From Gemmatimonadota bacterium (GTDB taxonomy: Bacteria; JBHIER01; G020348925), in NCBI GenBank assembly GCA_020348925.1, contig CP070758.1, positions 2,357,782-2,421,781 on the forward strand: 64,000 nt of DNA. The letters run 5' to 3'. A program made the position numbers and the translations under genes. Of this stretch, positions 1 through 64,000 are shown in pieces. The notes under the pieces were generated by a model, which saw nothing but the letters and a program-made list of their open reading frames with translations, searched no databases and had not been told where the DNA came from. Numbering within the stretch: the first letter of the stretch is position 1; each line of letters begins with the position of its first letter.

Positions 1-2
1 CC

Positions 3-872
3 TCGCAGGACGATCATTCCGATGCCCGACTCTGCGCAGCCCCTCTCGAGATCGGGGAGTTGATGACGGCTCACTTTTACGAAGGCCTCGAGACCACTGT
101 CTTGACGTCGGCCACGCTGACGACCCACGGGCGCTTCGACTATGTGTTAGAGCGTTTGGGTCTTGATCCTGAAAGAACCGTGCAATTCCGGACCGGTTCC
201 CCATTTCGTTTTGAGGATCAGGCCCTTGTCTGTGTGCCCTCCTTTTTACCGTCCCCCTGGGAGCGCTCCTTTCAACAGGAGTTGGGCCACCTCATCAAGG
301 AGGTTGTCCTGGCCACACGGAGGGGAACGATGGCCCTCTTCACGTCATACGATATGTTGACCTCCACATACAATGCGATCCAAGAACCTCTGGAAAGAGA
401 GGGGATCCGCGTGCTGGGTCAGGGCGTGAACGGTTCCCGCTCGCACATTATGTCCCAATTCAAACGGGAGAAGAGTGCGATCTTGATGGGTACCGAGAGT
501 TTCTGGGAGGGTGTGGACTTGCTGGGTGAGGAGCTTACGGTGCTTTTTCTGGTGAAACTGCCCTTTGCCGTTCCCACGGAACCGTTGGTCGAAGCACAGA
601 TTGAGGCCTATGAGCGTCGGGGACTCGATCCCTTTCAGCATTATTCTGTACCTGAGGCAGTGATGAAGTTCAAGCAGGGCTTCGGGCGGTTGATCCGGAG
701 CCGAGAGGACCGAGGGGTGGCCCTTGTCTGTGACACGCGGGTGCTCACTTCGAACTATGGACGCATTTTCCTAAAATCGCTCCCAACGAAGTCTCTCGTC
801 TGTCCCGACAGGGAGGCGCTCCTCTCGGAGATCACACGATGGCTACCGACGGCGGAAGAACGGAACGACTGA
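3..872 (+). CDS. dinG: ATP-dependent helicase DinG family, C-terminal part (5' end outside window)
   Basis: This is the C-terminal 289 residues of an XPD/DinG-type superfamily 2 DNA helicase; the reading frame is open at the left edge, so the N-terminal Walker A half and any Fe-S cysteines lie outside. The visible part carries the expected late helicase motifs in order: TSATL near the start, a FTSYDML segment, GTESFWEGVDLLG (motif V), and QGFGRLIRS (motif VI, with the arginines that contact ATP). DinG unwinds DNA with 5' single-stranded tails and R-loops during repair. The 3' end overlaps uvrC by 34 bp, so the two repair genes are probably co-transcribed. I chose no start because the gene is truncated. 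Family assignment is firm; the separation from other bacterial XPD-like helicases is less so. Confidence 0.88.
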   Translation, partial: SQDDHSDARLCAAPLEIGELMTAHFYEGLETTVLTSATLTTHGRFDYVLERLGLDPERTVQFRTGSPFRFEDQALVCVPSFLPSPWERSFQQELGHLIKEVVLATRRGTMALFTSYDMLTSTYNAIQEPLEREGIRVLGQGVNGSRSHIMSQFKREKSAILMGTESFWEGVDLLGEELTVLFLVKLPFAVPTEPLVEAQIEAYERRGLDPFQHYSVPEAVMKFKQGFGRLIRSREDRGVALVCDTRVLTSNYGRIFLKSLPTKSLVCPDREALLSEITRWLPTAEERND

Positions 873-2683
873 GGGAAAAACTCTCCCAGCTCCCCACAAA
901 GCCGGGCGTCTATTTGATGAAGGACGAGGGGGACGAAATTCTTTATATCGGCAAAGCAAAGTCCTTGCGCCCGCGGATACGATCCTACTTTCAGGAGCCG
1001 GGGCCTGTGAGCCCGCGACAGGCGTCCATGATATCGCGGGTTCACGATTTTGAGTGCATTGTTACGGATAATGAGGTTGAAGCCTTGATTCTGGAAGCGT
1101 CCCTCATAAAAGAGCACAAGCCCCGGTATAACGTCAATTTGAAGGACGACAAGAAATTTCCCTATCTCAAAGTGACAAAGGAGCCCTACCCTCGAATTGT
1201 TGCCACGCGGCACTTGGAAAAGGACGGTGGGACCTATTTCGGGCCGTATACGGAAGCCAAGAAGATGCGGAGGCTGCTCAAGACCCTTCGTAAAATTTTT
1301 CCTGTGCGGAGCTGCGGAACGAGGCTCCCCGGACCTGAGGAGGGAAGGAGCTGTCTCTACCGCCACATCGGTCAATGTCTCGCTCCGTGCCTGGGAACAG
1401 GATCGCGGAAAACTGCGTACGATGATATGGTGAAGCAAATGTGCGCGTTTCTTTCTGGACACAGTTCAGCCCTGTTGGTGGAATTGGGAAAGAAGATGAA
1501 CGAGGCGGCCGATGGGCAACGGTTTGAGGAGGCAGCGCGATTGCGGGATCAACTCCGCTATATTGAGCGAATCTCCATGAAACAGAAGGTGGTTTCAGCC
1601 GAATTGATCGACAGTGATGTGATCGCTGTGGCTCAGGACGGTGGGGGAGCCTGCGGTGTTGTCCTTCAGATACGCGACGGGAAACTCATCGGCCGTGAGT
1701 ACTACTTTTTGAACGGAACGAGGGGAAAATCGGAGAGGGAAGTTGTGACCGGCTTCCTCGAGCAGCATTACTTGGGAGCGACATTCGTTCCTGAGCAACT
1801 CTATGTCGAAAATGAGATTGAGGACAGGTTCAACACAACGGAATGGTTGACCCGGAAGCGGGGAAAGCGCGTGAAATTGGTGGTTCCAAAACGGGGTGAT
1901 AAGGCGGAATTGGTCCGCATGGCCAAGCAGAATGCCGAGCATCTGTTGGTTGAGGCTCGCATGAAGAAGGGGAGAACACGAGCTCCAGGAGTGGTGGCCG
2001 AGCTTCAGCGCGTGCTTGCCCTCGAAAGACCACCGAGATCCATTGAGGCCTTTGACATCTCAAATCTCGGCGGCACGGATGCCGTCGGATCGATGGTCGC
2101 TTTTCGCGAAGGGAAAAAACGAAGAAGCGAATATCGTCGATTTAAGATAAAAAGTGTCGCCGGCCAGGACGATTACGCCATGATGCGAGAGGTCGTGGGG
2201 AGGAGGTTTCGGCGGCTCCTGAAAGAGGAGAAAACGCTGCCGGATCTCATTCTCATTGACGGAGGCCGGGGCCATCTGTCCAGCGCCCTGGACGTTCTGG
2301 AGGAGTTGGGGGTGAAGGGAGTGGAGGCTCTGGGTCTGGCCAAGCGTCTCGATGAGGTCTACAGACCGGGCGTTCCCGCTCCTCAGAACATTCCGAAAGG
2401 GTCCTCCGCCTTAAAACTACTTCAGGCCATACGGGATGAGGCACACCGCTTCGCTGTGGAATATCATCGTACCCTGCGGAGAATGAGGACAATTCGCTCG
2501 GAATTGGAGAACATTGCGGGTGTTGGTGTGAACAGAAGAACAGCCCTGCTGCGACACTTTGGATCAATGAAACGGCTTCAGGGAGCAACCGTCGAGGAGA
2601 TTCAGGCTGTGGAGGGAATCAGTGCTTCGTTGGCCCGAAAGGTGTACACCCATCTTCACAAGCAAAAGGAGAGACATGAATGA
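839..2683 (+). CDS. uvrC: Excinuclease ABC subunit C
   Basis: UvrC makes both incisions around a UvrAB-marked DNA lesion in nucleotide excision repair. The 614-residue product has the full family length and domain order. A GIY-YIG nuclease domain lies at about residues 20-100 (GVYLM then LYIGKAKSL), followed by a cysteine cluster near 155-185. A UVR motif for UvrB contact lies near 225-240 (QRFEEAARLRDQL). The RNase H-like endonuclease domain has catalytic acidic positions in EAFDISNLGG and LILIDGGRGHL. Tandem helix-hairpin-helix DNA-binding motifs occupy the last 60 residues (IAGVGVNRRTALL, VEGISASLARKV). It starts inside dinG and its stop overlaps the next start in an ATGA, indicating translational coupling. 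Confidence 0.97.
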   Translation: MATDGGRTERLREKLSQLPTKPGVYLMKDEGDEILYIGKAKSLRPRIRSYFQEPGPVSPRQASMISRVHDFECIVTDNEVEALILEASLIKEHKPRYNVNLKDDKKFPYLKVTKEPYPRIVATRHLEKDGGTYFGPYTEAKKMRRLLKTLRKIFPVRSCGTRLPGPEEGRSCLYRHIGQCLAPCLGTGSRKTAYDDMVKQMCAFLSGHSSALLVELGKKMNEAADGQRFEEAARLRDQLRYIERISMKQKVVSAELIDSDVIAVAQDGGGACGVVLQIRDGKLIGREYYFLNGTRGKSEREVVTGFLEQHYLGATFVPEQLYVENEIEDRFNTTEWLTRKRGKRVKLVVPKRGDKAELVRMAKQNAEHLLVEARMKKGRTRAPGVVAELQRVLALERPPRSIEAFDISNLGGTDAVGSMVAFREGKKRRSEYRRFKIKSVAGQDDYAMMREVVGRRFRRLLKEEKTLPDLILIDGGRGHLSSALDVLEELGVKGVEALGLAKRLDEVYRPGVPAPQNIPKGSSALKLLQAIRDEAHRFAVEYHRTLRRMRTIRSELENIAGVGVNRRTALLRHFGSMKRLQGATVEEIQAVEGISASLARKVYTHLHKQKERHE

Positions 2684-3318
2684 TATTTGAGACATTGGTT
2701 GTCGGAAATGTTTTTACAAACTGTTACATAATAGGCTGCAAAAATACAAACGATGGAGTCGTCATCGATCCGGGCGGGCACCCTGACAGGATTCTCGATG
2801 TCATTGAGCGGTTGGGGGTAAGGCCTATCTATATCATCAATACCCACGGTCATGCGGATCATATTGAGGCCAATCGGGAGGTGCAAGAGGCCACTGGAGC
2901 TCAGATTTTGATTCATGCCTCGGATGGGCCGATGTTGACCGATCCGGAGAAGAACCTGTCCGTCTTTTTCGGCCCGGCCATCGATTCGCCCCCTGCCGAT
3001 CGATCCGTCGCCGAGGGCGAAGTGATCGAGTTTGGGCGGATGGGATTGCAGGTGCTTCATACCCCAGGCCATTCTCCCGGAGGTATCAGTCTTGTGGGGG
3101 ACGGATGCGTTTTTACGGGAGATGCGCTGTTTGCCGGATCCATCGGGCGCACCGATTTTCCCGGGGCCTCGCACGATCAATTGATCGATTCCATTCGAAC
3201 AAAGCTGTTCGCCCTTGATGCATCGCTGAAGGTCTATTCCGGTCACGGGCCGGAGTCGACCATCGGCTGGGAGAAGGGACATAATCCCTTTTTCAATGAG
3301 TCCTACGGTCTCTTTTGA
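2680..3318 (+). CDS. MBL-fold metal-dependent hydrolase (glyoxalase II-like)
   Basis: A 212-residue metallo-beta-lactamase-fold hydrolase of the glyoxalase II/YcbL-like type. The metal-binding motif THGHADHIE is followed by HTPGHSPGG, GDALFAGSIGRTDFPG and a C-terminal SGHGPES segment, which together supply the two-metal ligand set. The compact length, without the longer C-terminal helical domain of classical glyoxalase II, fits the YcbL/PqsE-like branch, whose usual substrates are thioesters such as S-lactoylglutathione; the substrate here is unknown. Its start overlaps the uvrC stop by 4 bp and its stop overlaps the recombinase start, so it sits in the same operon. It is probably cytoplasmic, as no signal peptide is visible. 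Confidence 0.88.
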   Translation: MIFETLVVGNVFTNCYIIGCKNTNDGVVIDPGGHPDRILDVIERLGVRPIYIINTHGHADHIEANREVQEATGAQILIHASDGPMLTDPEKNLSVFFGPAIDSPPADRSVAEGEVIEFGRMGLQVLHTPGHSPGGISLVGDGCVFTGDALFAGSIGRTDFPGASHDQLIDSIRTKLFALDASLKVYSGHGPESTIGWEKGHNPFFNESYGLF

Positions 3319-4205
3319 TGATGACGGATTACCTCACAGAATTTCTGAATTTCCTCGTTATCGAGAGAGGTTTATCACAAAATACGATAAGTGCTTATGA
3401 AAATGATATAAAGCGTTATGTGAGGTTTTTACAGGAGAAAGGACGAAATCCTGTCGAGGCCAGGCAGGAGGATGTGGTGAGCCTTTTTTATGCGCTCAAG
3501 GATGTGGGACTGGCTTCCTCCAGTATTGCCAGAAATTTTTCGACCATCAGGACGTTCCACAAGTTTCTCAGAGGAGAGGGATTGACCAAGAGTGATCCCA
3601 CAGAGTATCTTGACGCGCCAAAATTGTGGAAGAAACTGCCCGGTGTGCTTGACTACCATGAGGTGGAGCGATTGCTCGGCTGTCCGGATATTTCGACGGA
3701 TTTAGGCCTGCGGGATCGTGCCATGATGGAGGTGCTGTACGCCTGCGGTCTGCGCATCTCGGAATTGATCGCGCTGCGGCTGTCAAATCTTCTGCTCGAT
3801 CAGGGCTGTCTCAGAGTGTTCGGAAAAGGGGGAAAGGAACGGATGGTTCCCCTGGGACGATCTGCGGCACACTCTATTGGACAGTATCTTCAAAGTGTCA
3901 GGCCAAAGCTCGATAAGGCAGACGGGAATGATTTCGTATTTCTCAATTGGCGTGGTAAGAAATTATCGCGCATGGGATTTTGGAAAATACTTCGAAAGCA
4001 TGTGAAAACATCAGGCATCACAAAACCCGTGAGTCCCCATACCTTGAGGCATTCCTTTGCCACCCATCTGTTGGAGGGTGGGGCGGATCTGAGAGCCGTT
4101 CAGGAGATGTTGGGGCACGCCGATATATCGACCACTCAAATATATACTCACATTGATCGGGAATATCTCAAAGAGGTCCACCGGACCTTTCATCCTCGCG
4201 GGTGA
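3318..4205 (+). CDS. xerD: Tyrosine recombinase XerC/XerD family
   Basis: A 295-residue site-specific recombinase of the Xer type, which resolves chromosome dimers at dif in partnership with a second Xer protein. The N-terminal SAM-like core-binding domain (about residues 3-90) is followed by the catalytic domain with the complete active site: R146 in CGLRISEL, a Lys in GKGGKER, H241 and R244 in HTLRHSF, H267 in LGHADIS, and the nucleophile Y276 in TTQIYTH. Length and context among housekeeping genes argue for a chromosomal Xer rather than an integron or phage integrase. XerC and XerD cannot be told apart with certainty here. Start codons overlap at TTG 3315, ATG 3318 and ATG 3321; I chose 3318, which overlaps the previous stop by one base. 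No clear ribosome binding site precedes it, consistent with coupling. Confidence 0.92.
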   Translation: MMTDYLTEFLNFLVIERGLSQNTISAYENDIKRYVRFLQEKGRNPVEARQEDVVSLFYALKDVGLASSSIARNFSTIRTFHKFLRGEGLTKSDPTEYLDAPKLWKKLPGVLDYHEVERLLGCPDISTDLGLRDRAMMEVLYACGLRISELIALRLSNLLLDQGCLRVFGKGGKERMVPLGRSAAHSIGQYLQSVRPKLDKADGNDFVFLNWRGKKLSRMGFWKILRKHVKTSGITKPVSPHTLRHSFATHLLEGGADLRAVQEMLGHADISTTQIYTHIDREYLKEVHRTFHPRG

Positions 4206-4234
4206 AAAGCCAGTATTCCTGTAAGTGAATTCCA

Positions 4235-5047
4235 ATGATCATCAGAAAGATAACGTGCCGCTCGATCCTCTCCCGTTCAAAGATTCCGGATGTGGATTAC
4301 GCCATCAATCCTTATGTCGGATGCGGACATGGGTGCGTTTACTGTTATGCGGTTTTCATGAAAAGGTTTACCGATCATCGCGAGCCCTGGGGTCAGTTTG
4401 TGGATATAAAGAGAAACGGGCCCCAACAGTTACTGAGGGATCTGAAGCGGGCAAAATCCGGCCAGATCCTTTTGAGCAGCGTCACCGATCCGTATCAGCC
4501 GGCTGAGAAAAGATATGGAATAACACGAGACTGTCTCGAAGTATTGCACCAAGTCCGATTGCCCGTATCAATTTTAACCAAGTCGATCCTTGTCCTGAGG
4601 GATCTTGATCTGCTCGAAAGGATGAAAAGTGTCGACGTGGGACTTACGATAACAACCCTAAACGAGGAGGTCAGGAGGAACTTTGAGCCGCGCAGTTCTC
4701 CGGTTGAAGATCGATTCAATGCGATCCGTCGTTTAGCCAGTGAGGGTGTCCCGACGTGGATTTTCTTCGGGCCGGTGCTGCCCCACTTTTCGGACGGTGA
4801 GGATGTTTTGGAGGAATTTTTCCAAAGGGCTGAGGCGTGTGGGGCGCAGTACGTTTACGTGGATAGGATGAATCTCTATCCGAACGTCTGGGAGCGTGTG
4901 CAAGCGGTTTTGAAGAGACGATATCCGAAGGTCATGGACTATTACCGGAAGGTGAGAGAGGACAGAGACTCGTATTCTGAATTCCTCCGGGGTAGAATTC
5001 GGAAGGCGATCAGACGGTGCTCCATTCAGTGTCGCATCGTCTTCTGA
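4235..5047 (+). CDS. Radical SAM protein, spore-photolyase-like (SplB/COG1533 type)
   Basis: A 270-residue radical SAM enzyme. Cysteines C30, C34 and C37 form a CxxxCxxC motif in VGCGHGCVYCYA and should bind the [4Fe-4S] cluster that cleaves S-adenosylmethionine. The pattern of Asn-Pro-Tyr before the cluster, then SSVTDPYQPAEK and a conserved TKS segment, resembles the group often annotated as DNA repair photolyase-like or spore-photoproduct-lyase-like. The real substrate of that group is mostly unknown, and this gene lacks evidence of sporulation context. It starts 29 bp after the recombinase and is probably in the same transcription unit. The last 35 residues are rich in arginine and carry two extra cysteines. 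Confidence 0.82.
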   Translation: MIIRKITCRSILSRSKIPDVDYAINPYVGCGHGCVYCYAVFMKRFTDHREPWGQFVDIKRNGPQQLLRDLKRAKSGQILLSSVTDPYQPAEKRYGITRDCLEVLHQVRLPVSILTKSILVLRDLDLLERMKSVDVGLTITTLNEEVRRNFEPRSSPVEDRFNAIRRLASEGVPTWIFFGPVLPHFSDGEDVLEEFFQRAEACGAQYVYVDRMNLYPNVWERVQAVLKRRYPKVMDYYRKVREDRDSYSEFLRGRIRKAIRRCSIQCRIVF

Positions 5048-5156
5048 ATCCGAGCACCTGTTGTGACACATCGTTGACGTGGGAAATTGAGATCATGTTC
5101 TAACTCACGTATCTCCGATTCTCCGGTCCCTGGAGGCCAAAGATTCAGGCAAAAAC

Positions 5157-6593
5157 TTGAAAAAGCGGAAGAACAACATAGTTCTGATCAATCCCTGGAT
5201 CTACGACTTTGCCGCCTTCGATCTGTGGGTGAAACCCTTGGGGCTCCTTTACATTGATGCCCTTTTGCGGAGGAATGGATACGAGACCCACCTCATTGAC
5301 TGTCTCGATCGATACCATCCCGAGCTGTTAAAGCTTCAGGGCAGACGGCGTCCCAAACGGAAGCGATACGGCACCGGTCCATTTCATAAGGAGGTCATAG
5401 AAAAGCCCGAGGTCTATAGGAATATCAAACGGCGATACGGGCGGTACGGGATCACCGAGGAGATTTTTCAAGAAGAGCTTCGGGCGTTGGAATCGCCTGA
5501 CGTCATATTGGTCACCTCGGGAATGACGTACTGGTACCCCGGCCCCTTTCGGGTCATCCGATTGGTCAGGGAGTGTTTCCCGGGTACTCCGATCATATTA
5601 GGAGGGATATACGCCACCCTGTGTCCGGACCATGCCAAGGAACACTCTGGAGCGGATACCATCGTCGTGGGGGAAGGGGAGCAGGAGGCATTGCGGTTGG
5701 TTGACGAGCTGACAGGTCAGCGCTCATCCTACTGGCCTGATCCGGAGAATCTGGACTCCTACCCATGGCCTGATTATACGTCTGGACATCGGCTCGAGTG
5801 GATGCCCCTGCTGACCTCACGGGGGTGTCCCTATCGCTGCTCCTACTGCGCCTCGCATAAGCTCTATCGGGCATTCAGACAGCGCCATCCGCAGAACGTT
5901 TTTGAAGAGATCGAATATGCCTACCGGACGATGAAGGTGAGAAATTTTGTATTTTACGATGATGCCCTCCTCGTTCGTGCCGAAAGTCACATTCATCCCT
6001 TGCTCGATGAGGTCACCAACAGGAACATGTCCTGCACCTTTCACACGCCCAATGGTCTATCCCCCCGGGACATCGATGAAGTGCTGGCTGACAAACTCTT
6101 CTGCGCCGGGTTCAAAACAGTACGCTTGAGCTTCGAGACAGGCGATATTGAGCGACACAAGGGGATGAACTCTCAAGGGACTGCGGAAGAACTGGCTTTT
6201 GCAATTGACTGTCTTGAATGTGCTGGCTATCAGACAAAAGAGTTGGAGGTCTACGTTTTGGTCGGTTTGCCTGGTCAATCATTTGAGGAAATGATGGAGC
6301 GTATTGTCTTTGTGGCCAAGTGCGGAGCAAAGATCCGGTTGGCTCTCTATTCGCCAATTCCGGGAACGATGGATTGGGAAAAAGGGGTCCAATTGTTCGA
6401 TTTCGACGCGCAGGCCGACCCATTACTCCATAACAACACCCTGCTTCCGTTTTTTCCCTCCGGAAATCCCTCATTGGAACAGCTTCAAGGACTCGTCAAA
6501 ATCCTCAACTCTGCCATCGATCAGGGCGTGAACGTTCTTCGTCCGTCGACCCTTTCGAAGACCTTCCTGAATGCCCTTGAAAAATGGGACTGA
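5157..6593 (+). CDS. B12-binding-domain radical SAM protein
   Basis: A 478-residue enzyme with an N-terminal Rossmann-like cobalamin-binding domain (about residues 10-190: INPWIYDF, YIDALLRRNGYETHLIDC, then PIILGGIYATLCPDH and VVGEGEQEA) and a radical SAM core with C224, C228 and C231 in SRGCPYRCSYCAS. Members include methyltransferases and ring-forming enzymes; the reaction here cannot be inferred. The upstream half has an unusual basic insertion near residues 60-80 (GRRRPKRKRYG). The only start giving the whole domain is the TTG at 5157; ribosome binding is weak. A corrinoid adenosyltransferase is encoded 11 kb downstream, so the organism handles cobalamin. Confidence 0.82.
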   Translation: MKKRKNNIVLINPWIYDFAAFDLWVKPLGLLYIDALLRRNGYETHLIDCLDRYHPELLKLQGRRRPKRKRYGTGPFHKEVIEKPEVYRNIKRRYGRYGITEEIFQEELRALESPDVILVTSGMTYWYPGPFRVIRLVRECFPGTPIILGGIYATLCPDHAKEHSGADTIVVGEGEQEALRLVDELTGQRSSYWPDPENLDSYPWPDYTSGHRLEWMPLLTSRGCPYRCSYCASHKLYRAFRQRHPQNVFEEIEYAYRTMKVRNFVFYDDALLVRAESHIHPLLDEVTNRNMSCTFHTPNGLSPRDIDEVLADKLFCAGFKTVRLSFETGDIERHKGMNSQGTAEELAFAIDCLECAGYQTKELEVYVLVGLPGQSFEEMMERIVFVAKCGAKIRLALYSPIPGTMDWEKGVQLFDFDAQADPLLHNNTLLPFFPSGNPSLEQLQGLVKILNSAIDQGVNVLRPSTLSKTFLNALEKWD

Positions 6594-6774
6594 GAAGCTC
6601 TTTCCGGTCAGAATAATCGAAAAAATTCAATTTTTTTCCTTCCAAGATAGAGTCATGGATACATCCCGAGTAATTTACACTAATCCCTTGTGTTTGTTAA
6701 TATTTTTTCGATATCGCACGGCCCCGGGCTTGTCCCTAAGTTTTTTTACAGGGACGGCCCCTTTCCGAAAAAGG

Positions 6775-6803
6775 TTGACATCCTGAATTGGGTGTCCTAT
6801 ATT
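6775..6803 (+). promoter_or_regulatory. Sigma-70-type promoter of the lytic transglycosylase gene
   Basis: A perfect TTGACA -35 box (6775-6780) and TATATT -10 box (6798-6803) are separated by exactly 17 bp. Transcription would start near 6810, giving a leader of about 40 bases before the GTG start at 6852. A small inverted repeat (GTCCCT 6732-6737 / AGGGAC 6750-6755) lies just upstream. Confidence 0.8.
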
Positions 6804-6851
6804 TGCCGAAATTTTTTCGGGCCTGGAGGGGCCGTGATGAAGGAGGTTGTT

Positions 6852-7829
6852 GTGAAGTTGTTGAAATATGTGAAATTCGGTATACTCCTGTGTGTCTGTT
6901 GCGCCATTCCTCACACGCGGGGGCCAATCATAGAACACGATGCGAATCAGGATATCGGATGGAGTGGGGAAGATACGTTGAATGTCTGGGGTCGCGGTGT
7001 CTATGCCTTCCATCCTCTGGAGGAGGAGATAACGTTCGATGTTCCAATGGTGAGGAATGATCGTGTCGAATTCTTTGTTCAGTACTATCAGAATGAAGCG
7101 TATCAATCCTATGCGACCTATCTGAAGAGATCGGTCAAGTACATCGAACCGATGCGCGATATTTTTAAGAAACACGATCTTCCCCAGGATCTCGTTTATT
7201 TGGCGCTCATTGAGAGCGGATACAATCCCTTTGCCTATTCAAGGGCTCACGCCATGGGTCCGTGGCAGTTTCTGGCAGGAACCGCCAGAATCTACGGATT
7301 GAGCAGGAACAAGTGGGTCGATGAACGGCGCGATCCGGTGAAATCGACGGAGGCGGCGGCCAGATATCTGAAGGATTTGTATGAGATTTTCGAGGACTGG
7401 TATTTGGTTCTGGCCGCTTACAACACCGGCCAGTCTCGAGTGCTCACGGCCATGAAAGAGGCTCAGAGTCGTGACTATTGGGCATTGGATCTTCCCACCC
7501 AGACGGAGGATTACGTGCCGCGATTTCTCGCTGCGACCATTATTGCCAAAAACCCGGAGCAGTATGGATTCGACATTGCATACGAAGAGCCCTTTGAACA
7601 TGAGGTGATGTTGGTCCCGGGAAAGACCGATTTGAAAACTACCGCCGCATGCTTGGGTTGTGAGGTGGACCTGTTGCGGAGGCTCAACCCGGAACTGAAG
7701 CATCTGGTTACACCCCCCAATGCGTCTTCGTATCCGTTACGGATTCCGAGAGGATCGAAGGAGATCTTTGATCTTTGCTGTGAGAAACTTGGGGAACCGA
7801 ACAGAGGCGTTTGCAGACCGCAGGGTTGA
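6852..7829 (+). CDS. mltD: Membrane-bound lytic transglycosylase, MltD-like
   Basis: A periplasmic or outer-membrane-associated peptidoglycan lytic transglycosylase that cleaves MurNAc-GlcNAc bonds. The SLT domain has the catalytic Glu in VYLALIESGYNP, followed by AMGPWQFLAGTAR and the AAYNTG motif that lines the glycan groove. The C-terminal part (LLRRLNPELKHLVTPP) looks like the linker that precedes LysM domains in MltD, but no full LysM repeat remains, so this is a shortened form of 325 residues. I chose the GTG at 6852: AAGGAGG at 6840-6846 lies five bases upstream, and the product then begins with a clean signal sequence (MKLLKYVKFGILLCVCC). An ATG at 6837 lies upstream of that ribosome binding site. 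Confidence 0.86.
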   Translation: MKLLKYVKFGILLCVCCAIPHTRGPIIEHDANQDIGWSGEDTLNVWGRGVYAFHPLEEEITFDVPMVRNDRVEFFVQYYQNEAYQSYATYLKRSVKYIEPMRDIFKKHDLPQDLVYLALIESGYNPFAYSRAHAMGPWQFLAGTARIYGLSRNKWVDERRDPVKSTEAAARYLKDLYEIFEDWYLVLAAYNTGQSRVLTAMKEAQSRDYWALDLPTQTEDYVPRFLAATIIAKNPEQYGFDIAYEEPFEHEVMLVPGKTDLKTTAACLGCEVDLLRRLNPELKHLVTPPNASSYPLRIPRGSKEIFDLCCEKLGEPNRGVCRPQG

Positions 7830-7980
7830 CAGGCGGATCTGCCTCTTTGAAACCACTATATACTTTCAGCTGATTGAAAGGTTCTCCCTGTTTCATGATC
7901 CTCATGCTGTGGGGCGCGGTTTCAGTTTTGATTGAAGGGTGTCCTTTTGCAAGCGAAAGACATTCTGAACGTGATGGGTG

Positions 7981-8010
7981 AAAGTCAATCTATTTGGTTG
8001 ACTTTTTTTA
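7981..8010 (+). terminator. Weak intrinsic terminator overlapping the next promoter
   Basis: AAAGTCAA (7981-7988) pairs perfectly with TTGACTTT (7998-8005) around a 9-base loop and runs into a stretch of T. The stem is AT-rich, so termination may be partial. Its right arm contains the -35 box of the sppA promoter. Confidence 0.5.
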
Positions 8011-8026
8011 TTTCCTATAGTATATT
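7998..8026 (+). promoter_or_regulatory. Sigma-70-type promoter upstream of sppA
   Basis: TTGACT (7998-8003) and TATATT (8021-8026) are spaced by 17 bp. Transcription would begin near 8033 and read into sppA and probably the following small genes. Confidence 0.7.
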
Positions 8027-8080
8027 TAGTAAGTCATTGTCTCATTGGTTAATGGACTCTTTTTTCAGGGAGTATCCCTT

Positions 8081-8965
8081 GTGGCGAAACGGAGTGATTA
8101 CATACTCGGTACGATTATTGTTTTCAGTGTGCTTTTCTTTTTAATCGCCGTAACATTCGTATTTTGGACGGTGAGCAGCAGAGGTGGTTTCGCCTTGGGT
8201 ACGAGTGGCGACCGCGTGGCCCTTGTCGAGCTTCTGGGACCGATCAACAGTTCGGAGAATATTGTGCGGCAGTTGAAGAAATATAAGGAGAATGAGTCTG
8301 TGCCGGCAATTGTTCTCCGAATCAACAGCCCCGGTGGAGGTGTTGCAGCTTCGCAGGAGATCTATCATGAGGTGAAGCGGGTTCGGCAAGCCGGAAAAAA
8401 GGTGGTGGCCTCCTTGGCCAGTATTGCCGCCTCCGGAGCGTATTACGTCGCCTGTGCGGCCGATACTATTGTCGCCAATCCGGGAACCTTGACCGGAAGC
8501 ATCGGTGTCATTTTAGAATTTCCGAACACGGAAGAACTGTTTCAGAAAATTGGGATTCGATTTGAGGTTGTCAAGAGCGGGACCTTTAAGGACATAGGAT
8601 CGCCCATGCGAGAAATGACCGAGGAGGAGCGGACGCTGCTCCAGGAGATGATTGACGATACGTACGAACAGTTTGTGGATGTCGTGGTCACCGAGCGCGG
8701 ACTTGATCGACAGGATGTCCTGGAACTGGCCGATGGCCGGGTCTTCAGCGGACGACAGGGGCATGAGTATAGATTTGTTGACGTCTTGGGTGATTATGAG
8801 GATTCGATTACCTTGGCCGCCGAGATGGCAGGGATTGAGGGGAAGCCGAAGACGATTCAGGAGTGGCGAAAAAAGATAACAGTGTGGGATGTCCTGCTCG
8901 ATAAACTCGATATGGTTGGGGACCAATCCCATCTCATGCCTTCTCTGGAATACCGATTTCGGTAG
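8081..8965 (+). CDS. sppA: Signal peptide peptidase SppA, short (36K-type) form
   Basis: A 294-residue membrane-anchored serine protease that degrades leftover signal peptides. An N-terminal transmembrane segment (about residues 8-31) precedes a single ClpP-fold protease domain. The predicted Ser-Lys dyad is S118 in SIAASGAYY and K170 in KSGTFKDIGSP, and the substrate-binding INSPGGGV loop lies near 81-88. The single-domain length matches the Bacillus-type SppA rather than the double-domain E. coli 67K form. I chose GTG 8081 (MAKRSDYILG) because the frame's earlier TTG at 8045 lies close to the promoter's start point and lacks a ribosome binding site. Confidence 0.92.
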   Translation: MAKRSDYILGTIIVFSVLFFLIAVTFVFWTVSSRGGFALGTSGDRVALVELLGPINSSENIVRQLKKYKENESVPAIVLRINSPGGGVAASQEIYHEVKRVRQAGKKVVASLASIAASGAYYVACAADTIVANPGTLTGSIGVILEFPNTEELFQKIGIRFEVVKSGTFKDIGSPMREMTEEERTLLQEMIDDTYEQFVDVVVTERGLDRQDVLELADGRVFSGRQGHEYRFVDVLGDYEDSITLAAEMAGIEGKPKTIQEWRKKITVWDVLLDKLDMVGDQSHLMPSLEYRFR

Positions 8966-8978
8966 CTGAGGGTTTGTC

Positions 8979-9209
8979 ATGCCAATTTTTGAATTTGAAT
9001 GCAAACGGTGTGGAAAGCAGTTCGAGGAATTGATCTTGAGCCAGGCCGATGAAAAAGCTCTGATGTGCCCCAAGTGCAGCAGCAAGGGCATCACAAAGCT
9101 CTTCTCAGCCTTTGGTTTCAAAGCGGGTTCTCGAGTGGTCACTTCGCTTTCAGGCACTGCTGGGTCGTGTACCGCGTGTACGGCAAAAAGCTGTGCCACG
9201 TGTCATTAA
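8979..9209 (+). CDS. FmdB-family zinc ribbon protein
   Basis: A 76-residue small zinc ribbon protein. It starts with the family signature MPIFEFECKRCG, followed by CPKCSS, giving a four-cysteine zinc site. The function of the FmdB family is not settled; it is often found near stress or envelope genes. The C-terminus is unusual, ending in a second cysteine-rich cluster (SCTACTAKSCATCH) that could bind another metal. It starts 13 bp after sppA, so it is almost certainly co-transcribed. Confidence 0.85.
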   Translation: MPIFEFECKRCGKQFEELILSQADEKALMCPKCSSKGITKLFSAFGFKAGSRVVTSLSGTAGSCTACTAKSCATCH

Positions 9210-9242
9210 ACAGTTCATGGCTTTTCCGAAAGGGGGTTGGAT

Positions 9243-9527
9243 ATGACGAAAGCCGATATTGTGAACGAAATAGCAGATCAAACCGGTCTGACGAAGACGG
9301 ATACTGCCCTGGTCGTTGAAGGCATGCTGAAATCGATTTCGAATGCTCTTGTCAACGGCAAGAATATCGAAATCAGGGGATTTGGGCGCTTTAAGGTGAA
9401 GCAGAGAGCCCCTCGGACGGCCCGCAATCCGAGGACAGGTGATGCCGTTCCCATCCCAGCGCGGAAAGTACCGATCTGGCAACCCTCTGATGAGTTGAAG
9501 GAACGAGTTTCAAGGACGGGTTTTTAA
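9243..9527 (+). CDS. hup: HU/IHF family nucleoid DNA-binding protein
   Basis: A 94-residue histone-like protein that bends and compacts DNA as a dimer. It shows the conserved N-terminal helices (TKADIVNEIADQTG), the GFGRFKVKQRAPRTARNPRTG segment leading into the beta-arm, and the proline-containing arm tip (NPRTGDAVPIP). The end (ELKERVSRTGF) is typical of the C-terminal helix. ATG 9243 is preferred over TTG 9237, because AAAGGGGG at 9229-9236 is correctly spaced from the ATG. HU and IHF subunits cannot be separated reliably from one sequence. Confidence 0.92.
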   Translation: MTKADIVNEIADQTGLTKTDTALVVEGMLKSISNALVNGKNIEIRGFGRFKVKQRAPRTARNPRTGDAVPIPARKVPIWQPSDELKERVSRTGF

Positions 9528-9609
9528 TTCTTTCGATTAAATCCCCGAGAATAAATTTGAAGAGAACGTTATGTGTGGTCGTGGAAGACCATAAAGGGAG
9601 GTGATGTAT

Positions 9610-9705
9610 TTGCCGAGTGGAAAAAAGAGAAAACGCCATAAGATTGCCACTCATAAAAGAAAAAAGCGATTGAAAGCAGACCGCCATAAAAAGAAGAAAA
9701 GATGA
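9610..9705 (+). CDS. 31-residue basic protein, COX24/AURKAIP1-like (small ribosomal-type protein)
   Basis: A very small, highly basic protein reading MPSGKKRKRHKIATHKR at its start and ending HKKKKR; about two thirds of the residues are Lys, Arg or His. This matches the bacterial COX24/AURKAIP1-like family of tiny proteins, which in some phyla are ribosomal subunits (bS22 in actinobacteria is a relative in type). It begins with TTG at 9610. A long Shine-Dalgarno sequence, GGGAGGTGAT (9596-9605), lies at the right distance from TTG but overlaps the in-frame ATG at 9604, so the TTG is preferred. The stop overlaps the next gene's ATG by 4 bp. Confidence 0.8.
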   Translation: MPSGKKRKRHKIATHKRKKRLKADRHKKKKR

Positions 9706-10178
9706 CCATTGGAGTTGTTTCGGATACCCACATTCCAGTGCGGGTTTCCCAGCTTCCCGAGGCTCTGGTGCGAGCCTTCAGAAAAGTTGATATTATTATG
9801 CATGCCGGGGACTTCGTCTCATTCGAAGCGTATGAGGCGTTGCGACAATTATCCCGACTGGAAGCTGTCGCTGGAAATATGGATGATTCAGAACTCGTCA
9901 GTCTGTTGCCGTCCAAGAAAGAGATTGCGGTTGATGGGTTGACCATCGGGTTGATACATGGTTGGGGTGGTCCTGCCGATCTCCCGGGTAGAATGCGTGC
10001 GCAGTTCAGCAGCGATATTGACTGCATTGTCTTCGGTCACTCGCACGTGCCGTACACCAGAAAGGAAGGCCAGACACTGCTCTTCAACCCCGGCAGCCCC
10101 GTGTTCAGTCCCAATCAGACGTTCGGCCTGTTGATGGTGGAGAACGGCGTGATCTCGGGAGAGATTATCCCCTGCTGA
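9702..10178 (+). CDS. YfcE/MJ0936-type metallophosphoesterase
   Basis: A 158-residue compact phosphodiesterase of the calcineurin-like superfamily. All metal-binding motifs are visible: SDTHIP (D-x-H), HAGDF (GD), GNMD (GN.[DE], where D replaces the common H), LIHGWG (GH-like), and GHSHVPYT (GHTH). It ends with the family's FNPGSP. Members hydrolyse model phosphodiesters with Mn2+; physiological substrates are unknown. Its ATG overlaps the stop of the 31-residue basic protein. Confidence 0.88.
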   Translation: MTIGVVSDTHIPVRVSQLPEALVRAFRKVDIIMHAGDFVSFEAYEALRQLSRLEAVAGNMDDSELVSLLPSKKEIAVDGLTIGLIHGWGGPADLPGRMRAQFSSDIDCIVFGHSHVPYTRKEGQTLLFNPGSPVFSPNQTFGLLMVENGVISGEIIPC

Positions 10179-10187
10179 GAGAGAGAC

Positions 10188-10424
10188 ATGGCCTATTTTA
10201 TCGTCAAACTGCTCAATGTTTACATAATTGTTATCCTTATCCGGGTTGTTCTCTCGTGGGTACGCCCGAATCCCTACAACCCCTTTGTCCAGGTGATCTA
10301 CAAACTGACCGAACCGGTATTGGCACCCATTCGACGAATCGTTCCACCCTTCGGAGGCACGATCGACGTCTCTCCGATCATTCTTTTCATCATTATCTAT
10401 GTGATCATCAGTATTCTCGTGTGA
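10188..10424 (+). CDS. YggT family integral membrane protein
   Basis: A 78-residue inner-membrane protein with two hydrophobic helices (about residues 3-20 and 55-76) flanking the family signature SWVRPNPYNPFVQ and YKLTEPVLAPIRRIVPP. YggT proteins are linked to osmotic tolerance and cell division in different bacteria. It lies 9 bp after the phosphoesterase gene with a GAGAGA ribosome binding site. Confidence 0.9.
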   Translation: MAYFIVKLLNVYIIVILIRVVLSWVRPNPYNPFVQVIYKLTEPVLAPIRRIVPPFGGTIDVSPIILFIIIYVIISILV

Positions 10425-10443
10425 GGTTGAAAGAGATCTCGAA

Positions 10444-10863
10444 ATGAAATGGAAAAAAGTTGAGGGCGGATACCTTGTTCGCCTGGAACGAGGAGAGGAC
10501 GTCCTCGGTACATTGACCGAATTTGTCGGACGACGGGATATCAAGAGTGGGACAATTCAGGGCCTCGGTGCAATCAAAGACCTTGTATTGGGCATCTTTG
10601 ATCCTGAGAAAAAAGAGTACATAAAGCGGACCTTCGAAGAAGATCTGGAGCTGGGCAATCTGACTGGAAACATCTCCATCCTTGACGGGAAACCACTCCT
10701 GCATTGTCACGTCACAGCAGCCGGTACAGACCTGAAGGCCTATACCGGACACCTCTTTTCGGCCACCGTCTCGGTTACGGGCGAGTTTGTGATCACCCCT
10801 TTTGCCGAAGAGATCACCCGCGCTCCGGATGAAGACGTCGGATTGAATCTGTTGGATTTGTAA
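10444..10863 (+). CDS. PPC domain-containing DNA-binding protein (DUF296)
   Basis: A 139-residue protein consisting of one PPC/DUF296 domain. Typical features are the LERGEDVLGTL start, the SGTIQGLGA turn, and the metal-site histidines in LHCHVTAAGTDLKAYTGHL. Bacterial PPC proteins form trimers and bind a metal; the fold is shared with plant AT-hook regulators, but no AT hook is present, so DNA binding is uncertain. It closes the sppA-led gene cluster. Confidence 0.85.
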   Translation: MKWKKVEGGYLVRLERGEDVLGTLTEFVGRRDIKSGTIQGLGAIKDLVLGIFDPEKKEYIKRTFEEDLELGNLTGNISILDGKPLLHCHVTAAGTDLKAYTGHLFSATVSVTGEFVITPFAEEITRAPDEDVGLNLLDL

Positions 10864-11002
10864 AATAGTAATCCTTCTCTCTCTCACTCTTTTCCACTTC
10901 ATTACTTTAGCGTTTTGACAGTTTACTTAATAAGCCCCTACACCATTTAAATAAATCTTCCGATAGAAATCCCCTCGGAACGGGACCGTTTTGTGCTTCT
11001 TC

Positions 11003-11125
11003 TGCAAAGATTGAAGATTAAAGATGCGACACCGGGTGCTCTGTTATACCCCTGCTTCCTACTCCTTAACTCTATATTTAACACCCCAGCACCCCTGCAC
11101 CTCTGCTCATCCGCATTCTCACTAC
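11003..11125. repeat. Degenerate 7-bp-phased intergenic repeat array
   Basis: Most of the gene-free stretch 10864-11148 is low-complexity DNA that falls into 7-bp units, for example CACCCCA, GCACCCC, TGCACCT and CTGCTCA around 11080-11110. It shares word groups (GATTAAAGATGCGAC; CACCTCTGCTC) with the larger array at 11770-12125. No coding potential, and no inverted-repeat ends typical of mobile elements. Confidence 0.65.
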
Positions 11126-11148
11126 CGATCTCCAATAATAGTTTCGTA

Positions 11149-11177
11149 TTGACAATCACATCTCAAAGTGATAGATT
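11149..11177 (+). promoter_or_regulatory. Promoter of hicBA
   Basis: TTGACA (11149-11154) and TAGATT (11172-11177) with a 17-bp spacer, 45 bp upstream of the hicB start. The predicted start point falls inside the inverted repeat at 11180-11198. Confidence 0.7.
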
Positions 11178-11179
11178 TG

Positions 11180-11198
11180 AATTGAGTTACGTTCAATT
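11180..11198. promoter_or_regulatory. Palindrome at the hicBA start point, possible HicB operator
   Basis: AATTGA (11180-11185) and TCAATT (11193-11198) form a perfect inverted repeat with a 7-bp centre, three bases downstream of the -10 box. Antitoxins of this type usually repress their own operon by binding such a site. This role is inferred from position only. Confidence 0.45.
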
Positions 11199-11222
11199 AG
11201 TACAAAAGGAGGTGTTTTAAAA

Positions 11223-11456
11223 GTGGACAAGTTCTCAGTCCAGGTAATTGTTGAACAAGATGAAGATGGCCGCTACATTGCTTCGTGTCCCAGCTTGCAG
11301 GGATGCCACTCGCAGGGAGATACCTTTGAGGAAGTGCTGGAAAATGTTAAGGATGTCATAGCAATGTGTTTAGAGGAGTTGAAGAAGGAAAATAAAGCTC
11401 TCGACCTTCGATATCCAGAAGTGATAGCCATCAAACATCTTGAAGTTGCAATATGA
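11223..11456 (+). CDS. hicB: HicB-type antitoxin
   Basis: A 77-residue antitoxin of the HicAB type II toxin-antitoxin system. It has the partial RNase H-like HicB fold signature: FSVQVIVEQDEDGRYIASCPSLQGCHSQGDTFEEVLENVKD split across two strands and a helix, ending in a short tail. There is no separate C-terminal helix-turn-helix, so DNA binding would rely on a short N-terminal or ribbon element. It begins with GTG, 13 bases after an AAAGGAGG ribosome binding site. It overlaps hicA by 4 bp. The order antitoxin-toxin is the reverse of the E. coli hicAB operon but common elsewhere. Confidence 0.88.
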   Translation: MDKFSVQVIVEQDEDGRYIASCPSLQGCHSQGDTFEEVLENVKDVIAMCLEELKKENKALDLRYPEVIAIKHLEVAI

Positions 11457-11686
11457 CTGAAAGCAAAATTCCGATCCTCAAGCCGGATCAACTCATCCGG
11501 GCTTTAGAGAAATTAGGGTTTAGCCGCACACGAAAGTCAAGAAGCGGGTACCTCAGGTATTGCCATCCAGATGGAAGGAGAACGACAGTCCCTGCTCATA
11601 AAGGCAAAACGATAAGCAGAGGATTGCTAAGAAAGATAATACGCGACGTCGATATATCATTTGAAGAGTTGAAAGATTTGCTTTAG
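11453..11686 (+). CDS. hicA: HicA-type toxin with altered active site
   Basis: A 77-residue dsRBD-fold mRNA interferase-like toxin. It matches the family along its length: LIRALEKLGF, then RYCHPDGRRTTVPAHKGKTISRGLLRKIIRD. The catalytic His of HicA normally sits in a G-S-H motif four to five residues before the HPDGR segment. Here that stretch reads RSGYLRYCHPDGR, so the His position is a Tyr (codon TAC; one transition from CAC). The gene is otherwise intact and overlaps hicB. It may therefore be a weakened or inactive toxin kept with its antitoxin. Confidence 0.85.
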   Translation: MTESKIPILKPDQLIRALEKLGFSRTRKSRSGYLRYCHPDGRRTTVPAHKGKTISRGLLRKIIRDVDISFEELKDLL

Positions 11687-11769
11687 AGGATAAATACCCA
11701 AGTCCAAATAGATTCACTCAATCGTTCCCACTGACCACAGACCTCTATCCAATGGTCTTTTCGATATTG

Positions 11770-12125
11770 TAACTCTTTCCGTCTTTCGTCCTCCGTATTC
11801 CGTTTTCCAGTTTCCCTTTGTTTAGCTCTTGCTTCTCACCTCTGAATTCTGACCTCTATGTTAGCGACCCCTGCACCTCTGCTCCTCCGCACCCCAGCAC
11901 TCTTGCACCTTGATAGATCTCATTAAAATTGATAGTAAAGATTAAAGATCAAAGATGCGACCCCTACGGCGACGACCCCTACGGCGACCCCTATGGCAAA
12001 GATTAAAAGTCAAAGATGCGACCCCGTCGGCAGCGCCCTGCTGCTCTGCTCCTCCGCACCCAAGCACTCATGCGCCTCGACTGATCCTATTGAAGTCTAT
12101 AGCTAAGATTAAAGATACGACTCCA
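11770..12125. repeat. Large degenerate 7-bp-phased repeat array
   Basis: The 750-bp gap between hicA and the aminotransferase promoter is mostly phased heptamers. From 11773 to 11912 twenty successive 7-mers keep register, most ending in C (CGTATTC, CAGTTTC, TGAATTC, TGACCTC). From 11937 a second block alternates GATTAAAGAT-type words with a GACCCCTACGGC motif repeated in tandem near 11960-11996. No open reading frame with coding character is present. The remaining parts (11687-11769, 12126-12352) show nothing I can assign. Confidence 0.7.
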
Positions 12126-12352
12126 TTGTGCATCATATATTACTGCTGTCAAGAAAAATTTTATGTCGTGAAGAAATCGTCGGGTTGAAGATTCGAGTGT
12201 TAAAATGAGAGGACATTGCGGTACTTTATTGTCATTCGGTCATCCTTTTTTCGAAACAGGAACATCTCATCGTCATATGCCCGCTGCTCGTCAGACGTGA
12301 CACGTGGTGACCGGGATTCAGAGAGGAAGAAGAAACAGGGGGGAGTTTATTC

Positions 12353-12381
12353 TTGACACGGGTATACCCAATACGTATTTT
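12353..12381 (+). promoter_or_regulatory. Sigma-70-type promoter of the aminotransferase gene
   Basis: TTGACA (12353-12358) and TATTTT (12376-12381) with a 17-bp spacer, 56 bp upstream of the ATG at 12438. Confidence 0.72.
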
Positions 12382-12437
12382 TCAGACCAAGATTTATGCA
12401 AATTCTGTCTGTGTATTTGGAATTATGAGGAATTTTT

Positions 12438-13577
12438 ATGATCTCATCGCGAGCTGAGAACATCCCCTCTTTTCTTGTCATGGATATTTTGGAGGCCGCT
12501 CAGGAGCTGGAGCGGGCGGGGGAGGATATCGTGCACCTTGAGATAGGGGAGCCGGACTTCGGAGCGCCGGAATACGTGGTTGAAGCCGCAGCAAGAGCGC
12601 TCAGGGAGGGCAAGACGAGGTATACCCATTGTCAGGGTATCATCGAGCTGAGGGAGGCCATCTGCGACCATTATTTCAAGAATTATAACGTTGCGATTAA
12701 TCCGGATCGGGTCTTCGTCAACTCCGGCTCGAGCCCGGCCATGTTCAGCGTCTTCGGCGTCCTTCTCGATCCCGGTGATGAGGTCATCCTGACCAATCCG
12801 CATTATGCTTGCTATCCGAGCATCTTCTCTTTCCTCGGGGGCCGGCCGATGTATTTGAATCTGAGGGGAGAAGAGGGTTTCCGCTACCGGGTCGAAGACG
12901 TGAAGGGTCTTCTCACGCCGAAGACGAAGGCGATCCTGATCAATTCCCCGGCCAACCCCACCGGGATCGTCATAAAGAAAGAGGACCTCGAAACATTGGC
13001 CCGAGGCGAACACGGCTTCATCATCTCCGATGAGATCTATCACGGACTTGTCTACGAGGGGCAGGCCCACTCCATTCTCGAATTCACGGACAGGGCCTTC
13101 GTTCTCAACGGGTTTTCCAAAGTTTACGGCATGACGGGCTGGCGCTTGGGGTACACCATCGTGCCGCAGGAATTCATCCGGCCCATGCAGAAGGTGCAGC
13201 AGAATTTCTTCATCTCAGCCAACGCCTTTGTCCAATGGGCAGGAGTGGCGGCACTCACAGGGCCGCAGGATCATATCGGGCAACACGTGACGGAGTACGA
13301 TAAGAGACGCCGGTTCCTCATCCAGCGATTGCGGGAGATCGGCTTCGGGATCGGGTCGGAGCCCACCGGGGCCTTTTATGTTCTGGCCGACGCGCATCGG
13401 TTCGGTTCCGATTCCCACAAGCTGGCCTTCGAGCTTCTGGGCCGTGCAAAGGTGGGTGCAACGCCGGGCATCGACTTCGGATCCAAGGCCGAGGGGTTCT
13501 TGAGATTCTCCTATTCCAACGCGTTGGACAATATCGCTGAGGGCATGGACAGGTTGGAGAGGTATTTGCAGGGGTGA
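12438..13577 (+). CDS. Pyridoxal-phosphate aminotransferase, class I/II (aspartate aminotransferase-like)
   Basis: A 379-residue fold-type I PLP enzyme transferring amino groups between an amino acid and a 2-oxo acid. Visible motifs are LEIGEPDFGAPEYV near the N-terminus, NPHYACYPS, the NSPANPTG loop, SDEIYHGLVYEG (Asp and Tyr contacting PLP), the Schiff-base lysine K228 in NGFSKVYGMTGWRLGY, and a C-terminal RFSYSNALDNI carrying the carboxylate-binding Arg. The specific substrate cannot be named; aspartate, alanine and aromatic enzymes share these motifs. It has its own promoter and is followed by a repeat element rather than a tightly linked gene. Confidence 0.92.
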   Translation: MISSRAENIPSFLVMDILEAAQELERAGEDIVHLEIGEPDFGAPEYVVEAAARALREGKTRYTHCQGIIELREAICDHYFKNYNVAINPDRVFVNSGSSPAMFSVFGVLLDPGDEVILTNPHYACYPSIFSFLGGRPMYLNLRGEEGFRYRVEDVKGLLTPKTKAILINSPANPTGIVIKKEDLETLARGEHGFIISDEIYHGLVYEGQAHSILEFTDRAFVLNGFSKVYGMTGWRLGYTIVPQEFIRPMQKVQQNFFISANAFVQWAGVAALTGPQDHIGQHVTEYDKRRRFLIQRLREIGFGIGSEPTGAFYVLADAHRFGSDSHKLAFELLGRAKVGATPGIDFGSKAEGFLRFSYSNALDNIAEGMDRLERYLQG

Positions 13578-13620
13578 TACCGGACGTGTGTGATATTCCG
13601 GAGGCCGTTTTCTGCTGTGC

Positions 13621-13731
13621 CTGTCATTTCGAGGACCGAAGCCGGAGGCAAGGATGGCTGAGGAGCGAAAAATCTGTTTCCGTCGAAGAGCTGGATTCCG
13701 CGATTCGGCCTCGCCTCACTCTGAATGACAG
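13621..13731. repeat. Intergenic inverted-repeat element upstream of purD
   Basis: Ends CTGTCATT (13621-13628) and AATGACAG (13724-13731) are perfect inverted repeats; the interior has GAGGA-CGAA and TTCGGCCTCG blocks that pair imperfectly. It belongs to the type of non-coding palindromic repeat seen between genes in many environmental genomes (consensus near TCATT.CGAGGAGCGAA). A related element lies at 15063-15160 and a decayed one near 30550-30600. Confidence 0.6.
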
Positions 13732-13776
13732 GGAGGTCGAACCAGAGTGAACAGGTTCTACTGAAGGAGCAATTCA

Positions 13777-15045
13777 ATGAAAGTACTGGTTGTCGGAGGG
13801 GGGGGGCGCGAGCATACGCTCGTGTGGAAGATCAATCAGAGTCCGCTGGTGGACGCCATATACTGCGCACCGGGGAACGGCGGGATCGCCCGACTGGCTG
13901 AGTGTGTGCCCATCAAGGACGATGACATCGGATCCCTCGTCGATTTCGCCAAGAGTGAGGCCATCGGTCTGACGGTCGTCGGCCCGGAGCTGCCGCTCAC
14001 TCTGGGTATCGTCGATGCCTTTCACAAGGAGGGCTTGAAGATATTCGGCCCTTCGAAGGAAGCGGCCCAGATCGAGGGGAGTAAAGTTTTTTGTAAGAAT
14101 ATTCTCTTCAAATACGGCATACCGACGGGTGCCGCTGAAATTTTCGATGACAGAGACGAAGCCGTTGCCTATGTCAAAGGTCAGGAGACGCCCATCGTGG
14201 TCAAGGCCGATGGGTTGGCTGCGGGCAAAGGCGTCATTCTCGCGGATAGCCAGGAGGAGGCCCTGGCCGCAGTTGATCTGATCATGATCGAGCGCGCCTT
14301 CGGCGATGCCGGGGAGCGAATCTTGATCGAGGAGTGTTTGACAGGCCAGGAAGCTTCGATATTGGCTCTGACTGATGGGGAGACGATTGTCCCCCTGGTG
14401 CCGTCGCAGGATCATAAGCGTGCCTATGATCACGATGCGGGGCCGAACACAGGGGGCATGGGCGCCTATGCACCTGTGCCTGCCATGAATGAGCGGTTGC
14501 TGAGACAGATCTACGATGACATATTGGAGCCCACAATTATGGGTTTGGCGGAGGAGGACATCACATACAGAGGTGTCCTCTACGCCGGCCTGATGCTGAC
14601 CCCGGAGGGACCGAAGGTCCTTGAGTTCAATTGCCGGTTCGGCGACCCGGAGACACAGGTCGTCTTGCCCCTGTATAAGGGCGACGTGGTCGAGGCGATG
14701 CTGGCCGTGGAGGAGGGGCGGCTGGGTACGGTCGGGGTCGGCACGGATCGGGGTGCTGCCGTGTGCGTCGTGCTGGCCTCGGGCGGCTATCCCGGGTCGT
14801 ACCGAAAGGGAAAAGAGATCCGCGGTCTCGAGGCGCTGGATGGGCTGGATGATGTTGTCGCCTTTCATGCCGGCACAACAATGTCCGATGGCAAACTATG
14901 CACCGCTGGCGGTCGGGTCCTCGGTGTGACCGCTTTTGCGAACGATATTCAAAGAGCGATTGACCGCGTCTATGAGGCCGTTGACATCGTCACCTTCGAT
15001 GGTATGCACTACCGGAAGGATATCGGTCGTCGGGCGTTGGGGTAA
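13777..15045 (+). CDS. purD: Phosphoribosylamine-glycine ligase
   Basis: PurD catalyses the second step of purine synthesis, joining glycine to 5-phosphoribosylamine with ATP. The 422-residue product has the standard length and layout. The N-terminal domain starts VLVVGGGGREHTL and contains VGPELPL. The ATP-grasp domain follows with SKVFCKN, VVKADGLAAGKGV, EECLTGQEAS, DHKRAYDHDAGPNTGGMGAYAP and the metal site EFNCRFGDPETQ. A C-terminal barrel-like domain follows. A GAAGGAG ribosome binding site lies 7 bases upstream of the ATG. It is separated from purE by 171 bp that hold an inverted-repeat element. Confidence 0.97.
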   Translation: MKVLVVGGGGREHTLVWKINQSPLVDAIYCAPGNGGIARLAECVPIKDDDIGSLVDFAKSEAIGLTVVGPELPLTLGIVDAFHKEGLKIFGPSKEAAQIEGSKVFCKNILFKYGIPTGAAEIFDDRDEAVAYVKGQETPIVVKADGLAAGKGVILADSQEEALAAVDLIMIERAFGDAGERILIEECLTGQEASILALTDGETIVPLVPSQDHKRAYDHDAGPNTGGMGAYAPVPAMNERLLRQIYDDILEPTIMGLAEEDITYRGVLYAGLMLTPEGPKVLEFNCRFGDPETQVVLPLYKGDVVEAMLAVEEGRLGTVGVGTDRGAAVCVVLASGGYPGSYRKGKEIRGLEALDGLDDVVAFHAGTTMSDGKLCTAGGRVLGVTAFANDIQRAIDRVYEAVDIVTFDGMHYRKDIGRRALG

Positions 15046-15062
15046 AAATGAGAGTAAATCCG

Positions 15063-15160
15063 CATTGCGAGGAATCCCGCACTTCTGTACGGGATGAGGA
15101 AGCAATCTTTCACCAATATTAGGAGAGGTTGCTTTACTTCACTGTGTGAGGTTCGCAATG
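15063..15160. repeat. Intergenic inverted-repeat element between purD and purE
   Basis: CATTGCGA (15063-15070) and TCGCAATG (15153-15160) form perfect inverted ends. Inside are a second pair (AGCAATCT with AGGTTGCT, one mismatch) and a small hairpin ATCCCG...CGGGAT. It resembles the CATTGCGAGGAGCGAAG class of palindromic intergenic repeats and could fold as a cruciform or RNA hairpin. Confidence 0.6.
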
Positions 15161-15216
15161 AGGGGAGAGCGATTTAAGATGTGGACTGAATTGAAAAATT
15201 GAAGGAGAAAGCAATC

Positions 15217-15678
15217 ATGGCCAAACCAGTTGTAGGGATCATCATGGGCAGTGAATCGGACCGGGAGGTCATGAGTGAGGCGGCGAAGCTGCTCGATCAC
15301 CTCGGAATTTCCCACGAGACGGTGGTCTCATCGGCCCACAGAAACCCGGAGAAGACGAGGGCGTATGCCCAGTCGGCCGTGGGTCGCGGGCTGAAGGTCA
15401 TCATAGCCGGAGCCGGGATGGCGGCCCATCTGGCCGGCGTCGTGGCGTCCGGAACGGAGTTGCCCGTTATCGGAGTGCCCCTGGCGGGTTCGGCCCTGAG
15501 CGGGGTCGATGCCCTGTACTCCATGGTCCAGATGCCGGCCGGCGTCCCGGTGGGAACCATGGCCATTGGCAGGGCCGGTGCCAAGAATGCGGCCCTCTTC
15601 GCTGCCCGGATGTTGGCCCTGACGGATGAAGAGGTAGCCCGTAAATTGAAACAGTTCAGGGAAGAGATGGCGAAATGA
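15217..15678 (+). CDS. purE: 5-(carboxyamino)imidazole ribonucleotide mutase
   Basis: PurE converts N5-CAIR to CAIR in purine synthesis. The 153-residue product carries the nucleotide-binding IIMGSESDREVM, the SAHRNPEKT motif with the catalytic His, GAGMAAHLAGVVA, and TMAIGRAGAKNAALFAARML. Length and SAHRNP match the class I bacterial enzyme, which works together with PurK; purK is not in the window. Start ATG 15217 follows AAGGAG at 15202-15207; a TTG at 15199 would overlap that site. The end overlaps the CDF transporter by 4 bp. Confidence 0.96.
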   Translation: MAKPVVGIIMGSESDREVMSEAAKLLDHLGISHETVVSSAHRNPEKTRAYAQSAVGRGLKVIIAGAGMAAHLAGVVASGTELPVIGVPLAGSALSGVDALYSMVQMPAGVPVGTMAIGRAGAKNAALFAARMLALTDEEVARKLKQFREEMAK

Positions 15679-16568
15679 GGTTGATGGGCTCTGATGGGGC
15701 CACCTGCACCAGAATCGGTCTGCTCGTCAACATTCTTTTGACAGTACTGAAGCTTGCGGCCGGGATCCTGGGCCGGAGCCAGGCCATGATCGCCGACGCC
15801 CTCCATTCCTTCTCCGATGTGGTGGCCACAGGGGGAGTCTATATCGGTTTCAAAATCGCCGAGAGACCGGCGGACAGGAACCATCCCTTCGGCCACGGCA
15901 ATGCTGACACGCTGGCGGCTATTTTTGTGGCCATCATTCTGTTGCTCACCGGGATCTATATCGGCGGTCAGGCCTTTCATATCATAGTGCACGAAGCGTA
16001 TGACGAGCCGACTTCAGTGGCCCTGTGGGCCGCGGTGCTCTCAATAGTGGTCAAGGAGCTCCTCTTCCGGTACACGCTGAAGGTGGGTCGCAGGTTGAAC
16101 AGTCGGGCGATCGTGGCCAACGCGTACGACCACAGGTCCGATGCTTACTCATCCGTGGCGGCCTTCATCGGAATTGTCGGGGCGAAACTGGGCCTGATCC
16201 TGCTCGATCCGATTGCCGGATTCGTCATCGCCGGATTGATCGTCCGGATGGCCTTTCATTTGATGAAGACAAACGTGAACATCCTGATGGACGGCATGCC
16301 TGAGGGAACCGTGGTGACCGAGGTTCTGGACACGGCCGGGCGTGTGGAGGGGGTGGTGGGCACCAGGGGCACGCGGATTCATCCGGTGGGGCCGGGAAAC
16401 ATCGTCGATATCAAGATCCTGGTCGATAGACATCTCTCTGTTGAGGAGGGGCATCGCATCGCCAGTCAGGTGAAGGAGGTCCTGATTGCGGAACACGGAC
16501 ACATTCGGGATGTCATCGTTCATGTTGAGCCTGATAACAGGACTGACACCTCAGAGGGGAGAGCATGA
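15675..16568 (+). CDS. Cation diffusion facilitator (CDF) family transporter
   Basis: A 297-residue metal/proton antiporter of the inner membrane. It has about six hydrophobic segments in the first 200 residues, the metal-binding sites ADALHSFSDV (TM2) and YDHRSDAYSS (TM5), and a C-terminal cytoplasmic domain (from about residue 210) with a ferredoxin-like pattern including VHVEPD at the end. The H-x3-D then H-x3-D pairing fits Zn/Fe/Mn exporters; selectivity cannot be assigned. It overlaps purE and tsaC by 4 bp at each side. Confidence 0.92.
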   Translation: MRLMGSDGATCTRIGLLVNILLTVLKLAAGILGRSQAMIADALHSFSDVVATGGVYIGFKIAERPADRNHPFGHGNADTLAAIFVAIILLLTGIYIGGQAFHIIVHEAYDEPTSVALWAAVLSIVVKELLFRYTLKVGRRLNSRAIVANAYDHRSDAYSSVAAFIGIVGAKLGLILLDPIAGFVIAGLIVRMAFHLMKTNVNILMDGMPEGTVVTEVLDTAGRVEGVVGTRGTRIHPVGPGNIVDIKILVDRHLSVEEGHRIASQVKEVLIAEHGHIRDVIVHVEPDNRTDTSEGRA

Positions 16569-17197
16569 GAGAGCCGATGCGCGTGCTCAAAATTTCACAG
16601 GAGCATCCGGAAATGACGGAGGCGGCCGAGGTGATTCGGAGTGGCGGCGTCATCGCCTTTCCCACGGATACCCTGTATGGCCTGGGGGCGAGCATTCGTC
16701 ACAGGGACGCCTTGGAGCGAGTTTATGAGATCAAAGGCAGGGACCCTGGGCATCCGATCCTGTTGCTCGCACCTGACGTTGATTCGTTGTCGCCCTTGGT
16801 TGCGGGAATTTCTGAAGCGGCCCGACGTCTCATCGACGGGTTTTGGCCCGGTCCGCTCACGCTTGTTTTTGAAGCGTCGAAAGAGATACCGGAGATATGT
16901 CTGGGTGGTGGATCCACCATAGGCATACGCGTGCCGGACTCTCCGATTGCGGAAGCCCTCTTGCAAGCGGTTAAAGTGCCGGTGACAGCAACGAGCGCCA
17001 ACCTTTCGGGTGGACCGCAGCCGACCTCCGCCCAAATCGTGGCCGAGAGCATCGGGGACCGGATCGATCTCCTTGTCGATGGGGGACCGTGCCAGGACCC
17101 CAGGCCGTCGACACTTGTTGATGTGAGCGGTGACAGGCCGAGGATTTTGAGGGAGGGCCGAATCTCCTACGAAACATTGCGGCCTTTTCTCAGTTGA
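16565..17197 (+). CDS. tsaC: Threonylcarbamoyl-AMP synthase (Sua5/YciO/YrdC family)
   Basis: A 210-residue enzyme that makes threonylcarbamoyl-AMP from threonine, bicarbonate and ATP for the t6A modification of ANN-decoding tRNAs. Conserved stretches are FPTDTLYGLGAS, IYEIKGRDPGHPILLL-like (here YEIKGRDPGHPILLL), the GFWPGPLTLVFEAS segment, IGIRVPDSP and TSANLSGG. The length corresponds to the single-domain TsaC rather than the longer Sua5 with its extra C-terminal domain. It is translationally coupled to the CDF gene. Confidence 0.92.
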   Translation: MREPMRVLKISQEHPEMTEAAEVIRSGGVIAFPTDTLYGLGASIRHRDALERVYEIKGRDPGHPILLLAPDVDSLSPLVAGISEAARRLIDGFWPGPLTLVFEASKEIPEICLGGGSTIGIRVPDSPIAEALLQAVKVPVTATSANLSGGPQPTSAQIVAESIGDRIDLLVDGGPCQDPRPSTLVDVSGDRPRILREGRISYETLRPFLS

Positions 17198-17207
17198 AAA
17201 TGTTGAG

Positions 17208-17735
17208 ATGCGAACGGAGAAATCAAAGAGAAAAAAGGGACCGTTGACGGTTCTTTTTGTGTGCACGGCGAACATGTGCCGCAGCCCCATGGCTGAGGGT
17301 ATTTTGAAGCAGGTTATCGCGGAGAATGAATTGGGGGACAAGGTGGATGTCGTATCCGCCGGTGTGTTTGCCATCGACGGTGAGACCGCGACATCCTACG
17401 CCCGGGAGGTCAGCGCGGAGGCGGGGATAGACATTTCGGGCCACCGGTCTCAGCCCGTGACAAAGGGGCTGCTTCGAAAATCGGATCTGGTGCTGGTGAT
17501 GACCCCCTCGCACAAGAGACAGATAGAGGAAATGAGCCGCGCTTCCGGTGAAAAGACCTTTCTTCTCGGTGAGTACGGTCGGAAAGGAGAGCCGACATCG
17601 GACGTGTCCATCGGCGATCCGTACGGCGGATCCAAGGAAACCTACGAGGTCTGTTTTCTCAGAATCAGGAGAGAGATCGAGCGGATCCTACCTGAGATTA
17701 AGAGATTAGCCAAGAAAAACATAGAGACGTCATGA
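17208..17735 (+). CDS. Low-molecular-weight protein-tyrosine-phosphatase family protein
   Basis: A 175-residue cytosolic phosphatase of the LMW-PTP/arsenate reductase fold. The P-loop CTANMCRSP near residue 20 gives the CX5R(S/T) signature with nucleophilic Cys and Arg, and DPYGGS near the C-terminus supplies the general acid Asp. Homologues next to tsaC often act as protein-arginine or tyrosine phosphatases; the substrate cannot be fixed. A basic N-terminal extension (TEKSKRKKG) precedes the first strand. It lies 10 bp after tsaC. Confidence 0.9.
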   Translation: MRTEKSKRKKGPLTVLFVCTANMCRSPMAEGILKQVIAENELGDKVDVVSAGVFAIDGETATSYAREVSAEAGIDISGHRSQPVTKGLLRKSDLVLVMTPSHKRQIEEMSRASGEKTFLLGEYGRKGEPTSDVSIGDPYGGSKETYEVCFLRIRREIERILPEIKRLAKKNIETS

Positions 17736-17802
17736 TTGGTTTGAAGGGAAGAGGTGTGAGAGGAATCTCTCGAAAACGAATACGCAACGACGAGGAGTGA
17801 CG

Positions 17803-18324
17803 ATGGATTTCTTCGGACTCATTCAGGTATATACGGGTGACGGCAAGGGGAAGACGACGGCCGCCATCGGGCAGGCCGTTCGAGCCGTGGGACAGGGGGC
17901 CCGGGTCGTTATGATTCAGTTCATGAAGGGCCGTGAATACGGCGAGTTAAAAGCTCTTGAGAAGGTGGACAATTTTGAAATCCACCAGTTTGGCCGGGAC
18001 GAATTTGTCGATAAGGCGAACCCCGAGCAGAGGGACATCGATTACGCGCAGAAAGGGCTGGAAAAGGCCAGGGAAATCCTTGAGCATGGTGGCTGCGATC
18101 TCCTCATCCTCGATGAAATCAATGTGGCCGTAGATTTCAATCTTCTCAAAATTGAAGATGTTCTCGAACTCATCGTTCACAAGCCGAAACAGGTGGAAAT
18201 GATCCTGACAGGACGAAACGCTCCTCAGGAGTTTGAAAAAGTGGCCCATCTTGTCACCGAGATGAGGGAGATAAAACACCCGTATCAGCAGGGGATCGAA
18301 ATGAGGAAGGGGATCGACTATTGA
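17803..18324 (+). CDS. cobO: Corrinoid adenosyltransferase (CobO/BtuR type)
   Basis: Transfers adenosyl from ATP to cob(I)alamin or cobyrinic acid a,c-diamide, making the active coenzyme B12 form. The 173-residue product has the modified P-loop TGDGKGKTTAAIG, VVMIQFMKG, the Walker B-like LLILDEINVA and the TGRNAP motif near the C-terminus. ATG 17803 is chosen because GAGGAG at 17792-17797 is five bases upstream; a GTG at 17797 overlaps that site. No other cobalamin synthesis genes are in the window. The stop overlaps the next gene by 4 bp. Confidence 0.92.
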   Translation: MDFFGLIQVYTGDGKGKTTAAIGQAVRAVGQGARVVMIQFMKGREYGELKALEKVDNFEIHQFGRDEFVDKANPEQRDIDYAQKGLEKAREILEHGGCDLLILDEINVAVDFNLLKIEDVLELIVHKPKQVEMILTGRNAPQEFEKVAHLVTEMREIKHPYQQGIEMRKGIDY

Positions 18325-19217
18325 TGAGGGCTCTTCCTCTGTTCATCGCGGTTTTGCACGCAGGGATTTTTGCGCCTCCAGTGGGTCATCGGCCCGGGGC
18401 GGGGTCTTACGCCTCAGAACCTCAGCTCCCCTGCACCTCTGCCCCCTCGCACCTCAGTTTTCCGGTCTCCCTTTCTCCCGGCGTCCCGGACAGTTCTGAT
18501 TCTCTCTCCTCGCTGCAGGGGACGGGGGTGTCTCTGAGAAGCATGCCGAACAAGGCCTTCGGTGTCGGCGAACGCTTGATCTTTTCCGTCGAGTATGGCC
18601 CGGTGAAGGCCGGACAGGCTGTCATGGAGGTCTCTGAGGTCACCGAGATCAATGGACGGAGATGCTATCATATCATCTCGGAAGCTGAGACGAGCGAGCT
18701 TTTCTCGAACTTCTTTGAGGTGAAGGATCGGGTTGAGTCATACATGGATGTGGAGGGTCTGTTTCCCTGGCGGTTCGAGAAACATCTGCGGGAGGGCAGT
18801 TACCGGTCCGATATGCGGGTCGAGTACGATCAGATCAATCACAGGGCCATTACTGACAAGGATACGATGGACGTCCCCCCCTTTGTCCAGGACATTCTCT
18901 CCGGTTTCTATTACGGCCGTGCTCAGAAATTGAAGAGAGGGAAATCGATCTTCATCGACCATCATTCCGGGAGGAAGTTGTATCCCCTGGAGGTGAAAGT
19001 ACTGAAGAAAGAGCGGATCAAGGTTCCGGCAGGCGTTTTTAAATGTATCGTTATTGAACCGGTGCTCAAGGCGGTCGGCATCTTCAAACACACGGGAAGA
19101 TTGCGGGTGTGGCTGACGGATGACCGGAGGAGGATGCCGGTCTTGATGAAGAGCAAGATGATTATTGGCTCCGTTGTGGCCAAGCTGATTGAGTACGATT
19201 TAGGAGAGGAGAACTGA
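18321..19217 (+). CDS. DUF3108 domain-containing exported protein with repeat-derived N-terminal insert
   Basis: A 298-residue protein. From about residue 78 it is a recognisable DUF3108 domain (FGVGERLIFSVEYGPVKAGQA, then ETSELFSNFFEVKDRVESY, and a terminal WLTDDRRRMPVLMKSKM). DUF3108 proteins are periplasmic beta-rich proteins of unknown role. The first 20 residues could be a signal peptide. Between them, residues about 30-56 (SEPQLPCTSAPSHLSF onward) are encoded by 7-bp-phased low-complexity DNA of the same kind as the intergenic arrays at 11-12 kb, so this part is probably not conserved. An internal ATG at 18543 (MPNKAFGVGERL) lies just before the domain. It overlaps the DHS-like gene by one base. 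Confidence 0.8.
   Translation: MMRALPLFIAVLHAGIFAPPVGHRPGAGSYASEPQLPCTSAPSHLSFPVSLSPGVPDSSDSLSSLQGTGVSLRSMPNKAFGVGERLIFSVEYGPVKAGQAVMEVSEVTEINGRRCYHIISEAETSELFSNFFEVKDRVESYMDVEGLFPWRFEKHLREGSYRSDMRVEYDQINHRAITDKDTMDVPPFVQDILSGFYYGRAQKLKRGKSIFIDHHSGRKLYPLEVKVLKKERIKVPAGVFKCIVIEPVLKAVGIFKHTGRLRVWLTDDRRRMPVLMKSKMIIGSVVAKLIEYDLGEEN
18408..18485. repeat. 7-bp-phased repeat array inside a coding sequence
   Basis: Units such as CAGAACC, TCAGCTC, CCCTGCA, CACCTCA and GGTCTCC run in 7-bp register through the 5' part of the DUF3108 gene. The words CCCTGCACCTCTGC and CCGGTCTCCCTTTC match those of the intergenic array at 11770-11912. Confidence 0.6.
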
Positions 19218-20182
19218 TGTCACAATACGAAGAGATCGATGTGAGCAAGACGAAGACGTATCCTATCAAAGAGAGAAAGAACAAGGTTGGCCTCGAGGAT
19301 TTTGCCAAGGTGTGTCAGGCCGACGCGTCGGTTGGTGTATGGCTCTCGTCCTTGCCCCGTATTTTAGCCGGTGAGGATCTGAGGGCCGTCATTGCTGCCG
19401 TTGTTCGTGCGAAAGAGAGAGGAAAGCCTGTCATTTTTATGATGGGTTCGCACGTCATCAAGTGCGGGCTTTCGCCAATAATCATTGATTTGCTCGAGCG
19501 GGGGATTCTTACGGCCGTTGCCATGAACGGTTCCGGCGCCATCCATGATTTCGAGATCGGAATGTGGGGCGCCACGTCCGAGGACGTGTCCGAAAATATT
19601 GAGAACGGTACATTCGGCATGGCAGAGGAGACGGGCTCGCTCATCAACGAGATTGTTGCATCGGCAGCCAGAGAAGGGCTGGGATTCGGCGAGGCTGTTG
19701 GAAAGTACCTTTCAGACAACGCAGCGCCGCACTGCGACGTCAGTCTGCTTGCCTCGTGCTATCGTCTGGAAGTTCCGGTGACGGTTCATGTCGCCATCGG
19801 CACGGATATTATTCATCAGCATCCGAAAACCGATGGTGCTGCCGTAGGGGAGACCACGTACCGGGATTTTAAAATATTGACAAGAGTCGTATCCGAGCTG
19901 GGTGAGGGGGGTGTGATCCTCAATGTCGGTTCGGCCGTTGTTTTGCCTGAGGTCTTTCTCAAGGCTTTCAACCTGGCTCGAAATGTGGGTCATCCTGTCA
20001 AGAATTTTACGACGGCAAATTTCGACATGATCCAGCATTACAGACCCAGGGTCAATGTCGTGCAGCGGCCCACACAGAGCAGCGGGCAGGGCTACGCCCT
20101 GACCGGCCATCACGAGATTATGATACCTTTACTGGCAATTGGGATTAAAAGTGAGTTGAGTAAACTTGACAGTGAAACGTAG
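19217..20182 (+). CDS. Deoxyhypusine synthase-like protein
   Basis: A 321-residue protein resembling the deoxyhypusine synthase family with its DHS-like NAD-binding fold. Supporting stretches are GKPVIFMMGSHVIKCGLSP, the glycine-rich VAMNGSGAIHDFEIGMWG, TSEDVSENIENGTFGMAEETG, HVAIGTDIIHQHP, and VILNVGSAVVLPEVFLKA. Classical DHS uses NAD+ and spermidine to modify a lysine of eIF5A in archaea and eukaryotes. The C-terminal active-site region with the reactive lysine of true DHS is not evident (here TANFDMIQHYRPRVNVV, then SGQGYALTGHHEIMIP). Bacteria lack eIF5A, so this is likely a paralogue with another role. It starts at the previous stop and precedes the heptose gene by 21 bp. Confidence 0.7.
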   Translation: MSQYEEIDVSKTKTYPIKERKNKVGLEDFAKVCQADASVGVWLSSLPRILAGEDLRAVIAAVVRAKERGKPVIFMMGSHVIKCGLSPIIIDLLERGILTAVAMNGSGAIHDFEIGMWGATSEDVSENIENGTFGMAEETGSLINEIVASAAREGLGFGEAVGKYLSDNAAPHCDVSLLASCYRLEVPVTVHVAIGTDIIHQHPKTDGAAVGETTYRDFKILTRVVSELGEGGVILNVGSAVVLPEVFLKAFNLARNVGHPVKNFTTANFDMIQHYRPRVNVVQRPTQSSGQGYALTGHHEIMIPLLAIGIKSELSKLDSET

Positions 20183-20203
20183 TACCACGAGAGATTTGCA
20201 AGT

Positions 20204-21241
20204 ATGAATACTGAAGAGAAGATTACATCTCGGGAAAAACTGAAGAAGATTATAGAAATCCTTCGAAAAGAGGGAAAGAAGATCGGGTTCACCTGCGGAG
20301 CCTTTGATCTACTCCATGCCGGTCACGTCCAGTACCTGGAAGAGGCGAAGGAAATATGTGACGTTCTTGTCGTGGCCGTCAATACGGACGAGTCGGTTCA
20401 TATGTACAAGGGAGTGAAGCGACCGATCAATCCCGAGCAGGAGCGCATGCGATTGGTGGCCGGGCTCGAGGCAGTGGATTATGTCACGCCCCTTACCGAA
20501 AGACGGCCGCGGGACCTCATAGCCCTGCTCCAACCCGACTACTATTTCAAGGGGGGAGATTACGCCGCGGACGAGTTGCAGTCCAAGGATATCCTCGGAG
20601 AATGGGGCGGTGAAGCCGTCATTCTTCCCCTAACACAGGGGCGATCGACCAGCACCATCATTGACCGTATTGTGCAGCTGGAGCTGACGGAATGCATGCC
20701 GCAGGAACAAACCGTTCAAAAAGCGGTCTTTCTCGACAGGGACGGGACGATCAACAAAGAAATCCCCTTCCTCCACGAACCTGGGAAGTTTCAACTTCTT
20801 CCCAATGCCGCCACTGGTTTAAAAAAGATCCAGGATTTGGGGTACCGGCTTATTATCGTGACGAACCAGCAGGGCATCGGACTGGGATATTTTCCAGTGG
20901 AGGATTTCTTCCAGGTCAACAGCGCCATGTTCAGAGCACTCGCCCTACACTCCGTCGTGATCTCGAAAATCTACTTCTGCCCTCACAGCGCGGCCGACGA
21001 GTGCGACTGCCGCAAGCCTGGCATCGGGTTGATCAAAAAGGCGGAAAAGGATTTGAACCTGGATTTGAATCGATGCTATTTCATCGGGGATAAGCCGGAG
21101 GATGTCGAGGCCGGTCATAAAGCCGGCTGTAAAACGATTCTTATTCGATCAAAAACTGAAACGGACACTTCTGTGCAGCCCACGTTCACAGTGACTGATC
21201 TGCTTGAGGCTGCCGAGATTATCTCTAAGGAAACAGAGTAA
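20204..21241 (+). CDS. Fused heptose-1-phosphate-type nucleotidyltransferase and GmhB-like phosphatase
   Basis: A 345-residue two-domain enzyme. Residues about 25-160 are a RfaE2/HldE-C-type nucleotidyltransferase, with the HxGH signature in GAFDLLHAGHVQYLEEA and the ISSTx-like loop QGRSTSTIIDRI. Residues about 170-335 are a HAD phosphatase like GmhB: DxD motif in FLDRDGTIN, IVTNQQGIG, the zinc-binding C-x-H and C-x-C of CPHSAADECDCRKPG, and FIGDKPEDVEAG. In heptose synthesis GmhB removes the 7-phosphate and the nucleotidyltransferase then activates the 1-phosphate, so the two domains would catalyse consecutive steps. The usual HldE partner kinase is absent. The gene converges with a second nucleotidyltransferase 21 bp away. 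Confidence 0.88.
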   Translation: MNTEEKITSREKLKKIIEILRKEGKKIGFTCGAFDLLHAGHVQYLEEAKEICDVLVVAVNTDESVHMYKGVKRPINPEQERMRLVAGLEAVDYVTPLTERRPRDLIALLQPDYYFKGGDYAADELQSKDILGEWGGEAVILPLTQGRSTSTIIDRIVQLELTECMPQEQTVQKAVFLDRDGTINKEIPFLHEPGKFQLLPNAATGLKKIQDLGYRLIIVTNQQGIGLGYFPVEDFFQVNSAMFRALALHSVVISKIYFCPHSAADECDCRKPGIGLIKKAEKDLNLDLNRCYFIGDKPEDVEAGHKAGCKTILIRSKTETDTSVQPTFTVTDLLEAAEIISKETE

Positions 21242-21262
21242 CAGGGCTCTGCCTCACATGAC

Positions 21263-21745
21263 CTACATTTCAAGCTTCCGACACGCCTCGATGATTTTCG
21301 TCGTTGAATAATCACACACCAGATCCAACATCACCAACTGCCCACCGTACATTTCGACTGCGTTCTTCTCCTCTTCCACCCGCTCCTGAAAAAAGGTGCC
21401 TCCCTTGACATGAAAATCCGGTTTGAGGGTTTGGAGAATATTGAGCGGTGTCGCCTCATCGAAGATCGTGACGTAGTCGACCCAGCGCAATGCGCAGAGC
21501 ATGGTGGCCCGTTCGGCTTGCGTGAATATCGGCCTCTGTGGTCCCTTGAGTTTTCTGACCGAGGCATCGCTGTTGATGGCCACAATGAGAATGTCGCCCA
21601 TACCTTTGGCCTCTCGAAGGGTCGCCACATGGCCGGGGTGAAGCAGGTCGTATGTACCGTTGGTGGTGACGATCTGTTTGCCCTCATCTCTCAGCTCGGT
21701 GCAGATATGGATCAACTCCTCAAATGATTTCAGACAATGTGTCAT
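21263..21745 (-). CDS. RfaE2/HldE-type nucleotidyltransferase, stand-alone
   Basis: A 160-residue cytidylyltransferase-fold enzyme of the ADP-heptose synthase C-domain type. The HxGH motif is in TNGTYDLLHPGHVATLREA; VAINSDASVRKLKGPQRPI and VKGGTFFQERVEE follow, and it ends with DYSTTKIIEACR, the second nucleotide-binding motif. It is a paralogue of the first domain of the gene at 20204, but the sequences differ throughout, so it is not a recent copy. Its own promoter lies at 21784-21812 on the minus strand. Substrate could be a heptose or another sugar or polyol 1-phosphate. Confidence 0.88.
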   Translation of the reverse strand: MTHCLKSFEELIHICTELRDEGKQIVTTNGTYDLLHPGHVATLREAKGMGDILIVAINSDASVRKLKGPQRPIFTQAERATMLCALRWVDYVTIFDEATPLNILQTLKPDFHVKGGTFFQERVEEEKNAVEMYGGQLVMLDLVCDYSTTKIIEACRKLEM

Positions 21746-21783
21746 AAGTCCCCTTCCCTTTCAACTCAAGATGCATTTTTATC

Positions 21784-21812
21784 AATTTAGGACTGTCCAG
21801 AGAACCTGTCAA
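21784..21812 (-). promoter_or_regulatory. Promoter of the stand-alone nucleotidyltransferase
   Basis: On the minus strand, TTGACA (21812-21807) and TAAATT (21789-21784) are 17 bp apart, 39 bp upstream of the ATG at 21745. Confidence 0.72.
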
Positions 21813-21855
21813 TCTTTTTTAACGAGAAAAAATGTGAGGAGGCTGCATAAAAAGC

Positions 21856-21884
21856 TTGCCTTTTCGGTAGAATTGCCATAAAAT
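21856..21884 (+). promoter_or_regulatory. Promoter of the SPOR lipoprotein / M28 peptidase operon
   Basis: TTGCCT (21856-21861) and TAAAAT (21879-21884) with a 17-bp spacer, 43 bp upstream of the ATG at 21927. Divergent from the promoter at 21784-21812. Confidence 0.6.
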
Positions 21885-21926
21885 ATATATTTACCTGTCA
21901 TAAGGAAATAAAAAGGAGAACCGGTT

Positions 21927-22457
21927 ATGCAGAAAGCCACAACAGTTACCATTATACTTATCCTGTTTGCGTTCATGATCATGAATTGGGGGTGCGCCTT
22001 TGCCCCGACGTCGCGGTTTCGACCTCAGGAGAAAGATACGAAGGAAGAGACGGAAGAAGTGGAGCAGGTCGAGGAGTTCGATCCCCTTACACTGGATGAG
22101 GATGGGACGGCAGTGCCTGAGGTTGAGGAACCGCGAGAACCGACGGTTCAGCAGGGGGAGACGACGCCTGAGACGGGCCCCGATACCCTGAGAGCGGAGG
22201 ATTTCGAACAGTTGCAGGGATACCGGGTTCAGATTTTCCTCTCGTCCAACCTGGAGAATGCCCAGAAGATCATGGGGGAAACCGGAGAGATATTCAGTGA
22301 ACCGGCCTACCTGAAATACGACGCCCCCTACTACAAAGTCCGGGTCGGTGATTGTCTCACGCGACGTGAGGCGGATCTGCTGCGGGAGAAGGCCATCCGC
22401 CACGGGTACAAAGATGCCTGGGTGGTCCGAACTCTGGTCAACGTGCCGAAATACTAA
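21927..22457 (+). CDS. SPOR-domain lipoprotein
   Basis: A 176-residue predicted lipoprotein. A hydrophobic signal ends in a lipobox-like NWGC (lipidated Cys at residue 23). It is followed by an acidic Glu/Pro-rich linker (about residues 35-90) and a C-terminal SPOR-like domain (about 98-172: GYRVQIFLSSNLENAQKIM, then YYKVRVGDCLTRREADLL). SPOR domains bind denuded glycan strands at division sites. The gene leads an operon with the M28 peptidase 51 bp downstream. Confidence 0.82.
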   Translation: MQKATTVTIILILFAFMIMNWGCAFAPTSRFRPQEKDTKEETEEVEQVEEFDPLTLDEDGTAVPEVEEPREPTVQQGETTPETGPDTLRAEDFEQLQGYRVQIFLSSNLENAQKIMGETGEIFSEPAYLKYDAPYYKVRVGDCLTRREADLLREKAIRHGYKDAWVVRTLVNVPKY

Positions 22458-22508
22458 GATTGTTGTGTTCAATTGATCCACCGTTTTCTGTCAGGGAAAG
22501 GTCGACAT

Positions 22509-24341
22509 ATGAAAAAATGTGCGGGTTTGTTATCAATTGTTTTTTTCATTCTCTTGTGTCTGTCCATCTTTTCGTCCTGTGCCTCCAGAAGACATTGGAC
22601 GAAAGATCTCAATGGACGGATAACGGCCCAAGAAATTATGAGACACATAGAGTATCTTGCCTCGGACGATCTGGAGGGACGGAGATCAGGGACGAAGGGG
22701 GCAGAAAAGGCCGCCGAATATATTGCCCGCGAGTTTGAATGGTATGGGCTGAAGCCTGTCGGTGATGACGGGACGTACTTTCAAAATTTCGATTTTGTCT
22801 TCGATGTGAGGCTCGGGCCCGGAAATAGCCTGTCCGTCTCAATTGGCGGGAAGGAGGAGACGTATTCCGTCGAGGAAGATTTTTTACCGCTCGCCTTCTC
22901 TTCCAACGAGCGTGTTACGGGTGAGGTTGTCTTTGCCGGCTACGGAATTTCGGCTGAAGACCTGGATTACGACGATTACGAGAATATCGACGTCACGGGA
23001 AAAATTGTTATGGCTTTCCGGTACGGACCTGAAGGGGATGATCCGAAAAGTGAATACGATAAGTATGCCCCGACACGATACAAAGCGATGACGGCCCGTG
23101 AAAAGGGGGCGGCAGGCCTGCTGTTGATCACTGGGCCTGAAAGCTATGAACAGGACGAGATCATTTCGCTGAAATATGACAGCAGCGTTTCAAGCTCAGG
23201 CATCGTAGCCATGAGCATCAGCAGGGATATTGCCGCCCAAGTATTCAACCTTGCCGGTAGGGATTTACGTCACGTGCAGTCGAGTATTGATAGTACGAAA
23301 GTCCCCCAATCCTTTCACATCCCTGAGGTTACGGTTACTCTGAGGGCCGATGTGGTTCATGAGCGGAGGGTGACGAGCAATGTGGTGGGGTTTTTAGAGG
23401 GTGGGGATCCTGAATTGAAAGATGAATTGATCGTCATCGGTGCCCATTACGACCATCTCGGTCTCGGGGAACACGGCTCCCGGGCTCCGGATCAGATCGG
23501 CGAGATCCACAACGGAGCAGATGACAATGCCTCGGGCGTGGCCGGTGTGCTGGAGCTGGCCGAAGCCTTCTCCGCAGATCGATCTGTGCTCAGGCGCAGT
23601 CTCCTCTTCATCGCTTTCGGTGGTGAGGAGATCGGCATTATTGGTTCCAATTATTACGTGAACAACCCCATTTTCGAGCTGGAGAAGACAGTTACGATGA
23701 TCAATCTCGACATGATCGGCCGGCTGACCGACAACAAACTCATCGTCCAGGGTGTCGGAACGGCCGCAGAGTGGGATAGTCTCATCACGTTTTCCAATGA
23801 AACATCAGGGTTTGATCTCGCTTTGAAGAAGTCCGGATATGCCCCGGGCGACAACACCCCATTCTACGCCAAAAAGATCCCGGTCCTCTTCTTTTTCACC
23901 GACGCTCACGAGGATTATCACACCCCTTGGGACGATGTCGAGAAGATCAATGTGGAGGGTGAGGAGAAGATCGTAGAGTATGTCCGATCCATAGCAACGT
24001 ATGTTGACACTTCAGAGACCAGACCGCTCTTGACCCAGATTGAGGAGGAGGAGAAACCCACTGGACATCCCCGGTTTCGCGTCTCCGTGGGGACGATCCC
24101 CGATTTTGCAGCGGAGGTAGAGGGGGTAAAGCTGACCGGAGTGAGGGAAGGTGGGCCGGCCGAGAGGGCCGGCATCAAAGGAGGGGACATTATCGTTCGC
24201 CTGGGCGAGAAAGAGATCAAGAACCTGTACGATTATACGTATGCCCTGGGCGAGTATAAGCCCGGAGATGTCGTCGACGTTGTCGTCATCCGGGACGGCC
24301 AAAGGCTGACCTTCGAGGTGACCCTGGAGAAACGTAAGTAA
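22509..24341 (+). CDS. M28 family metallopeptidase with PA and PDZ domains, lipoprotein
   Basis: A 610-residue predicted lipoprotein aminopeptidase (lipobox FSSC, Cys24). A protease-associated insert lies at about 110-265. The co-catalytic zinc site is complete: IGAHYDHLG, GADDNASGVAGVLELAEAF, FGGEEIGIIGS (general-base Glu pair), NLDMIGR and DYHTPWDD. A PDZ domain occupies about 525-605 (VREGGPAERAGIKGGDIIVRLG). This combination cleaves N-terminal residues from peptides in the periplasm or at the cell surface. I chose ATG 22509 (MKKCAGLL) over the TTG at 22473 because it gives a clean lipoprotein signal. The following secreted protein starts 10 bp later. Confidence 0.92.
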   Translation: MKKCAGLLSIVFFILLCLSIFSSCASRRHWTKDLNGRITAQEIMRHIEYLASDDLEGRRSGTKGAEKAAEYIAREFEWYGLKPVGDDGTYFQNFDFVFDVRLGPGNSLSVSIGGKEETYSVEEDFLPLAFSSNERVTGEVVFAGYGISAEDLDYDDYENIDVTGKIVMAFRYGPEGDDPKSEYDKYAPTRYKAMTAREKGAAGLLLITGPESYEQDEIISLKYDSSVSSSGIVAMSISRDIAAQVFNLAGRDLRHVQSSIDSTKVPQSFHIPEVTVTLRADVVHERRVTSNVVGFLEGGDPELKDELIVIGAHYDHLGLGEHGSRAPDQIGEIHNGADDNASGVAGVLELAEAFSADRSVLRRSLLFIAFGGEEIGIIGSNYYVNNPIFELEKTVTMINLDMIGRLTDNKLIVQGVGTAAEWDSLITFSNETSGFDLALKKSGYAPGDNTPFYAKKIPVLFFFTDAHEDYHTPWDDVEKINVEGEEKIVEYVRSIATYVDTSETRPLLTQIEEEEKPTGHPRFRVSVGTIPDFAAEVEGVKLTGVREGGPAERAGIKGGDIIVRLGEKEIKNLYDYTYALGEYKPGDVVDVVVIRDGQRLTFEVTLEKRK

Positions 24342-24351
24342 AGGAAGAGGT

Positions 24352-26430
24352 ATGAAAAAATCTTCGATACCGTACTGTTGCGTGTGGTTGTTGATCATGG
24401 CTCTTTCACCCGTTTTGGCCTCAGAGGCAACTTCCTCTCGGACTGATCCATGGTTCCGCACAGCCAGCTCCGACAGCATCCCCCTCCTCCTGGAGAATGA
24501 GGTTGGAAATCCCTACCATATCGTCTTGGTTTTCGGGGTTCATCCTGCGGGAACTGACGGTTTCGATGGCAATCTTGATCGATTGCCGCCGCCACCACCA
24601 CCCATGGGCTGGGATTTCGAAGCCTATTTTCCCCTCAACCATTCGGTTTTTAAGCAACTCAGAACGGACATACGCAGCGATCAAAATATCAGGACCGTGT
24701 GGACAATTGTCACCAAAGGAGCTGAAGGGGCGATGACCTGGTATCCCGGCTCCTTTCCTCAGAACGGCACCCTTTTTCTTGATGATGTCGTAAACATGAG
24801 AGAAGTCACCTCGACTCGATTTGCATACAGGGATACCATGACGATTGCGTATTCGAGGGGACGACCTGATATCGAGATCGAATGGGGAAGTTACGACTTC
24901 GGAGACGTGCTTCTCAGAGGTGGCGAACACGAGATGTTCTCCATTCGCAACACCGGAGAGGGCGATCTCATCGTCCACTCCGTTACGACGGACCAGGCCG
25001 ATTTCGCAGTCGTCTCCCCCACGTCAGCTCGGGGTGTTGTGCCCGCCGGCAGTCTGGAGGTGGATCTTCTGTTCGCCCCATCTGTTCTGGGGCTTGTTAC
25101 CGCCAATGTCACCATTCTCAGCAGTGATGAAGATGAGCCGGCTCTCTTTGTTGCCCTTCGGGGCACCGGGGTTACACCGGAGATTGCCGTTTCGTCGACG
25201 AGCCACGATTTCGGTCAGGTCGCAATGGGTGCATCGGCCGAGTGGGAGTTTAACGTTTTCAATGAGGGAACAGGGATCCTTTCGGTTCACAATATTGGTT
25301 CAAGCGAGCATGATTTTACGGTTGAGCGGACCTCCTTCTCAGTAAGCCCCGGCGATTCGGAGCGGGTGCAGGTCCGGTTTTCCCCGGGAGCCCATGGTGT
25401 TCTTTCTGGCCAGTTGGCCATTGCCAGCAGTGATCTTGATGAGCCCACCGTGACCGTCCAGGTCGCCGGAATCGGAATCGGCCCAGAAATTGAACCGTCG
25501 ATCACATATTATGAGTTCGGCAGCGTTGCTCTGGGCGATTCGAGCCTGTGGACATTGATCCTCATGAATAACGGAGCTGCTGTCCTCCTCGTCGATACGA
25601 TCTCCTGTGGCCGACCAGAATTTGTCGCTGCTCCCAGAACCTTTGAGGTGTCCCCGTCTCAGGCGCAGCACGTCTCGGTCTCTTTTATTCCAGCCGTGCT
25701 CGGAACCATTGCAGGTGATTTGATCATCGTGAGTAACGATTGGGATGAGCCCGTGCTTACGATTTCACTCTCAGGAACCGGCGTGGCGCAAACCTTTCCG
25801 GATATTTATGTGGCGACGACGGTCCACGATTTCGGGCAGGTGACGACAGGACAATCGGCCCTCTGGAACGTTGATGTGACCAACCTTGGCAGTGCTGAAC
25901 TGACGATCAGTGATATCCACGCAGACCATGCCTTCTTCACGGCGGATCCCACCTCGTTCAGTCTCAATCCTTCAAGGACGCAGGAGGTGCAGATTACGTT
26001 CGCCCCGACATCGACCGGCCCTCTCTTTTCTCAAGTATTTATTTCCAGTAATGATCCTGACGAGCCCACGGTTACCCTTTACCTCACCGGGGCAGGAACA
26101 TCGGAAACAGGGATAGAGGAGATGCTCTTCGACCATACACCGGAAGATTTTTTTCTCCACCAGAACAGACCCAATCCGTTCAACCCATATACAGAAATCG
26201 GATTTCTGATACCAAATGTTAAATCACCCATCCGTGCAACCCTCACCATCTATAATCTCATGGGTCAGCAGATGCGAAAGCTTGTCGATGAACCCAAGGG
26301 TGTTGGTTTCTATGCCGTAACCTGGGACGGTCGGGATGATCTCGGTCGCCCTGTGGGGAGCGGTATTTATTATTATAGTCTCCATGCTGGTCATTATGTT
26401 AAGACGCGGAAAATGATCCTTTTGAAATAA
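24352..26430 (+). CDS. Secreted protein with four ASH (choice-of-anchor D) repeats and a C-terminal sorting-tail-like domain
   Basis: A 692-residue exported protein. A signal peptide of about 23 residues is followed by an N-terminal region of unknown fold with a proline run (residues about 80-85). Four tandem beta-sandwich repeats of about 102 residues follow (172-585), each built on a pattern such as HDFGQV, then SSND.DEP and a GTG.. end; these are ASH/choice-of-anchor D-type domains. The last 80 residues (FFLHQNRPNPFNP, YNLMGQQMRKLV, VTWDGRDDLGRPVGSGIYYYSL, KMILLK) form the FlgD-Ig/secretion-tail-like domain used for export and surface anchoring in FCB bacteria. It is the last gene of the SPOR/M28 operon. 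Confidence 0.85.
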   Translation: MKKSSIPYCCVWLLIMALSPVLASEATSSRTDPWFRTASSDSIPLLLENEVGNPYHIVLVFGVHPAGTDGFDGNLDRLPPPPPPMGWDFEAYFPLNHSVFKQLRTDIRSDQNIRTVWTIVTKGAEGAMTWYPGSFPQNGTLFLDDVVNMREVTSTRFAYRDTMTIAYSRGRPDIEIEWGSYDFGDVLLRGGEHEMFSIRNTGEGDLIVHSVTTDQADFAVVSPTSARGVVPAGSLEVDLLFAPSVLGLVTANVTILSSDEDEPALFVALRGTGVTPEIAVSSTSHDFGQVAMGASAEWEFNVFNEGTGILSVHNIGSSEHDFTVERTSFSVSPGDSERVQVRFSPGAHGVLSGQLAIASSDLDEPTVTVQVAGIGIGPEIEPSITYYEFGSVALGDSSLWTLILMNNGAAVLLVDTISCGRPEFVAAPRTFEVSPSQAQHVSVSFIPAVLGTIAGDLIIVSNDWDEPVLTISLSGTGVAQTFPDIYVATTVHDFGQVTTGQSALWNVDVTNLGSAELTISDIHADHAFFTADPTSFSLNPSRTQEVQITFAPTSTGPLFSQVFISSNDPDEPTVTLYLTGAGTSETGIEEMLFDHTPEDFFLHQNRPNPFNPYTEIGFLIPNVKSPIRATLTIYNLMGQQMRKLVDEPKGVGFYAVTWDGRDDLGRPVGSGIYYYSLHAGHYVKTRKMILLK

Positions 26431-26447
26431 TTTACAGATGAGAATCT

Positions 26448-26478
26448 GACTTCCGACATCGTAAAAAGTTCGGAAGTC
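26448..26478 (+). terminator. Hairpin downstream of the ASH protein gene
   Basis: GACTTCCGA (26448-26456) pairs perfectly with TCGGAAGTC (26470-26478) around a 13-base loop, 18 bp after the stop codon. No long T tract follows (TCTATTATG), so this is a probable but not certain terminator. Confidence 0.55.
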
Positions 26479-26505
26479 TCTATTATGAGAGTAATCTCCT
26501 TAAAG

Positions 26506-26525
26506 TTCGAAACCTTCGGGAGGTT
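26506..26525. repeat. Short palindromic intergenic motif, copy 1
   Basis: TTCGAAACCTTCGGGAGGTT, containing AACCT/AGGTT arms. A copy with two differences lies at 46902-46921, 20 kb away and also between genes. Confidence 0.5.
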
Positions 26526-26662
26526 CTGAGGGAACCGTTCATGGCTCCACGCAAAAATGATACTCCGTCACATTGAAACCTTCAGCATGTTTGCGAACAG
26601 AAAGGAGGGATCAATGCGGAACGAAATAGAGGCCTCTGTGAAAGCACGAAAGGAATACTCAC

Positions 26663-27922
26663 ATGACATTCGATCCGTATGAAATCCGATCTCATTTTCC
26701 GGCTTTGCAGAGCGGGGCGATCTTCTTCGACGGACCAGGCGGGACGCAGGTGCCTCAGGAGGTGATCGAGGCGTGCGGTGATTACTTGCGAACGGCCAAT
26801 GCGAACTTGGGCGGGACGTTCGAGACATCGAGGCGGACGATCGAAGTTATGGCCGACGCCCGCAGGGCCATGGCCGATTTTTTGAATGCCCGATCCCCGG
26901 AGGAGATCGTCTTCGGACCGAACATGACAACGCTGACGTTCAACCTCTCCCGCGCTGTGGGCCGTACACTCCATGCAGGCGATGAAATCATCGTGACCGC
27001 TCTTGATCATGATGCCAACATCGCCCCATGGGTGGCCCTCGAGGAGCGCGGCATCGTCATACAGTGGGTGGACATCAATCCTGAGGATTGTACATTGCAT
27101 ATGGCCGATATGAAAAGGCATCTCAGTATGAGAACGGAAATTGTGGCCGTCGCGTATGCTTCGAATGCTGTTGGAACGATCAATGATTTGAAGAGAATCA
27201 TTGACCTTGCACACGAGAGGAATGCGCTGGTGTTTGTCGATGCAGTGCACTACGCCCCGCACGGTCCCATCGATGTGCAGGAGCTGGACTGCGATTTTCT
27301 GACGTGTTCGGCGTATAAATTCTTCGGACCGCATGTTGGGGTGCTCTATGGAAAGTACGATCTGTTGGAAAAACTTCCTGCTTACAAAGTGAGACCTGCG
27401 AGGGATAGAACGCCTGACAAATTAGAAACCGGCACGCAGAATCATGAGGGTATTGCCGGCGTGGTTGCTGCCATTGATTACCTGACTTCAATCGGGGAGA
27501 AATACGGGATTGATGCTGTCAAGCAGTATCAATCCTTCACCGGTCGTCGATTCCATCTGAAAACGGCCATGGCAGCGATACAACAATACGAATCTAAGCT
27601 TTTCACACGGTTGATGGAAGGTCTGCAGGGGACTCGTGGAATAGAGATTTACGGTATCACCAACCCGAAACATTTTAACCAGCGCACACCGACCGTGGCC
27701 TTCACCATGGAAAAACTCTCACCCCGTGAGATCTCCGGACAACTGGCGCAAGAGAACATCTATGTCTGGGACGGGAATTACTACGCCCTCGAGATCATGG
27801 AACGACTGGGTCTGGAAAAGCACGGCGGCGCCGTGCGGGTGGGTTTGTGTCATTACAACACGGCTGAAGAGGTGGACAGGTTTCTGGAGGTGTTGGGGCG
27901 GATCCAGAGTGAGGAGTCATAA
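26663..27922 (+). CDS. Cysteine desulfurase-like aminotransferase class V protein (VC1184 type)
   Basis: A 419-residue PLP enzyme of the class V group, closest in pattern to the cysteine-desulfurase-like VC1184 subfamily. Landmarks are FFDGPGGTQVPQEV, ALDHDANIAPW, VFVDAVHYAPHG (the PLP-contacting Asp) and the Schiff-base Lys in CSAYKFFGPHVG. In SufS the sulfur-carrying cysteine is in R-x-G-x-x-C; here the region reads RVGLCHYNTAEE, with a Cys one position earlier, so desulfurase activity is uncertain. No suf or isc genes adjoin it. The upstream 232-bp gap holds a hairpin and a short palindrome. Confidence 0.85.
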   Translation: MTFDPYEIRSHFPALQSGAIFFDGPGGTQVPQEVIEACGDYLRTANANLGGTFETSRRTIEVMADARRAMADFLNARSPEEIVFGPNMTTLTFNLSRAVGRTLHAGDEIIVTALDHDANIAPWVALEERGIVIQWVDINPEDCTLHMADMKRHLSMRTEIVAVAYASNAVGTINDLKRIIDLAHERNALVFVDAVHYAPHGPIDVQELDCDFLTCSAYKFFGPHVGVLYGKYDLLEKLPAYKVRPARDRTPDKLETGTQNHEGIAGVVAAIDYLTSIGEKYGIDAVKQYQSFTGRRFHLKTAMAAIQQYESKLFTRLMEGLQGTRGIEIYGITNPKHFNQRTPTVAFTMEKLSPREISGQLAQENIYVWDGNYYALEIMERLGLEKHGGAVRVGLCHYNTAEEVDRFLEVLGRIQSEES

Positions 27923-28003
27923 GAAAGTATATAACATGTCGTTTGTTTTTTTTGAAATATTCCGGCCCCCACACGGACTTTTTATTGAAAGGATGATGGA
28001 ATT

Positions 28004-30436
28004 GTGACAAGGAAATATTGTATTTATGTGGCACTTTGCGGGGTTTTGCTGATTGTGGGTGCTGTCAGCGCCCAGGATGTGTCCTTCGTCGCCATTGCCG
28101 ACAACAGAAGTTACGGGACGGAATTCAGATTGCTTCTCCATGAGCTGGACGAAATGAGGGTCAATCCTGAACCGATGATTCCCTACCCGCGGTTTTTAGT
28201 GGCGTGCGGGGATTTCGATCCGGTGGCCCCGAATATGGCCGTGTACTCTGATACTTTGACGTACCCCAATCTCCCTCCGTTCTACCCGGTCGTGGGGAAC
28301 CATGAATTCGAGACACCTTCGGACATGAGCTACATTCTCGATTCGATGATTCCCAATCTGGAGAACATAGCGCAGCACGGCGCGCAGGGGACATATTCCT
28401 TTGATTATGGAAATGTGCATTGTGTTGTTCTGGATCAGTACGCGTCGACCGCTGATGGTGAAGTGGACGAGTACACAAGGGCTTGGCTGCAGACGGATCT
28501 CAACGCGACGGAAGCCGACCATGTCTTCGTCTTCGGCCACGAGCCGGCCTTTCCCAGATATCGCCACATCGGCGATTCCCTCGATCAATTCAGGGTTTCC
28601 CGTGATGCTTTCTGGAACATGTTGGTCATGGATCCGCGAGTGCGGGCCTATTTTTGCGGGCACACCCATTACTACTCCAGGATGCGGGTGTATGATCCGG
28701 CCACAGTGGGCCAAACGGGTTTTCCCGATCAGGATGGCGGTCTCTATCAGGTCGACTGCGGAGCGGCCGGGCACTCTCTCAGCGATGGCAGACTGACCCT
28801 CGTTTACGTGCATATTGATGGCGATACCGTGCGTTTTCGAGTCGTCACCTCTCCGCGCGAAGAGGTGGAGTGGGAGGTGACCGACGAGTGGACGCTTCCG
28901 AATGTGGGAAGAATTGGGATGGAACTTCTCGAACCCACGAGCGGGGAAGAGGTCTCAGCCGTTGTGAACATCTCCTGGTCGATTTCCGGCGAACCGGATC
29001 AGTCTCAGACGACGACACTTTACGTGAGCATGAATGAAGGTGCACAATGGGACACACTGGGGATAGTTACCCCAGGTGAGACACAGTATTCCTGGGATAC
29101 GGCGGAATATCCCGATGGAACCAGGTATATGCTCCGGGTGGTTGTCAGAGGAGATTCAGGATTCGGCATGGTTCAATCGTTAGGAACCTTCACTGTCAAC
29201 AATCCGGGCAACGGCATACCTGAGGTTACCCTGAATTCACCGGCCGAGGATGATATCCTCACCGGAGAGGTGAATGTCGTGTGGAATGCTGCTGATGCCG
29301 ATGGCGACCCGCTTCTGATTTTTCTTGAGGTGAGTTTTGATGACGGTGTGACGTGGTTACCGATAGCTTCCGGTGAGGCCAACGATGGCGAATATACCTG
29401 GGACACACAATTTTTACCCAATTCAACGCATTACAAGCTCAAGGTGAGTTGTACTGACGGTGTCGAATGGGTCGAGGAGATCTCGGGAAGGTTTGCCATT
29501 CAGAACGAGCGGGAAGAGCTCTCAGAGGTACGGTTTCATCACCTGTCCGGTTTCGGGACCGGTAGTATTCTTGCGTATGTTATAGATCCTGACGCACTGA
29601 CGGATCACCTCTATCGAATCACCTTCGATGACACGACCGAAGAGACGACCACCTTTGATGTTTTCGATGTGAATGAAGGGCTATTTGTTGTGGAGGATGC
29701 CACCGCAATGGATGGTCAAACGGAGAGTCCGCTCTTTGACGGCCTTCGCCTTTTAATCCACAATTATCCCATGGCCATCGTCGATGTGGAGAATACTGGA
29801 TGGACAATCGGCGCCAGCGATCTGGAATTTACGATCTCACTGCCTGAGATCGATCTCGGAGCCGAGATACTTCGGGGCACGGCCTATCCGGCCGATTATG
29901 AGATGACGATATATGATTATGTGGTTGATACATCAAGCTCTTTCCTCGGTGCACCTGAAGTACCAATGTATTTCACCGTCTGGAATGTAACGGAGGATAG
30001 TCAGGTTGATGTCATTTTTATCGAATTGGACGGTGATTACACCATCAGCCGCTTTGACGAGGTATATATTTTAGAGGAAGATGAGGCCGGTGAACCCCTT
30101 TTAACGTGGCTGATTTTCTTCTCCGGGAGTGAATCGGTTACCCTTCCACTTGCCGGAGACGTCTTTACGTTTCAAACACTGAAACCCTTTACGCACAATG
30201 ATGTCTTTGAGTTCACCCCTATCTCTTCGGGCTTGAAGGGCGATGTGAACGATGATGGAAGCATCAATATCCTCGATGTGGTGGCGGTCGTCAGACATAT
30301 TTTAAGCATAGAGCCTCTCGAGGAAAATACCCGGTGGCGGGCCGATTGCAACAGCGATAATTTGGTGAATATTCTCGATGTCATTGGACTCGTCAATGTC
30401 ATTCTGGGTATTGGTGAATGTGATCCGGATTTGTGA
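28004..30436 (+). CDS. Secreted metallophosphoesterase with Ig-like domains and dockerin-like tail
   Basis: An 810-residue exported protein. A signal peptide of about 24 residues ends near VSAQD. A calcineurin-like phosphoesterase domain follows (about 25-285), with IADNRSYG, ACGDFD, VVGNHEFE, FVFGHEP and FCGHTHYYS giving the metal ligands. Two Ig/FN3-like sandwiches (about 300-395 and 400-495) are each marked by a YSWDTAEYP- or YTWDTQFLP-like strand. A further beta-rich region runs to about 740, and the end carries two dockerin-type calcium loops (GDVNDDGSINILDVV and ADCNSDNLVNILDVI). The start is GTG at 28004, with AAAGG 11 bases upstream. Confidence 0.86.
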   Translation: MTRKYCIYVALCGVLLIVGAVSAQDVSFVAIADNRSYGTEFRLLLHELDEMRVNPEPMIPYPRFLVACGDFDPVAPNMAVYSDTLTYPNLPPFYPVVGNHEFETPSDMSYILDSMIPNLENIAQHGAQGTYSFDYGNVHCVVLDQYASTADGEVDEYTRAWLQTDLNATEADHVFVFGHEPAFPRYRHIGDSLDQFRVSRDAFWNMLVMDPRVRAYFCGHTHYYSRMRVYDPATVGQTGFPDQDGGLYQVDCGAAGHSLSDGRLTLVYVHIDGDTVRFRVVTSPREEVEWEVTDEWTLPNVGRIGMELLEPTSGEEVSAVVNISWSISGEPDQSQTTTLYVSMNEGAQWDTLGIVTPGETQYSWDTAEYPDGTRYMLRVVVRGDSGFGMVQSLGTFTVNNPGNGIPEVTLNSPAEDDILTGEVNVVWNAADADGDPLLIFLEVSFDDGVTWLPIASGEANDGEYTWDTQFLPNSTHYKLKVSCTDGVEWVEEISGRFAIQNEREELSEVRFHHLSGFGTGSILAYVIDPDALTDHLYRITFDDTTEETTTFDVFDVNEGLFVVEDATAMDGQTESPLFDGLRLLIHNYPMAIVDVENTGWTIGASDLEFTISLPEIDLGAEILRGTAYPADYEMTIYDYVVDTSSSFLGAPEVPMYFTVWNVTEDSQVDVIFIELDGDYTISRFDEVYILEEDEAGEPLLTWLIFFSGSESVTLPLAGDVFTFQTLKPFTHNDVFEFTPISSGLKGDVNDDGSINILDVVAVVRHILSIEPLEENTRWRADCNSDNLVNILDVIGLVNVILGIGECDPDL

Positions 30437-30648
30437 AAGAAATGGTAAGACTTGAAATGGGCTGGAGGGGTGGATGATACGTGAAACAATCAAGTGCAGA
30501 CAATTTCAACTCTGTTTTTAACGAAGAGATTTCGAGGTTCTTCTCTTCATTAATGACAGGCGAGAAGAAGGCGATTGCTTCGCTCACAGTGACAGGGAGG
30601 GAGATCTCGCCCTCATGACTGACTTGGTTGCGGTGTCGTGCGCTCCGA

Positions 30649-33171
30649 CTAGAAATCGAGTCCCATGCCAAAGCGGAAGCGACGTCTCAGATCCAACGCT
30701 CCCGGATCGTCAAGTCTGCCCCCGGGGCGACCGTATTCATCGAGCCAGAGAATGTTGGATCGATCGAAGACGTTGAGAACCTCTCCGAAGAGAAAGACTT
30801 TCCAGCCGTTAAAGGTAAAATCCTTATTGAGCCTGATATCCAGCTCAGTCGTGACGCTCATCCTCTTGTTATTGGGCGTCGTGTGAGGACCGACATTTTT
30901 GGTATAGGGCAGGGGGCTGTTCCACCGCCACAGGAGGTTCAGTCCCCAGTTCTTCGGTTTTCGAATATCGAGATCAAGGACCAGTGTGTGGCGCTGGTCC
31001 CAACTGAGATAGTATTCACCGATGGGCACTTCATAGCCCTGGCGGGTCCAATCGTAGCCCTCCCGCTCGCTGGAGCCGGTTCCCTTGGCCGTCATGTAGG
31101 TGTAGCTTACTTTGCCGGAAAGAAAACGGCCGTACCTCTTCTTGAGGAAGACTTCGAGCCCGTGGATGTCCACCCAGGCCATGTTGACGTACTGGACGTA
31201 CCCGCTCTCGTCCTCTTTCTCCGATTCGGGGCGGTAGGTTTTCGTATCCACCAGATTGGAGACGTCCTTGCTGAAGAGGGTTATATCCATAACCATGTCC
31301 GTGGCCAGCTGGTGTTTGTAGCTGGCCTCGTACATGATGGTCTTGGCCGGTTTCAAGTCCGGATTGCCGGCCAGGGGTGAAAATCCCTCTTGCGGATTGT
31401 AGTTCACGTTTGTGTACAGATAGTCGAAGAGGGGCGTCTGGAAAAAGTAGCCGTAGTTGACGTGCAGCTCCTGGCCTTCGGCAATGGGCAGGTTGACCCC
31501 GAAGCGGGGGCTGATCTGGTATTTCACTTCGGCCGGAATCATCTCATCGTTGTGGACGACCCATTCCCATTGGCCCTGCTGCCCGGGTATTTTTTCCAGA
31601 GCAGGTCGGGAGGCCTGGGGATCAAGATAATCGAACCGCAGCCCGACATTGGCGATCATGCCCTCGTACTCGATCTTGTCCTGCACATAGAGGGCGCCTT
31701 TCTTCGGATAATAGTGGTAGTCGGTGACGTACTGAATATATAGGGGAAAATCGGGGTCCGGAGTGGGTTGATAGGTCCACTGTTTGTTCCATTTATACAG
31801 GTCATAGTAGACAAATTCGGCGCCCGCCTTCATCTGATGATTGTTCGTCATCTGGCTGACCCAGTCGAACTTCAGAATGTGTTGGATCTCCTCGTGATCG
31901 AGCTGCCAGGGGTAGCTGCCGCTCACAATAAAACTGTCAGGGTCGCTATTTTCCCATTCAATTTGATCCCTCGTCTCCCCGGGATCGGTACCGTAAATCG
32001 ACTTCAGTACATTGTATATACTGAATTTCACGGAGAAAAAGGTTCTCGGGTTGAAGGTGTGGGTCCAGTCGAGGCTCAGCCGATAGCTTTTCTTCGACCG
32101 GAAAGGCAACCCTTCGAGATTCTTCAACCATTTGTTGTCGTACTCCCACCAGTCCCAGATGGAGAGGAGTCCCTGAAATGTCAAACGGTCGCTGTCCCGG
32201 AGATAGGAGGTTATTTTATTGATGATGTTGTAGCTCCTGCTTTCAGTCGAATTGAAGACCCGCATGCGTGTCCCGAACTCCTCCCGTTTCCAGCGAGAGT
32301 GGGGATCTCTCAGATTGGCCGAGAGGAACCACTTGACGCGATCGCCCCACATCCACAAGGGGCCGCCACAATTCAGCTCGTAATTGAGATCATGATTGGA
32401 GTCGTCCAGGTCAAAAGGATTGTCATCGTTGCCGTAGTTCAATGTGTATATTTCGAGCCGCCCTTCAGGGGCTGAGCTTCCATCTTTGGTGATGATGTTG
32501 ACCACCCCGGACATGGCATCGCCGTACTCGGCGTTGAAACCACCCGTTTGAACCGTCATGTCGATGACTGAGCTGTAGGGGAGTTCTGATCCGACCTCAC
32601 CTTCAATGGCCTCCTGGACCGGAAGGCCGTCGACGAGGTAGAGCACTTCCGTTTTTCGTCCTCCCCGAATGTGACCGGCGGCAACTCCGGGTTGAATATC
32701 CACAACCTGTTGAAAGGATTGGACAGGAAGTTGTTCCATCTCCTCTTGGGAGATGAAATGGGTCGTTGCCGTCACGTCTCTCTGGATCATAGGTGCTTCG
32801 GCGGTGACCGTGACCTCCTCTCCGAGGTCTAAGACGGTCGGAGAAAGGATGAATTCGATGGTGGTCCGCAGATCGACTAAGACGGTGACGCCCTCCTTGG
32901 TGACGGAGGTATATCCCATCATCGAGGCCGTGATCGAATATCTTCCGGCCGGAATATTGTTGATGAGGAAAAATCCGTTTTGGTCGGCCATCGTTCCCAT
33001 TTTGGAACCCTTGATGACGATATTGGCCCCGGGCAGGGATTCGCCTGTTTTCTGATCCGTGACCGTGCCAGCCAGCGTTCCGGTGACGCCGGCCAGGGCA
33101 ACGTCCCCCACAACGAATTGCCACAGAAAGAATAGAGTGATACAGAGAATACCGAGTGGATATTTTTTCAT
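30649..33171 (-). CDS. TonB-dependent outer-membrane receptor
   Basis: An 840-residue outer-membrane protein. A signal peptide (about 1-27) is followed by a carboxypeptidase-regulatory-like domain (about 28-115: GTLAGTVTDQKTGESLPGANI, then IPAGRYSITASMMGYTS). A plug domain follows (about 125-240, with GGRKTEVLYLVDGLPV and YGDAMSGVVNIITKDG), then a 22-strand-type beta-barrel ending in RRRFRFGMGLDF with a terminal Phe. This is the CarbopepD-reg type common in FCB bacteria. No SusD partner is adjacent, and the ligand is unknown. It is divergent from, and probably powered by, the ExbB/ExbD/TonB genes at 34348-36543. Confidence 0.93.
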   Translation of the reverse strand: MKKYPLGILCITLFFLWQFVVGDVALAGVTGTLAGTVTDQKTGESLPGANIVIKGSKMGTMADQNGFFLINNIPAGRYSITASMMGYTSVTKEGVTVLVDLRTTIEFILSPTVLDLGEEVTVTAEAPMIQRDVTATTHFISQEEMEQLPVQSFQQVVDIQPGVAAGHIRGGRKTEVLYLVDGLPVQEAIEGEVGSELPYSSVIDMTVQTGGFNAEYGDAMSGVVNIITKDGSSAPEGRLEIYTLNYGNDDNPFDLDDSNHDLNYELNCGGPLWMWGDRVKWFLSANLRDPHSRWKREEFGTRMRVFNSTESRSYNIINKITSYLRDSDRLTFQGLLSIWDWWEYDNKWLKNLEGLPFRSKKSYRLSLDWTHTFNPRTFFSVKFSIYNVLKSIYGTDPGETRDQIEWENSDPDSFIVSGSYPWQLDHEEIQHILKFDWVSQMTNNHQMKAGAEFVYYDLYKWNKQWTYQPTPDPDFPLYIQYVTDYHYYPKKGALYVQDKIEYEGMIANVGLRFDYLDPQASRPALEKIPGQQGQWEWVVHNDEMIPAEVKYQISPRFGVNLPIAEGQELHVNYGYFFQTPLFDYLYTNVNYNPQEGFSPLAGNPDLKPAKTIMYEASYKHQLATDMVMDITLFSKDVSNLVDTKTYRPESEKEDESGYVQYVNMAWVDIHGLEVFLKKRYGRFLSGKVSYTYMTAKGTGSSEREGYDWTRQGYEVPIGEYYLSWDQRHTLVLDLDIRKPKNWGLNLLWRWNSPLPYTKNVGPHTTPNNKRMSVTTELDIRLNKDFTFNGWKVFLFGEVLNVFDRSNILWLDEYGRPGGRLDDPGALDLRRRFRFGMGLDF

Positions 33172-33223
33172 ATGTACGACTCCTGTAATTTTTGAAACTC
33201 ACCCTCGTCCCATGCTGTTCCTA

Positions 33224-33252
33224 AAATTACGAGAAAATGGTACCCGGTTCAA
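33224..33252 (-). promoter_or_regulatory. Promoter of the TonB-dependent receptor gene
   Basis: Minus strand: TTGAAC (33252-33247) and TAATTT (33229-33224), 17-bp spacer, about 53 bp before the ATG at 33171. The 320-bp divergent region otherwise shows no coding potential. Confidence 0.6.
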
Positions 33253-33392
33253 GAAAAAAATGAGCACCTTGGCGATTTCCCCTGCACAATCTGGTTTTTT
33301 CAGGGTGACGCACCTGGGGCATACGGTTGTCATCGGAATTTGTTCCCCATCGGAGGCTCGTCCGAAATTTTGGCAAAACGCTGAAAAAAGAG

Positions 33393-33421
33393 TTGACTTT
33401 TTTAGAAAATGAGTTTTATTT
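33393..33421 (+). promoter_or_regulatory. Candidate promoter of the membrane protein/exbB/exbD/tonB genes
   Basis: TTGACT (33393-33398) followed after 17 bp by TTATTT (33416-33421), 71 bp upstream of the GTG at 33492. The -10 box is poor. Confidence 0.45.
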
Positions 33422-33491
33422 AGAGGGTCTGCCGTAAATATTTAGAGACACGGAAGATCAATTTTAACTGTGATCAAGGAGTACTGCCGTT

Positions 33492-34295
33492 GTGAGTTCA
33501 ACATCTGCAAAGATTCGGTCCAGAGGAAAGTTCAGCGACGCGATATTCAATGTGATCTTCACTTTTGTCTTCTTAACGCCTGCTTTAGGTCTGGCAACGG
33601 TACTGAGCCTCCAGTTTTCATTAACCTTAAAAATCCTAATCCCCATAATATTTTTGGTGATTTCACTTCCCCTCTTTTGGTTTTTCGGTGTCCGCTTTAT
33701 TCTCGGCGATACGGCTTTGTTGAGGTTGGTCGGATGGATCGTTCTTATCACCACCTTTTGTGTGCCGCCATTGTTTCTGGTCGATTTCTATAAGATGAAT
33801 CCTACTCTTTGCGAAGCCTTTATCGGGATTGCAGGCTTCCTGGCTGTAGGGGTTGTGTTGTGGGGATTGGCCGAGATTATCGGCAATATTGCAGCCACCC
33901 GGATCGGACGGGTCTTCGGCTGGCTCTTTTTCGCTGCTGTCGTTCTCTTTCCAGTATTCTGGGTGAATTATCGGAAGCTCAGCACTGAGGATATCAATCT
34001 TCTCTATGGAGGTATTATCGGCATTTTTGTCCTGGTGATGCTCACCGTAGCCTTCAGAGCGCTGCTCCGGGTCATTTTCAAGGAGAGAGTGTCCGATATT
34101 GCCTCAGTGTTGGATCGCATCGTCCGGATTGTTCTGACGGCGGGCGTGTTTTTTGGAGGGGCCATTTTTCCGGCTCTCTTTTTAACCATTAAAGAAAGCC
34201 AGAATCTCACGTTAGGGATCATTTTTCTGTTATGTGTTCCGGTCATTGCGCTCTTTGTTCATTTCAATTTTTTAGCCGAACGGCATGAATTATAA
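33492..34295 (+). CDS. Polytopic membrane protein of unknown function
   Basis: A 267-residue protein I do not recognise. It has about seven hydrophobic segments separated by short basic loops (first near residues 18-40, last near 245-262), so it is an inner-membrane protein. No enzymatic motif is visible; the only charged stretches are the N-terminal SAKIRSRGK and loops such as FRALLRVIFKERVSD. It starts with GTG, ten bases after AAGGAG. It leads the operon that continues with exbB, two exbD genes and tonB, and faces away from the TonB-dependent receptor, so a role in the same uptake system is possible but unproven. Confidence 0.75.
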   Translation: MSSTSAKIRSRGKFSDAIFNVIFTFVFLTPALGLATVLSLQFSLTLKILIPIIFLVISLPLFWFFGVRFILGDTALLRLVGWIVLITTFCVPPLFLVDFYKMNPTLCEAFIGIAGFLAVGVVLWGLAEIIGNIAATRIGRVFGWLFFAAVVLFPVFWVNYRKLSTEDINLLYGGIIGIFVLVMLTVAFRALLRVIFKERVSDIASVLDRIVRIVLTAGVFFGGAIFPALFLTIKESQNLTLGIIFLLCVPVIALFVHFNFLAERHEL

Positions 34296-34347
34296 GATTT
34301 GAAAGAGAGACATTTTACACTCACCATTTAAAAGGAGGATTGCGTGC

Positions 34348-34962
34348 ATGGTTGAATTGTTCATTAAAGGGAAAGCCTTCATGTGGCCTCTCTTGGCCGC
34401 TGCAATTATTGGGGTGGCTTTCATTTTCGAACGTCTCTGGACCCTCAGCCGGGCTACGATCAATACCAGAAAGTTCTTGGATAAGGTGACGAGCGCTCTA
34501 AAAGAAGGTGGCGTCACAGCAGCGGCTGATGTGTGTGCCAGGACGAGGGGTCCGATCGCTTCGATTTTTCACGCGGGTCTCATGAAAGCCGATCGGGGTG
34601 TGCCCGAGGTGGAGAAGGCCATTGAAAGTGCCGGTGCGATCGAAATGTCCTTCCTGGAGCGCGGGTTGGTATGGTTGGCCACAATCGCCAATATCGCTCC
34701 AATGTTAGGATTCTTGGGAACGGTGAGTGGTATGATCAACGCTTTTGAGGCCATTGCTCGAGCCGGGGATATCGAGCCCAGTTTGGTAGCCAGCGGTATC
34801 TCCGAGGCGTTGATAACGACCGCTACCGGATTAGCTATCGCGATCCCGATTCAGGCAGCACACAATTTCTTTGTTTCCAAAATCGATAAGCTCGTCATCG
34901 ATATGGAGGAAAGTTCGACAGCCCTGCTCGACACCTTGGTTGAGATGGGGACCGCCAAATAA
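34348..34962 (+). CDS. exbB: ExbB/TolQ/MotA-family proton channel protein
   Basis: A 204-residue inner-membrane subunit of a proton-driven motor. The first membrane helix (about 12-28) is followed by a long cytoplasmic loop, then the MotA/TolQ/ExbB core (LGFLGTVSGMINAFEAIA, then SGISEALITTATGLAIAIPIQAAHNF) with two more helices. It pairs with the ExbD proteins encoded next. ATG 34348 lies after AAGGAGG with a longer spacing than usual (about 10 bases). Confidence 0.93.
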   Translation: MVELFIKGKAFMWPLLAAAIIGVAFIFERLWTLSRATINTRKFLDKVTSALKEGGVTAAADVCARTRGPIASIFHAGLMKADRGVPEVEKAIESAGAIEMSFLERGLVWLATIANIAPMLGFLGTVSGMINAFEAIARAGDIEPSLVASGISEALITTATGLAIAIPIQAAHNFFVSKIDKLVIDMEESSTALLDTLVEMGTAK

Positions 34963-35027
34963 ACACGGCTTGAGAGAGACTCAGGTTGTGTCAGGCCGTT
35001 CGGTGCGTTTCTTTTGGAGATGATGTT

Positions 35028-35426
35028 ATGAAGATTCGGAAAAAGCTCAGGGTGAGTGAGGAAATTCCCACATGCTCGATGGCTGATATTGCCTTTTTGC
35101 TCATAATCTTCTTTCTTGTGACAACGACCATGAATATGGACAAGGGTTTGGGCCTCGTTCTGCCCGGGTTTGGTGAGCAAAAGAGAGTCCGGAAAACCCA
35201 AATTTGTAACGTCTGGGTCAACGCGGCGGGCTCGGTGATGGTGGGTGGGGAGATCATGGAGATTTCAAAGATCAAGGGTGAAATTAAGAGACGTCTGGCG
35301 GAGAACGAGAAATTAATCGTCTCCCTGAAAACCGATAAAGAGTCACAATACGGGACGTTTATTGAAGTTCTCGATCAATTGAAGCTGGCCGAAGCGCCGG
35401 TCATCTCCTTGGCCGTTCCGGATTGA
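35028..35426 (+). CDS. exbD: ExbD/TolR family protein, first copy
   Basis: A 132-residue single-span membrane protein. The helix contains the proton-carrying Asp in CSMADIAFLLIIFFLV, followed by a periplasmic domain. The usual end of the domain is recognisable in LIVSLKTDKESQYGTFIEVLDQL. The ATG at 35028 is chosen because the upstream part of the frame (from 34986) lacks a ribosome binding site and would place extra residues before the basic N-terminus MKIRKKLR. Confidence 0.92.
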   Translation: MKIRKKLRVSEEIPTCSMADIAFLLIIFFLVTTTMNMDKGLGLVLPGFGEQKRVRKTQICNVWVNAAGSVMVGGEIMEISKIKGEIKRRLAENEKLIVSLKTDKESQYGTFIEVLDQLKLAEAPVISLAVPD

Positions 35427-35490
35427 TGTTGCAGGGCATTGTGTGAGAAACTTTCTCCGCTTCGAGCCGTTCAAGGATTAGGATGTCGAA

Positions 35491-35898
35491 ATGAAGTTTA
35501 CGAGTAAAGCGAAAGTAACGGAAAAGATTCCGACAGCCTCGATGGCAGACATTGCTTTTCTGTTATTGATCTTCTTTATGCTGAGCACTGTTTTTAAACA
35601 GTATCAGGGTCTGCCGATTCAGTTGCCACGTGCCCAGAAGACGCAGAAGATCGAGACGAAACGGAATATCACGCACGTCTGGACGACCGCTCAAGGACGG
35701 GTGGCCATTGACGATATGTTGGTAGATATTCCCTCAATTCGGACCATTATGTACAATAAGAGGGTGGTGAATCCAAAAATTATTGTCTCACTGAAGACGG
35801 ACTGGAGGGCCAGGTACGGTGTGGTGGCCGATGTCATGGAGGAGTTGAAGAGAGCGGACGCCCTGCGCGTCAATTTTGCCACCGAGAGGAAGAGGTGA
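35491..35898 (+). CDS. exbD: ExbD/TolR family protein, second copy
   Basis: A 135-residue paralogue of the preceding protein with the same layout: basic N-terminus, helix with ASMADIAFLLLIFFML carrying the Asp, and periplasmic domain with IIVSLKTDWRARYGVVADVMEEL. The two copies share the membrane helix and the VSLKTD strand but differ in between, so they probably form a mixed complex with ExbB. Tandem exbD genes are common in FCB-type genomes. Confidence 0.92.
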   Translation: MKFTSKAKVTEKIPTASMADIAFLLLIFFMLSTVFKQYQGLPIQLPRAQKTQKIETKRNITHVWTTAQGRVAIDDMLVDIPSIRTIMYNKRVVNPKIIVSLKTDWRARYGVVADVMEELKRADALRVNFATERKR

Positions 35899-35904
35899 TG
35901 CATT

Positions 35905-36543
35905 ATGGCGAAAAATAAGAATCCGAATGATTTACGTGGCCATTATCGTGATGTCTTTGAAAAGTCCTTGGCTCTTTCTCTGGGAATTTTCCTGCTGGTT
36001 TTTCTCACTTGGCAGAGCATTGATATCAGGGCGTATCAAAGCATGAGGCAGCAGGAGATTATTCAGGTTCAAGATATACCGAAGACGCGACAGGTGAAAC
36101 AGCCGCCTCCACCGGCACGACCCGCTGTTCCTATTGAGACAGAGAGCGAGGATCTGCCGGAGGACGTTGAGATCGAAACGACGGAGTTGGAGGCCGTTAT
36201 CGATGTTGCGCCTCCGCCTCCACCTGAGGAAGCTCCGCCTCCCGATGAGTTCTGGTGGGCTGAGGAGATGCCGCAGTTGACCCATTTCTCTGTGCCCAAG
36301 TATCCTCCCATTGCTGAAAAAGCGGGTCTCGAATGCGTCGTTTTCGTCCATATTTTGGTGGATGAGAAGGGGAATGCGGCCAAAGTGAAGATTGCCAAAC
36401 CTTGCGGGAATGTTGGTTTCAATGAGTCCGCAGAGGAAGCAGCGTGGAAATGCAAGTTCACACCGGGCAAGCAGAACGACAAACCGATACGTGTCTGGGT
36501 ATCCATTCCGTTTCGGTTTGAGATGAAAAAAGGGAGTCGATAA
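35905..36543 (+). CDS. tonB: TonB family energy transducer
   Basis: A 212-residue TonB-type protein. The N-terminal anchor (about residues 22-40) is followed by a proline-rich spacer with PPPPARP and PPPPPEEAPPP. The C-terminal TonB domain (about 130-210) has YPPIAEKAGLECVVFVHILVDEKG and the end VWVSIPFRFEMK. It transmits the ExbB/ExbD proton-motive energy to the TonB box of outer-membrane receptors such as the one encoded on the opposite strand at 30649-33171. It lies 6 bp after exbD and is followed by a strong terminator. Confidence 0.93.
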   Translation: MAKNKNPNDLRGHYRDVFEKSLALSLGIFLLVFLTWQSIDIRAYQSMRQQEIIQVQDIPKTRQVKQPPPPARPAVPIETESEDLPEDVEIETTELEAVIDVAPPPPPEEAPPPDEFWWAEEMPQLTHFSVPKYPPIAEKAGLECVVFVHILVDEKGNAAKVKIAKPCGNVGFNESAEEAAWKCKFTPGKQNDKPIRVWVSIPFRFEMKKGSR

Positions 36544-36583
36544 AAGTACCGTTTTCGTAGATTCGGTTCATAAGATAGAAAGA

Positions 36584-36616
36584 ACGGCAGTGCCCTGTCA
36601 CACTGTCGTTTTTTTT
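36584..36616 (+). terminator. Rho-independent terminator after tonB
   Basis: ACGGCAGTG (36584-36592) pairs with CACTGTCGT (36601-36609), with one G-U, around an 8-base loop, and is followed by eight T. It ends the exbB-exbD-exbD-tonB transcript. Confidence 0.85.
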
Positions 36617-36802
36617 ATGGTTTCTCCCGTGAGGCTGATATACATTGAGGTGTTCCGAGCGTGTCTATCATAAGGAAGGAGTCGAAACTTTTTATCGTAG
36701 TTTCGGTCTAATCTTCGACTTAGGAAATCTTATAGTTTTCATTTCATAGGGGGGACCTTCATTGATGAAGGTGAGAACAAACTCTGAAAGGAGGTACGGC
36801 AG

Positions 36803-37549
36803 ATGAATGAGGAACATGGTGTGCAGGAGGCCGTTCGAGAGGACGTGCAGGAACTGAGTGCTGTCCAGAGGATCATGGGGATGTACTTCAGTCCGAGGAG
36901 GACCTTTGAATATTTGCGAGAAAAACCCAAATGGTTGGTTCCCTTTATCCTCATCTGCCTCGTGGCCATGGTCTCGAATTTCCTGGCCAAAGATATCGCC
37001 ATACAGGAGCAGAAGGAACGCGTCCTGATGAGCGACAGAATTCCGGACGAACAGAAAGATGCCATCATCGAGAGAATCGAGAGCAGTGCCAGCGGTCCGC
37101 AGGCATATATTCAGCATGCGGCGACGCCTGTGGTTATTTTTATCATACTCTCCGTTGTAGCTGCCATTTTTCTCTTTTTTGGCAATATGCTCTTTGGCGG
37201 GCAGGCCAGTTTTCGGCAAATGCTGAGTATGTACGCTCACGCGGGTGTCATCGCCCTTCCGGCAGCTATTGTGAAAGTGCCGCTCATGTTATCCCAGCAG
37301 TCCCTTCGCGTGTATACAAATTTGGCCATTCTTCTTCCGGCAGATGCCGAGCAAACCTTTCTGCACAGATTGTTATCAAAGTTTGACCTCTTTACGATCT
37401 GGGAGGTTGTTCTTCTTATCATTGGGATATCGGCCATCTATCGCTTCTCCACGGGGAAAGCGAGCACCATTGTTTTGATCCTGTGGGCCTTGTGGATTGT
37501 GCTGAGCGTTACCTTGGGTGGGTTTTTGCGCGGTTTTGGGTTGGCATAG
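36803..37549 (+). CDS. Yip1-family-like integral membrane protein
   Basis: A 248-residue inner-membrane protein resembling the bacterial Yip1 group: a soluble N-terminus with MGMYFSPRRTFEYLREKPKW, then about five hydrophobic segments with the internal FGNMLFGGQASFRQML and AHAGVIALPA stretches. The role of Yip1-like proteins in bacteria is unknown. It is the first gene of the TolC/HlyD/ABC run; its stop lies 62 bp before the TolC start, which supports a link with export. An AAGGAGG-type site (AAAGGAGG) precedes the ATG. Confidence 0.78.
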   Translation: MNEEHGVQEAVREDVQELSAVQRIMGMYFSPRRTFEYLREKPKWLVPFILICLVAMVSNFLAKDIAIQEQKERVLMSDRIPDEQKDAIIERIESSASGPQAYIQHAATPVVIFIILSVVAAIFLFFGNMLFGGQASFRQMLSMYAHAGVIALPAAIVKVPLMLSQQSLRVYTNLAILLPADAEQTFLHRLLSKFDLFTIWEVVLLIIGISAIYRFSTGKASTIVLILWALWIVLSVTLGGFLRGFGLA

Positions 37550-37611
37550 TATCAAATCGTATTGAACAGCGAAAAATTAACCGAAAACAAGAACATGAGG
37601 AGGTGTATGGG

Positions 37612-39000
37612 ATGAAAAGTAGAAGTCGTTCGTGTCAAGGGGTTGATCTTCGGATGTTTGGTTTGCTTTTATTCATACTCTCAACCCTTTTCCTTGGTGT
37701 GAGTCATGTTATCCCTCAAGAAACTGATTTGGACTTCAGCGAACCGCTCACGATTGACGCTTGTATCGAGATAGCCAAACGAAATGCTCCCTCGATAAAG
37801 ACGGCTCAATTTGCCTTGAAATCGGCCGAGGCGAACGTTCTCGGTGCCTGGGCGAACATGTTTCCCAGTGTGAATGCGAGTGTAACCGGGTATAGAACGA
37901 CTTACGGTCCTCAAACGGTCCCAAAAGTCGATCAAACAACCGGTCTCGTTATTGGATTGGAGGAATCGGAGTCCGAGGCATTTTCCAGTTATTCTTCTCG
38001 AATCTACTACGGAATATCCGTTTTCAATAAGGGAAACTGGTCGAATCTGTCTCGCCAACAGGCGAATCAACGTGCCTCGGAATTCGATGTGGAGATAACG
38101 GAGCAGGATCTGATCTATCGGGTGAAGGAGGCCTACTACGGTCTCCTTGCTTATCAAAGATTGCTTCAGGTGCATGAGGAGACTGTGAGGAGCCGCGAAG
38201 AGAACCTGAGAAAGATCGAAAGTATGTTCGAGGTTGGCTCGGCCTCGAAGGCCGATGTCTTGAAACAAAAGGTACAGGTCCAGAACGCCAAGGCTTCTCT
38301 TATTCAGGCGAGAAATGATGTTGAGTATGCTCGGGCCAATCTCGCCTTTACGTTAGGTTTCCATGTAAACACTCCGTTGCAAATTGTCGATGTTTTGGAT
38401 ATTGAAGAACCGGGGGTTGAGTTGGAGGAGGGTCTCGATTTCGCTCTTGGGAATCATCCGAGTCTTTTGAGGGCTGAAGCTCAACTCAACGCTGCGAAGG
38501 CTTATGTCGGGTACACGCAAGCTGCGTTCTGGCCGAGCCTCGGGGCCGGCGGATCTTACAGCTGGGGACCGGGTGAAAAACTGTCAAGAATCAAGGAAAT
38601 GTTTGATAAAAATTATAACTGGAATCTTGGTCTTCAATTGAGCTTTGATATTCCTGATTTCTCCACGATCGCGAACATTCGATATGCGAAAGCGGAACGG
38701 GCGCGATCGGAGGAGCAGCTGGTGGAAACAAGGGGGAACATCTCCCTTGCCGTGAAAAAGGCCTATTTGGATTTGAATGCGGCCAAGGAGATTATTACAG
38801 CCCGTGAGGAGGAGGTGGCTTCGGCCGAAGAGGATCTGAAATTTGCTGAGGAGCGGTACCGGGTGGGGGCGGGAACGGCCCTCGAATTGATCGATGCTCA
38901 GGTAAACTCGACGTCGGCCCAGAGCAACCACGTCCAGGCCCTGTATGATTACAAATTGGCCTTGGCACAATTGGAGAGGGCCATAGGAAAGGAACTGTAA
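37612..39000 (+). CDS. tolC: TolC family outer-membrane efflux protein
   Basis: A 462-residue outer-membrane channel subunit. After a signal peptide (about 1-35) come two outer-membrane efflux protein repeats, with the typical EPLTIDACIEIAKRNAPSI start, long helical coiled regions (RSREENLRKIESMFEVGSAS) and a second half ending ALYDYKLALAQLERAIGKEL. It would form the trimeric exit duct for the adaptor and ABC genes downstream. The ATG at 37612 lies eight bases after GAGGAGG; the frame extends upstream to overlap the Yip1-like gene, which I regard as non-coding. Confidence 0.92.
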   Translation: MKSRSRSCQGVDLRMFGLLLFILSTLFLGVSHVIPQETDLDFSEPLTIDACIEIAKRNAPSIKTAQFALKSAEANVLGAWANMFPSVNASVTGYRTTYGPQTVPKVDQTTGLVIGLEESESEAFSSYSSRIYYGISVFNKGNWSNLSRQQANQRASEFDVEITEQDLIYRVKEAYYGLLAYQRLLQVHEETVRSREENLRKIESMFEVGSASKADVLKQKVQVQNAKASLIQARNDVEYARANLAFTLGFHVNTPLQIVDVLDIEEPGVELEEGLDFALGNHPSLLRAEAQLNAAKAYVGYTQAAFWPSLGAGGSYSWGPGEKLSRIKEMFDKNYNWNLGLQLSFDIPDFSTIANIRYAKAERARSEEQLVETRGNISLAVKKAYLDLNAAKEIITAREEEVASAEEDLKFAEERYRVGAGTALELIDAQVNSTSAQSNHVQALYDYKLALAQLERAIGKEL

Positions 39001-39031
39001 GAGCTCGTTTCGATTATCAGGAGGTTTGGGC

Positions 39032-40342
39032 ATGTCGAAAAAGAAGAAGATACTCATAGGTATCGGTGTGGTGGTTGTGGTGGGATTTTTCGTTGTTTTC
39101 AATCTGATGAAATCAACGGAAAAAGGATTGAACGTTCAAGCGAAAAAAGTGAAGAGGGGGGACCTGACCGCAAAGGTCGCTGCCACGGGGCGAATCCAAC
39201 CCGCGAAGAAAGTCGATATCAGCGCCAACGTCAGCGCAAGGATAATTTCGTTGGCCGTGAAAGAGGGAGACTGGGTTGAGGAGGGTCAGTTGCTCGTTCA
39301 GTTGGATCGAACGCTCTACAAGGCCAGGGTTGAAGGCGCTCAAGCCTCTCTGAATTCCTTTAAGGCGCAGGCGCGTTTGAACAAAGCAAATCTCGATCAG
39401 GCCGAGCTGGAATACAATCGTCAGAAGGAACTCTTTGAGAAGAGACTGACATCCCAGGAACTTCTCGATGCGTCCAAAACCAACCTTGAGGTTCAAAAGG
39501 CCCGGTACGAGTCGGCGAAGCAGCAGGTCGCGCAAGCCCAGGCCTCCCTCGAACAGGCTGAGGACGATCTGTCCAAGACGACCATCACGGCTCCCATGGC
39601 CGGTATCGTCACGCAACTCAATTCGGAGGTGGGTGAAGTTGTCCTGGGCACATCCATGGCATCCGGGACGATCATCATGACCATTTCCGATCTTTCTGAA
39701 ATGGAGGTCGAAGTCGAGGTTGATGAGAGTGATGTGGTTGACGTTGATCTCGGACAGCTCGTCGAGATAGAGGTCGATGCGTTACCGGATACGGTTCTCA
39801 GAGGGCAAGTGAAGGAGATTGCCAACACAGCGTTCACCAGGTATGCGGGCACGGCTGAGGAGGTCACGAACTTTATGGTGACCATCGGAGTTCTGGATAA
39901 TGTGCCACAACTGAAACCCGGTATGTCAGCCACCGTCGATATCACGACGGCGACGCACGAGGATGTGCTCCAAGTACCCATCCAGTGCGTTGTCATGAGG
40001 GAGCCGAAAATCCCGAAGGAGGAGAAGGACAGCTCCCTGGTTGCGGAAGCGGAGGCGTCCGAAGTTGAGCCCTCGGAACGTGATGAGGAGGGGGGGGCTG
40101 ATGCGGAGGATGAGGAGGAGGAGAAGGAGCCCATCGAAATGGTCTTTGTGGTGGTGGATGGGGAAGCCCACATGAGGCCGGTGAAAACCGGGATCATTGG
40201 CGATTTGGACATTGAGATCGTCGAGGGGCTCGAGGATGGAGAGATGGTGGTGACTGGCAGCTACAAGGTTCTGAGCAAGGTCTTGAAAGACGGGCAGAAG
40301 GTCAAGGTCGAAAAGAAGAAAAAAGGAAAAGCGCAGCGGTAG
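39032..40342 (+). CDS. HlyD/RND-type periplasmic adaptor subunit (MacA-like)
   Basis: A 436-residue membrane-fusion protein. An N-terminal membrane anchor (about residues 8-25) is followed by the lipoyl half-motif, an alpha-helical hairpin (about 95-185, with YNRQKELFEKRLTSQELLD), the second lipoyl half (TTITAPMAGIVTQL) and the beta-barrel and membrane-proximal domains. A long acidic insert sits at about residues 325-370 (Glu/Asp-rich, DEEGGADAEDEEEE), which is unusual for the family. It links TolC with the ABC permeases encoded next. ATG 39032 follows AGGAGG. Confidence 0.92.
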   Translation: MSKKKKILIGIGVVVVVGFFVVFNLMKSTEKGLNVQAKKVKRGDLTAKVAATGRIQPAKKVDISANVSARIISLAVKEGDWVEEGQLLVQLDRTLYKARVEGAQASLNSFKAQARLNKANLDQAELEYNRQKELFEKRLTSQELLDASKTNLEVQKARYESAKQQVAQAQASLEQAEDDLSKTTITAPMAGIVTQLNSEVGEVVLGTSMASGTIIMTISDLSEMEVEVEVDESDVVDVDLGQLVEIEVDALPDTVLRGQVKEIANTAFTRYAGTAEEVTNFMVTIGVLDNVPQLKPGMSATVDITTATHEDVLQVPIQCVVMREPKIPKEEKDSSLVAEAEASEVEPSERDEEGGADAEDEEEEKEPIEMVFVVVDGEAHMRPVKTGIIGDLDIEIVEGLEDGEMVVTGSYKVLSKVLKDGQKVKVEKKKKGKAQR

Positions 40343-40408
40343 ATCCGACACCAGAATGCATGAGGGTTTCGAATGGCTTTTCGCTTTTTTCCATAATGGG
40401 GGCGTTTG

Positions 40409-41104
40409 ATGCTGATAGACATAGAAAACATCGAAAAACTGTACGAGTTGGGGGCGACGCATGTTCACGCGATACGGGGTATAAGCCTGAGTATTGAGAA
40501 CAATGAATATCTGTCCATCATGGGACCTTCGGGCTCGGGCAAATCGACTCTGATGAATATCCTCGGTTGCCTGGACACACCGACGAAGGGAACCTACCTC
40601 TTTCGAGGGGAAGCTATTCAGGACATGAACGACGATCAATTGGCTGCCATCCGGAATCGGGAGATCGGGTTCGTCTTCCAAACCTTCAATCTTCTGCCCC
40701 GAGCCAACGCGCTGCACAATGTGGAGCTGCCCCTGGTCTATGACGGGACGCCGGCGCGGGAGAGGAAACAGCGGGCGGTGGAAGCGCTGGAAGCCGTCGG
40801 CCTCGCGGACCGGGCCCATCACAGACCGAGCGAGATGTCAGGAGGCGAGCGGCAGAGGGTGGCCATTGCCAGAGCCCTGGTGAACAATCCTTCTCTCATC
40901 CTGGCCGATGAGCCGACAGGAAACCTGGACAGCAAGACCGGCGAGGAAATCATGAAGATTTTCGAGAAGATCCACGGCCAGGGCAACACGATTATATTGG
41001 TGACCCACGAAAAATATATCGCCGCTTACAGTCAGCGGGCCATTCATCTGTTGGATGGCAAGATCGAGCGGGAGGAGCGGATAGAGGATTCGCAGAAAAC
41101 CTGA
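40409..41104 (+). CDS. ABC transporter ATP-binding protein (MacB/LolD type)
   Basis: A 231-residue ATPase. Motifs are complete: Walker [14 protein letters not shown]-loop [14 protein letters not shown], signature [15 protein letters not shown], Walker [14 protein letters not shown] and the H-loop VTHEKY. The family is that of the MacB and LolD ATPases, which use a mechanotransmission mechanism rather than transport through the membrane. It serves the two permeases that follow. The start is ATG 40409, with GGGGG seven bases upstream. Confidence 0.94.
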
Positions 41105-41171
41105 TGGCCGTCGGCCTCAAAGCTCGTGACGCGTTTCCAGAACGAGACATGAGAGACGGAGTATTTTTCAC

Positions 41172-42398
41172 ATGAAACTTTCACTCACCATATGGGAGGG
41201 TCTGAAGATTGCCCTCGATGCCTTGAAACAGCACCGACTCAGGGCCATTTTAGCCACCTTGGGCATCGTTATTGGGATCACCATGGTGGTGGGTATCGCC
41301 TCTATAATCGACGGGCTGAACAAAGCGTTCTATTCTTCGATATCGGCCCTGGGCTCGGACACGTTGTACATTCAAAAAATCCCGTGGTTCGCCGAGGATT
41401 ATTGGACCTATCGCAATCGAAAAGACCTTACATTGAAGGAGGCTCAGGCGGTCCGCGAGTACGCCACCCTGGCAAGTGCTGTCTCTCCCATGGTCGGTAC
41501 GTCGAGGGATGTGAAATTCGGCAACCAGAAGTTGAACGACATCATCGTTGTCGGGACGAACCACGAATTCAGGGAAACGGGCAATGCCATCCCAGAATTG
41601 GGCCGATTTCTCTCAGAGGCCGATGTTCATCGAAACAGGCACGTCTGTGTTCTGGGCTACGAAGCCTCGCAAAAACTGTTTGAGCGTATCAATCCTTTGG
41701 GGCGAACGATTAAAGTGGGAGGCCATCCCTTTCAGGTCGTCGGCGTCCTTGAGGAGAAAGGAAAGTTTCTGGGTATTGATATGGACACCCGGATCTACGT
41801 TCCTGTGGGTGCCTTTAACAAATTGTTCGGCATCAGGAAACGGTATATGACGATAGGCGTGAAAGTGGTCGACCAAGAGCATCTCGAAGATGCCAAGGAT
41901 GAATTGCGCGGTATTTTGCGCCGCGTCCGCAAAGTACCTCCCGACAAGGAGGACGATTTTGCCATCAACCAGCAGGATGTCTTCTCGCGCCTGTATAACA
42001 GCTTAACTGGGGGATTATGGGCGGCAGCCATCGGTATCGCCGCAATGTCGCTCTTGGTCGGTGGCATCGGCATCATGAATATTCTTCTCGTCTCAGTGAC
42101 CGAGCGGACTCGGGAAATTGGGATACGGAAGGCCATCGGAGCGCGGAGAAGAGACATCTTGTGGCAATTTCTCATAGAGTCTTTGGCCATCACGGCTGTT
42201 GGTGGGGCCATCGGTTTTTTTATCGGACTCGGTTTGGGACGGCTGGTCTCGGCGGTGAAGTTTCTGCCGTCATCCCTGGCCGTGTGGATGGTCTATATCG
42301 GAATCGGCTTCGTGACAGCCGTGGGGCTCCTTTTCGGCATCTATCCCGCTTCGAAGGCGGCCAGGCTGAATCCCATTGATGCCTTGAGTTACGAATAA
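41172..42398 (+). CDS. MacB-type ABC permease, first
   Basis: A 408-residue permease with the MacB layout: TM1 near residues 20-42 (RAILATLGIVIGITMVVG), a periplasmic MacB_PCD domain (about 45-270), and an FtsX domain with three helices (about 280-400), including GIGIMNILLVSVTERTREIGIRKAIGARRRDI and the end ASKAARLNPIDALSYE. It lacks the fused ATPase domain of MacB and should work with the preceding ATPase. Confidence 0.94.
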   Translation: MKLSLTIWEGLKIALDALKQHRLRAILATLGIVIGITMVVGIASIIDGLNKAFYSSISALGSDTLYIQKIPWFAEDYWTYRNRKDLTLKEAQAVREYATLASAVSPMVGTSRDVKFGNQKLNDIIVVGTNHEFRETGNAIPELGRFLSEADVHRNRHVCVLGYEASQKLFERINPLGRTIKVGGHPFQVVGVLEEKGKFLGIDMDTRIYVPVGAFNKLFGIRKRYMTIGVKVVDQEHLEDAKDELRGILRRVRKVPPDKEDDFAINQQDVFSRLYNSLTGGLWAAAIGIAAMSLLVGGIGIMNILLVSVTERTREIGIRKAIGARRRDILWQFLIESLAITAVGGAIGFFIGLGLGRLVSAVKFLPSSLAVWMVYIGIGFVTAVGLLFGIYPASKAARLNPIDALSYE

Positions 42399-42416
42399 AC
42401 GGACAAAGAGGGTTCT

Positions 42417-43640
42417 ATGAATTTTGGTGAAAATATAGGCACTGGGTTTTCCAATTTGCGCGCAAACAAATTGCGATCGGCTTTGACGATCCTGGCCATT
42501 ATTATTGGCGTCATGGCTATTATGGGTCTCTGGTCCATCCTCCAGGGACTCCAAAATAATGTCGAGCAGCAGTTGGCTATTCTGGGTTCGAATACCTTTC
42601 AGGTTCAAAAGACACCGGCTCTTCAAATGGGACGTTTGGACCGCAAGTATCGGAACAGGAAAAACGTGACGGTCGAACACGCCCTGGCCATTCGGGACAA
42701 GGCCTCTGCCGTAAAATTGGTCGGTCCGGAGGACTGGCAATTTGGGGTGACCGTAAAGTATGAGGATAAAAAGACGAATCCAAATGTGCAATTGGCCGGA
42801 GGCACGCCGGAGTTCGCTGAGAACAACGGATACTTCGTTGCCGAGGGTAGATTCATTACCAACAATGATGTGGATCGAGCGCGCCGTGTCATCATCCTGG
42901 GAAAGGATGTGGTGAAAAAGGTTTTTCCGTACGGAAATCCCCTCGGGAAATGGGTCCGCGTCGATGCTGACAGGTATGAGGTTGTGGGTCTCTTGGAGGA
43001 GCAGGGGGCGATCTTCGGGGAGAGCCAGGACAATCAGGTTGTCATTCCTCTGACGACGTTTCAAAACGTGTACGGGAAAAATCGGTCGATCAACATTACG
43101 GTTCAAGCCTGGAGCGCCGATGACATGGAAAGGGCGATTGAGCAAACGGTCGCCATTTTGCGGGTCGAACGAAAAGTACCACCCGGTGAGCCGAATGATT
43201 TTGAAATCTGGTCAAGTAAAACCTTTATCGATACGTTCAATAACATCGCGCGCATCATCAAGATGGCCGCCATAGGTATTGTCTCCATTGCCCTCATCGT
43301 AGCCGGTATTGGAATTATGAATATTATGCTTGTATCGATCAGGGAGCGCACGAGGGAGATTGGCATCCGCAAGGCGGTGGGAGCAAAGCGGCGCGATATC
43401 CTGAGTCAATTCCTGACGGAAGCCGTTATTCTGTGCGCTGCCGGTGGAATCATTGGCATAGCGCTGGGCATAGGAGTTGCAGAACTTTTGGCAGCGACCA
43501 CGCCCCTGCGAGCGGCCATCCCCATCGTACCCGCTTTTCTGGCTCTCCTCTTTTCATCGGCCGTGGGACTCTTCTTTGGTATCTACCCAGCGACCAAGGC
43601 CGCCCGGCTGGACCCGATAGAATCACTGCGATACGAGTGA
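42417..43640 (+). CDS. MacB-type ABC permease, second
   Basis: A 407-residue paralogue of the previous protein: TM1 (RSALTILAIIIGVMAIMG), MacB_PCD domain, and FtsX helices with GIGIMNIMLVSIRERTREIGIRKAVGAKRRDI, ending ATKAARLDPIESLRYE. The two permeases share the FtsX signature but diverge in the periplasmic domain, so a heterodimer is likely. It starts 18 bp after the first permease. Confidence 0.94.
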   Translation: MNFGENIGTGFSNLRANKLRSALTILAIIIGVMAIMGLWSILQGLQNNVEQQLAILGSNTFQVQKTPALQMGRLDRKYRNRKNVTVEHALAIRDKASAVKLVGPEDWQFGVTVKYEDKKTNPNVQLAGGTPEFAENNGYFVAEGRFITNNDVDRARRVIILGKDVVKKVFPYGNPLGKWVRVDADRYEVVGLLEEQGAIFGESQDNQVVIPLTTFQNVYGKNRSINITVQAWSADDMERAIEQTVAILRVERKVPPGEPNDFEIWSSKTFIDTFNNIARIIKMAAIGIVSIALIVAGIGIMNIMLVSIRERTREIGIRKAVGAKRRDILSQFLTEAVILCAAGGIIGIALGIGVAELLAATTPLRAAIPIVPAFLALLFSSAVGLFFGIYPATKAARLDPIESLRYE

Positions 43641-43722
43641 CGTCGACTGCTCAAGGCGGACTGGGAGATGATCCGGTAAGATCAACGCCTGGCTGTGACA
43701 CTTCACACCGCTCATATTTTTC

Positions 43723-43751
43723 TTGCACACCTTTCTGCGGTACGTTATACT
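43723..43751 (+). promoter_or_regulatory. Promoter of the GWxTD protein genes
   Basis: TTGCAC (43723-43728) and TATACT (43746-43751) with a 17-bp spacer, 48 bp upstream of the ATG at 43800. It separates the ABC operon from the GWxTD pair. Confidence 0.7.
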
Positions 43752-43799
43752 ATAAACCATGTGACGAGACGTGTCTCCACTTATCCTGGGGGTGATACT

Positions 43800-45158
43800 A
43801 TGTTCGATATTGGGATGAAGCGGCTGTTTCAGTTCGTTGTGTTTCTTCTCGTCGGGGCTCCTCTCATTCTCATGTATTTTCCCGCCGGAGCAAAGAGCCA
43901 AGCTGAGTTCGTGGACACGGGGACTCTTGCCGAGCCGATTTTTTATCTGGACTACGCCCGTTTCCGGGCAACGGATCCCGCCCAGACATATATCGAAATC
44001 TATTACAAAATTGAGTACGATAACTTACAATTTCTTCAAACCGATCAGGGCTATCAAGCAACCTTCGATATAACCGCCATTATTTACAATGACCAGGGCC
44101 GACAGGTGGAGGTCAAAGAATGGCGTGAGAGCGTTTCTGTGGAAACGTACGACGAGACAAACGATGACTTATTGTTTAAGAGTGATCAGATTTCCTTTGT
44201 TCTCGATCACGGTGAGTACAAACTGGTGGTGCAGTTGGTTGATAATGAATCGAAGAAAATGAGTTCACAGGAGCAGGTCTTCAAGGTGACGCCCTTTCAA
44301 GAGGAGGAGCTGGCCATCAGCGACATTGAGTTCGCCAGTTTTATCTCCCCGGACACTTCCGAATCGAGATTTGTGAAGAATGGACGAAAGGTTGTTCCCA
44401 ATGTTTCGAGAATCTACGGTGTTGATAACCAGGACGTCTATCTCTATTATGAAATTTATCATATGCACGTTGATGATGACCTGAAGACGGGAACTTTTGA
44501 TGTTCTGTATCAGATTCGCAGCAGCATGGGGAAGTTGGGTTTATCGTATGAGACGACGATTGACAAACCTGGGGAGAGCAGCGCCCAAAGCCTGAAGCTG
44601 AACTTGAGCAAGTTGAAACAGGGTCCCCATGAACTGAAAATAAAAGTGAAGGATAATGACACAGGTGAGGAGGTCGAAGTGAGGGGGGAGTTCACGATCC
44701 AATGGTCGGATTTTTATTTGGTTGAACACGATTTCGACCTTCTGGTGGATCAACTCCGTTACATTGCCCGCGAGGATCAGATACGGGAATTGAAAAACGC
44801 TCCAGAGGAAAAGCGAACGGAACTTTTGAACACCTTTTGGGAGGACAAAGATCCCACACCTGGAACCCCTCAGAACGAGCTGAAGAAGGAGTATTACCGA
44901 CGTATTCGGTACGCCAATGAAAATTTTTCCACTTTCGGTCAGAACGGATGGAAAAGTGACATGGGTGCCATTTACATTATCTACGGTCCGCCGAGTGAGG
45001 TCGAGCGTCACCCCTATGAATTTACGTCAAAGCCTTACGAAATCTGGTGGTATTATGCCATCAATCGGCGGTTTCTCTTTGTCGATGAGAATGGCTTTGG
45101 TGACTATAGGTTGCATTATCCGGACTGGTACGACGATGGACTCTATCGAAGTCGGTAA
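43800..45158 (+). CDS. GWxTD domain-containing exported protein, first
   Basis: A 452-residue protein with an N-terminal signal (about 1-33) and a long beta-rich region, followed by the GWxTD domain. The domain's core is NGWKSDMGAIYIIYGPPSEVERHPYE, preceded by FWEDKDPTPGTPQNELKKEYYRRI and followed by WWYYAINRRFLFVDENGFGDYRL. In this copy the third position after GW is Ser, giving GWKSD rather than GWKTD. GWxTD proteins are of unknown function and common in FCB bacteria and Acidobacteria. The ATG at 43800 follows GGGGGTGA. Confidence 0.88.
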   Translation: MFDIGMKRLFQFVVFLLVGAPLILMYFPAGAKSQAEFVDTGTLAEPIFYLDYARFRATDPAQTYIEIYYKIEYDNLQFLQTDQGYQATFDITAIIYNDQGRQVEVKEWRESVSVETYDETNDDLLFKSDQISFVLDHGEYKLVVQLVDNESKKMSSQEQVFKVTPFQEEELAISDIEFASFISPDTSESRFVKNGRKVVPNVSRIYGVDNQDVYLYYEIYHMHVDDDLKTGTFDVLYQIRSSMGKLGLSYETTIDKPGESSAQSLKLNLSKLKQGPHELKIKVKDNDTGEEVEVRGEFTIQWSDFYLVEHDFDLLVDQLRYIAREDQIRELKNAPEEKRTELLNTFWEDKDPTPGTPQNELKKEYYRRIRYANENFSTFGQNGWKSDMGAIYIIYGPPSEVERHPYEFTSKPYEIWWYYAINRRFLFVDENGFGDYRLHYPDWYDDGLYRSR

Positions 45159-45238
45159 GAATTGGACGTGCCAATCACATGTGTCTGGTGAAATCCTTTC
45201 ACGGAGAAAGGTGAAACTTGAGAAGTGAGGTACTTTCT

Positions 45239-46660
45239 ATGAAAAAACGGAAAAGTGATACGTCTGTCGTGTCTCGTTTCTTCTTTCTTTCTCTGTCAAT
45301 TCTCAGTCTTTGTATTGCAGGAACGGCATCTTCCCAGGGGAACGAGGAACTCATTCCACAGATAAGCAGAGGTGATATTCAGTTCTATGTGGATTGCGCA
45401 GGATTTAAAAGTTTCGAGGACCATACGGTGGCGTATGAGGAGATCTACCTCTCCGTTGTTGGGAATCAATTGACCTTCGTTGAAGAAGAGGGTACGATTC
45501 GTGCCGTGGCAGAAGTGCATGTCGTCCTGCGTGATGTCCGAGGGAGTAGGGTCAAAACTGAACACTGGAAACTTGGGTGTGAGGTTGATAACTTTGAGGA
45601 GGCTCAGAAGAAGATTTTTCTCTTCGATGTCTTCGGTTTTATGATGAAGCCTGGGGAGTACTCGCTTGAAGTCAAAGTGAAGGATGCGTATTCAGGAAAG
45701 GAAGGCTCGAATACACTGAAGCTTGAGATTCCACCCTACAAAGGGGATAAGCTCATGCTCAGTGAACTCCAATTGGCCGCAAAGATCGAGCCGGACACCT
45801 CCCGGCATAAATTTGTCAAGAACGGCCGCAGAATTACCCCGAATCCCATGCGAGTTTACGGTATCAATTGGCCCATGCTCTATTTTTACGCCGAGATCTA
45901 TAATCTCTCCCTTGACAGTGATCAGCCTTCCACCTATACGACCCAATACGCGATCCTCGACGAGGAGGGAAGTGTTGTCAAAGAATATCCGGCCAAGGAA
46001 CTTCACAAGCCAGGAGCATCGAGTATCGTAATGAGCGGCCTCAATGTCATTACGCTCCCCAGGGGTTTCTATACCTTCCAGGTGAGCGTTCGAGACAATG
46101 ATACGCAGCAAGCGGTCGTTGCTCAAAGGAGTTTTCAGATTTTAAAGCCGGCCAGTCCGGAAGATGCTGAGGAGATGTCCTCCGAATTTACGCCGGAAGT
46201 GGCAGAACGAAGTTTGGATATTATTAAATATCTGGCATCAAAGGATGAACAGAACACATACAAAGACTTAAACTTAGAGGGAAAGAGAAAGTTTTTAGAG
46301 GATTTTTGGAAACGCAGAGATCCTACACCTGACACTCCAAAAAATGAGTTTCAAGAGGAGCATTTTCGGCGTTTCAGTGAGACCAATCGACTTTTCACGT
46401 CGAGCAATAGAGAAGGCTGGAAAACGGACTTTGGCCGGACCTTTATTGTCTACGGAAAGCCAGACGACGTTGAACGACATGTCCACGAGGTCGACGTGAA
46501 GCCGTTCGAGATATGGTATTATTATTCCGTAGAGGGTGGTATTCAATTCGTCTTCGGTGATCTCGACGGATTCGGCAATTACACGCTCATCCACTCGACT
46601 GCCCGCAACGAGGTCAATGACCCGGATTACATGCGCTGGCTTCAACACAGCCCCCGCTAA
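45239..46660 (+). CDS. GWxTD domain-containing exported protein, second
   Basis: A 473-residue paralogue of the gene just upstream with the same architecture: signal peptide (about 1-33), beta-rich middle region, and GWxTD domain with the canonical NREGWKTDFGRTFIVYGKPDDVERHVHE and FEIWYYYSVEGGIQFVFGDLDGFGNYTL. Shared segments include the RFVKNGR / KFVKNGRRITPNPMRVYG stretch, so the pair arose by an old duplication. Start ATG 45239 follows TGAGG. Confidence 0.88.
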   Translation: MKKRKSDTSVVSRFFFLSLSILSLCIAGTASSQGNEELIPQISRGDIQFYVDCAGFKSFEDHTVAYEEIYLSVVGNQLTFVEEEGTIRAVAEVHVVLRDVRGSRVKTEHWKLGCEVDNFEEAQKKIFLFDVFGFMMKPGEYSLEVKVKDAYSGKEGSNTLKLEIPPYKGDKLMLSELQLAAKIEPDTSRHKFVKNGRRITPNPMRVYGINWPMLYFYAEIYNLSLDSDQPSTYTTQYAILDEEGSVVKEYPAKELHKPGASSIVMSGLNVITLPRGFYTFQVSVRDNDTQQAVVAQRSFQILKPASPEDAEEMSSEFTPEVAERSLDIIKYLASKDEQNTYKDLNLEGKRKFLEDFWKRRDPTPDTPKNEFQEEHFRRFSETNRLFTSSNREGWKTDFGRTFIVYGKPDDVERHVHEVDVKPFEIWYYYSVEGGIQFVFGDLDGFGNYTLIHSTARNEVNDPDYMRWLQHSPR

Positions 46661-46801
46661 TTTGTCATCTCGGAAATACAACGGTTTTCAAGATGGTTCA
46701 GGGGAGGTCGGGAAAAAGGGTGTGCTTTCCCCAGAGGGTAGCGCGTTTCGATGTGAATTGGCGGAGCGTCTTAACTCGTCCCAATTATCGACCTGAGGAC
46801 G

Positions 46802-46862
46802 AGAGCCTTCACCATATCCCGAACGTTTTCGGGACGGGGATGATGCGAGCGAGGCTCTTTTT
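46802..46862 (+). terminator. Long nested hairpin with T-run
   Basis: Outer stem AGAGCCT (46802-46808) / AGGCTCT (46852-46858), an inner CCCGAA/TTCGGG stem, then five T. It lies 140 bp after the second GWxTD gene and probably ends that transcript; the size also allows a small structured RNA. Confidence 0.6.
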
Positions 46863-46901
46863 CAGAGATGAGGTTTCATCAGTGAAATAACCTTCCGGAA
46901 A

Positions 46902-46921
46902 TTCGGAACCTCCGGGAGGTT
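46902..46921. repeat. Short palindromic intergenic motif, copy 2
   Basis: TTCGGAACCTCCGGGAGGTT; the last 15 bases form a near-perfect palindrome (AACCTCC / GGAGGTT) followed by TTTCTCTTT, so it could also act as a weak terminator. Copy 1 is at 26506-26525 with two differences. Confidence 0.5.
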
Positions 46922-47412
46922 TTCTCTTTGTGCGAAATGAAATCCGAGGTTTCGGGTCTCTTTGTCCTTTCGAACCCCGAGCTGAGCAATACAACAGGTG
47001 TCACCAGAAAACTGGCCGTGCTGCCCGATGCACATGGCAGTCCCGTTATCTCCTGCTGAGTCAGGAGTCCTCCTTCTGACCCAAACGGAATCACATGATC
47101 GGGTTTATCCGTGTGGGCATAAAACGTCTCCCCGAGCGAAGAAGAAGAATCCGCGGCTCCTTTGAACGAAGAAATCCATGCATGTCTCATATTATCTCGT
47201 GTATTGAACCTATTTTTCCCCTGAGCTTCTCATCATTCTTAGCCTTATCATTCCCTCTAAGTTCCATATAAAAAACTACTTGTTTTTTTTTGAAAGATTT
47301 GTATATTCAGAACGAGAGGCTTGATTATGAGGTTTGAAGCTTTCCGCAGTCAAACGCCTCTTGAAGGAGTTGATTGTCAACCGGAGGGAAGGGGTTGTTC
47401 AGATGAATATTG

Positions 47413-47441
47413 TTGTCATTCATGTATCATATATTTATACC
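47413..47441 (+). promoter_or_regulatory. Candidate promoter of the membrane protein/FHA/kinase cassette
   Basis: TTGTCA (47413-47418) and TATACC (47436-47441) with a 17-bp spacer, about 140 bp upstream of the first gene. It would transcribe the four genes to 53801. Confidence 0.5.
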
Positions 47442-47581
47442 AATAAGTAATATATTCAGTAGCAGTCCCCACGTTAGGAAAAAATGATGTGTTTTGCGTT
47501 CGGAAAAAACGCGTCTCTTCGAATTGACGAGGCAGGGCGTGCGGGAATTGCCGATCACCACATTTGTGTGGGCAAATAACA

Positions 47582-49261
47582 ATGGAGAAGAAGACGGTTC
47601 TGTCGTTATTTTTTATTTTTGTAAGTACTTTAGTATTGCTCTTTGGTTCCTATTCCTTGGACAAAAGCGGCTTCTCTTCGGGCTCTTTTGAGAACGGGAT
47701 ATGGGATTGGCTCTTGCCGGATGATCCCTTTACCGCCCAGAGTTTCTTGGGCTCGGTAGCGGAGGTCATCTGCGGGATTTTAGCTATTGCCATCACTGTC
47801 GTGGCAATAATAGTCCAGCTTGCTGCAAACAGATATACCTCGAAAATAATTGACTTGTTCATCAACAACGCGGTCAATGTCATCATTTTAAGTTCCTTTG
47901 TCGTGACTTCGGTTTACGGTCTTTGGGTGACGAATTCGATCGAGGTCACAGCGAATGGACTGCCTGGGGAGAATTTTTTCCCGAGAATAGGGATCTCGGC
48001 TTATTTGGTCTTGACAAGCATAAGCTTTTTCGTGTTGGTTCCGTATTTCTTTTATGTCTTCTATTTTCTTAAACCGCAAAACATTATTAATAGAATAAAG
48101 AGGCAAGCCGACGGTTTTCTGAAGGAGGCGGTTATTAAGAACAGGAAATTGGGTACTGAAAAGAGCAATGACTTGCTTCAGGATAACGTCAACACCCTTC
48201 AAGATAACGTCATAGCCAATATAGAGCAATTAAGTGAGATGGCCATGAGCTCGCTCACCCAAGCCGATCGAAGTTTGGGTGTGGATTGTATAAAATCTAT
48301 GCAAGAAATTCTAACCGGAGAGAGTGATCATACTGAAGGACATGACCTGAAAGAGGGGTACTTGGATCGAAAAAAGCAATTTCCGAAAGAGTGGCTTGAG
48401 GTTCAGCGGAAGCATTTTGGGGAATTTGATCAGGAAACTATCAACGAGCTCGTGTTACTCAGGTACTGGGTCGAAATGAAAATCGCGCAGGAATTTTTAG
48501 CGATCCTCATTCACTCTCTGAATAAGGAACGAAAATTGGTGAACACCATTGCCATCAGCACTCGAGAAATTGGGGAGAAGGCATTGAGATTGAGAAGCGG
48601 GTCGGATGATGCTGTTTTGCATCTCACAATAAACTCATTCAATACATATTTAAAGCATGGTATAGACAAAGATGACATCCTGTCCACTATTGACATACTC
48701 TACCAGTATCGTTTTTTTGCTGAAAAAATATTACAGGAAAGCGAGGATCCAAACATTGTCATTGTCATTGCAAATCGTTTCAAAGATTACGGGCGCATTG
48801 CTTTTGTGGAACACATGGCTCCTGTGTTAGAAACCATTGCTTTTGATCTGAGAAGCTTAAATGAGGTTGCGTTCAAATGTTACAGAGCAAAGAATGAAGC
48901 TGACGAGTATAAAAATATCATACGGAAGCTTTTAGATATTTTTCTCGCCGTGGATGATTTTCCGGAGCGCAGTCAAGATGAAGAAACACTCGTTGGGGTG
49001 CGGAAAAGCCAGGCAATATTGGCCAGTTTTTATATGTTGCGAAAGCATGATACCTTTTGCAGTGAACTTCTCACGAAGATAAGAAATGATATGAAAGAAG
49101 AGCCTCTTGATCGATTGCGATCGATTAAAAAGGAGATCTTGGCGTGTGAAACGGAAATGCAGCCTGTGATTGATGAAAATAGGCCAAACAGAGAATATAT
49201 CACACTCAACAGAAAGGATGCGTTAATCGAGTTCTTTGAGCAATTGGGAATCGATCCTTAA
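47582..49261 (+). CDS. DUF2254-like membrane protein
   Basis: A 559-residue inner-membrane protein. Four hydrophobic helices occupy the first 165 residues. The second and third region (GILAIAITVVAIIVQLAANRY, then NNAVNVIILSSFVVTSVYGLW) fits the DUF2254 pattern of a membrane-embedded QLA-x-x-[RY]-rich turn. The C-terminal 390 residues are soluble, mostly helical, with no recognised motif, and are longer than in typical DUF2254 proteins. The function of DUF2254 is unknown. It opens the kinase cassette, 59 bp before the FHA gene. Start assignment (ATG 47582 or TTG 47564) is uncertain as no ribosome binding site stands out. Confidence 0.72.
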   Translation: MEKKTVLSLFFIFVSTLVLLFGSYSLDKSGFSSGSFENGIWDWLLPDDPFTAQSFLGSVAEVICGILAIAITVVAIIVQLAANRYTSKIIDLFINNAVNVIILSSFVVTSVYGLWVTNSIEVTANGLPGENFFPRIGISAYLVLTSISFFVLVPYFFYVFYFLKPQNIINRIKRQADGFLKEAVIKNRKLGTEKSNDLLQDNVNTLQDNVIANIEQLSEMAMSSLTQADRSLGVDCIKSMQEILTGESDHTEGHDLKEGYLDRKKQFPKEWLEVQRKHFGEFDQETINELVLLRYWVEMKIAQEFLAILIHSLNKERKLVNTIAISTREIGEKALRLRSGSDDAVLHLTINSFNTYLKHGIDKDDILSTIDILYQYRFFAEKILQESEDPNIVIVIANRFKDYGRIAFVEHMAPVLETIAFDLRSLNEVAFKCYRAKNEADEYKNIIRKLLDIFLAVDDFPERSQDEETLVGVRKSQAILASFYMLRKHDTFCSELLTKIRNDMKEEPLDRLRSIKKEILACETEMQPVIDENRPNREYITLNRKDALIEFFEQLGIDP

Positions 49262-49320
49262 GACACCATCGCCAAATTGATGTCAACAGAGTTCATATCA
49301 TGGAGGGTGGAGGTACTGTC

Positions 49321-49746
49321 ATGATTGATAAAAACAGAGCAAAGAAAAAGATTATCTGGGTTGTTCAAATTTTAGATAATAAGGGTACCGAGTACCCTCT
49401 CGATGCAGGGAAAACAAAAATAGGCAGATATCCGAAGGTGAACGATATTGTGATAGACGCACAATTCGGACGTGTTTCCAGGGAACACTGCTCTCTTACT
49501 GTTAAGGAGACCAGTGCCAAGGCAGGAGACGAACCATCCATTCCGGATTGTTTGTATAAAGATATTGGGAGTGCAAACGGAAGTTACAAGATACTCTCCG
49601 GACAGAGACCTCGGGAGTTAACCAAGGGACGCTCGTATCCACTTGAAGATGGGAACATTATTCGATTGGGACACCCGGAGAACATCGAAGGTACGGTGGA
49701 CATTCGATTCGTAACGAGGAAATTTCTTGAAACCTTGATTGAATAG
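49321..49746 (+). CDS. FHA domain protein
   Basis: A 141-residue protein consisting of one forkhead-associated domain, which binds phosphothreonine peptides. The recognition motifs are present: TKIGRYPKVNDIVID, RVSREHCSL (the S-x-x-H core) and DIGSANGSYKI (the N-G turn). A basic N-terminus (DKNRAKKKI) precedes the first strand. With the adjacent Ser/Thr kinase it forms a natural pair: the kinase phosphorylates a threonine, possibly its own, and the FHA domain binds it. ATG 49321 follows GGAGG with 8-base spacing. Confidence 0.88.
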   Translation: MIDKNRAKKKIIWVVQILDNKGTEYPLDAGKTKIGRYPKVNDIVIDAQFGRVSREHCSLTVKETSAKAGDEPSIPDCLYKDIGSANGSYKILSGQRPRELTKGRSYPLEDGNIIRLGHPENIEGTVDIRFVTRKFLETLIE

Positions 49747-49832
49747 AAAGCCTGCCGTCAGGAATCCGTATTCTTGTATTGGTGCCAAATGTTCATGCAG
49801 GGAAATGATTTCGCTTTCAGATAGGATGTGCC

Positions 49833-52800
49833 ATGAAGGGAACATTAGCCGGGGGAAAATATAAAATCGGCCAATTTATAGGAGAAGGCAGGTTTAGCAA
49901 GGTCTATGATGCCCATCATAGCGCTTTGAATAAAAAAGTGGCCATAAAGGAATTAAAGGAAGATTTACGGAAAGACAAAAGAGCGCTCGAGCGTTTCAAA
50001 AATGAGGCCCAAATGATCGCTCGCTTGGAGCATCCAAACATCGTGAAGATTTACGATTTTTTTGAGCACGATTACTATTTTGTCATGAGCAGGCTCTATC
50101 GTCCATTGGATTTGGAAATTCGAAGAACCAAGGGGTTTTCCTTCCCCAGAGCCCTTGGATTTTCGCTGGATCTTGCGAAAGCCCTGGAGTTTCTATCCGA
50201 AAAGAATATTATTCATCGGGATATCAAGCCTTCAAATATAATGTTCACGAAGGAAGAAAAAGGTAGGGCGGTCTTAACAGATTTTGGTATCGCTGTCAAA
50301 ATGGGTACGCCTCTGAAAGGAGCGGCTGGTACTCCGGAGTATGCATCGCCAGAGCAAATCAAAGTGGAACCGGTAGATCAGCGCTCAGATATGTATTCCT
50401 TCGGGGTGGTCCTGTATATGATCGTCACGGGTCGAGTTCCATTCTCCGGAGAAGATTTTGATGAAATCATCCAGAAACACACCACCCAAAAGCTCGTTCC
50501 TCCAAGTAAGATTGTGGGAAGAATTGATCAGCAGTTTGAAGGGATCATACTGCGACTTCTCCAGTTTGACAGAAAAGATCGGTATCCGTCGGTCGTCTCA
50601 TTGAGTGACGAATTGAATGAGGTAAAAAATCGGTATCGGGATACCGTTTTTGATCGGGCCGAACGATACGAATCCGAAGGTAAGATTATACTGGCTATTA
50701 ATGAACTCGATTCATATCTGGAAGATGTCGATCCGGACGATACGGAAATTGTGAAAAAAAGAGGTCGCATTCAAAAGATCCAGTATATCTCGAATGCCGA
50801 ACATGCCCTGAAGCGGGGGGATGTGAGCAAGGCGAAAGGGGAGATTGAGTGTGCCCGATCGTTTGACATCAGGGACGGTGTATTAGAGGATAAGGAGTAT
50901 ACCGTTGAAGCACGCATACGAAAAGCGGAAGAGTTGACCGAAGATGCCAAAAAGTTGTTAGAGACAAAACGTTTTGAAGCGGCCAAGGAGAAGTTTCAGG
51001 AACTGCAGAACGTGGAACCAGAGAACTATGATATCAATAAATATATTGAGTCATGTGAGTCGCTTGTTGAGGCGTTTGAAAACAAGAAAAAGAAAGATTA
51101 TCAAAGTGCGTTGCAGAAATTAAGAAATGCCAAGGAGAGTTTCCCTGATGTTCTCTATATTGAAGACGAGATGAAGCAGATTGAAAAAGTCGTTCAGGAG
51201 TTGGAACACCTTGTTGATGAACATAATGACTTGGTCAAGACGTATACTGAGAATCTACCAATCTCCAAGCTCGGTTCGGAATTGGAGAAAGTCAAGGAGT
51301 CCAACGTGCTGTTCGACAACACTGCTCAGGATGAACTGAAACAGATTTACTGCCAAATTCATTTCGCCATTGCCGAAATATTATTAAAGGATGGGGAACC
51401 TGACGTCGAATCGATAAAACTCCAATTGCGGCAAGCTTTAAATGACGATCCTGAATTTCTACCGGCGAAGATAAAGATGGCACTGGTTGAAGTTATGGCT
51501 GAGAATTATCAAGCCGCCAAAATGATTTACCATGACCTGACTCCCGTTGATAGTACGTTCAATACGAATTTGGAGCTGATGACGCTTCTCAGTGCGGCGA
51601 GTAAGAAGAGCAGGAACAGACATTATGATGAAGCACTTTCCGCACTGAACGAGGCGAGTAGGACATTGGACGAGGAACAGGCCCATCATGCCAGCATTAT
51701 CGGAGAGAAGATACAAAAAATCCGACAACAAATTGAAGATAAACAGAAAATGAAGCACATTGATGAGACCCAGATAGAACACACACCCCTGCCTTCTGGA
51801 CGGAAACCCGAAAGGATGGGAAGGGAAAAAACAATAACCGAACCTATTGAGGAAGTCAAAAAGAGTCGAGTGAAAAGAGCATGCATCCTCATCCCTGCGG
51901 CTGTTGTGGTTCTATTTTGCTTGGTTTATCTTCTCTTCTTCAACAAACCCGGAGTCACGCCGGAAGATACGAAAGCGTATCAACATGCTTTGGCTTTCGA
52001 CGACGATGGAGAGAAGAGTATCGATGAGAAAATCAGAGTATGGAAAGATTTTGGGGTAGACTTCCCCACCTCCCAATGGATACAACAGGCGCAGGAACGT
52101 CTACGGTATTGGGGTGAGGCGGCTTATCAGCAAGCACAACGGATTGATGCCGATAGCACCGCCTCGGACGATGAGAAGCTGGGGGCCTGGAAGTATTTTA
52201 TAGAACTCTGCGAAAGTCTGGTTCAAGATTCTCTCGTGGGCTCACGGATTGATTCTGCCAATGAGAGATTGAACTATTACCAGGCGATACTCGTTGATCC
52301 TGGCAAAGGGAAGGCAGAGGAGGCCTTTGCGCATGCTCAGGCCGTGGATCAAGACCCGGCGCGTTCCCCTCAGGAGAAGATCGGAATGTGGCAAGAATTA
52401 CAGAGAGAGTATTCCTCCTCCCCCTATGTATCGGAGGCCGAGAAAAGGATCCGTTTCTGGACAGGGGAGTTGGGGAAAAAGGCTTATATCCTGGCCCAAG
52501 AGGCCGATCAGGATCCCATGAGATCTCCGCAAGAGAAGATCGGAATGTGGCAGAAATTTGTAAAGGATTATCCCTCCTCTGCAAACGTATCGAGGGCCAA
52601 GAAGAGAATTCTTTTCTGGCGGAGCGAAATTGTTTTCAATGACACCTACAGCCTGGATAGGGATGAGGGTGCTTCTCCTCAAGAGAAGAGCGCAGCGTGG
52701 AGCGCATTTATCGAGAACTATCCTTCATCGGAAAGAGTTGGTGAGGCCGAGGAAAGAATCCGCTATTGGGCAATGGTATTCATTGAAGACTTCGAAAACA

Positions 52801-53306
52801 ATGATCATGGCTGGCCGCAGAACAGCAGCAAGGATGTGACCAATTATACGGACCTGGGGGATTACACGGTCTTCTACAGCACCACCGCCCGGATGACGAC
52901 GTACAACGACGCTCAGGATTACGGCAATTTTGAGCTTCGGACGTCAGTCCGGTACAGCAGTGGCGAGAACACACAGATGTTTGGTATCGCCTTCCGGATC
53001 AAAGATCACGGCAATTTCTATATATTCGGCATCTCAGGAGATGGTCGGTACTCTTTCCGAAAAAAGGTCGACTATGAGACCTACAGTATTTCCGGTGGTG
53101 AGTCGAATGCTATTCATCAGGAAAAAGGAGCTGTGAACTCGATCAGATTTTTAGTGGATACTCACCGATTCGAGTTTTATATCAATGGAGTTTTTGTGGC
53201 CGGTCGAGAGGATGAATCGATTGATTCTGGTAAAATTGGTTTTTATGTCGAACCGCGAGTAATGGTTCATTTTGATTATCTCAATGTTGTGCCTTTCACC
53301 AAATAA
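49833..53306 (+). CDS. Serine/threonine protein kinase with TPR-like region, membrane span, tandem repeats and lectin-like domain
   Basis: A 1157-residue modular kinase. Residues 10-270 are a complete Hanks-type kinase: glycine loop GEGRFSKV, K39 in VAIKEL, HRDIKPSNIMF with D130, DFGIAV with D150, and GTPEYASPEQ. Residues about 275-680 are helical, TPR-like. A single membrane span lies at about 683-703 (ILIPAAVVVLFCLVYLLFF). Outside it, about 714-982 hold five tandem helical units of 50-60 residues with the pattern SPQEKIGMWQ, YPSS and [KE]RIRFW; the third and fourth are close copies. The last 175 residues (IEDFENNDHGWPQ, then GIAFRIKDHGNFYIFGI and FEFYINGVFVAG) look like a concanavalin-like jelly-roll domain. 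It is likely a receptor kinase sensing an extracytoplasmic ligand. Confidence 0.93.
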   Translation: MKGTLAGGKYKIGQFIGEGRFSKVYDAHHSALNKKVAIKELKEDLRKDKRALERFKNEAQMIARLEHPNIVKIYDFFEHDYYFVMSRLYRPLDLEIRRTKGFSFPRALGFSLDLAKALEFLSEKNIIHRDIKPSNIMFTKEEKGRAVLTDFGIAVKMGTPLKGAAGTPEYASPEQIKVEPVDQRSDMYSFGVVLYMIVTGRVPFSGEDFDEIIQKHTTQKLVPPSKIVGRIDQQFEGIILRLLQFDRKDRYPSVVSLSDELNEVKNRYRDTVFDRAERYESEGKIILAINELDSYLEDVDPDDTEIVKKRGRIQKIQYISNAEHALKRGDVSKAKGEIECARSFDIRDGVLEDKEYTVEARIRKAEELTEDAKKLLETKRFEAAKEKFQELQNVEPENYDINKYIESCESLVEAFENKKKKDYQSALQKLRNAKESFPDVLYIEDEMKQIEKVVQELEHLVDEHNDLVKTYTENLPISKLGSELEKVKESNVLFDNTAQDELKQIYCQIHFAIAEILLKDGEPDVESIKLQLRQALNDDPEFLPAKIKMALVEVMAENYQAAKMIYHDLTPVDSTFNTNLELMTLLSAASKKSRNRHYDEALSALNEASRTLDEEQAHHASIIGEKIQKIRQQIEDKQKMKHIDETQIEHTPLPSGRKPERMGREKTITEPIEEVKKSRVKRACILIPAAVVVLFCLVYLLFFNKPGVTPEDTKAYQHALAFDDDGEKSIDEKIRVWKDFGVDFPTSQWIQQAQERLRYWGEAAYQQAQRIDADSTASDDEKLGAWKYFIELCESLVQDSLVGSRIDSANERLNYYQAILVDPGKGKAEEAFAHAQAVDQDPARSPQEKIGMWQELQREYSSSPYVSEAEKRIRFWTGELGKKAYILAQEADQDPMRSPQEKIGMWQKFVKDYPSSANVSRAKKRILFWRSEIVFNDTYSLDRDEGASPQEKSAAWSAFIENYPSSERVGEAEERIRYWAMVFIEDFENNDHGWPQNSSKDVTNYTDLGDYTVFYSTTARMTTYNDAQDYGNFELRTSVRYSSGENTQMFGIAFRIKDHGNFYIFGISGDGRYSFRKKVDYETYSISGGESNAIHQEKGAVNSIRFLVDTHRFEFYINGVFVAGREDESIDSGKIGFYVEPRVMVHFDYLNVVPFTK

Positions 53307-53321
53307 AGAAGGGGAGGTGTC

Positions 53322-53801
53322 ATGTTGAAAAAATATGTTTCGCTCGTCTTGACCGTAACATGTCTCTTTTCGGTTCTCCTGACGGATTTGAATTGGGCCT
53401 TCTTGATAATGGAATCCGCTACAGTGACGATCAGTACGAAGCCGGGAGAAGCGGATGTCTACATTGATGGCAATTTTGCCGGGACGTCTGCGATCAAGGG
53501 GAAACGCATATCTGTGGGAAAACATATCATCCGTGTGGAGAAAGAAGGATATATCCCCTGGGAGGGCGAAATTGAAATAGTTGCCGGTGAAAACGTGATA
53601 GATATTCCTCCCTTACAGATTAAGACAGAACCGGAACCTCTGGTAACAAAAAAACAAAAGTCATGGTATGAAAAATGGTGGATATATGGCTTAGGAGCGG
53701 TCGTTGCCGGTTCGCTTGCCGCTCTGTCAGGTGGTGGTGGTAATGGAGGTAACGGTGGTTCAACGCCTCTCCCGTCACCGCCTTCACCGCCCGGAAACTG
53801 A
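53322..53801 (+). CDS. PEGA domain protein with glycine/proline-rich tail
   Basis: A 159-residue exported or membrane-anchored protein. An N-terminal hydrophobic stretch (about 5-30) is followed by a PEGA domain (about 37-100: VTISTKPGEADVYIDGNFAG, then GKHIIRVEKEGYIPW). A second hydrophobic segment (about 118-135, WWIYGLGAVVAGSLAAL) and a Gly/Pro-rich tail (GGGGNGGNGG, PSPPSPPG) follow. PEGA domains are beta-rich modules in envelope proteins and signalling proteins, often beside Ser/Thr kinases. It lies 15 bp after the kinase gene and is probably a partner or target of it. Confidence 0.85.
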   Translation: MLKKYVSLVLTVTCLFSVLLTDLNWAFLIMESATVTISTKPGEADVYIDGNFAGTSAIKGKRISVGKHIIRVEKEGYIPWEGEIEIVAGENVIDIPPLQIKTEPEPLVTKKQKSWYEKWWIYGLGAVVAGSLAALSGGGGNGGNGGSTPLPSPPSPPGN

Positions 53802-53880
53802 TCGCGTAAATGAGAACAATATCTTAAATAATTGAGATGGTTCCTGTCATGTATACTCTCGCAAGAAGGAGGTACGAACT

Positions 53881-56493
53881 ATGATCAGAAAAGGATTGAT
53901 TCTTGTGGTAGTTGTGTCTCTCTTCTCCCTGCTTTTTGCTCAAACGGAAGCCGATGCAGAAAGGTTCAAGAGCAACGTTCAAAAAAAAGTATATTCTGTC
54001 CCAAGCCAGGAACAAAAGATTCGGCCTATTCAATCGGAGAAGCCTCAGGCAGTGATCCGATCTTTTTTCGGTGAGGGAGACACCCTTCAAAATGATGATT
54101 ACCCGACCAATTGCGGAGAATATGTTCACTATTTCCGGGACGTGGATTACAATGCGGCAAAATTTTCTCCATTGAAGAATTGCACGTTAGATTCGGTTCT
54201 GTTCCTTTTTTGGGTGCCACCCGATTCTGCCTATGTTTTTCAAGAGTGTAGCCTTTTTGTTTGGAACGATTCGGGCATGAACATGCCGGGGAACCGAAGA
54301 TTTGCCGAAGCATTTGTACTGCCTTCATTTTTTCCCGGCGAAATTAAATGGCTCATCTGGGATATGTCCCAGGTGGAGCTCACGTTCTCATCGGACTTCT
54401 GGATTGGCTATAAAAAAATGGCTGTGGGACCTCCTTTCTCTATAATAGACTGCACGTCAACGGCCGAAATGCGCAATATGTGGCGAACGTTTCCGACCGA
54501 TTCATGGATGTCCTGGCAGGAGAACGATGTCGTCATCCGCGCCATGGTGACCTACCATTCCGGGATCACGGCATCCGAAGATTTTCACAATTTTGGAGAT
54601 GTCGGGATAGGGTGTTCGTCAAATTGGGTCCTGAACATTTCAAATCCGGGGACCGAAGCGGTGACTGTGAGCGACGTCACTTCAGATCAAACGGAGTTTA
54701 GTGTGAACATTACTTCCTTCACTTTGAATCCGGGCGCAGAGCAGGACATCACCGTTCTCTTTGCACCTCTGAACGTGGGGGAAATTTCCGGGGGACTCGC
54801 TCTTCTGACCAATGAAGAAACAGACACGCTCCACGTTTCGCTTCGCGGTAGCGGGATTCTCGAAAACGTTGCCCCAGATATCACTTTTAACCCAGCCTCG
54901 GTTTCAATCCCAAGCGTCGAACATTCGGCGACCATCAATACGATTACGATAACCGATAACTGCACCCTTGAGAAGGCCCGCCTTTTTTATCGAAAAGGCG
55001 GGACGACCTCCTATGACTCTTTGGAACTTCAGGGGGTGGGTGGAACAAGTTACAGCGGAACGATTCCCAGTTCTTCGGTCACGCCTCGGGGAGTGGAATA
55101 TTACATGAAAGCAATCGACATGAGTGGCAACAGTGCAACCTCCCCATCAACAGATCCCGGGATCAATCCTCATGTTCTGCGTGTCAATGTCCCCGATTTG
55201 ACCAAAACTCCCGAGCAGCCTGCGGGGTTCTATCGGATGATATCCGTTCCTCTCAATTTGGATGACGAATCCCCTGATGCAGTCCTGGTGGATGATCTGG
55301 GGAGCTATGATAACACCGTATGGCGGCTTTTCCACTATCAGGGGAGTGATTACGTTGAATACGGAGAAGGCATAGAGAGTTTTACCTCAGGTAATGGATT
55401 TTGGCTTATCACCAAGAATGCCAAGACGATTGATAGCGGATCGGGTCAATCGGTTACGACGGCATCGAACTTTGTCATTTCCCTTCAACCCGGATGGAAT
55501 ATGATCGCCAATCCCTTCTACTTTGACGTTGCTTGGAATGAGGTGATCAGAGATGATGCGGTGGAGGAATCGTTCTGGGGATATGATGGTCAAGGCTATG
55601 TCGAGAAGTCTCGATTGGTTCCCTGGGAGGGTTATTTTCTCAAGAATCGGGAAAGTTACCCTGTGAATATCGAAATCCCTCCGAAGGAGGCTGGTGGATC
55701 AACCAAATCAGGGTTTGTGTCATTCGCCGAGAATATGAATTTGGAAGGGGAGTGGTGGATTCAGATCCGGGCCCGAGTGGGTGATTTCTGCGATTCAAAG
55801 AATTACATCGGCCATTGTGCCGGTTCTCGTCTCGAGTGGGATGCGATGGATCTCTCAGAGCCACCGAAGCCGCCGGGCGACTATGTGGCGCTCTATTTTC
55901 CCCACCACAACTGGGAGAACTATCCGGGATGCTACACGACTGATTTCAGGTCGATGGCGGAAGAAGGAACAGTCTGGGACTTTCGCGTCGACACGAATAC
56001 TCCGGAGTTCCATGGTCATCTGGAATTCGGAAATCTCTCCTCGGTCCCGGCACATCTTGAGGTTTTTTTGCTCGATATCTCGTCCCGCAAAGCTGTGGAT
56101 GTTCGATCGAACGAAGACTACGCGTTCAGGGCGCAAACCGGTCGCTCCTTTTCTATTGCCGTGGGCCCTAAGGATTTCACTTTGCCGTACTGTGAGAGTG
56201 AAATTTCCGTTCCTGAAGAGTATGCTCTCCGGCAGAATTACCCCAATCCCTTTAACGCCGAGACACGAATTTGTTATGAGCTGCCCCAGCCCTGCCACGT
56301 GACGTTGAAAATCTTCAATCTCGTGGGGCAGGAGGTGAGAACACTTGTCGAGAGTGAGAGGGACGCAGGATACCAAGCGATACCCTGGGACGGAAAGAAC
56401 AGCCATGGCATCGATGTGTCCAGCGGAGCGTATCTGTATGTCCTCGAGACGGAGTATTTCAGACAGACGAAAAGCCTCATTCTCCTCAGGTGA
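53881..56493 (+). CDS. Secreted protein with ASH domain and C-terminal sorting-tail-like domain
   Basis: An 870-residue exported protein. A signal peptide (about 1-20) is followed by an N-terminal region (about 60-225) with cysteines and an aromatic-rich beta pattern. One ASH domain lies at about 228-320 (FHNFGDVGIGCSSNWVLNI), then an Ig-like domain with paired strands DITFNPASVSIPS. A further region with repeated GNGFWLITKN- and PGWNMIANPFY-like segments occurs around 500-560. The tail (about 775-870) reads EYALRQNYPNPFNAETRI, FNLVGQEVRTLV, IPWDGKNSHGIDVSSGAYLYVLE and SLILLR, the sorting-tail type. No enzymatic motif is visible. It lies 79 bp after the PEGA gene, with AAGGAGG upstream. Confidence 0.83.
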   Translation: MIRKGLILVVVVSLFSLLFAQTEADAERFKSNVQKKVYSVPSQEQKIRPIQSEKPQAVIRSFFGEGDTLQNDDYPTNCGEYVHYFRDVDYNAAKFSPLKNCTLDSVLFLFWVPPDSAYVFQECSLFVWNDSGMNMPGNRRFAEAFVLPSFFPGEIKWLIWDMSQVELTFSSDFWIGYKKMAVGPPFSIIDCTSTAEMRNMWRTFPTDSWMSWQENDVVIRAMVTYHSGITASEDFHNFGDVGIGCSSNWVLNISNPGTEAVTVSDVTSDQTEFSVNITSFTLNPGAEQDITVLFAPLNVGEISGGLALLTNEETDTLHVSLRGSGILENVAPDITFNPASVSIPSVEHSATINTITITDNCTLEKARLFYRKGGTTSYDSLELQGVGGTSYSGTIPSSSVTPRGVEYYMKAIDMSGNSATSPSTDPGINPHVLRVNVPDLTKTPEQPAGFYRMISVPLNLDDESPDAVLVDDLGSYDNTVWRLFHYQGSDYVEYGEGIESFTSGNGFWLITKNAKTIDSGSGQSVTTASNFVISLQPGWNMIANPFYFDVAWNEVIRDDAVEESFWGYDGQGYVEKSRLVPWEGYFLKNRESYPVNIEIPPKEAGGSTKSGFVSFAENMNLEGEWWIQIRARVGDFCDSKNYIGHCAGSRLEWDAMDLSEPPKPPGDYVALYFPHHNWENYPGCYTTDFRSMAEEGTVWDFRVDTNTPEFHGHLEFGNLSSVPAHLEVFLLDISSRKAVDVRSNEDYAFRAQTGRSFSIAVGPKDFTLPYCESEISVPEEYALRQNYPNPFNAETRICYELPQPCHVTLKIFNLVGQEVRTLVESERDAGYQAIPWDGKNSHGIDVSSGAYLYVLETEYFRQTKSLILLR

Positions 56494-56727
56494 TGGGACC
56501 TGATGCCGCGGGGGGACGAAGGAAAAAAGATCGGAGTTGCCATCCAAGCACATTTCCGAAAGATCGAGACGAATACGCATAGTTGACAGCCATGATTGTG
56601 AGTAGAATCCTTTGATGGGTGTTCGGTGATACCTATGACGAGGGGTACGAAATCACCCACACATTGAAATACCCGGTAAATCATACTCAAACACATTTGT
56701 CTGCGTTCTTGGCAGAGGAAGGGTATC

Positions 56728-59700
56728 ATGAGAACCATGAGGTGGCGGATCCTGGTTTGTACAGGTCTCCTGTTTGTGACAACGGGTCTCTTTTCAAAAG
56801 TGAGTTCCACGCAACAAGGAAAACAGAACTGTGGTGAGAGGCTTCCGCACATGTCCCCTGCATCTCGATCGGAGGCCCTGAGACTCTCGCTGTTCGTGGA
56901 GGAAGACGTCTCTCTCTTGATTGGAGAAAAAAGGGAAGCTGTGGACGAACTTCAGCGGCTTCTTCGTGCTGCGACATTGAGAATTCCTGAACGAGAAGCA
57001 GACGATGACCGACATGAGAGAACATCACGTGAAGGGAACGTGGAGCTGCTCCGGGAAGACTTTGAAGGTGTTTTTCCTTCGGGAAATTGGGATGTTTTTG
57101 ATTGCGATAGTACGATGCATGGTGAGTATTATTGGGGACGAGATGATTCGAAACCGCATCAGGGGAGCCACAGCGCCTGGTGCGCGGCCGGCGGAGCCAA
57201 CGGTTGCGACCCAACCAGCGACGATTATCCCAATGACGCCTGTTCATACATGGTCAACGGTCCTTTTGATCTCAGCGACGCCGGAGGCGCCCACCTCAAT
57301 TTTTATTTCTGGATGGATACGGAAGATGACGCTGATTCCTTCATGTGGTTTGTTCTTCGGGGCGACTCTCTCTTCGGTACAATCACTTCGGGGAAGACGG
57401 GTGGTTGGATCTCTCAAAACGAGGATTTGTCGTCCTTCGCTGAACGGAATTTCTTGGGAGCGCCTCAAATTTTTGTAGGCTTCGTCTTTCTCAGCAACGG
57501 CAACAACACGAATAAAGGGGTTTTCTTGGATGATATCCTTGTGAACAAAACAGCAAGTGAACCGGATATTGCCGTCTCCCCGGATACGCTCGCTTTTCAG
57601 GTAGCGGGCGAAGTGCGGTGCGCAGGCTCACGTTCAAAAGTTCAAGGGGAGGCCTATCGAGGGCAGGGTGATCCTTCGTTCAAGAGATTATCGGCTGATG
57701 GAGTTGAGGGCGTGATTTCTTCGCTGACCTCGGTCCAGAAACAATCACCTCCTTCAAGCGTTCACTTTCGTATCGACAGTGATCAAAGTGATACCCTCAT
57801 ATATGATGATGGGACACCGGCAGGTACGTATCATTGGGGAGCTGGGGCGAAAATGGCGTCCCGGATGAGTCCGGTCGATGCCTGTCAGATAGTGGCAATC
57901 CAGATATTTTGTCATCACGCCCAGACCTATAAAGTGGGCCTGTATGACTGGACGGGCAGCGCGCCCGGGGCTGAACTTTTCGAAACGGGTCTCGTTTCTG
58001 CCTCAGACCAGGGTTGGAACACAACGGACATCGCTTCCCAGACCATCACCGTGACCGGAGAGTTCGTAGCGTCTTTCAATATGGTGGACACGGTTGCCGC
58101 TTTAGGGTTTGACCCCTCGAACAACGGCAGGGCTTGGGATTATAACGGTTCATCGTGGAGTTCTTGGGACGAGACGTATTTCATCCGGGCGATTGTTGCG
58201 TATGCGGGAGGGGTGCCAGATACGATCGGGACGATGGTTGTCAGAAACACCGGTGGCGTGGACCTCGTGGTGAGTGATATCACGACGAGCCAAGGTTGGA
58301 TCACCTCCATCGAGCCCCGTGCCTTTACGGCTGCGGCCGGCGGGACGGAACACGTGACTGTGACCGTGAGCACTGTAGGACTTCCTCTTGGGATGTATTA
58401 TGGGTTTCTGAATATTTCTTCGAACGACCCTGACGAGAATCCCTATGTCGAACCTGTGAGGTTAGAGGTCTATGGTGGGGGTGCACCACGTATGGTTGTC
58501 TCCCCGGATACGCTCTTCTTCTCGCTCGGACCCGCCTCTTTGAAATCCTCACCGAGAAAGTGTGCCACGGTTCGAAAGAGCGATGGTGTGGATGGGCTCA
58601 AGCTTGGTGCGGCGGTTTCCATCTCGATCATGGATAGTAATTTTCCGGGAACAAACGGTTGTCTTGGTGGCGAGGCCGATACCCTTTCGAATCTTTTTGA
58701 ACTCCCGTTCTATTGTTTTAACGATGAGTGGCAAACGTACTATGAGGCCACAAGATTGGTTCCGTCCAGGGCTTGTACCTTGAAGGCGATTTTCGTATCC
58801 TTCTACAATTACGAGTCTTTAGCCCGGAGTAAGAGTTGTGAGTTTTATGTCTGGGACGATGGCAACGATCGACCCGGCTCAGCTCTGTGGACAGTTGTGG
58901 AGACGATATCGTTGCCGGCCGATGAAGCCGGATGGATTGTGCGCGACGTTTCGGAGAAGGCGCTCGTTCTCGAGGGCGCGTTTTGGGTGGGTCACCGGGA
59001 AATGGCGGCGGGTGCGCCCAGTTCCCTGGCGGACACGATCGTGACGGTTGGTGCAAATTATTACAGTTCAGACGGTTCATCATGGGAGGAAGACAGTTAT
59101 GACTATTTGCACATGGCGGCTGTCGCGTATGCTGAAGAGATCTCCGGCGAAGAGGACGCAGCCACAATGACGATCCGCAATACGGGGGAAGGGGTCTTGG
59201 AGGTGTCACGTATCTCCTGCAATCAGTCCTGGGTGCAGTCCATTGTTCCGGCTTCGTTTCTCGTTGTTCCCCAGAACAGCCAGCTCGTCACCATAACAGT
59301 CAGTTCTGCCGGGCTTGAGAGGGGACGGTATGATGGAATTCTGCACATTGTCTCGAACGACCCGATTGCTCCCGAGTATCAGGAACCTCTTGTGTTTGAT
59401 ATTACGCAGGTGGGTGTTGAAGAGGATGGATCTGTCTCCTTTGTGCCGCAAGCATGTGCCCTGTCTCAGAACTCTCCCAATCCCTTCAATCCTGAGACGC
59501 ATATTGAATACCAGATAGGAGAAGGGGAATCGCCCGTCCACACGACCCTCGCGGTCTACAATGTTCTTGGGCGGAAAGTGGGCACGCTGGTGGATGAGAT
59601 TCAGGCGTCTGGACACTACACCGTCACCTGGGATGGACGGGACAATGCTGGCCACGAACTTCCGAGCGGATTGTATTTCTTCATGTTGAAAGCAGGCCAT

Positions 59701-59736
59701 TTCACGGCGACCAAGAAAATGGTGCTGTTGAAGTAG
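56728..59736 (+). CDS. Large secreted multidomain protein with internal duplication and sorting-tail-like domain
   Basis: A 1002-residue exported protein. After a signal peptide (about 1-27) comes a jelly-roll-like domain (about 110-275, with FEGVFPSGNWDVFD and GVFLDDILVN). Two similar blocks follow, about 350-590 and 650-895: each has a sugar- or protein-binding-like beta domain (FICHHAQ... and FYVWDDGNDRPGSALW...) ending in a BACON/ASH-like sandwich marked by VVRNTGGVDLVVSDI and TIRNTGEGVLEVSRI. The end (CALSQNSPNPFNPETHI, YNVLGRKVGTLV, VTWDGRDNAGHELPSGLYFFML, KMVLLK) is the sorting-tail type. It may bind polymers or other cells; no catalytic motif is visible. Confidence 0.82.
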   Translation: MRTMRWRILVCTGLLFVTTGLFSKVSSTQQGKQNCGERLPHMSPASRSEALRLSLFVEEDVSLLIGEKREAVDELQRLLRAATLRIPEREADDDRHERTSREGNVELLREDFEGVFPSGNWDVFDCDSTMHGEYYWGRDDSKPHQGSHSAWCAAGGANGCDPTSDDYPNDACSYMVNGPFDLSDAGGAHLNFYFWMDTEDDADSFMWFVLRGDSLFGTITSGKTGGWISQNEDLSSFAERNFLGAPQIFVGFVFLSNGNNTNKGVFLDDILVNKTASEPDIAVSPDTLAFQVAGEVRCAGSRSKVQGEAYRGQGDPSFKRLSADGVEGVISSLTSVQKQSPPSSVHFRIDSDQSDTLIYDDGTPAGTYHWGAGAKMASRMSPVDACQIVAIQIFCHHAQTYKVGLYDWTGSAPGAELFETGLVSASDQGWNTTDIASQTITVTGEFVASFNMVDTVAALGFDPSNNGRAWDYNGSSWSSWDETYFIRAIVAYAGGVPDTIGTMVVRNTGGVDLVVSDITTSQGWITSIEPRAFTAAAGGTEHVTVTVSTVGLPLGMYYGFLNISSNDPDENPYVEPVRLEVYGGGAPRMVVSPDTLFFSLGPASLKSSPRKCATVRKSDGVDGLKLGAAVSISIMDSNFPGTNGCLGGEADTLSNLFELPFYCFNDEWQTYYEATRLVPSRACTLKAIFVSFYNYESLARSKSCEFYVWDDGNDRPGSALWTVVETISLPADEAGWIVRDVSEKALVLEGAFWVGHREMAAGAPSSLADTIVTVGANYYSSDGSSWEEDSYDYLHMAAVAYAEEISGEEDAATMTIRNTGEGVLEVSRISCNQSWVQSIVPASFLVVPQNSQLVTITVSSAGLERGRYDGILHIVSNDPIAPEYQEPLVFDITQVGVEEDGSVSFVPQACALSQNSPNPFNPETHIEYQIGEGESPVHTTLAVYNVLGRKVGTLVDEIQASGHYTVTWDGRDNAGHELPSGLYFFMLKAGHFTATKKMVLLK

Positions 59737-59911
59737 CATGTATCGTATTTTCTCCGTCACCTCGACTTCCTCAGTCTCCCAGATGCTGGAAGTCGGCAGG
59801 AGCTTCTCGCCTCAGGCAAACCCTCGACACTCCGCTGATGGCACCAAATCCCCGGGAATGGAATGGGGAACCTCAAGATTCAAACTTTTTCTTTGCCGAG
59901 AAAATTTTCCC

Positions 59912-59940
59912 TTGACAATCCCGTGCAGGTACATTATATT
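59912..59940 (+). promoter_or_regulatory. Promoter of the PerR-like regulator
   Basis: TTGACA (59912-59917) and TATATT (59935-59940), 17-bp spacer, 37 bp before the ATG at 59977. Confidence 0.8.
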
Positions 59941-59943
59941 TGA

Positions 59944-59958
59944 TAATGATAATTATTA
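59944..59958. promoter_or_regulatory. Fur/PerR-type operator
   Basis: TAATGAT-A-ATTATTA (59944-59958) is a 7-1-7 inverted repeat with one mismatch, set in an AT-rich GATAATGATAATTATTATTA run just downstream of the -10 box. It matches the PerR/Fur box pattern and suggests that the regulator represses its own gene. Confidence 0.7.
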
Positions 59959-59976
59959 TTAATAAGGATATTCTTT

Positions 59977-60357
59977 ATGAATATTAGGCAAACGAGACAA
60001 AGAGAGACGATTTTAGAAATTTTGAGGTCGACGCACTGTCACCCGACGGCGGACTGGGTTTACGAGCAGGCGCGGAAGATCATCCCGAACATCAGCCTGG
60101 GTACGGTCTATCGCAATTTAAACTTTCTGGCCAAGCAAAATCAAGTCCTCCGCTTTGAACACGATCACGTCTGTCGGTACGATGGGTATACGGAGAACCA
60201 TTATCACTTTGTCTGCACGGATTGTGGGAGGGTGTGCGATATTAACGTACCCATTGATACGACGTTAAACAGGAGGGTCGCACGGGGTTCGGGGTACTCC
60301 GTTTCCTCCCATCGAGCCATGTTCTTTGGATTGTGCTCGGAGTGTAAACGAAAATGA
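59977..60357 (+). CDS. perR: Fur family transcriptional regulator, PerR-like
   Basis: A 126-residue metalloregulator. The N-terminal winged helix carries RQTRQRETILEILRS and GTVYRNLNFLAKQ, and the C-terminal dimer domain holds two CxxC pairs (CTDC, CSEC) for structural zinc. The regulatory site positions match Bacillus PerR: an Asp six residues before the HYH of ENHYHF, and an Asp (in VCDIN) eleven residues after its second His; the usual Fur residue there is Glu, and Asp is the mark of peroxide-sensing PerR. A PerR-type operator overlaps its own promoter. Two ferritin/rubrerythrin-like genes lie 2.6 kb downstream, fitting an oxidative stress role. Confidence 0.85.
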   Translation: MNIRQTRQRETILEILRSTHCHPTADWVYEQARKIIPNISLGTVYRNLNFLAKQNQVLRFEHDHVCRYDGYTENHYHFVCTDCGRVCDINVPIDTTLNRRVARGSGYSVSSHRAMFFGLCSECKRK

Positions 60358-60430
60358 GGGTGATTGTGGGGGCGGGTTCGGTTGACAATGTTTTTGAAAA
60401 GGTTGAGAGGAGGTGATATACGAAAGGGAA

Positions 60431-60479
60431 GATCCAAAATCAAAAATCATAAATTCAAAACTCAAAATGTGTGAGAGAG
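60431..60479. repeat. A-rich 7-bp-phased repeat
   Basis: Units such as GATCCAA, AATCAAA, AATTCAA and AACTCAA run in 7-bp register between the perR-like and nfu genes. Composition differs from the arrays at 11 kb, but the period is the same. Confidence 0.5.
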
Positions 60480-60526
60480 TTGAAAAGGAGAAGAGTTAAC
60501 AGGTTCCTTGAAAGGAGATGGAGGCG

Positions 60527-60757
60527 ATGGAAACATTGAAGCAGAGAGTTGAAGCGGCGTTGAATAAGGTACGGCCCGGATTGCAAGCCGATGGTGGGGA
60601 TGTGGAATTGGTGGATGTTGAAGAGGATGGCGTCGTAAAAGTGAGACTCACCGGAGCATGCGGTGGATGTCCCATGTCCCAGATGACCTTGAAGATGGGC
60701 ATCGAAAAGGTTTTAAAACAGGAGGTGGCGGAAGTAAAAGAGGTTGTGTCTCTATAG
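60527..60757 (+). CDS. NifU-like C-terminal-domain protein (Nfu-type Fe-S carrier)
   Basis: A 76-residue protein made of one NifU C-terminal domain. It has VRPGLQADGGDVELVDVEEDG and the cluster-binding CGGCPMS motif (C-x2-C). Such Nfu-type proteins carry [4Fe-4S] clusters to target enzymes. ATG 60527 is preferred over 60518, because AAAGGAG (60511-60517) is at proper distance from the second. It is located with trpS and oxidative stress genes, not with suf or isc genes. Confidence 0.9.
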   Translation: METLKQRVEAALNKVRPGLQADGGDVELVDVEEDGVVKVRLTGACGGCPMSQMTLKMGIEKVLKQEVAEVKEVVSL

Positions 60758-60946
60758 TCGGCTCTGATGTGTCCTTTCGCAGAAGTCCTGAATTTATTAA
60801 AAAGTGACGAAGCGGTGTGAGGATTTATGCCTGTCGAGCGTGCGAGGAACTCATCAAGGAGTCTGTGCACCATACACCCGTAAAGGGCTCCACTCCAGTT
60901 TTCATTTCTGTGATCAATGAGGTATTCGAAAGGAATGTGGGAGAAC

Positions 60947-61951
60947 ATGGAGAAAGAGATTGACGCTTTGAGGAATGAGGCCTCGGCTTTTATGAGGTCG
61001 CAGGTGCTCCTCGTGGCCAACCAGTATGACCTCTTTACCAGAATAGAGGGGCGGAGATTGAAGGCAAGTGAGATCTCGGATATTTTGGGAACCGATGGGA
61101 GAGCCACCCGCATGCTGCTCGATGCGTTATGCGGCATGAACTATTTGGAAAAGCACAACGGGAGGTATCGGAATTCCGAAGTCTCAAGCAAACTCCTGGT
61201 TGCGAGTTCGCCTCATTACCAGGGGGACAGTTTGCGTCATCGGTACAGATTGTGGTCCAGTTGGTCGGCCCTGCGGAACGTGGTAAAAACAGGTGTGCCT
61301 CCGGAGGAGCCTCACGGCGAAGAGGTCGTGGCGGAAAAAGAACGCACCAGGGATTACATTCTGGCTATGGAAAATATCGGCCGGATCAGTGCTGACCGGT
61401 TGGCCGAGAACATTGATCTGACCGACGTGCAACTTCTTTTGGACCTTGGGGGCGGACCGGGGACCTATGCTGTGGCCTTCGCTCGGCAATATCCTGGGTT
61501 GAGAGCGGTCGTGTATGACCTCCCTGAAGTCTGCCCTATTACGGAAGAACAGATTGCGCAGGAGGGATTTACCGACAGGGTGACGACGAAGGCCGGCGAT
61601 TTTCTTGTGGACGAGCTTGGGAGCGGATACGACATGATTTTCGTCTCGAATGTTCTTCACATGTATTCCTTGGTCGAAATTCGGCATATTCTATCCAAGT
61701 GCTTTCATGCCCTCAACCCCGACGGTCGCATCGCCGTGAAAGATTTCTTTCTGAATGAGGACAGATCAGGACCGCTCTTCTCTCAGCTTTTTGCCGTGAA
61801 CATGCTGCTCAGAACGAGGGCTGGCGATACGTATACTTTTGGCCAGATTGAGGGAGCACTCACCGAGGCTGGATTGAGGAGGCTGCGAAGGGAGAAATGT
61901 ACGGAGGAGTCCTGGTTGATTTTCGGTGAAAAAGAAAGGGGTTGTTCATGA
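60947..61951 (+). CDS. SAM-dependent methyltransferase with dimerisation domain (O-methyltransferase family 2-like)
   Basis: A 334-residue protein. The N-terminal winged-helix dimerisation domain (about 1-85: YDLFTRIEGRRLKASEISDILG) precedes a Rossmann methyltransferase domain. The SAM motif is LLDLGGGPGTYAVAFARQYP, followed by VVYDLPEV and a GDFL segment. This is the plant COMT-like family 2 pattern, which acts on small hydroxylated molecules such as phenols, quinones or secondary metabolites. Substrate is unknown. Starts at 60917, 60935 and 60947 are possible; 60947 has GGGAG close upstream. It overlaps trpS by 4 bp, so the two are co-translated. Confidence 0.86.
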   Translation: MEKEIDALRNEASAFMRSQVLLVANQYDLFTRIEGRRLKASEISDILGTDGRATRMLLDALCGMNYLEKHNGRYRNSEVSSKLLVASSPHYQGDSLRHRYRLWSSWSALRNVVKTGVPPEEPHGEEVVAEKERTRDYILAMENIGRISADRLAENIDLTDVQLLLDLGGGPGTYAVAFARQYPGLRAVVYDLPEVCPITEEQIAQEGFTDRVTTKAGDFLVDELGSGYDMIFVSNVLHMYSLVEIRHILSKCFHALNPDGRIAVKDFFLNEDRSGPLFSQLFAVNMLLRTRAGDTYTFGQIEGALTEAGLRRLRREKCTEESWLIFGEKERGCS

Positions 61952-62922
61952 AGCGTATCTTCAGTGGCATCCAGCCGTCCGGGGAAATTCATATCGGAAA
62001 TTATGTCGGTGCTATCCAGAATTGGGTCAAACTGTTGGATTCATGCGATTCCATCTTCTGCATCGTCGATTACCATGCCATCACCGTCGAGTACGATGTT
62101 TCCCGCATGCAAAGAAATATCCGAGAGGCGGCCATTGTCAATATCGCCTCGGGGTTGGATCCGAGTAAGTGTACGCTCTTCGTACAATCGAAGGTTCCAG
62201 AGCATACTGAGCTCACCTGGATATTCAACTGTGTTTCACCTTTGGGTGAGCTCATGCGCATGACCCAGTTCAAAGAGAAAGCAAAGCAGCACTTGCGGAA
62301 TGTCAATGTGGGATTGCTCGACTATCCGGTGCTTCAGGCTGCCGATATTCTTCTGTATAAGGCTGATGGCGTGCCAGTGGGAGAGGATCAGGTGCAGCAT
62401 ATCGAGTTCTCGAGAGAGGTCGCTCGAAAGTTCAATCACCGCTACGGTGAGACGTTTCCAGAGCCGCAGGCATTGCTGACCAAGAGTCCGCGGATCATGG
62501 GGCTCGACGGTAAAACGAAAATGTCAAAAAGCTTGAACAACTACATCGGTCTTCTCGAAGATGGGGATGTGATCTGGGAAAAATTGCGGACCGCCCTGAC
62601 CGATGAAAATCGAAAACGACGGAACGATCCGGGGAATCCGGATATCTGTAATCTCTTTACCCTTCACCAGGCATTTTCAACCCCGGAGGAGATCGAGCGC
62701 ATAAACAGGGAATGCCGGACAGCGGAGATCGGCTGTGTTGCATGCAAAAAAAACCTGTTCAATAATATGATGGCCCATTTGGAGCCGATTCAGAAGCGAG
62801 CGAAGGAATTGACGAAGGATCAGACCTATGTCGATTCGGTGCTGGCTCAGGGCGCGAAGCGTTGCCAGGAGATCGCCGGGGAGGTCATGAGGGAGGTTCG
62901 AGAGGTTATCGGCCTGAAATGA
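61948..62922 (+). CDS. trpS: Tryptophanyl-tRNA synthetase
   Basis: A 324-residue class I aminoacyl-tRNA synthetase that charges tRNA-Trp. It has the HIGH-type motif in GIQPSGEIHIGNYVGAI, the KMSKS motif in LDGKTKMSKSLNN, and the tryptophan-binding VGEDQVQHIEFSRE segment. Length is normal. Ribosome binding site AAAGGGG lies six bases before ATG 61948; a TTG at 61942 overlaps the site. Confidence 0.97.
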   Translation: MKRIFSGIQPSGEIHIGNYVGAIQNWVKLLDSCDSIFCIVDYHAITVEYDVSRMQRNIREAAIVNIASGLDPSKCTLFVQSKVPEHTELTWIFNCVSPLGELMRMTQFKEKAKQHLRNVNVGLLDYPVLQAADILLYKADGVPVGEDQVQHIEFSREVARKFNHRYGETFPEPQALLTKSPRIMGLDGKTKMSKSLNNYIGLLEDGDVIWEKLRTALTDENRKRRNDPGNPDICNLFTLHQAFSTPEEIERINRECRTAEIGCVACKKNLFNNMMAHLEPIQKRAKELTKDQTYVDSVLAQGAKRCQEIAGEVMREVREVIGLK

Positions 62923-62969
62923 TGGACCGTGTATTCTGTGTTCAGGAATCAAGGAGAAAGGATTGCATT

Positions 62970-63497
62970 ATGGCGAAAGCTCCAGAAAAGATTTACAGAG
63001 AGGCCTCGGGCAGAGTTTGGGAAACGATGGGAGCTTTGGAAGCTCTCGGGATTGCCATTTATAACGAACAAGCGGCTTACGATTTTTACCGTAACCTCGA
63101 ACATACAATCGAGAACGAGAGCGGTAAAAATAAGTTCAAATTTCTGGCAGAGGATGAACAGCGACACCGCCGGCTATTAGAGGAGCAGTACGAAAAAGAG
63201 AGCGACGGTCAAAAATTCGTTTACGATTCGGGCCGGGCAAAGACGGTCGATGTCACTGTCGATAGTCAAGCGAGCGCCGTTGATGCCGTTGATCTGGCCC
63301 TTGAGGCTGAGAAAGCCGCTCATGAGTTTTACAAACAGGCAGCCGAAAAGACAAACGATGAGGAAGGGAGACGCATGTTCGAGCGTCTGGCGGAGGATGA
63401 GGAGAACCATTACGAGACACTCCGCGCAGAACGAGAGGCACTCTTGGGCGGACCATACTGGTTCAGTGCGGACGAGCACAGGATGATGGAAAGTTAA
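62970..63497 (+). CDS. Ferritin-like (rubrerythrin-type) diiron protein
   Basis: A 175-residue helical protein with two ferritin-like helix pairs. The predicted diiron ligands are visible as E-x2-Y/H patterns: IYNEQAAYDFYRNLE, AEDEQRHRRLLEEQYE, AEKAAHEFYKQAAEK and AEDEENHYETLRAE. There is no C-terminal rubredoxin domain, so it is an erythrin-like protein rather than full rubrerythrin. Such proteins detoxify peroxide or store iron and are often PerR-controlled. ATG 62970 follows AAAGG; the extended frame to 62862 overlaps trpS and is not used. Confidence 0.88.
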   Translation: MAKAPEKIYREASGRVWETMGALEALGIAIYNEQAAYDFYRNLEHTIENESGKNKFKFLAEDEQRHRRLLEEQYEKESDGQKFVYDSGRAKTVDVTVDSQASAVDAVDLALEAEKAAHEFYKQAAEKTNDEEGRRMFERLAEDEENHYETLRAEREALLGGPYWFSADEHRMMES

Positions 63498-63534
63498 GAT
63501 CTGGGTTCGTGTATCAAAACAGGAGGTTACGGGC

Positions 63535-64000
63535 ATGGCAGTGGATTCCGGTTTGACGTCATTAGAGGTTTTAGGCATCGCGATTCAGTCGGAGATTGAG
63601 GCGGCGAAACTTTACGAGAGGATGGAGAAGAGGGTTCGAAATATCGATCTGAAGGAGAAATTGGAATTCCTCAAGGGAGAGGAGGAGAAGCATCGGTCGA
63701 TCTTCGAAGATATCCACCGGAAGAGATATCCGGATGTGGAGCTGAAACTGCCAGAGAAATCGATGGTGCCCATGATGGACGTTGCTCTGACGAAAGAGAT
63801 GACCCTTAAAGAGCTTTTCGAAGTGGCCATGAAGGCTGAAAAAATTTCGGAGGAATTTTATACGGATCTGGCGAGAAAATCGAAAGACGCATCCGGTACT
63901 TCAATGCTCAACTATCTCAGCGGTATAGAACGGGGACATTACAATCTTCTCAAGAACGAATATGATATGGTGGTTACGTTTCCGGCCTATGCTGAGACGG
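63535..64000 (+). CDS. Second ferritin-like protein (3' end outside window)
   Basis: The frame from ATG 63535 (AGGAGG eight bases upstream) is open to the right edge, giving 155 visible residues. It begins AVDSGLTSLEVLGIAIQSEIEAAKLYERM and continues with KGEEEKHRSIFEDI and KAEKISEEFYTDLA, then SGIERGHYNLLKNEYDM, repeating the E-x2-H ferritin-like pattern of the previous gene. The two probably arose by duplication. The remaining part lies beyond the window. Confidence 0.85.
   Translation, partial: MAVDSGLTSLEVLGIAIQSEIEAAKLYERMEKRVRNIDLKEKLEFLKGEEEKHRSIFEDIHRKRYPDVELKLPEKSMVPMMDVALTKEMTLKELFEVAMKAEKISEEFYTDLARKSKDASGTSMLNYLSGIERGHYNLLKNEYDMVVTFPAYAET

Follow-up and report, generated by a model that had tools for sequence, protein, structure and literature searches.

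The window, by which we mean the whole 64,000-nucleotide stretch of the Gemmatimonadota bacterium genome that was analyzed, holds a cassette of four + strand genes between positions 47582 and 53801. An open reading frame check found all four to be intact and uninterrupted, and Pfam matches give their order as a DUF2254-related membrane protein, an FHA protein, a receptor-type Ser/Thr kinase, and a PEGA protein. The genes are spaced by 59, 86, and 15 nt, with a further 79 nt up to the first of two secreted proteins, and a consensus scan identified no terminator-like site on the + strand in any of these gaps. The original prediction, made from the letters of the DNA, had described four genes in the same direction with short gaps, and its coordinates, strand, and spacing are borne out. 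Its domain reading and gene order were also right, as Pfam backs each name, although PF10011 does so for only part of the first protein.

Upstream, the left border is marked by a dispersed repeat of ~110 bp (46666..46778, + strand), which lies outside the cassette, immediately following the upstream GWxTD gene. This repeat contains a CATCTCG..CGAGATG hairpin and has six further genomic copies at 74-78% identity. It is one of two dispersed repeat families in the upstream gap; the other, at 46885-46979, is a terminator-like element (AACCTCC..GGAGGTT-TTCT) with several genomic copies. The terminator-like hairpin at ~46885-46930 (AACCT..CCGG..CCGGGAGGTT-TTCT), which recurs in the genome, probably splits the cassette from the upstream gene. 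The layout of the gaps is compatible with a single transcript starting within 46930-47581. No promoter-like match was found on the + strand in that interval, and so the single transcript is one that we infer. The four genes include no substrate, phosphatase, or output gene.

The first gene (47582..49261, + strand) encodes a 559-residue protein with four transmembrane (TM) helices before residue 163 by hydropathy (~5-162) and an all-helical domain at ~196-554. The Pfam DUF2254 model PF10011 matches it at 60.6 bits (cut-off, 28.8), covering only residues 11-189 of 559 and positions 10-168 of the 368-position profile. No whole-profile match was found, and the C-terminal 370 residues are unmatched. 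The label "DUF2254-like," under which the protein was first described, thus holds for the four-TM half but not for the remaining helical part, which lies outside PF10011. AlphaFold2, given 11 sequences, models the second half as an all-helical solenoid (mean pLDDT, 82; pTM, 0.79), and a PDB fold search with this model returned generic helical-repeat matches only, none below an E value of 0.001. No NCBIfam model matched the protein. Within the literature searched, the DUF2254 family is seldom named, and passages on it from one paper give no function.

Immediately downstream lies the gene for a stand-alone FHA protein of 141 residues (49321..49746, + strand), predicted to be cytosolic, with no TM helix. 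Its start is most likely the ATG at 49321, which sits behind a GGAGG, rather than position 49300. PF00498 matches at 39 bits (cut-off, 20.7), and the canonical phosphothreonine-pocket residues are kept: GR at 35, SREH at 53 (S-x-x-H), and NG at 86. No relative was identified at an E value of ≤1e-5 in the other 385 genomes of our comparison, which leaves the protein in 1 of 386, its own. Elsewhere in this genome, a VWA-TM-FHA protein adjoins a second FHA protein, without a kinase beside the pair (L052 8741-10918; G000:C1:3412740-3414917, minus strand).

The pairing of FHA proteins with kinases is known, as had been pointed out for this locus, with precedents in PpkA-Fha (PMC3953482) and in the kinase-FHA pair of PknQ with MupFHA (PMC4238996). 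In the former, PpkA phosphorylates the membrane protein TssL, and the phosphothreonine is then bound by Fha (PMC3953482). As three kinds of parts in the cassette match PpkA, Fha, and TssL, the locus might be an adapted PpkA-Fha pathway, in which threonine phosphorylation would switch a secretion machine and the DUF2254-type protein would stand in for TssL. We consider this improbable. The FHA protein scores 17.1 bits against the type VI FHA model TIGR03354, whose cut-off is 120.25, and no type VI gene was recognized by eye among the translated open reading frames of the window. Moreover, the kinase ectodomain described below has no counterpart in that pathway. The type VI reading was rejected on the TIGR03354 score.

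The third gene (49833..53306, + strand) encodes the receptor-type Ser/Thr kinase, a protein of 1157 residues (PF00069, 168 bits; cut-off, 31.7). Its kinase domain (residues 10-251; 49860..50585, + strand) has PknB as its nearest solved structures and retains a complete set of catalytic motifs (GEGRFSKV at 17, VAIK at 36, HRD at 128, DFG at 150, and SPE at 172). There follows a long, presumptively cytosolic helical/TPR-like region (residues ~270-680; 50640..51872, + strand) with weak TPR-type Pfam matches only. A single TM helix predicted by hydropathy (residues 685-703; 51885..51941, + strand) then leaves ~455 residues outside. By its motifs, its one predicted membrane helix, and its modeled outer domain, the protein classes as a Hanks-type receptor Ser/Thr kinase.

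The genome encodes ~25 Hanks-type kinases in 5.04 Mb, and many of these are tandem paralogues, at 4843-4853 kb, 658-666 kb, and 1119-1132 kb (G000:C1). In its other membrane kinases the TM helix lies mostly near residue 300, compared with 685 in the window kinase. A midpoint-rooted tree built from the window kinase, 23 further kinase domains encoded in this genome, and two outside kinases places the window kinase on a long branch outside the genome's other kinases. One further reading frame (L059 6106-7911; G000:C1:292105-293910, minus strand) combines a kinase domain with a type IX-like sorting tail. Because the two halves are separated by a masked stretch, the frame may be a chimera or conceal a hidden break.

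The kinase domain also matches several PADLOC kinase models, as would that of an anti-phage defence kinase locus. This explanation strikes us as highly improbable, because the PADLOC matches fall mainly on the kinase domain, the FHA and PEGA proteins match no model, and the DUF2254-type protein matches a single one at an E value of 0.01. The genes nearby, named by eye, are housekeeping genes, among them those for a MacB-type ABC transporter, a Fur-like regulator, and a tryptophan-tRNA ligase. With no locus-level PADLOC match found, the anti-phage reading was likewise rejected.

In the structural model, the part of the kinase predicted to lie outside the membrane begins with paired helices forming TPR-like repeats (residues 715-980; 51975..52772, + strand) with a periodicity of 50-53 residues. 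The BamD model TIGR03302 matches these repeats at 43.7 bits over residues 903-978, below the model's cut-off. The protein ends in a jelly roll resembling lectins and carbohydrate-binding modules (residues 982-1157; 52776..53303, + strand; model pLDDT, 85). The closest full-domain fold to the predicted jelly roll is CBM66 (4b1m; TM-score, 0.76 of target; rmsd, 3.2 Å; 15% identity), which makes the modeled domain CBM66-like; PF06439 matches it weakly, below the cut-off. In the fold search with the ectodomain, clostridial toxin chains returned the top E values, with rmsd mostly >30 Å and low TM-scores. This likeness reflects long helices plus a jelly roll and was rejected.

Among the 386 genomes sampled, no relative of the full kinase ectodomain was found outside this one. 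Sequence relatives of the jelly roll do occur, in other envelope proteins, several of which are apparently exported or membrane anchored; in the 386 genomes they were never found on a kinase. Because of the CBM66-like fold and these envelope-type relatives, our best guess is that the ectodomain is a lectin-like sensor with a putative role in ligand binding.

The PEGA gene (53322..53801, + strand) starts 15 nt past the kinase stop, behind a GGGGAGG. Its 159-residue product has a signal-like N-terminal helix, one PEGA domain (PF08308, residues 33-92, 51.6 bits; cut-off, 20.8), a W-rich hydrophobic stretch, and a Gly/Pro tail. A PEGA partner had been regarded as unusual, which broadly holds across bacteria but not in this genome. 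PEGA is present in 211 of the 386 genomes, and at 30 comparison loci elsewhere, which are among the best-scoring ones rather than a random set and extend over only ~1.5 kb of flank each, it was fused to a kinase once and adjacent to one in no case. In the window genome the link is recurrent: three of its seven PEGA loci are kinase linked, two of them as fusions and the third being the window locus. The one-sided exact probability of this link, post hoc and against non-random comparison loci, is 0.016 with the window locus; without it (2/6 versus 1/30), the post hoc value is 0.066. Both fusions are kinases with C-terminal PEGA domains behind a TM helix (C1:4124814-4127759 and C1:4053499-4055232). 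The first of these (L053 6815-9760, minus strand) has 981 residues and carries a tandem pair of kinase domains, a TM helix, and five PEGA domains; a protein that is beta-propeller-like and carboxypeptidase-regulatory-like is encoded upstream of it. That the window's PEGA protein belongs functionally to the system is a tentative assignment, toward which we lean slightly less than away from it.

Downstream of the cassette lie two genes for secreted proteins with type IX sorting tails. The first (53881..56493, + strand; TIGR04183, 25.5 bits; cut-off, 23) also carries an ASH/choice-of-anchor domain and is possibly cotranscribed with the cassette; the second occupies 56728..59736 (+ strand; TIGR04183, 25.0 bits; cut-off, 23). 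The genome encodes the type IX translocon protein SprA (SprA_N, 153 bits). Because both tails score above the NCBIfam cut-off and SprA is present, the two proteins are probable type IX cargo. They had been put forward as outputs or ligands of the cassette; the tails stand, but that role is weak, as such tails are common in the genome. Across 20 scattered 20-kb stretches, taken as background, 6 of 295 open reading frames (~2%) have a type IX tail, compared with 4 of 84 kinase neighbors, and these rates are too close to call any association with kinases.

Relatives of the DUF2254-type protein were identified at ten other loci in other genomes. As a lone query, the protein had no match in the named genome collection, and a three-sequence alignment had three. 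At none of the ten loci is an FHA, kinase, or PEGA gene the immediate neighbor (neighbors named by eye). In Desantisbacteria, the gene adjoins those for a CHASE2 adenylate cyclase, a DUF3307-like membrane protein, and a GAF-HD-GYP protein (by eye); the conserved run there (L072 and L101) also includes an ATPase and GrpE/DnaJ. By eye, it overlaps a response regulator gene in genome G079 and adjoins the gene for an RNase H/Nudix protein in Armatimonadetes. Three genomes of family f81 (L094, L095, and L096) have a neighborhood common to all three, in which the DUF2254-type gene is flanked on one side by helicase-like and radical-SAM-like genes and on the other by a protein of an unknown family. 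The remaining loci have metabolic gene neighbors (by eye). Two genomes, G128 and G264, were considered as carriers of the same cassette, since a kinase gene and a PEGA gene both lie within ~10 kb of the DUF2254-type gene. They were rejected because unrelated genes intervene and the strands differ, and because a BLAST comparison of the window kinase's non-kinase parts with the kinase found there gave no match.

These contexts bear on whether all four genes act together. The kinase and the FHA protein, perhaps with the PEGA protein, could form the functional unit, with the DUF2254-type gene and the two secreted-protein genes lying beside them in the same direction by chance. Such an arrangement would account for DUF2254-type relatives never being immediate neighbors of FHA, kinase, or PEGA genes elsewhere and for type IX tails on ~2% of open reading frames in random stretches. 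It sits less easily with a gap of only 59 nt, free of terminator-like sites, between the DUF2254-type and FHA genes or with the signaling genes that adjoin DUF2254-type relatives in other phyla. We regard chance neighborhood as a serious possibility, short of an even one. Membership of the DUF2254-related protein in the system is itself doubtful, somewhat more so than that of the PEGA protein.

The original prediction had taken the cassette for a candidate undescribed envelope-sensing system, to be judged by conservation of the four-gene order in relatives. Our comparison covered 386 genomes, among which the window genome's relatives share only the domain level with it. In these distant genomes the cassette is not kept: the four-gene order was found at none of the ten DUF2254-type loci, and the FHA protein is confined to its own genome. 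The claim of an undescribed conserved system is thus not supported by these distant genomes, as the combination was seen once, the FHA protein has no close relative and the full ectodomain none in the sample, and DUF2254-type loci elsewhere differ. It is plausible that the cassette is instead a lineage-specific variant of receptor kinase and FHA signaling, rather than a widespread new system.

Taken together, these data make a kinase-FHA signaling pair with an envelope sensor the likely core of the locus. The fuller reading, in which the genes form a receptor-kinase operon specific to this lineage that senses the state of the cell envelope, is close to evenly balanced, with the balance just against it. 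It draws on the domains, motifs, spacing, gaps free of terminator-like sites, upstream hairpin, and ectodomain model, and also on the PEGA-fused kinases of the genome and the DUF2254-type relatives beside signaling genes in Desantisbacteria and G079. It is weakened by the combination having been found once, by the other contexts of DUF2254-type relatives, and by the jelly roll's likeness being one of shared fold.

By analogy with PpkA-Fha-TssL and PknQ-MupFHA, such an operon might work as follows. The jelly roll, perhaps aided by the PEGA protein, would bind an envelope or extracellular glycan, and this engagement would lead to dimerization of the kinase and autophosphorylation on activation-loop or juxtamembrane threonines. 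The FHA protein could then dock on a phosphothreonine of the kinase, or on one that the kinase adds to the DUF2254-related protein in its helical domain, coupling the kinase to a DUF2254-related membrane scaffold. From gene position we infer the DUF2254-type protein as partner and the PEGA protein as a helper outside. In its most complete form, the proposal is a sugar-sensing kinase system of four parts, with the DUF2254-type protein as the membrane output, regulated by phosphorylation and read by the FHA protein. That form is unlikely on present evidence, which is that of one locus in one genome; if true, it would supply a function for a membrane family so far without one. The envelope-sensing operon, if it holds, would offer a handle on DUF2254, add a receptor kinase with a lectin-like module at the end of its outer part, and suggest that kinase and PEGA modules recurrently partner in this lineage.

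Several known systems share parts of this architecture. The PF10011 DUF2254 membrane proteins have the four-TM N-terminal region in common with the window protein, whose C-terminal helical domain is unmatched by the Pfam model. PpkA-Fha-TssL offers the same trio of kinase, FHA protein, and membrane protein (PMC3953482), whereas the membrane protein here is from another family, being DUF2254 related. PknQ-MupFHA and PknB-GarA combine a stand-alone FHA protein with a receptor kinase, as in the window, and the available portions of those reports name no PEGA or DUF2254-type partner (PMC4238996, PMC6213207). In the PEGA-fused kinases of the same genome, the kinase is predicted to be cytosolic, as it is here, and PEGA lies behind the TM helix; in contrast, the window PEGA is a separate, putatively exported protein, and the window kinase is of a distant lineage. 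The PASTA kinases (PknB/PrkC/StkP) are likewise Hanks-type kinases with one TM helix and an outer ligand domain. No PASTA repeats were found in the window kinase by Pfam scan, and NF033483 matches it at 252 bits (cut-off, 450), with its best stretch on the kinase domain. Where the PASTA kinases carry their repeats, the outer part of the window kinase is predicted to consist of TPR-like repeats and a CBM66-like jelly roll.
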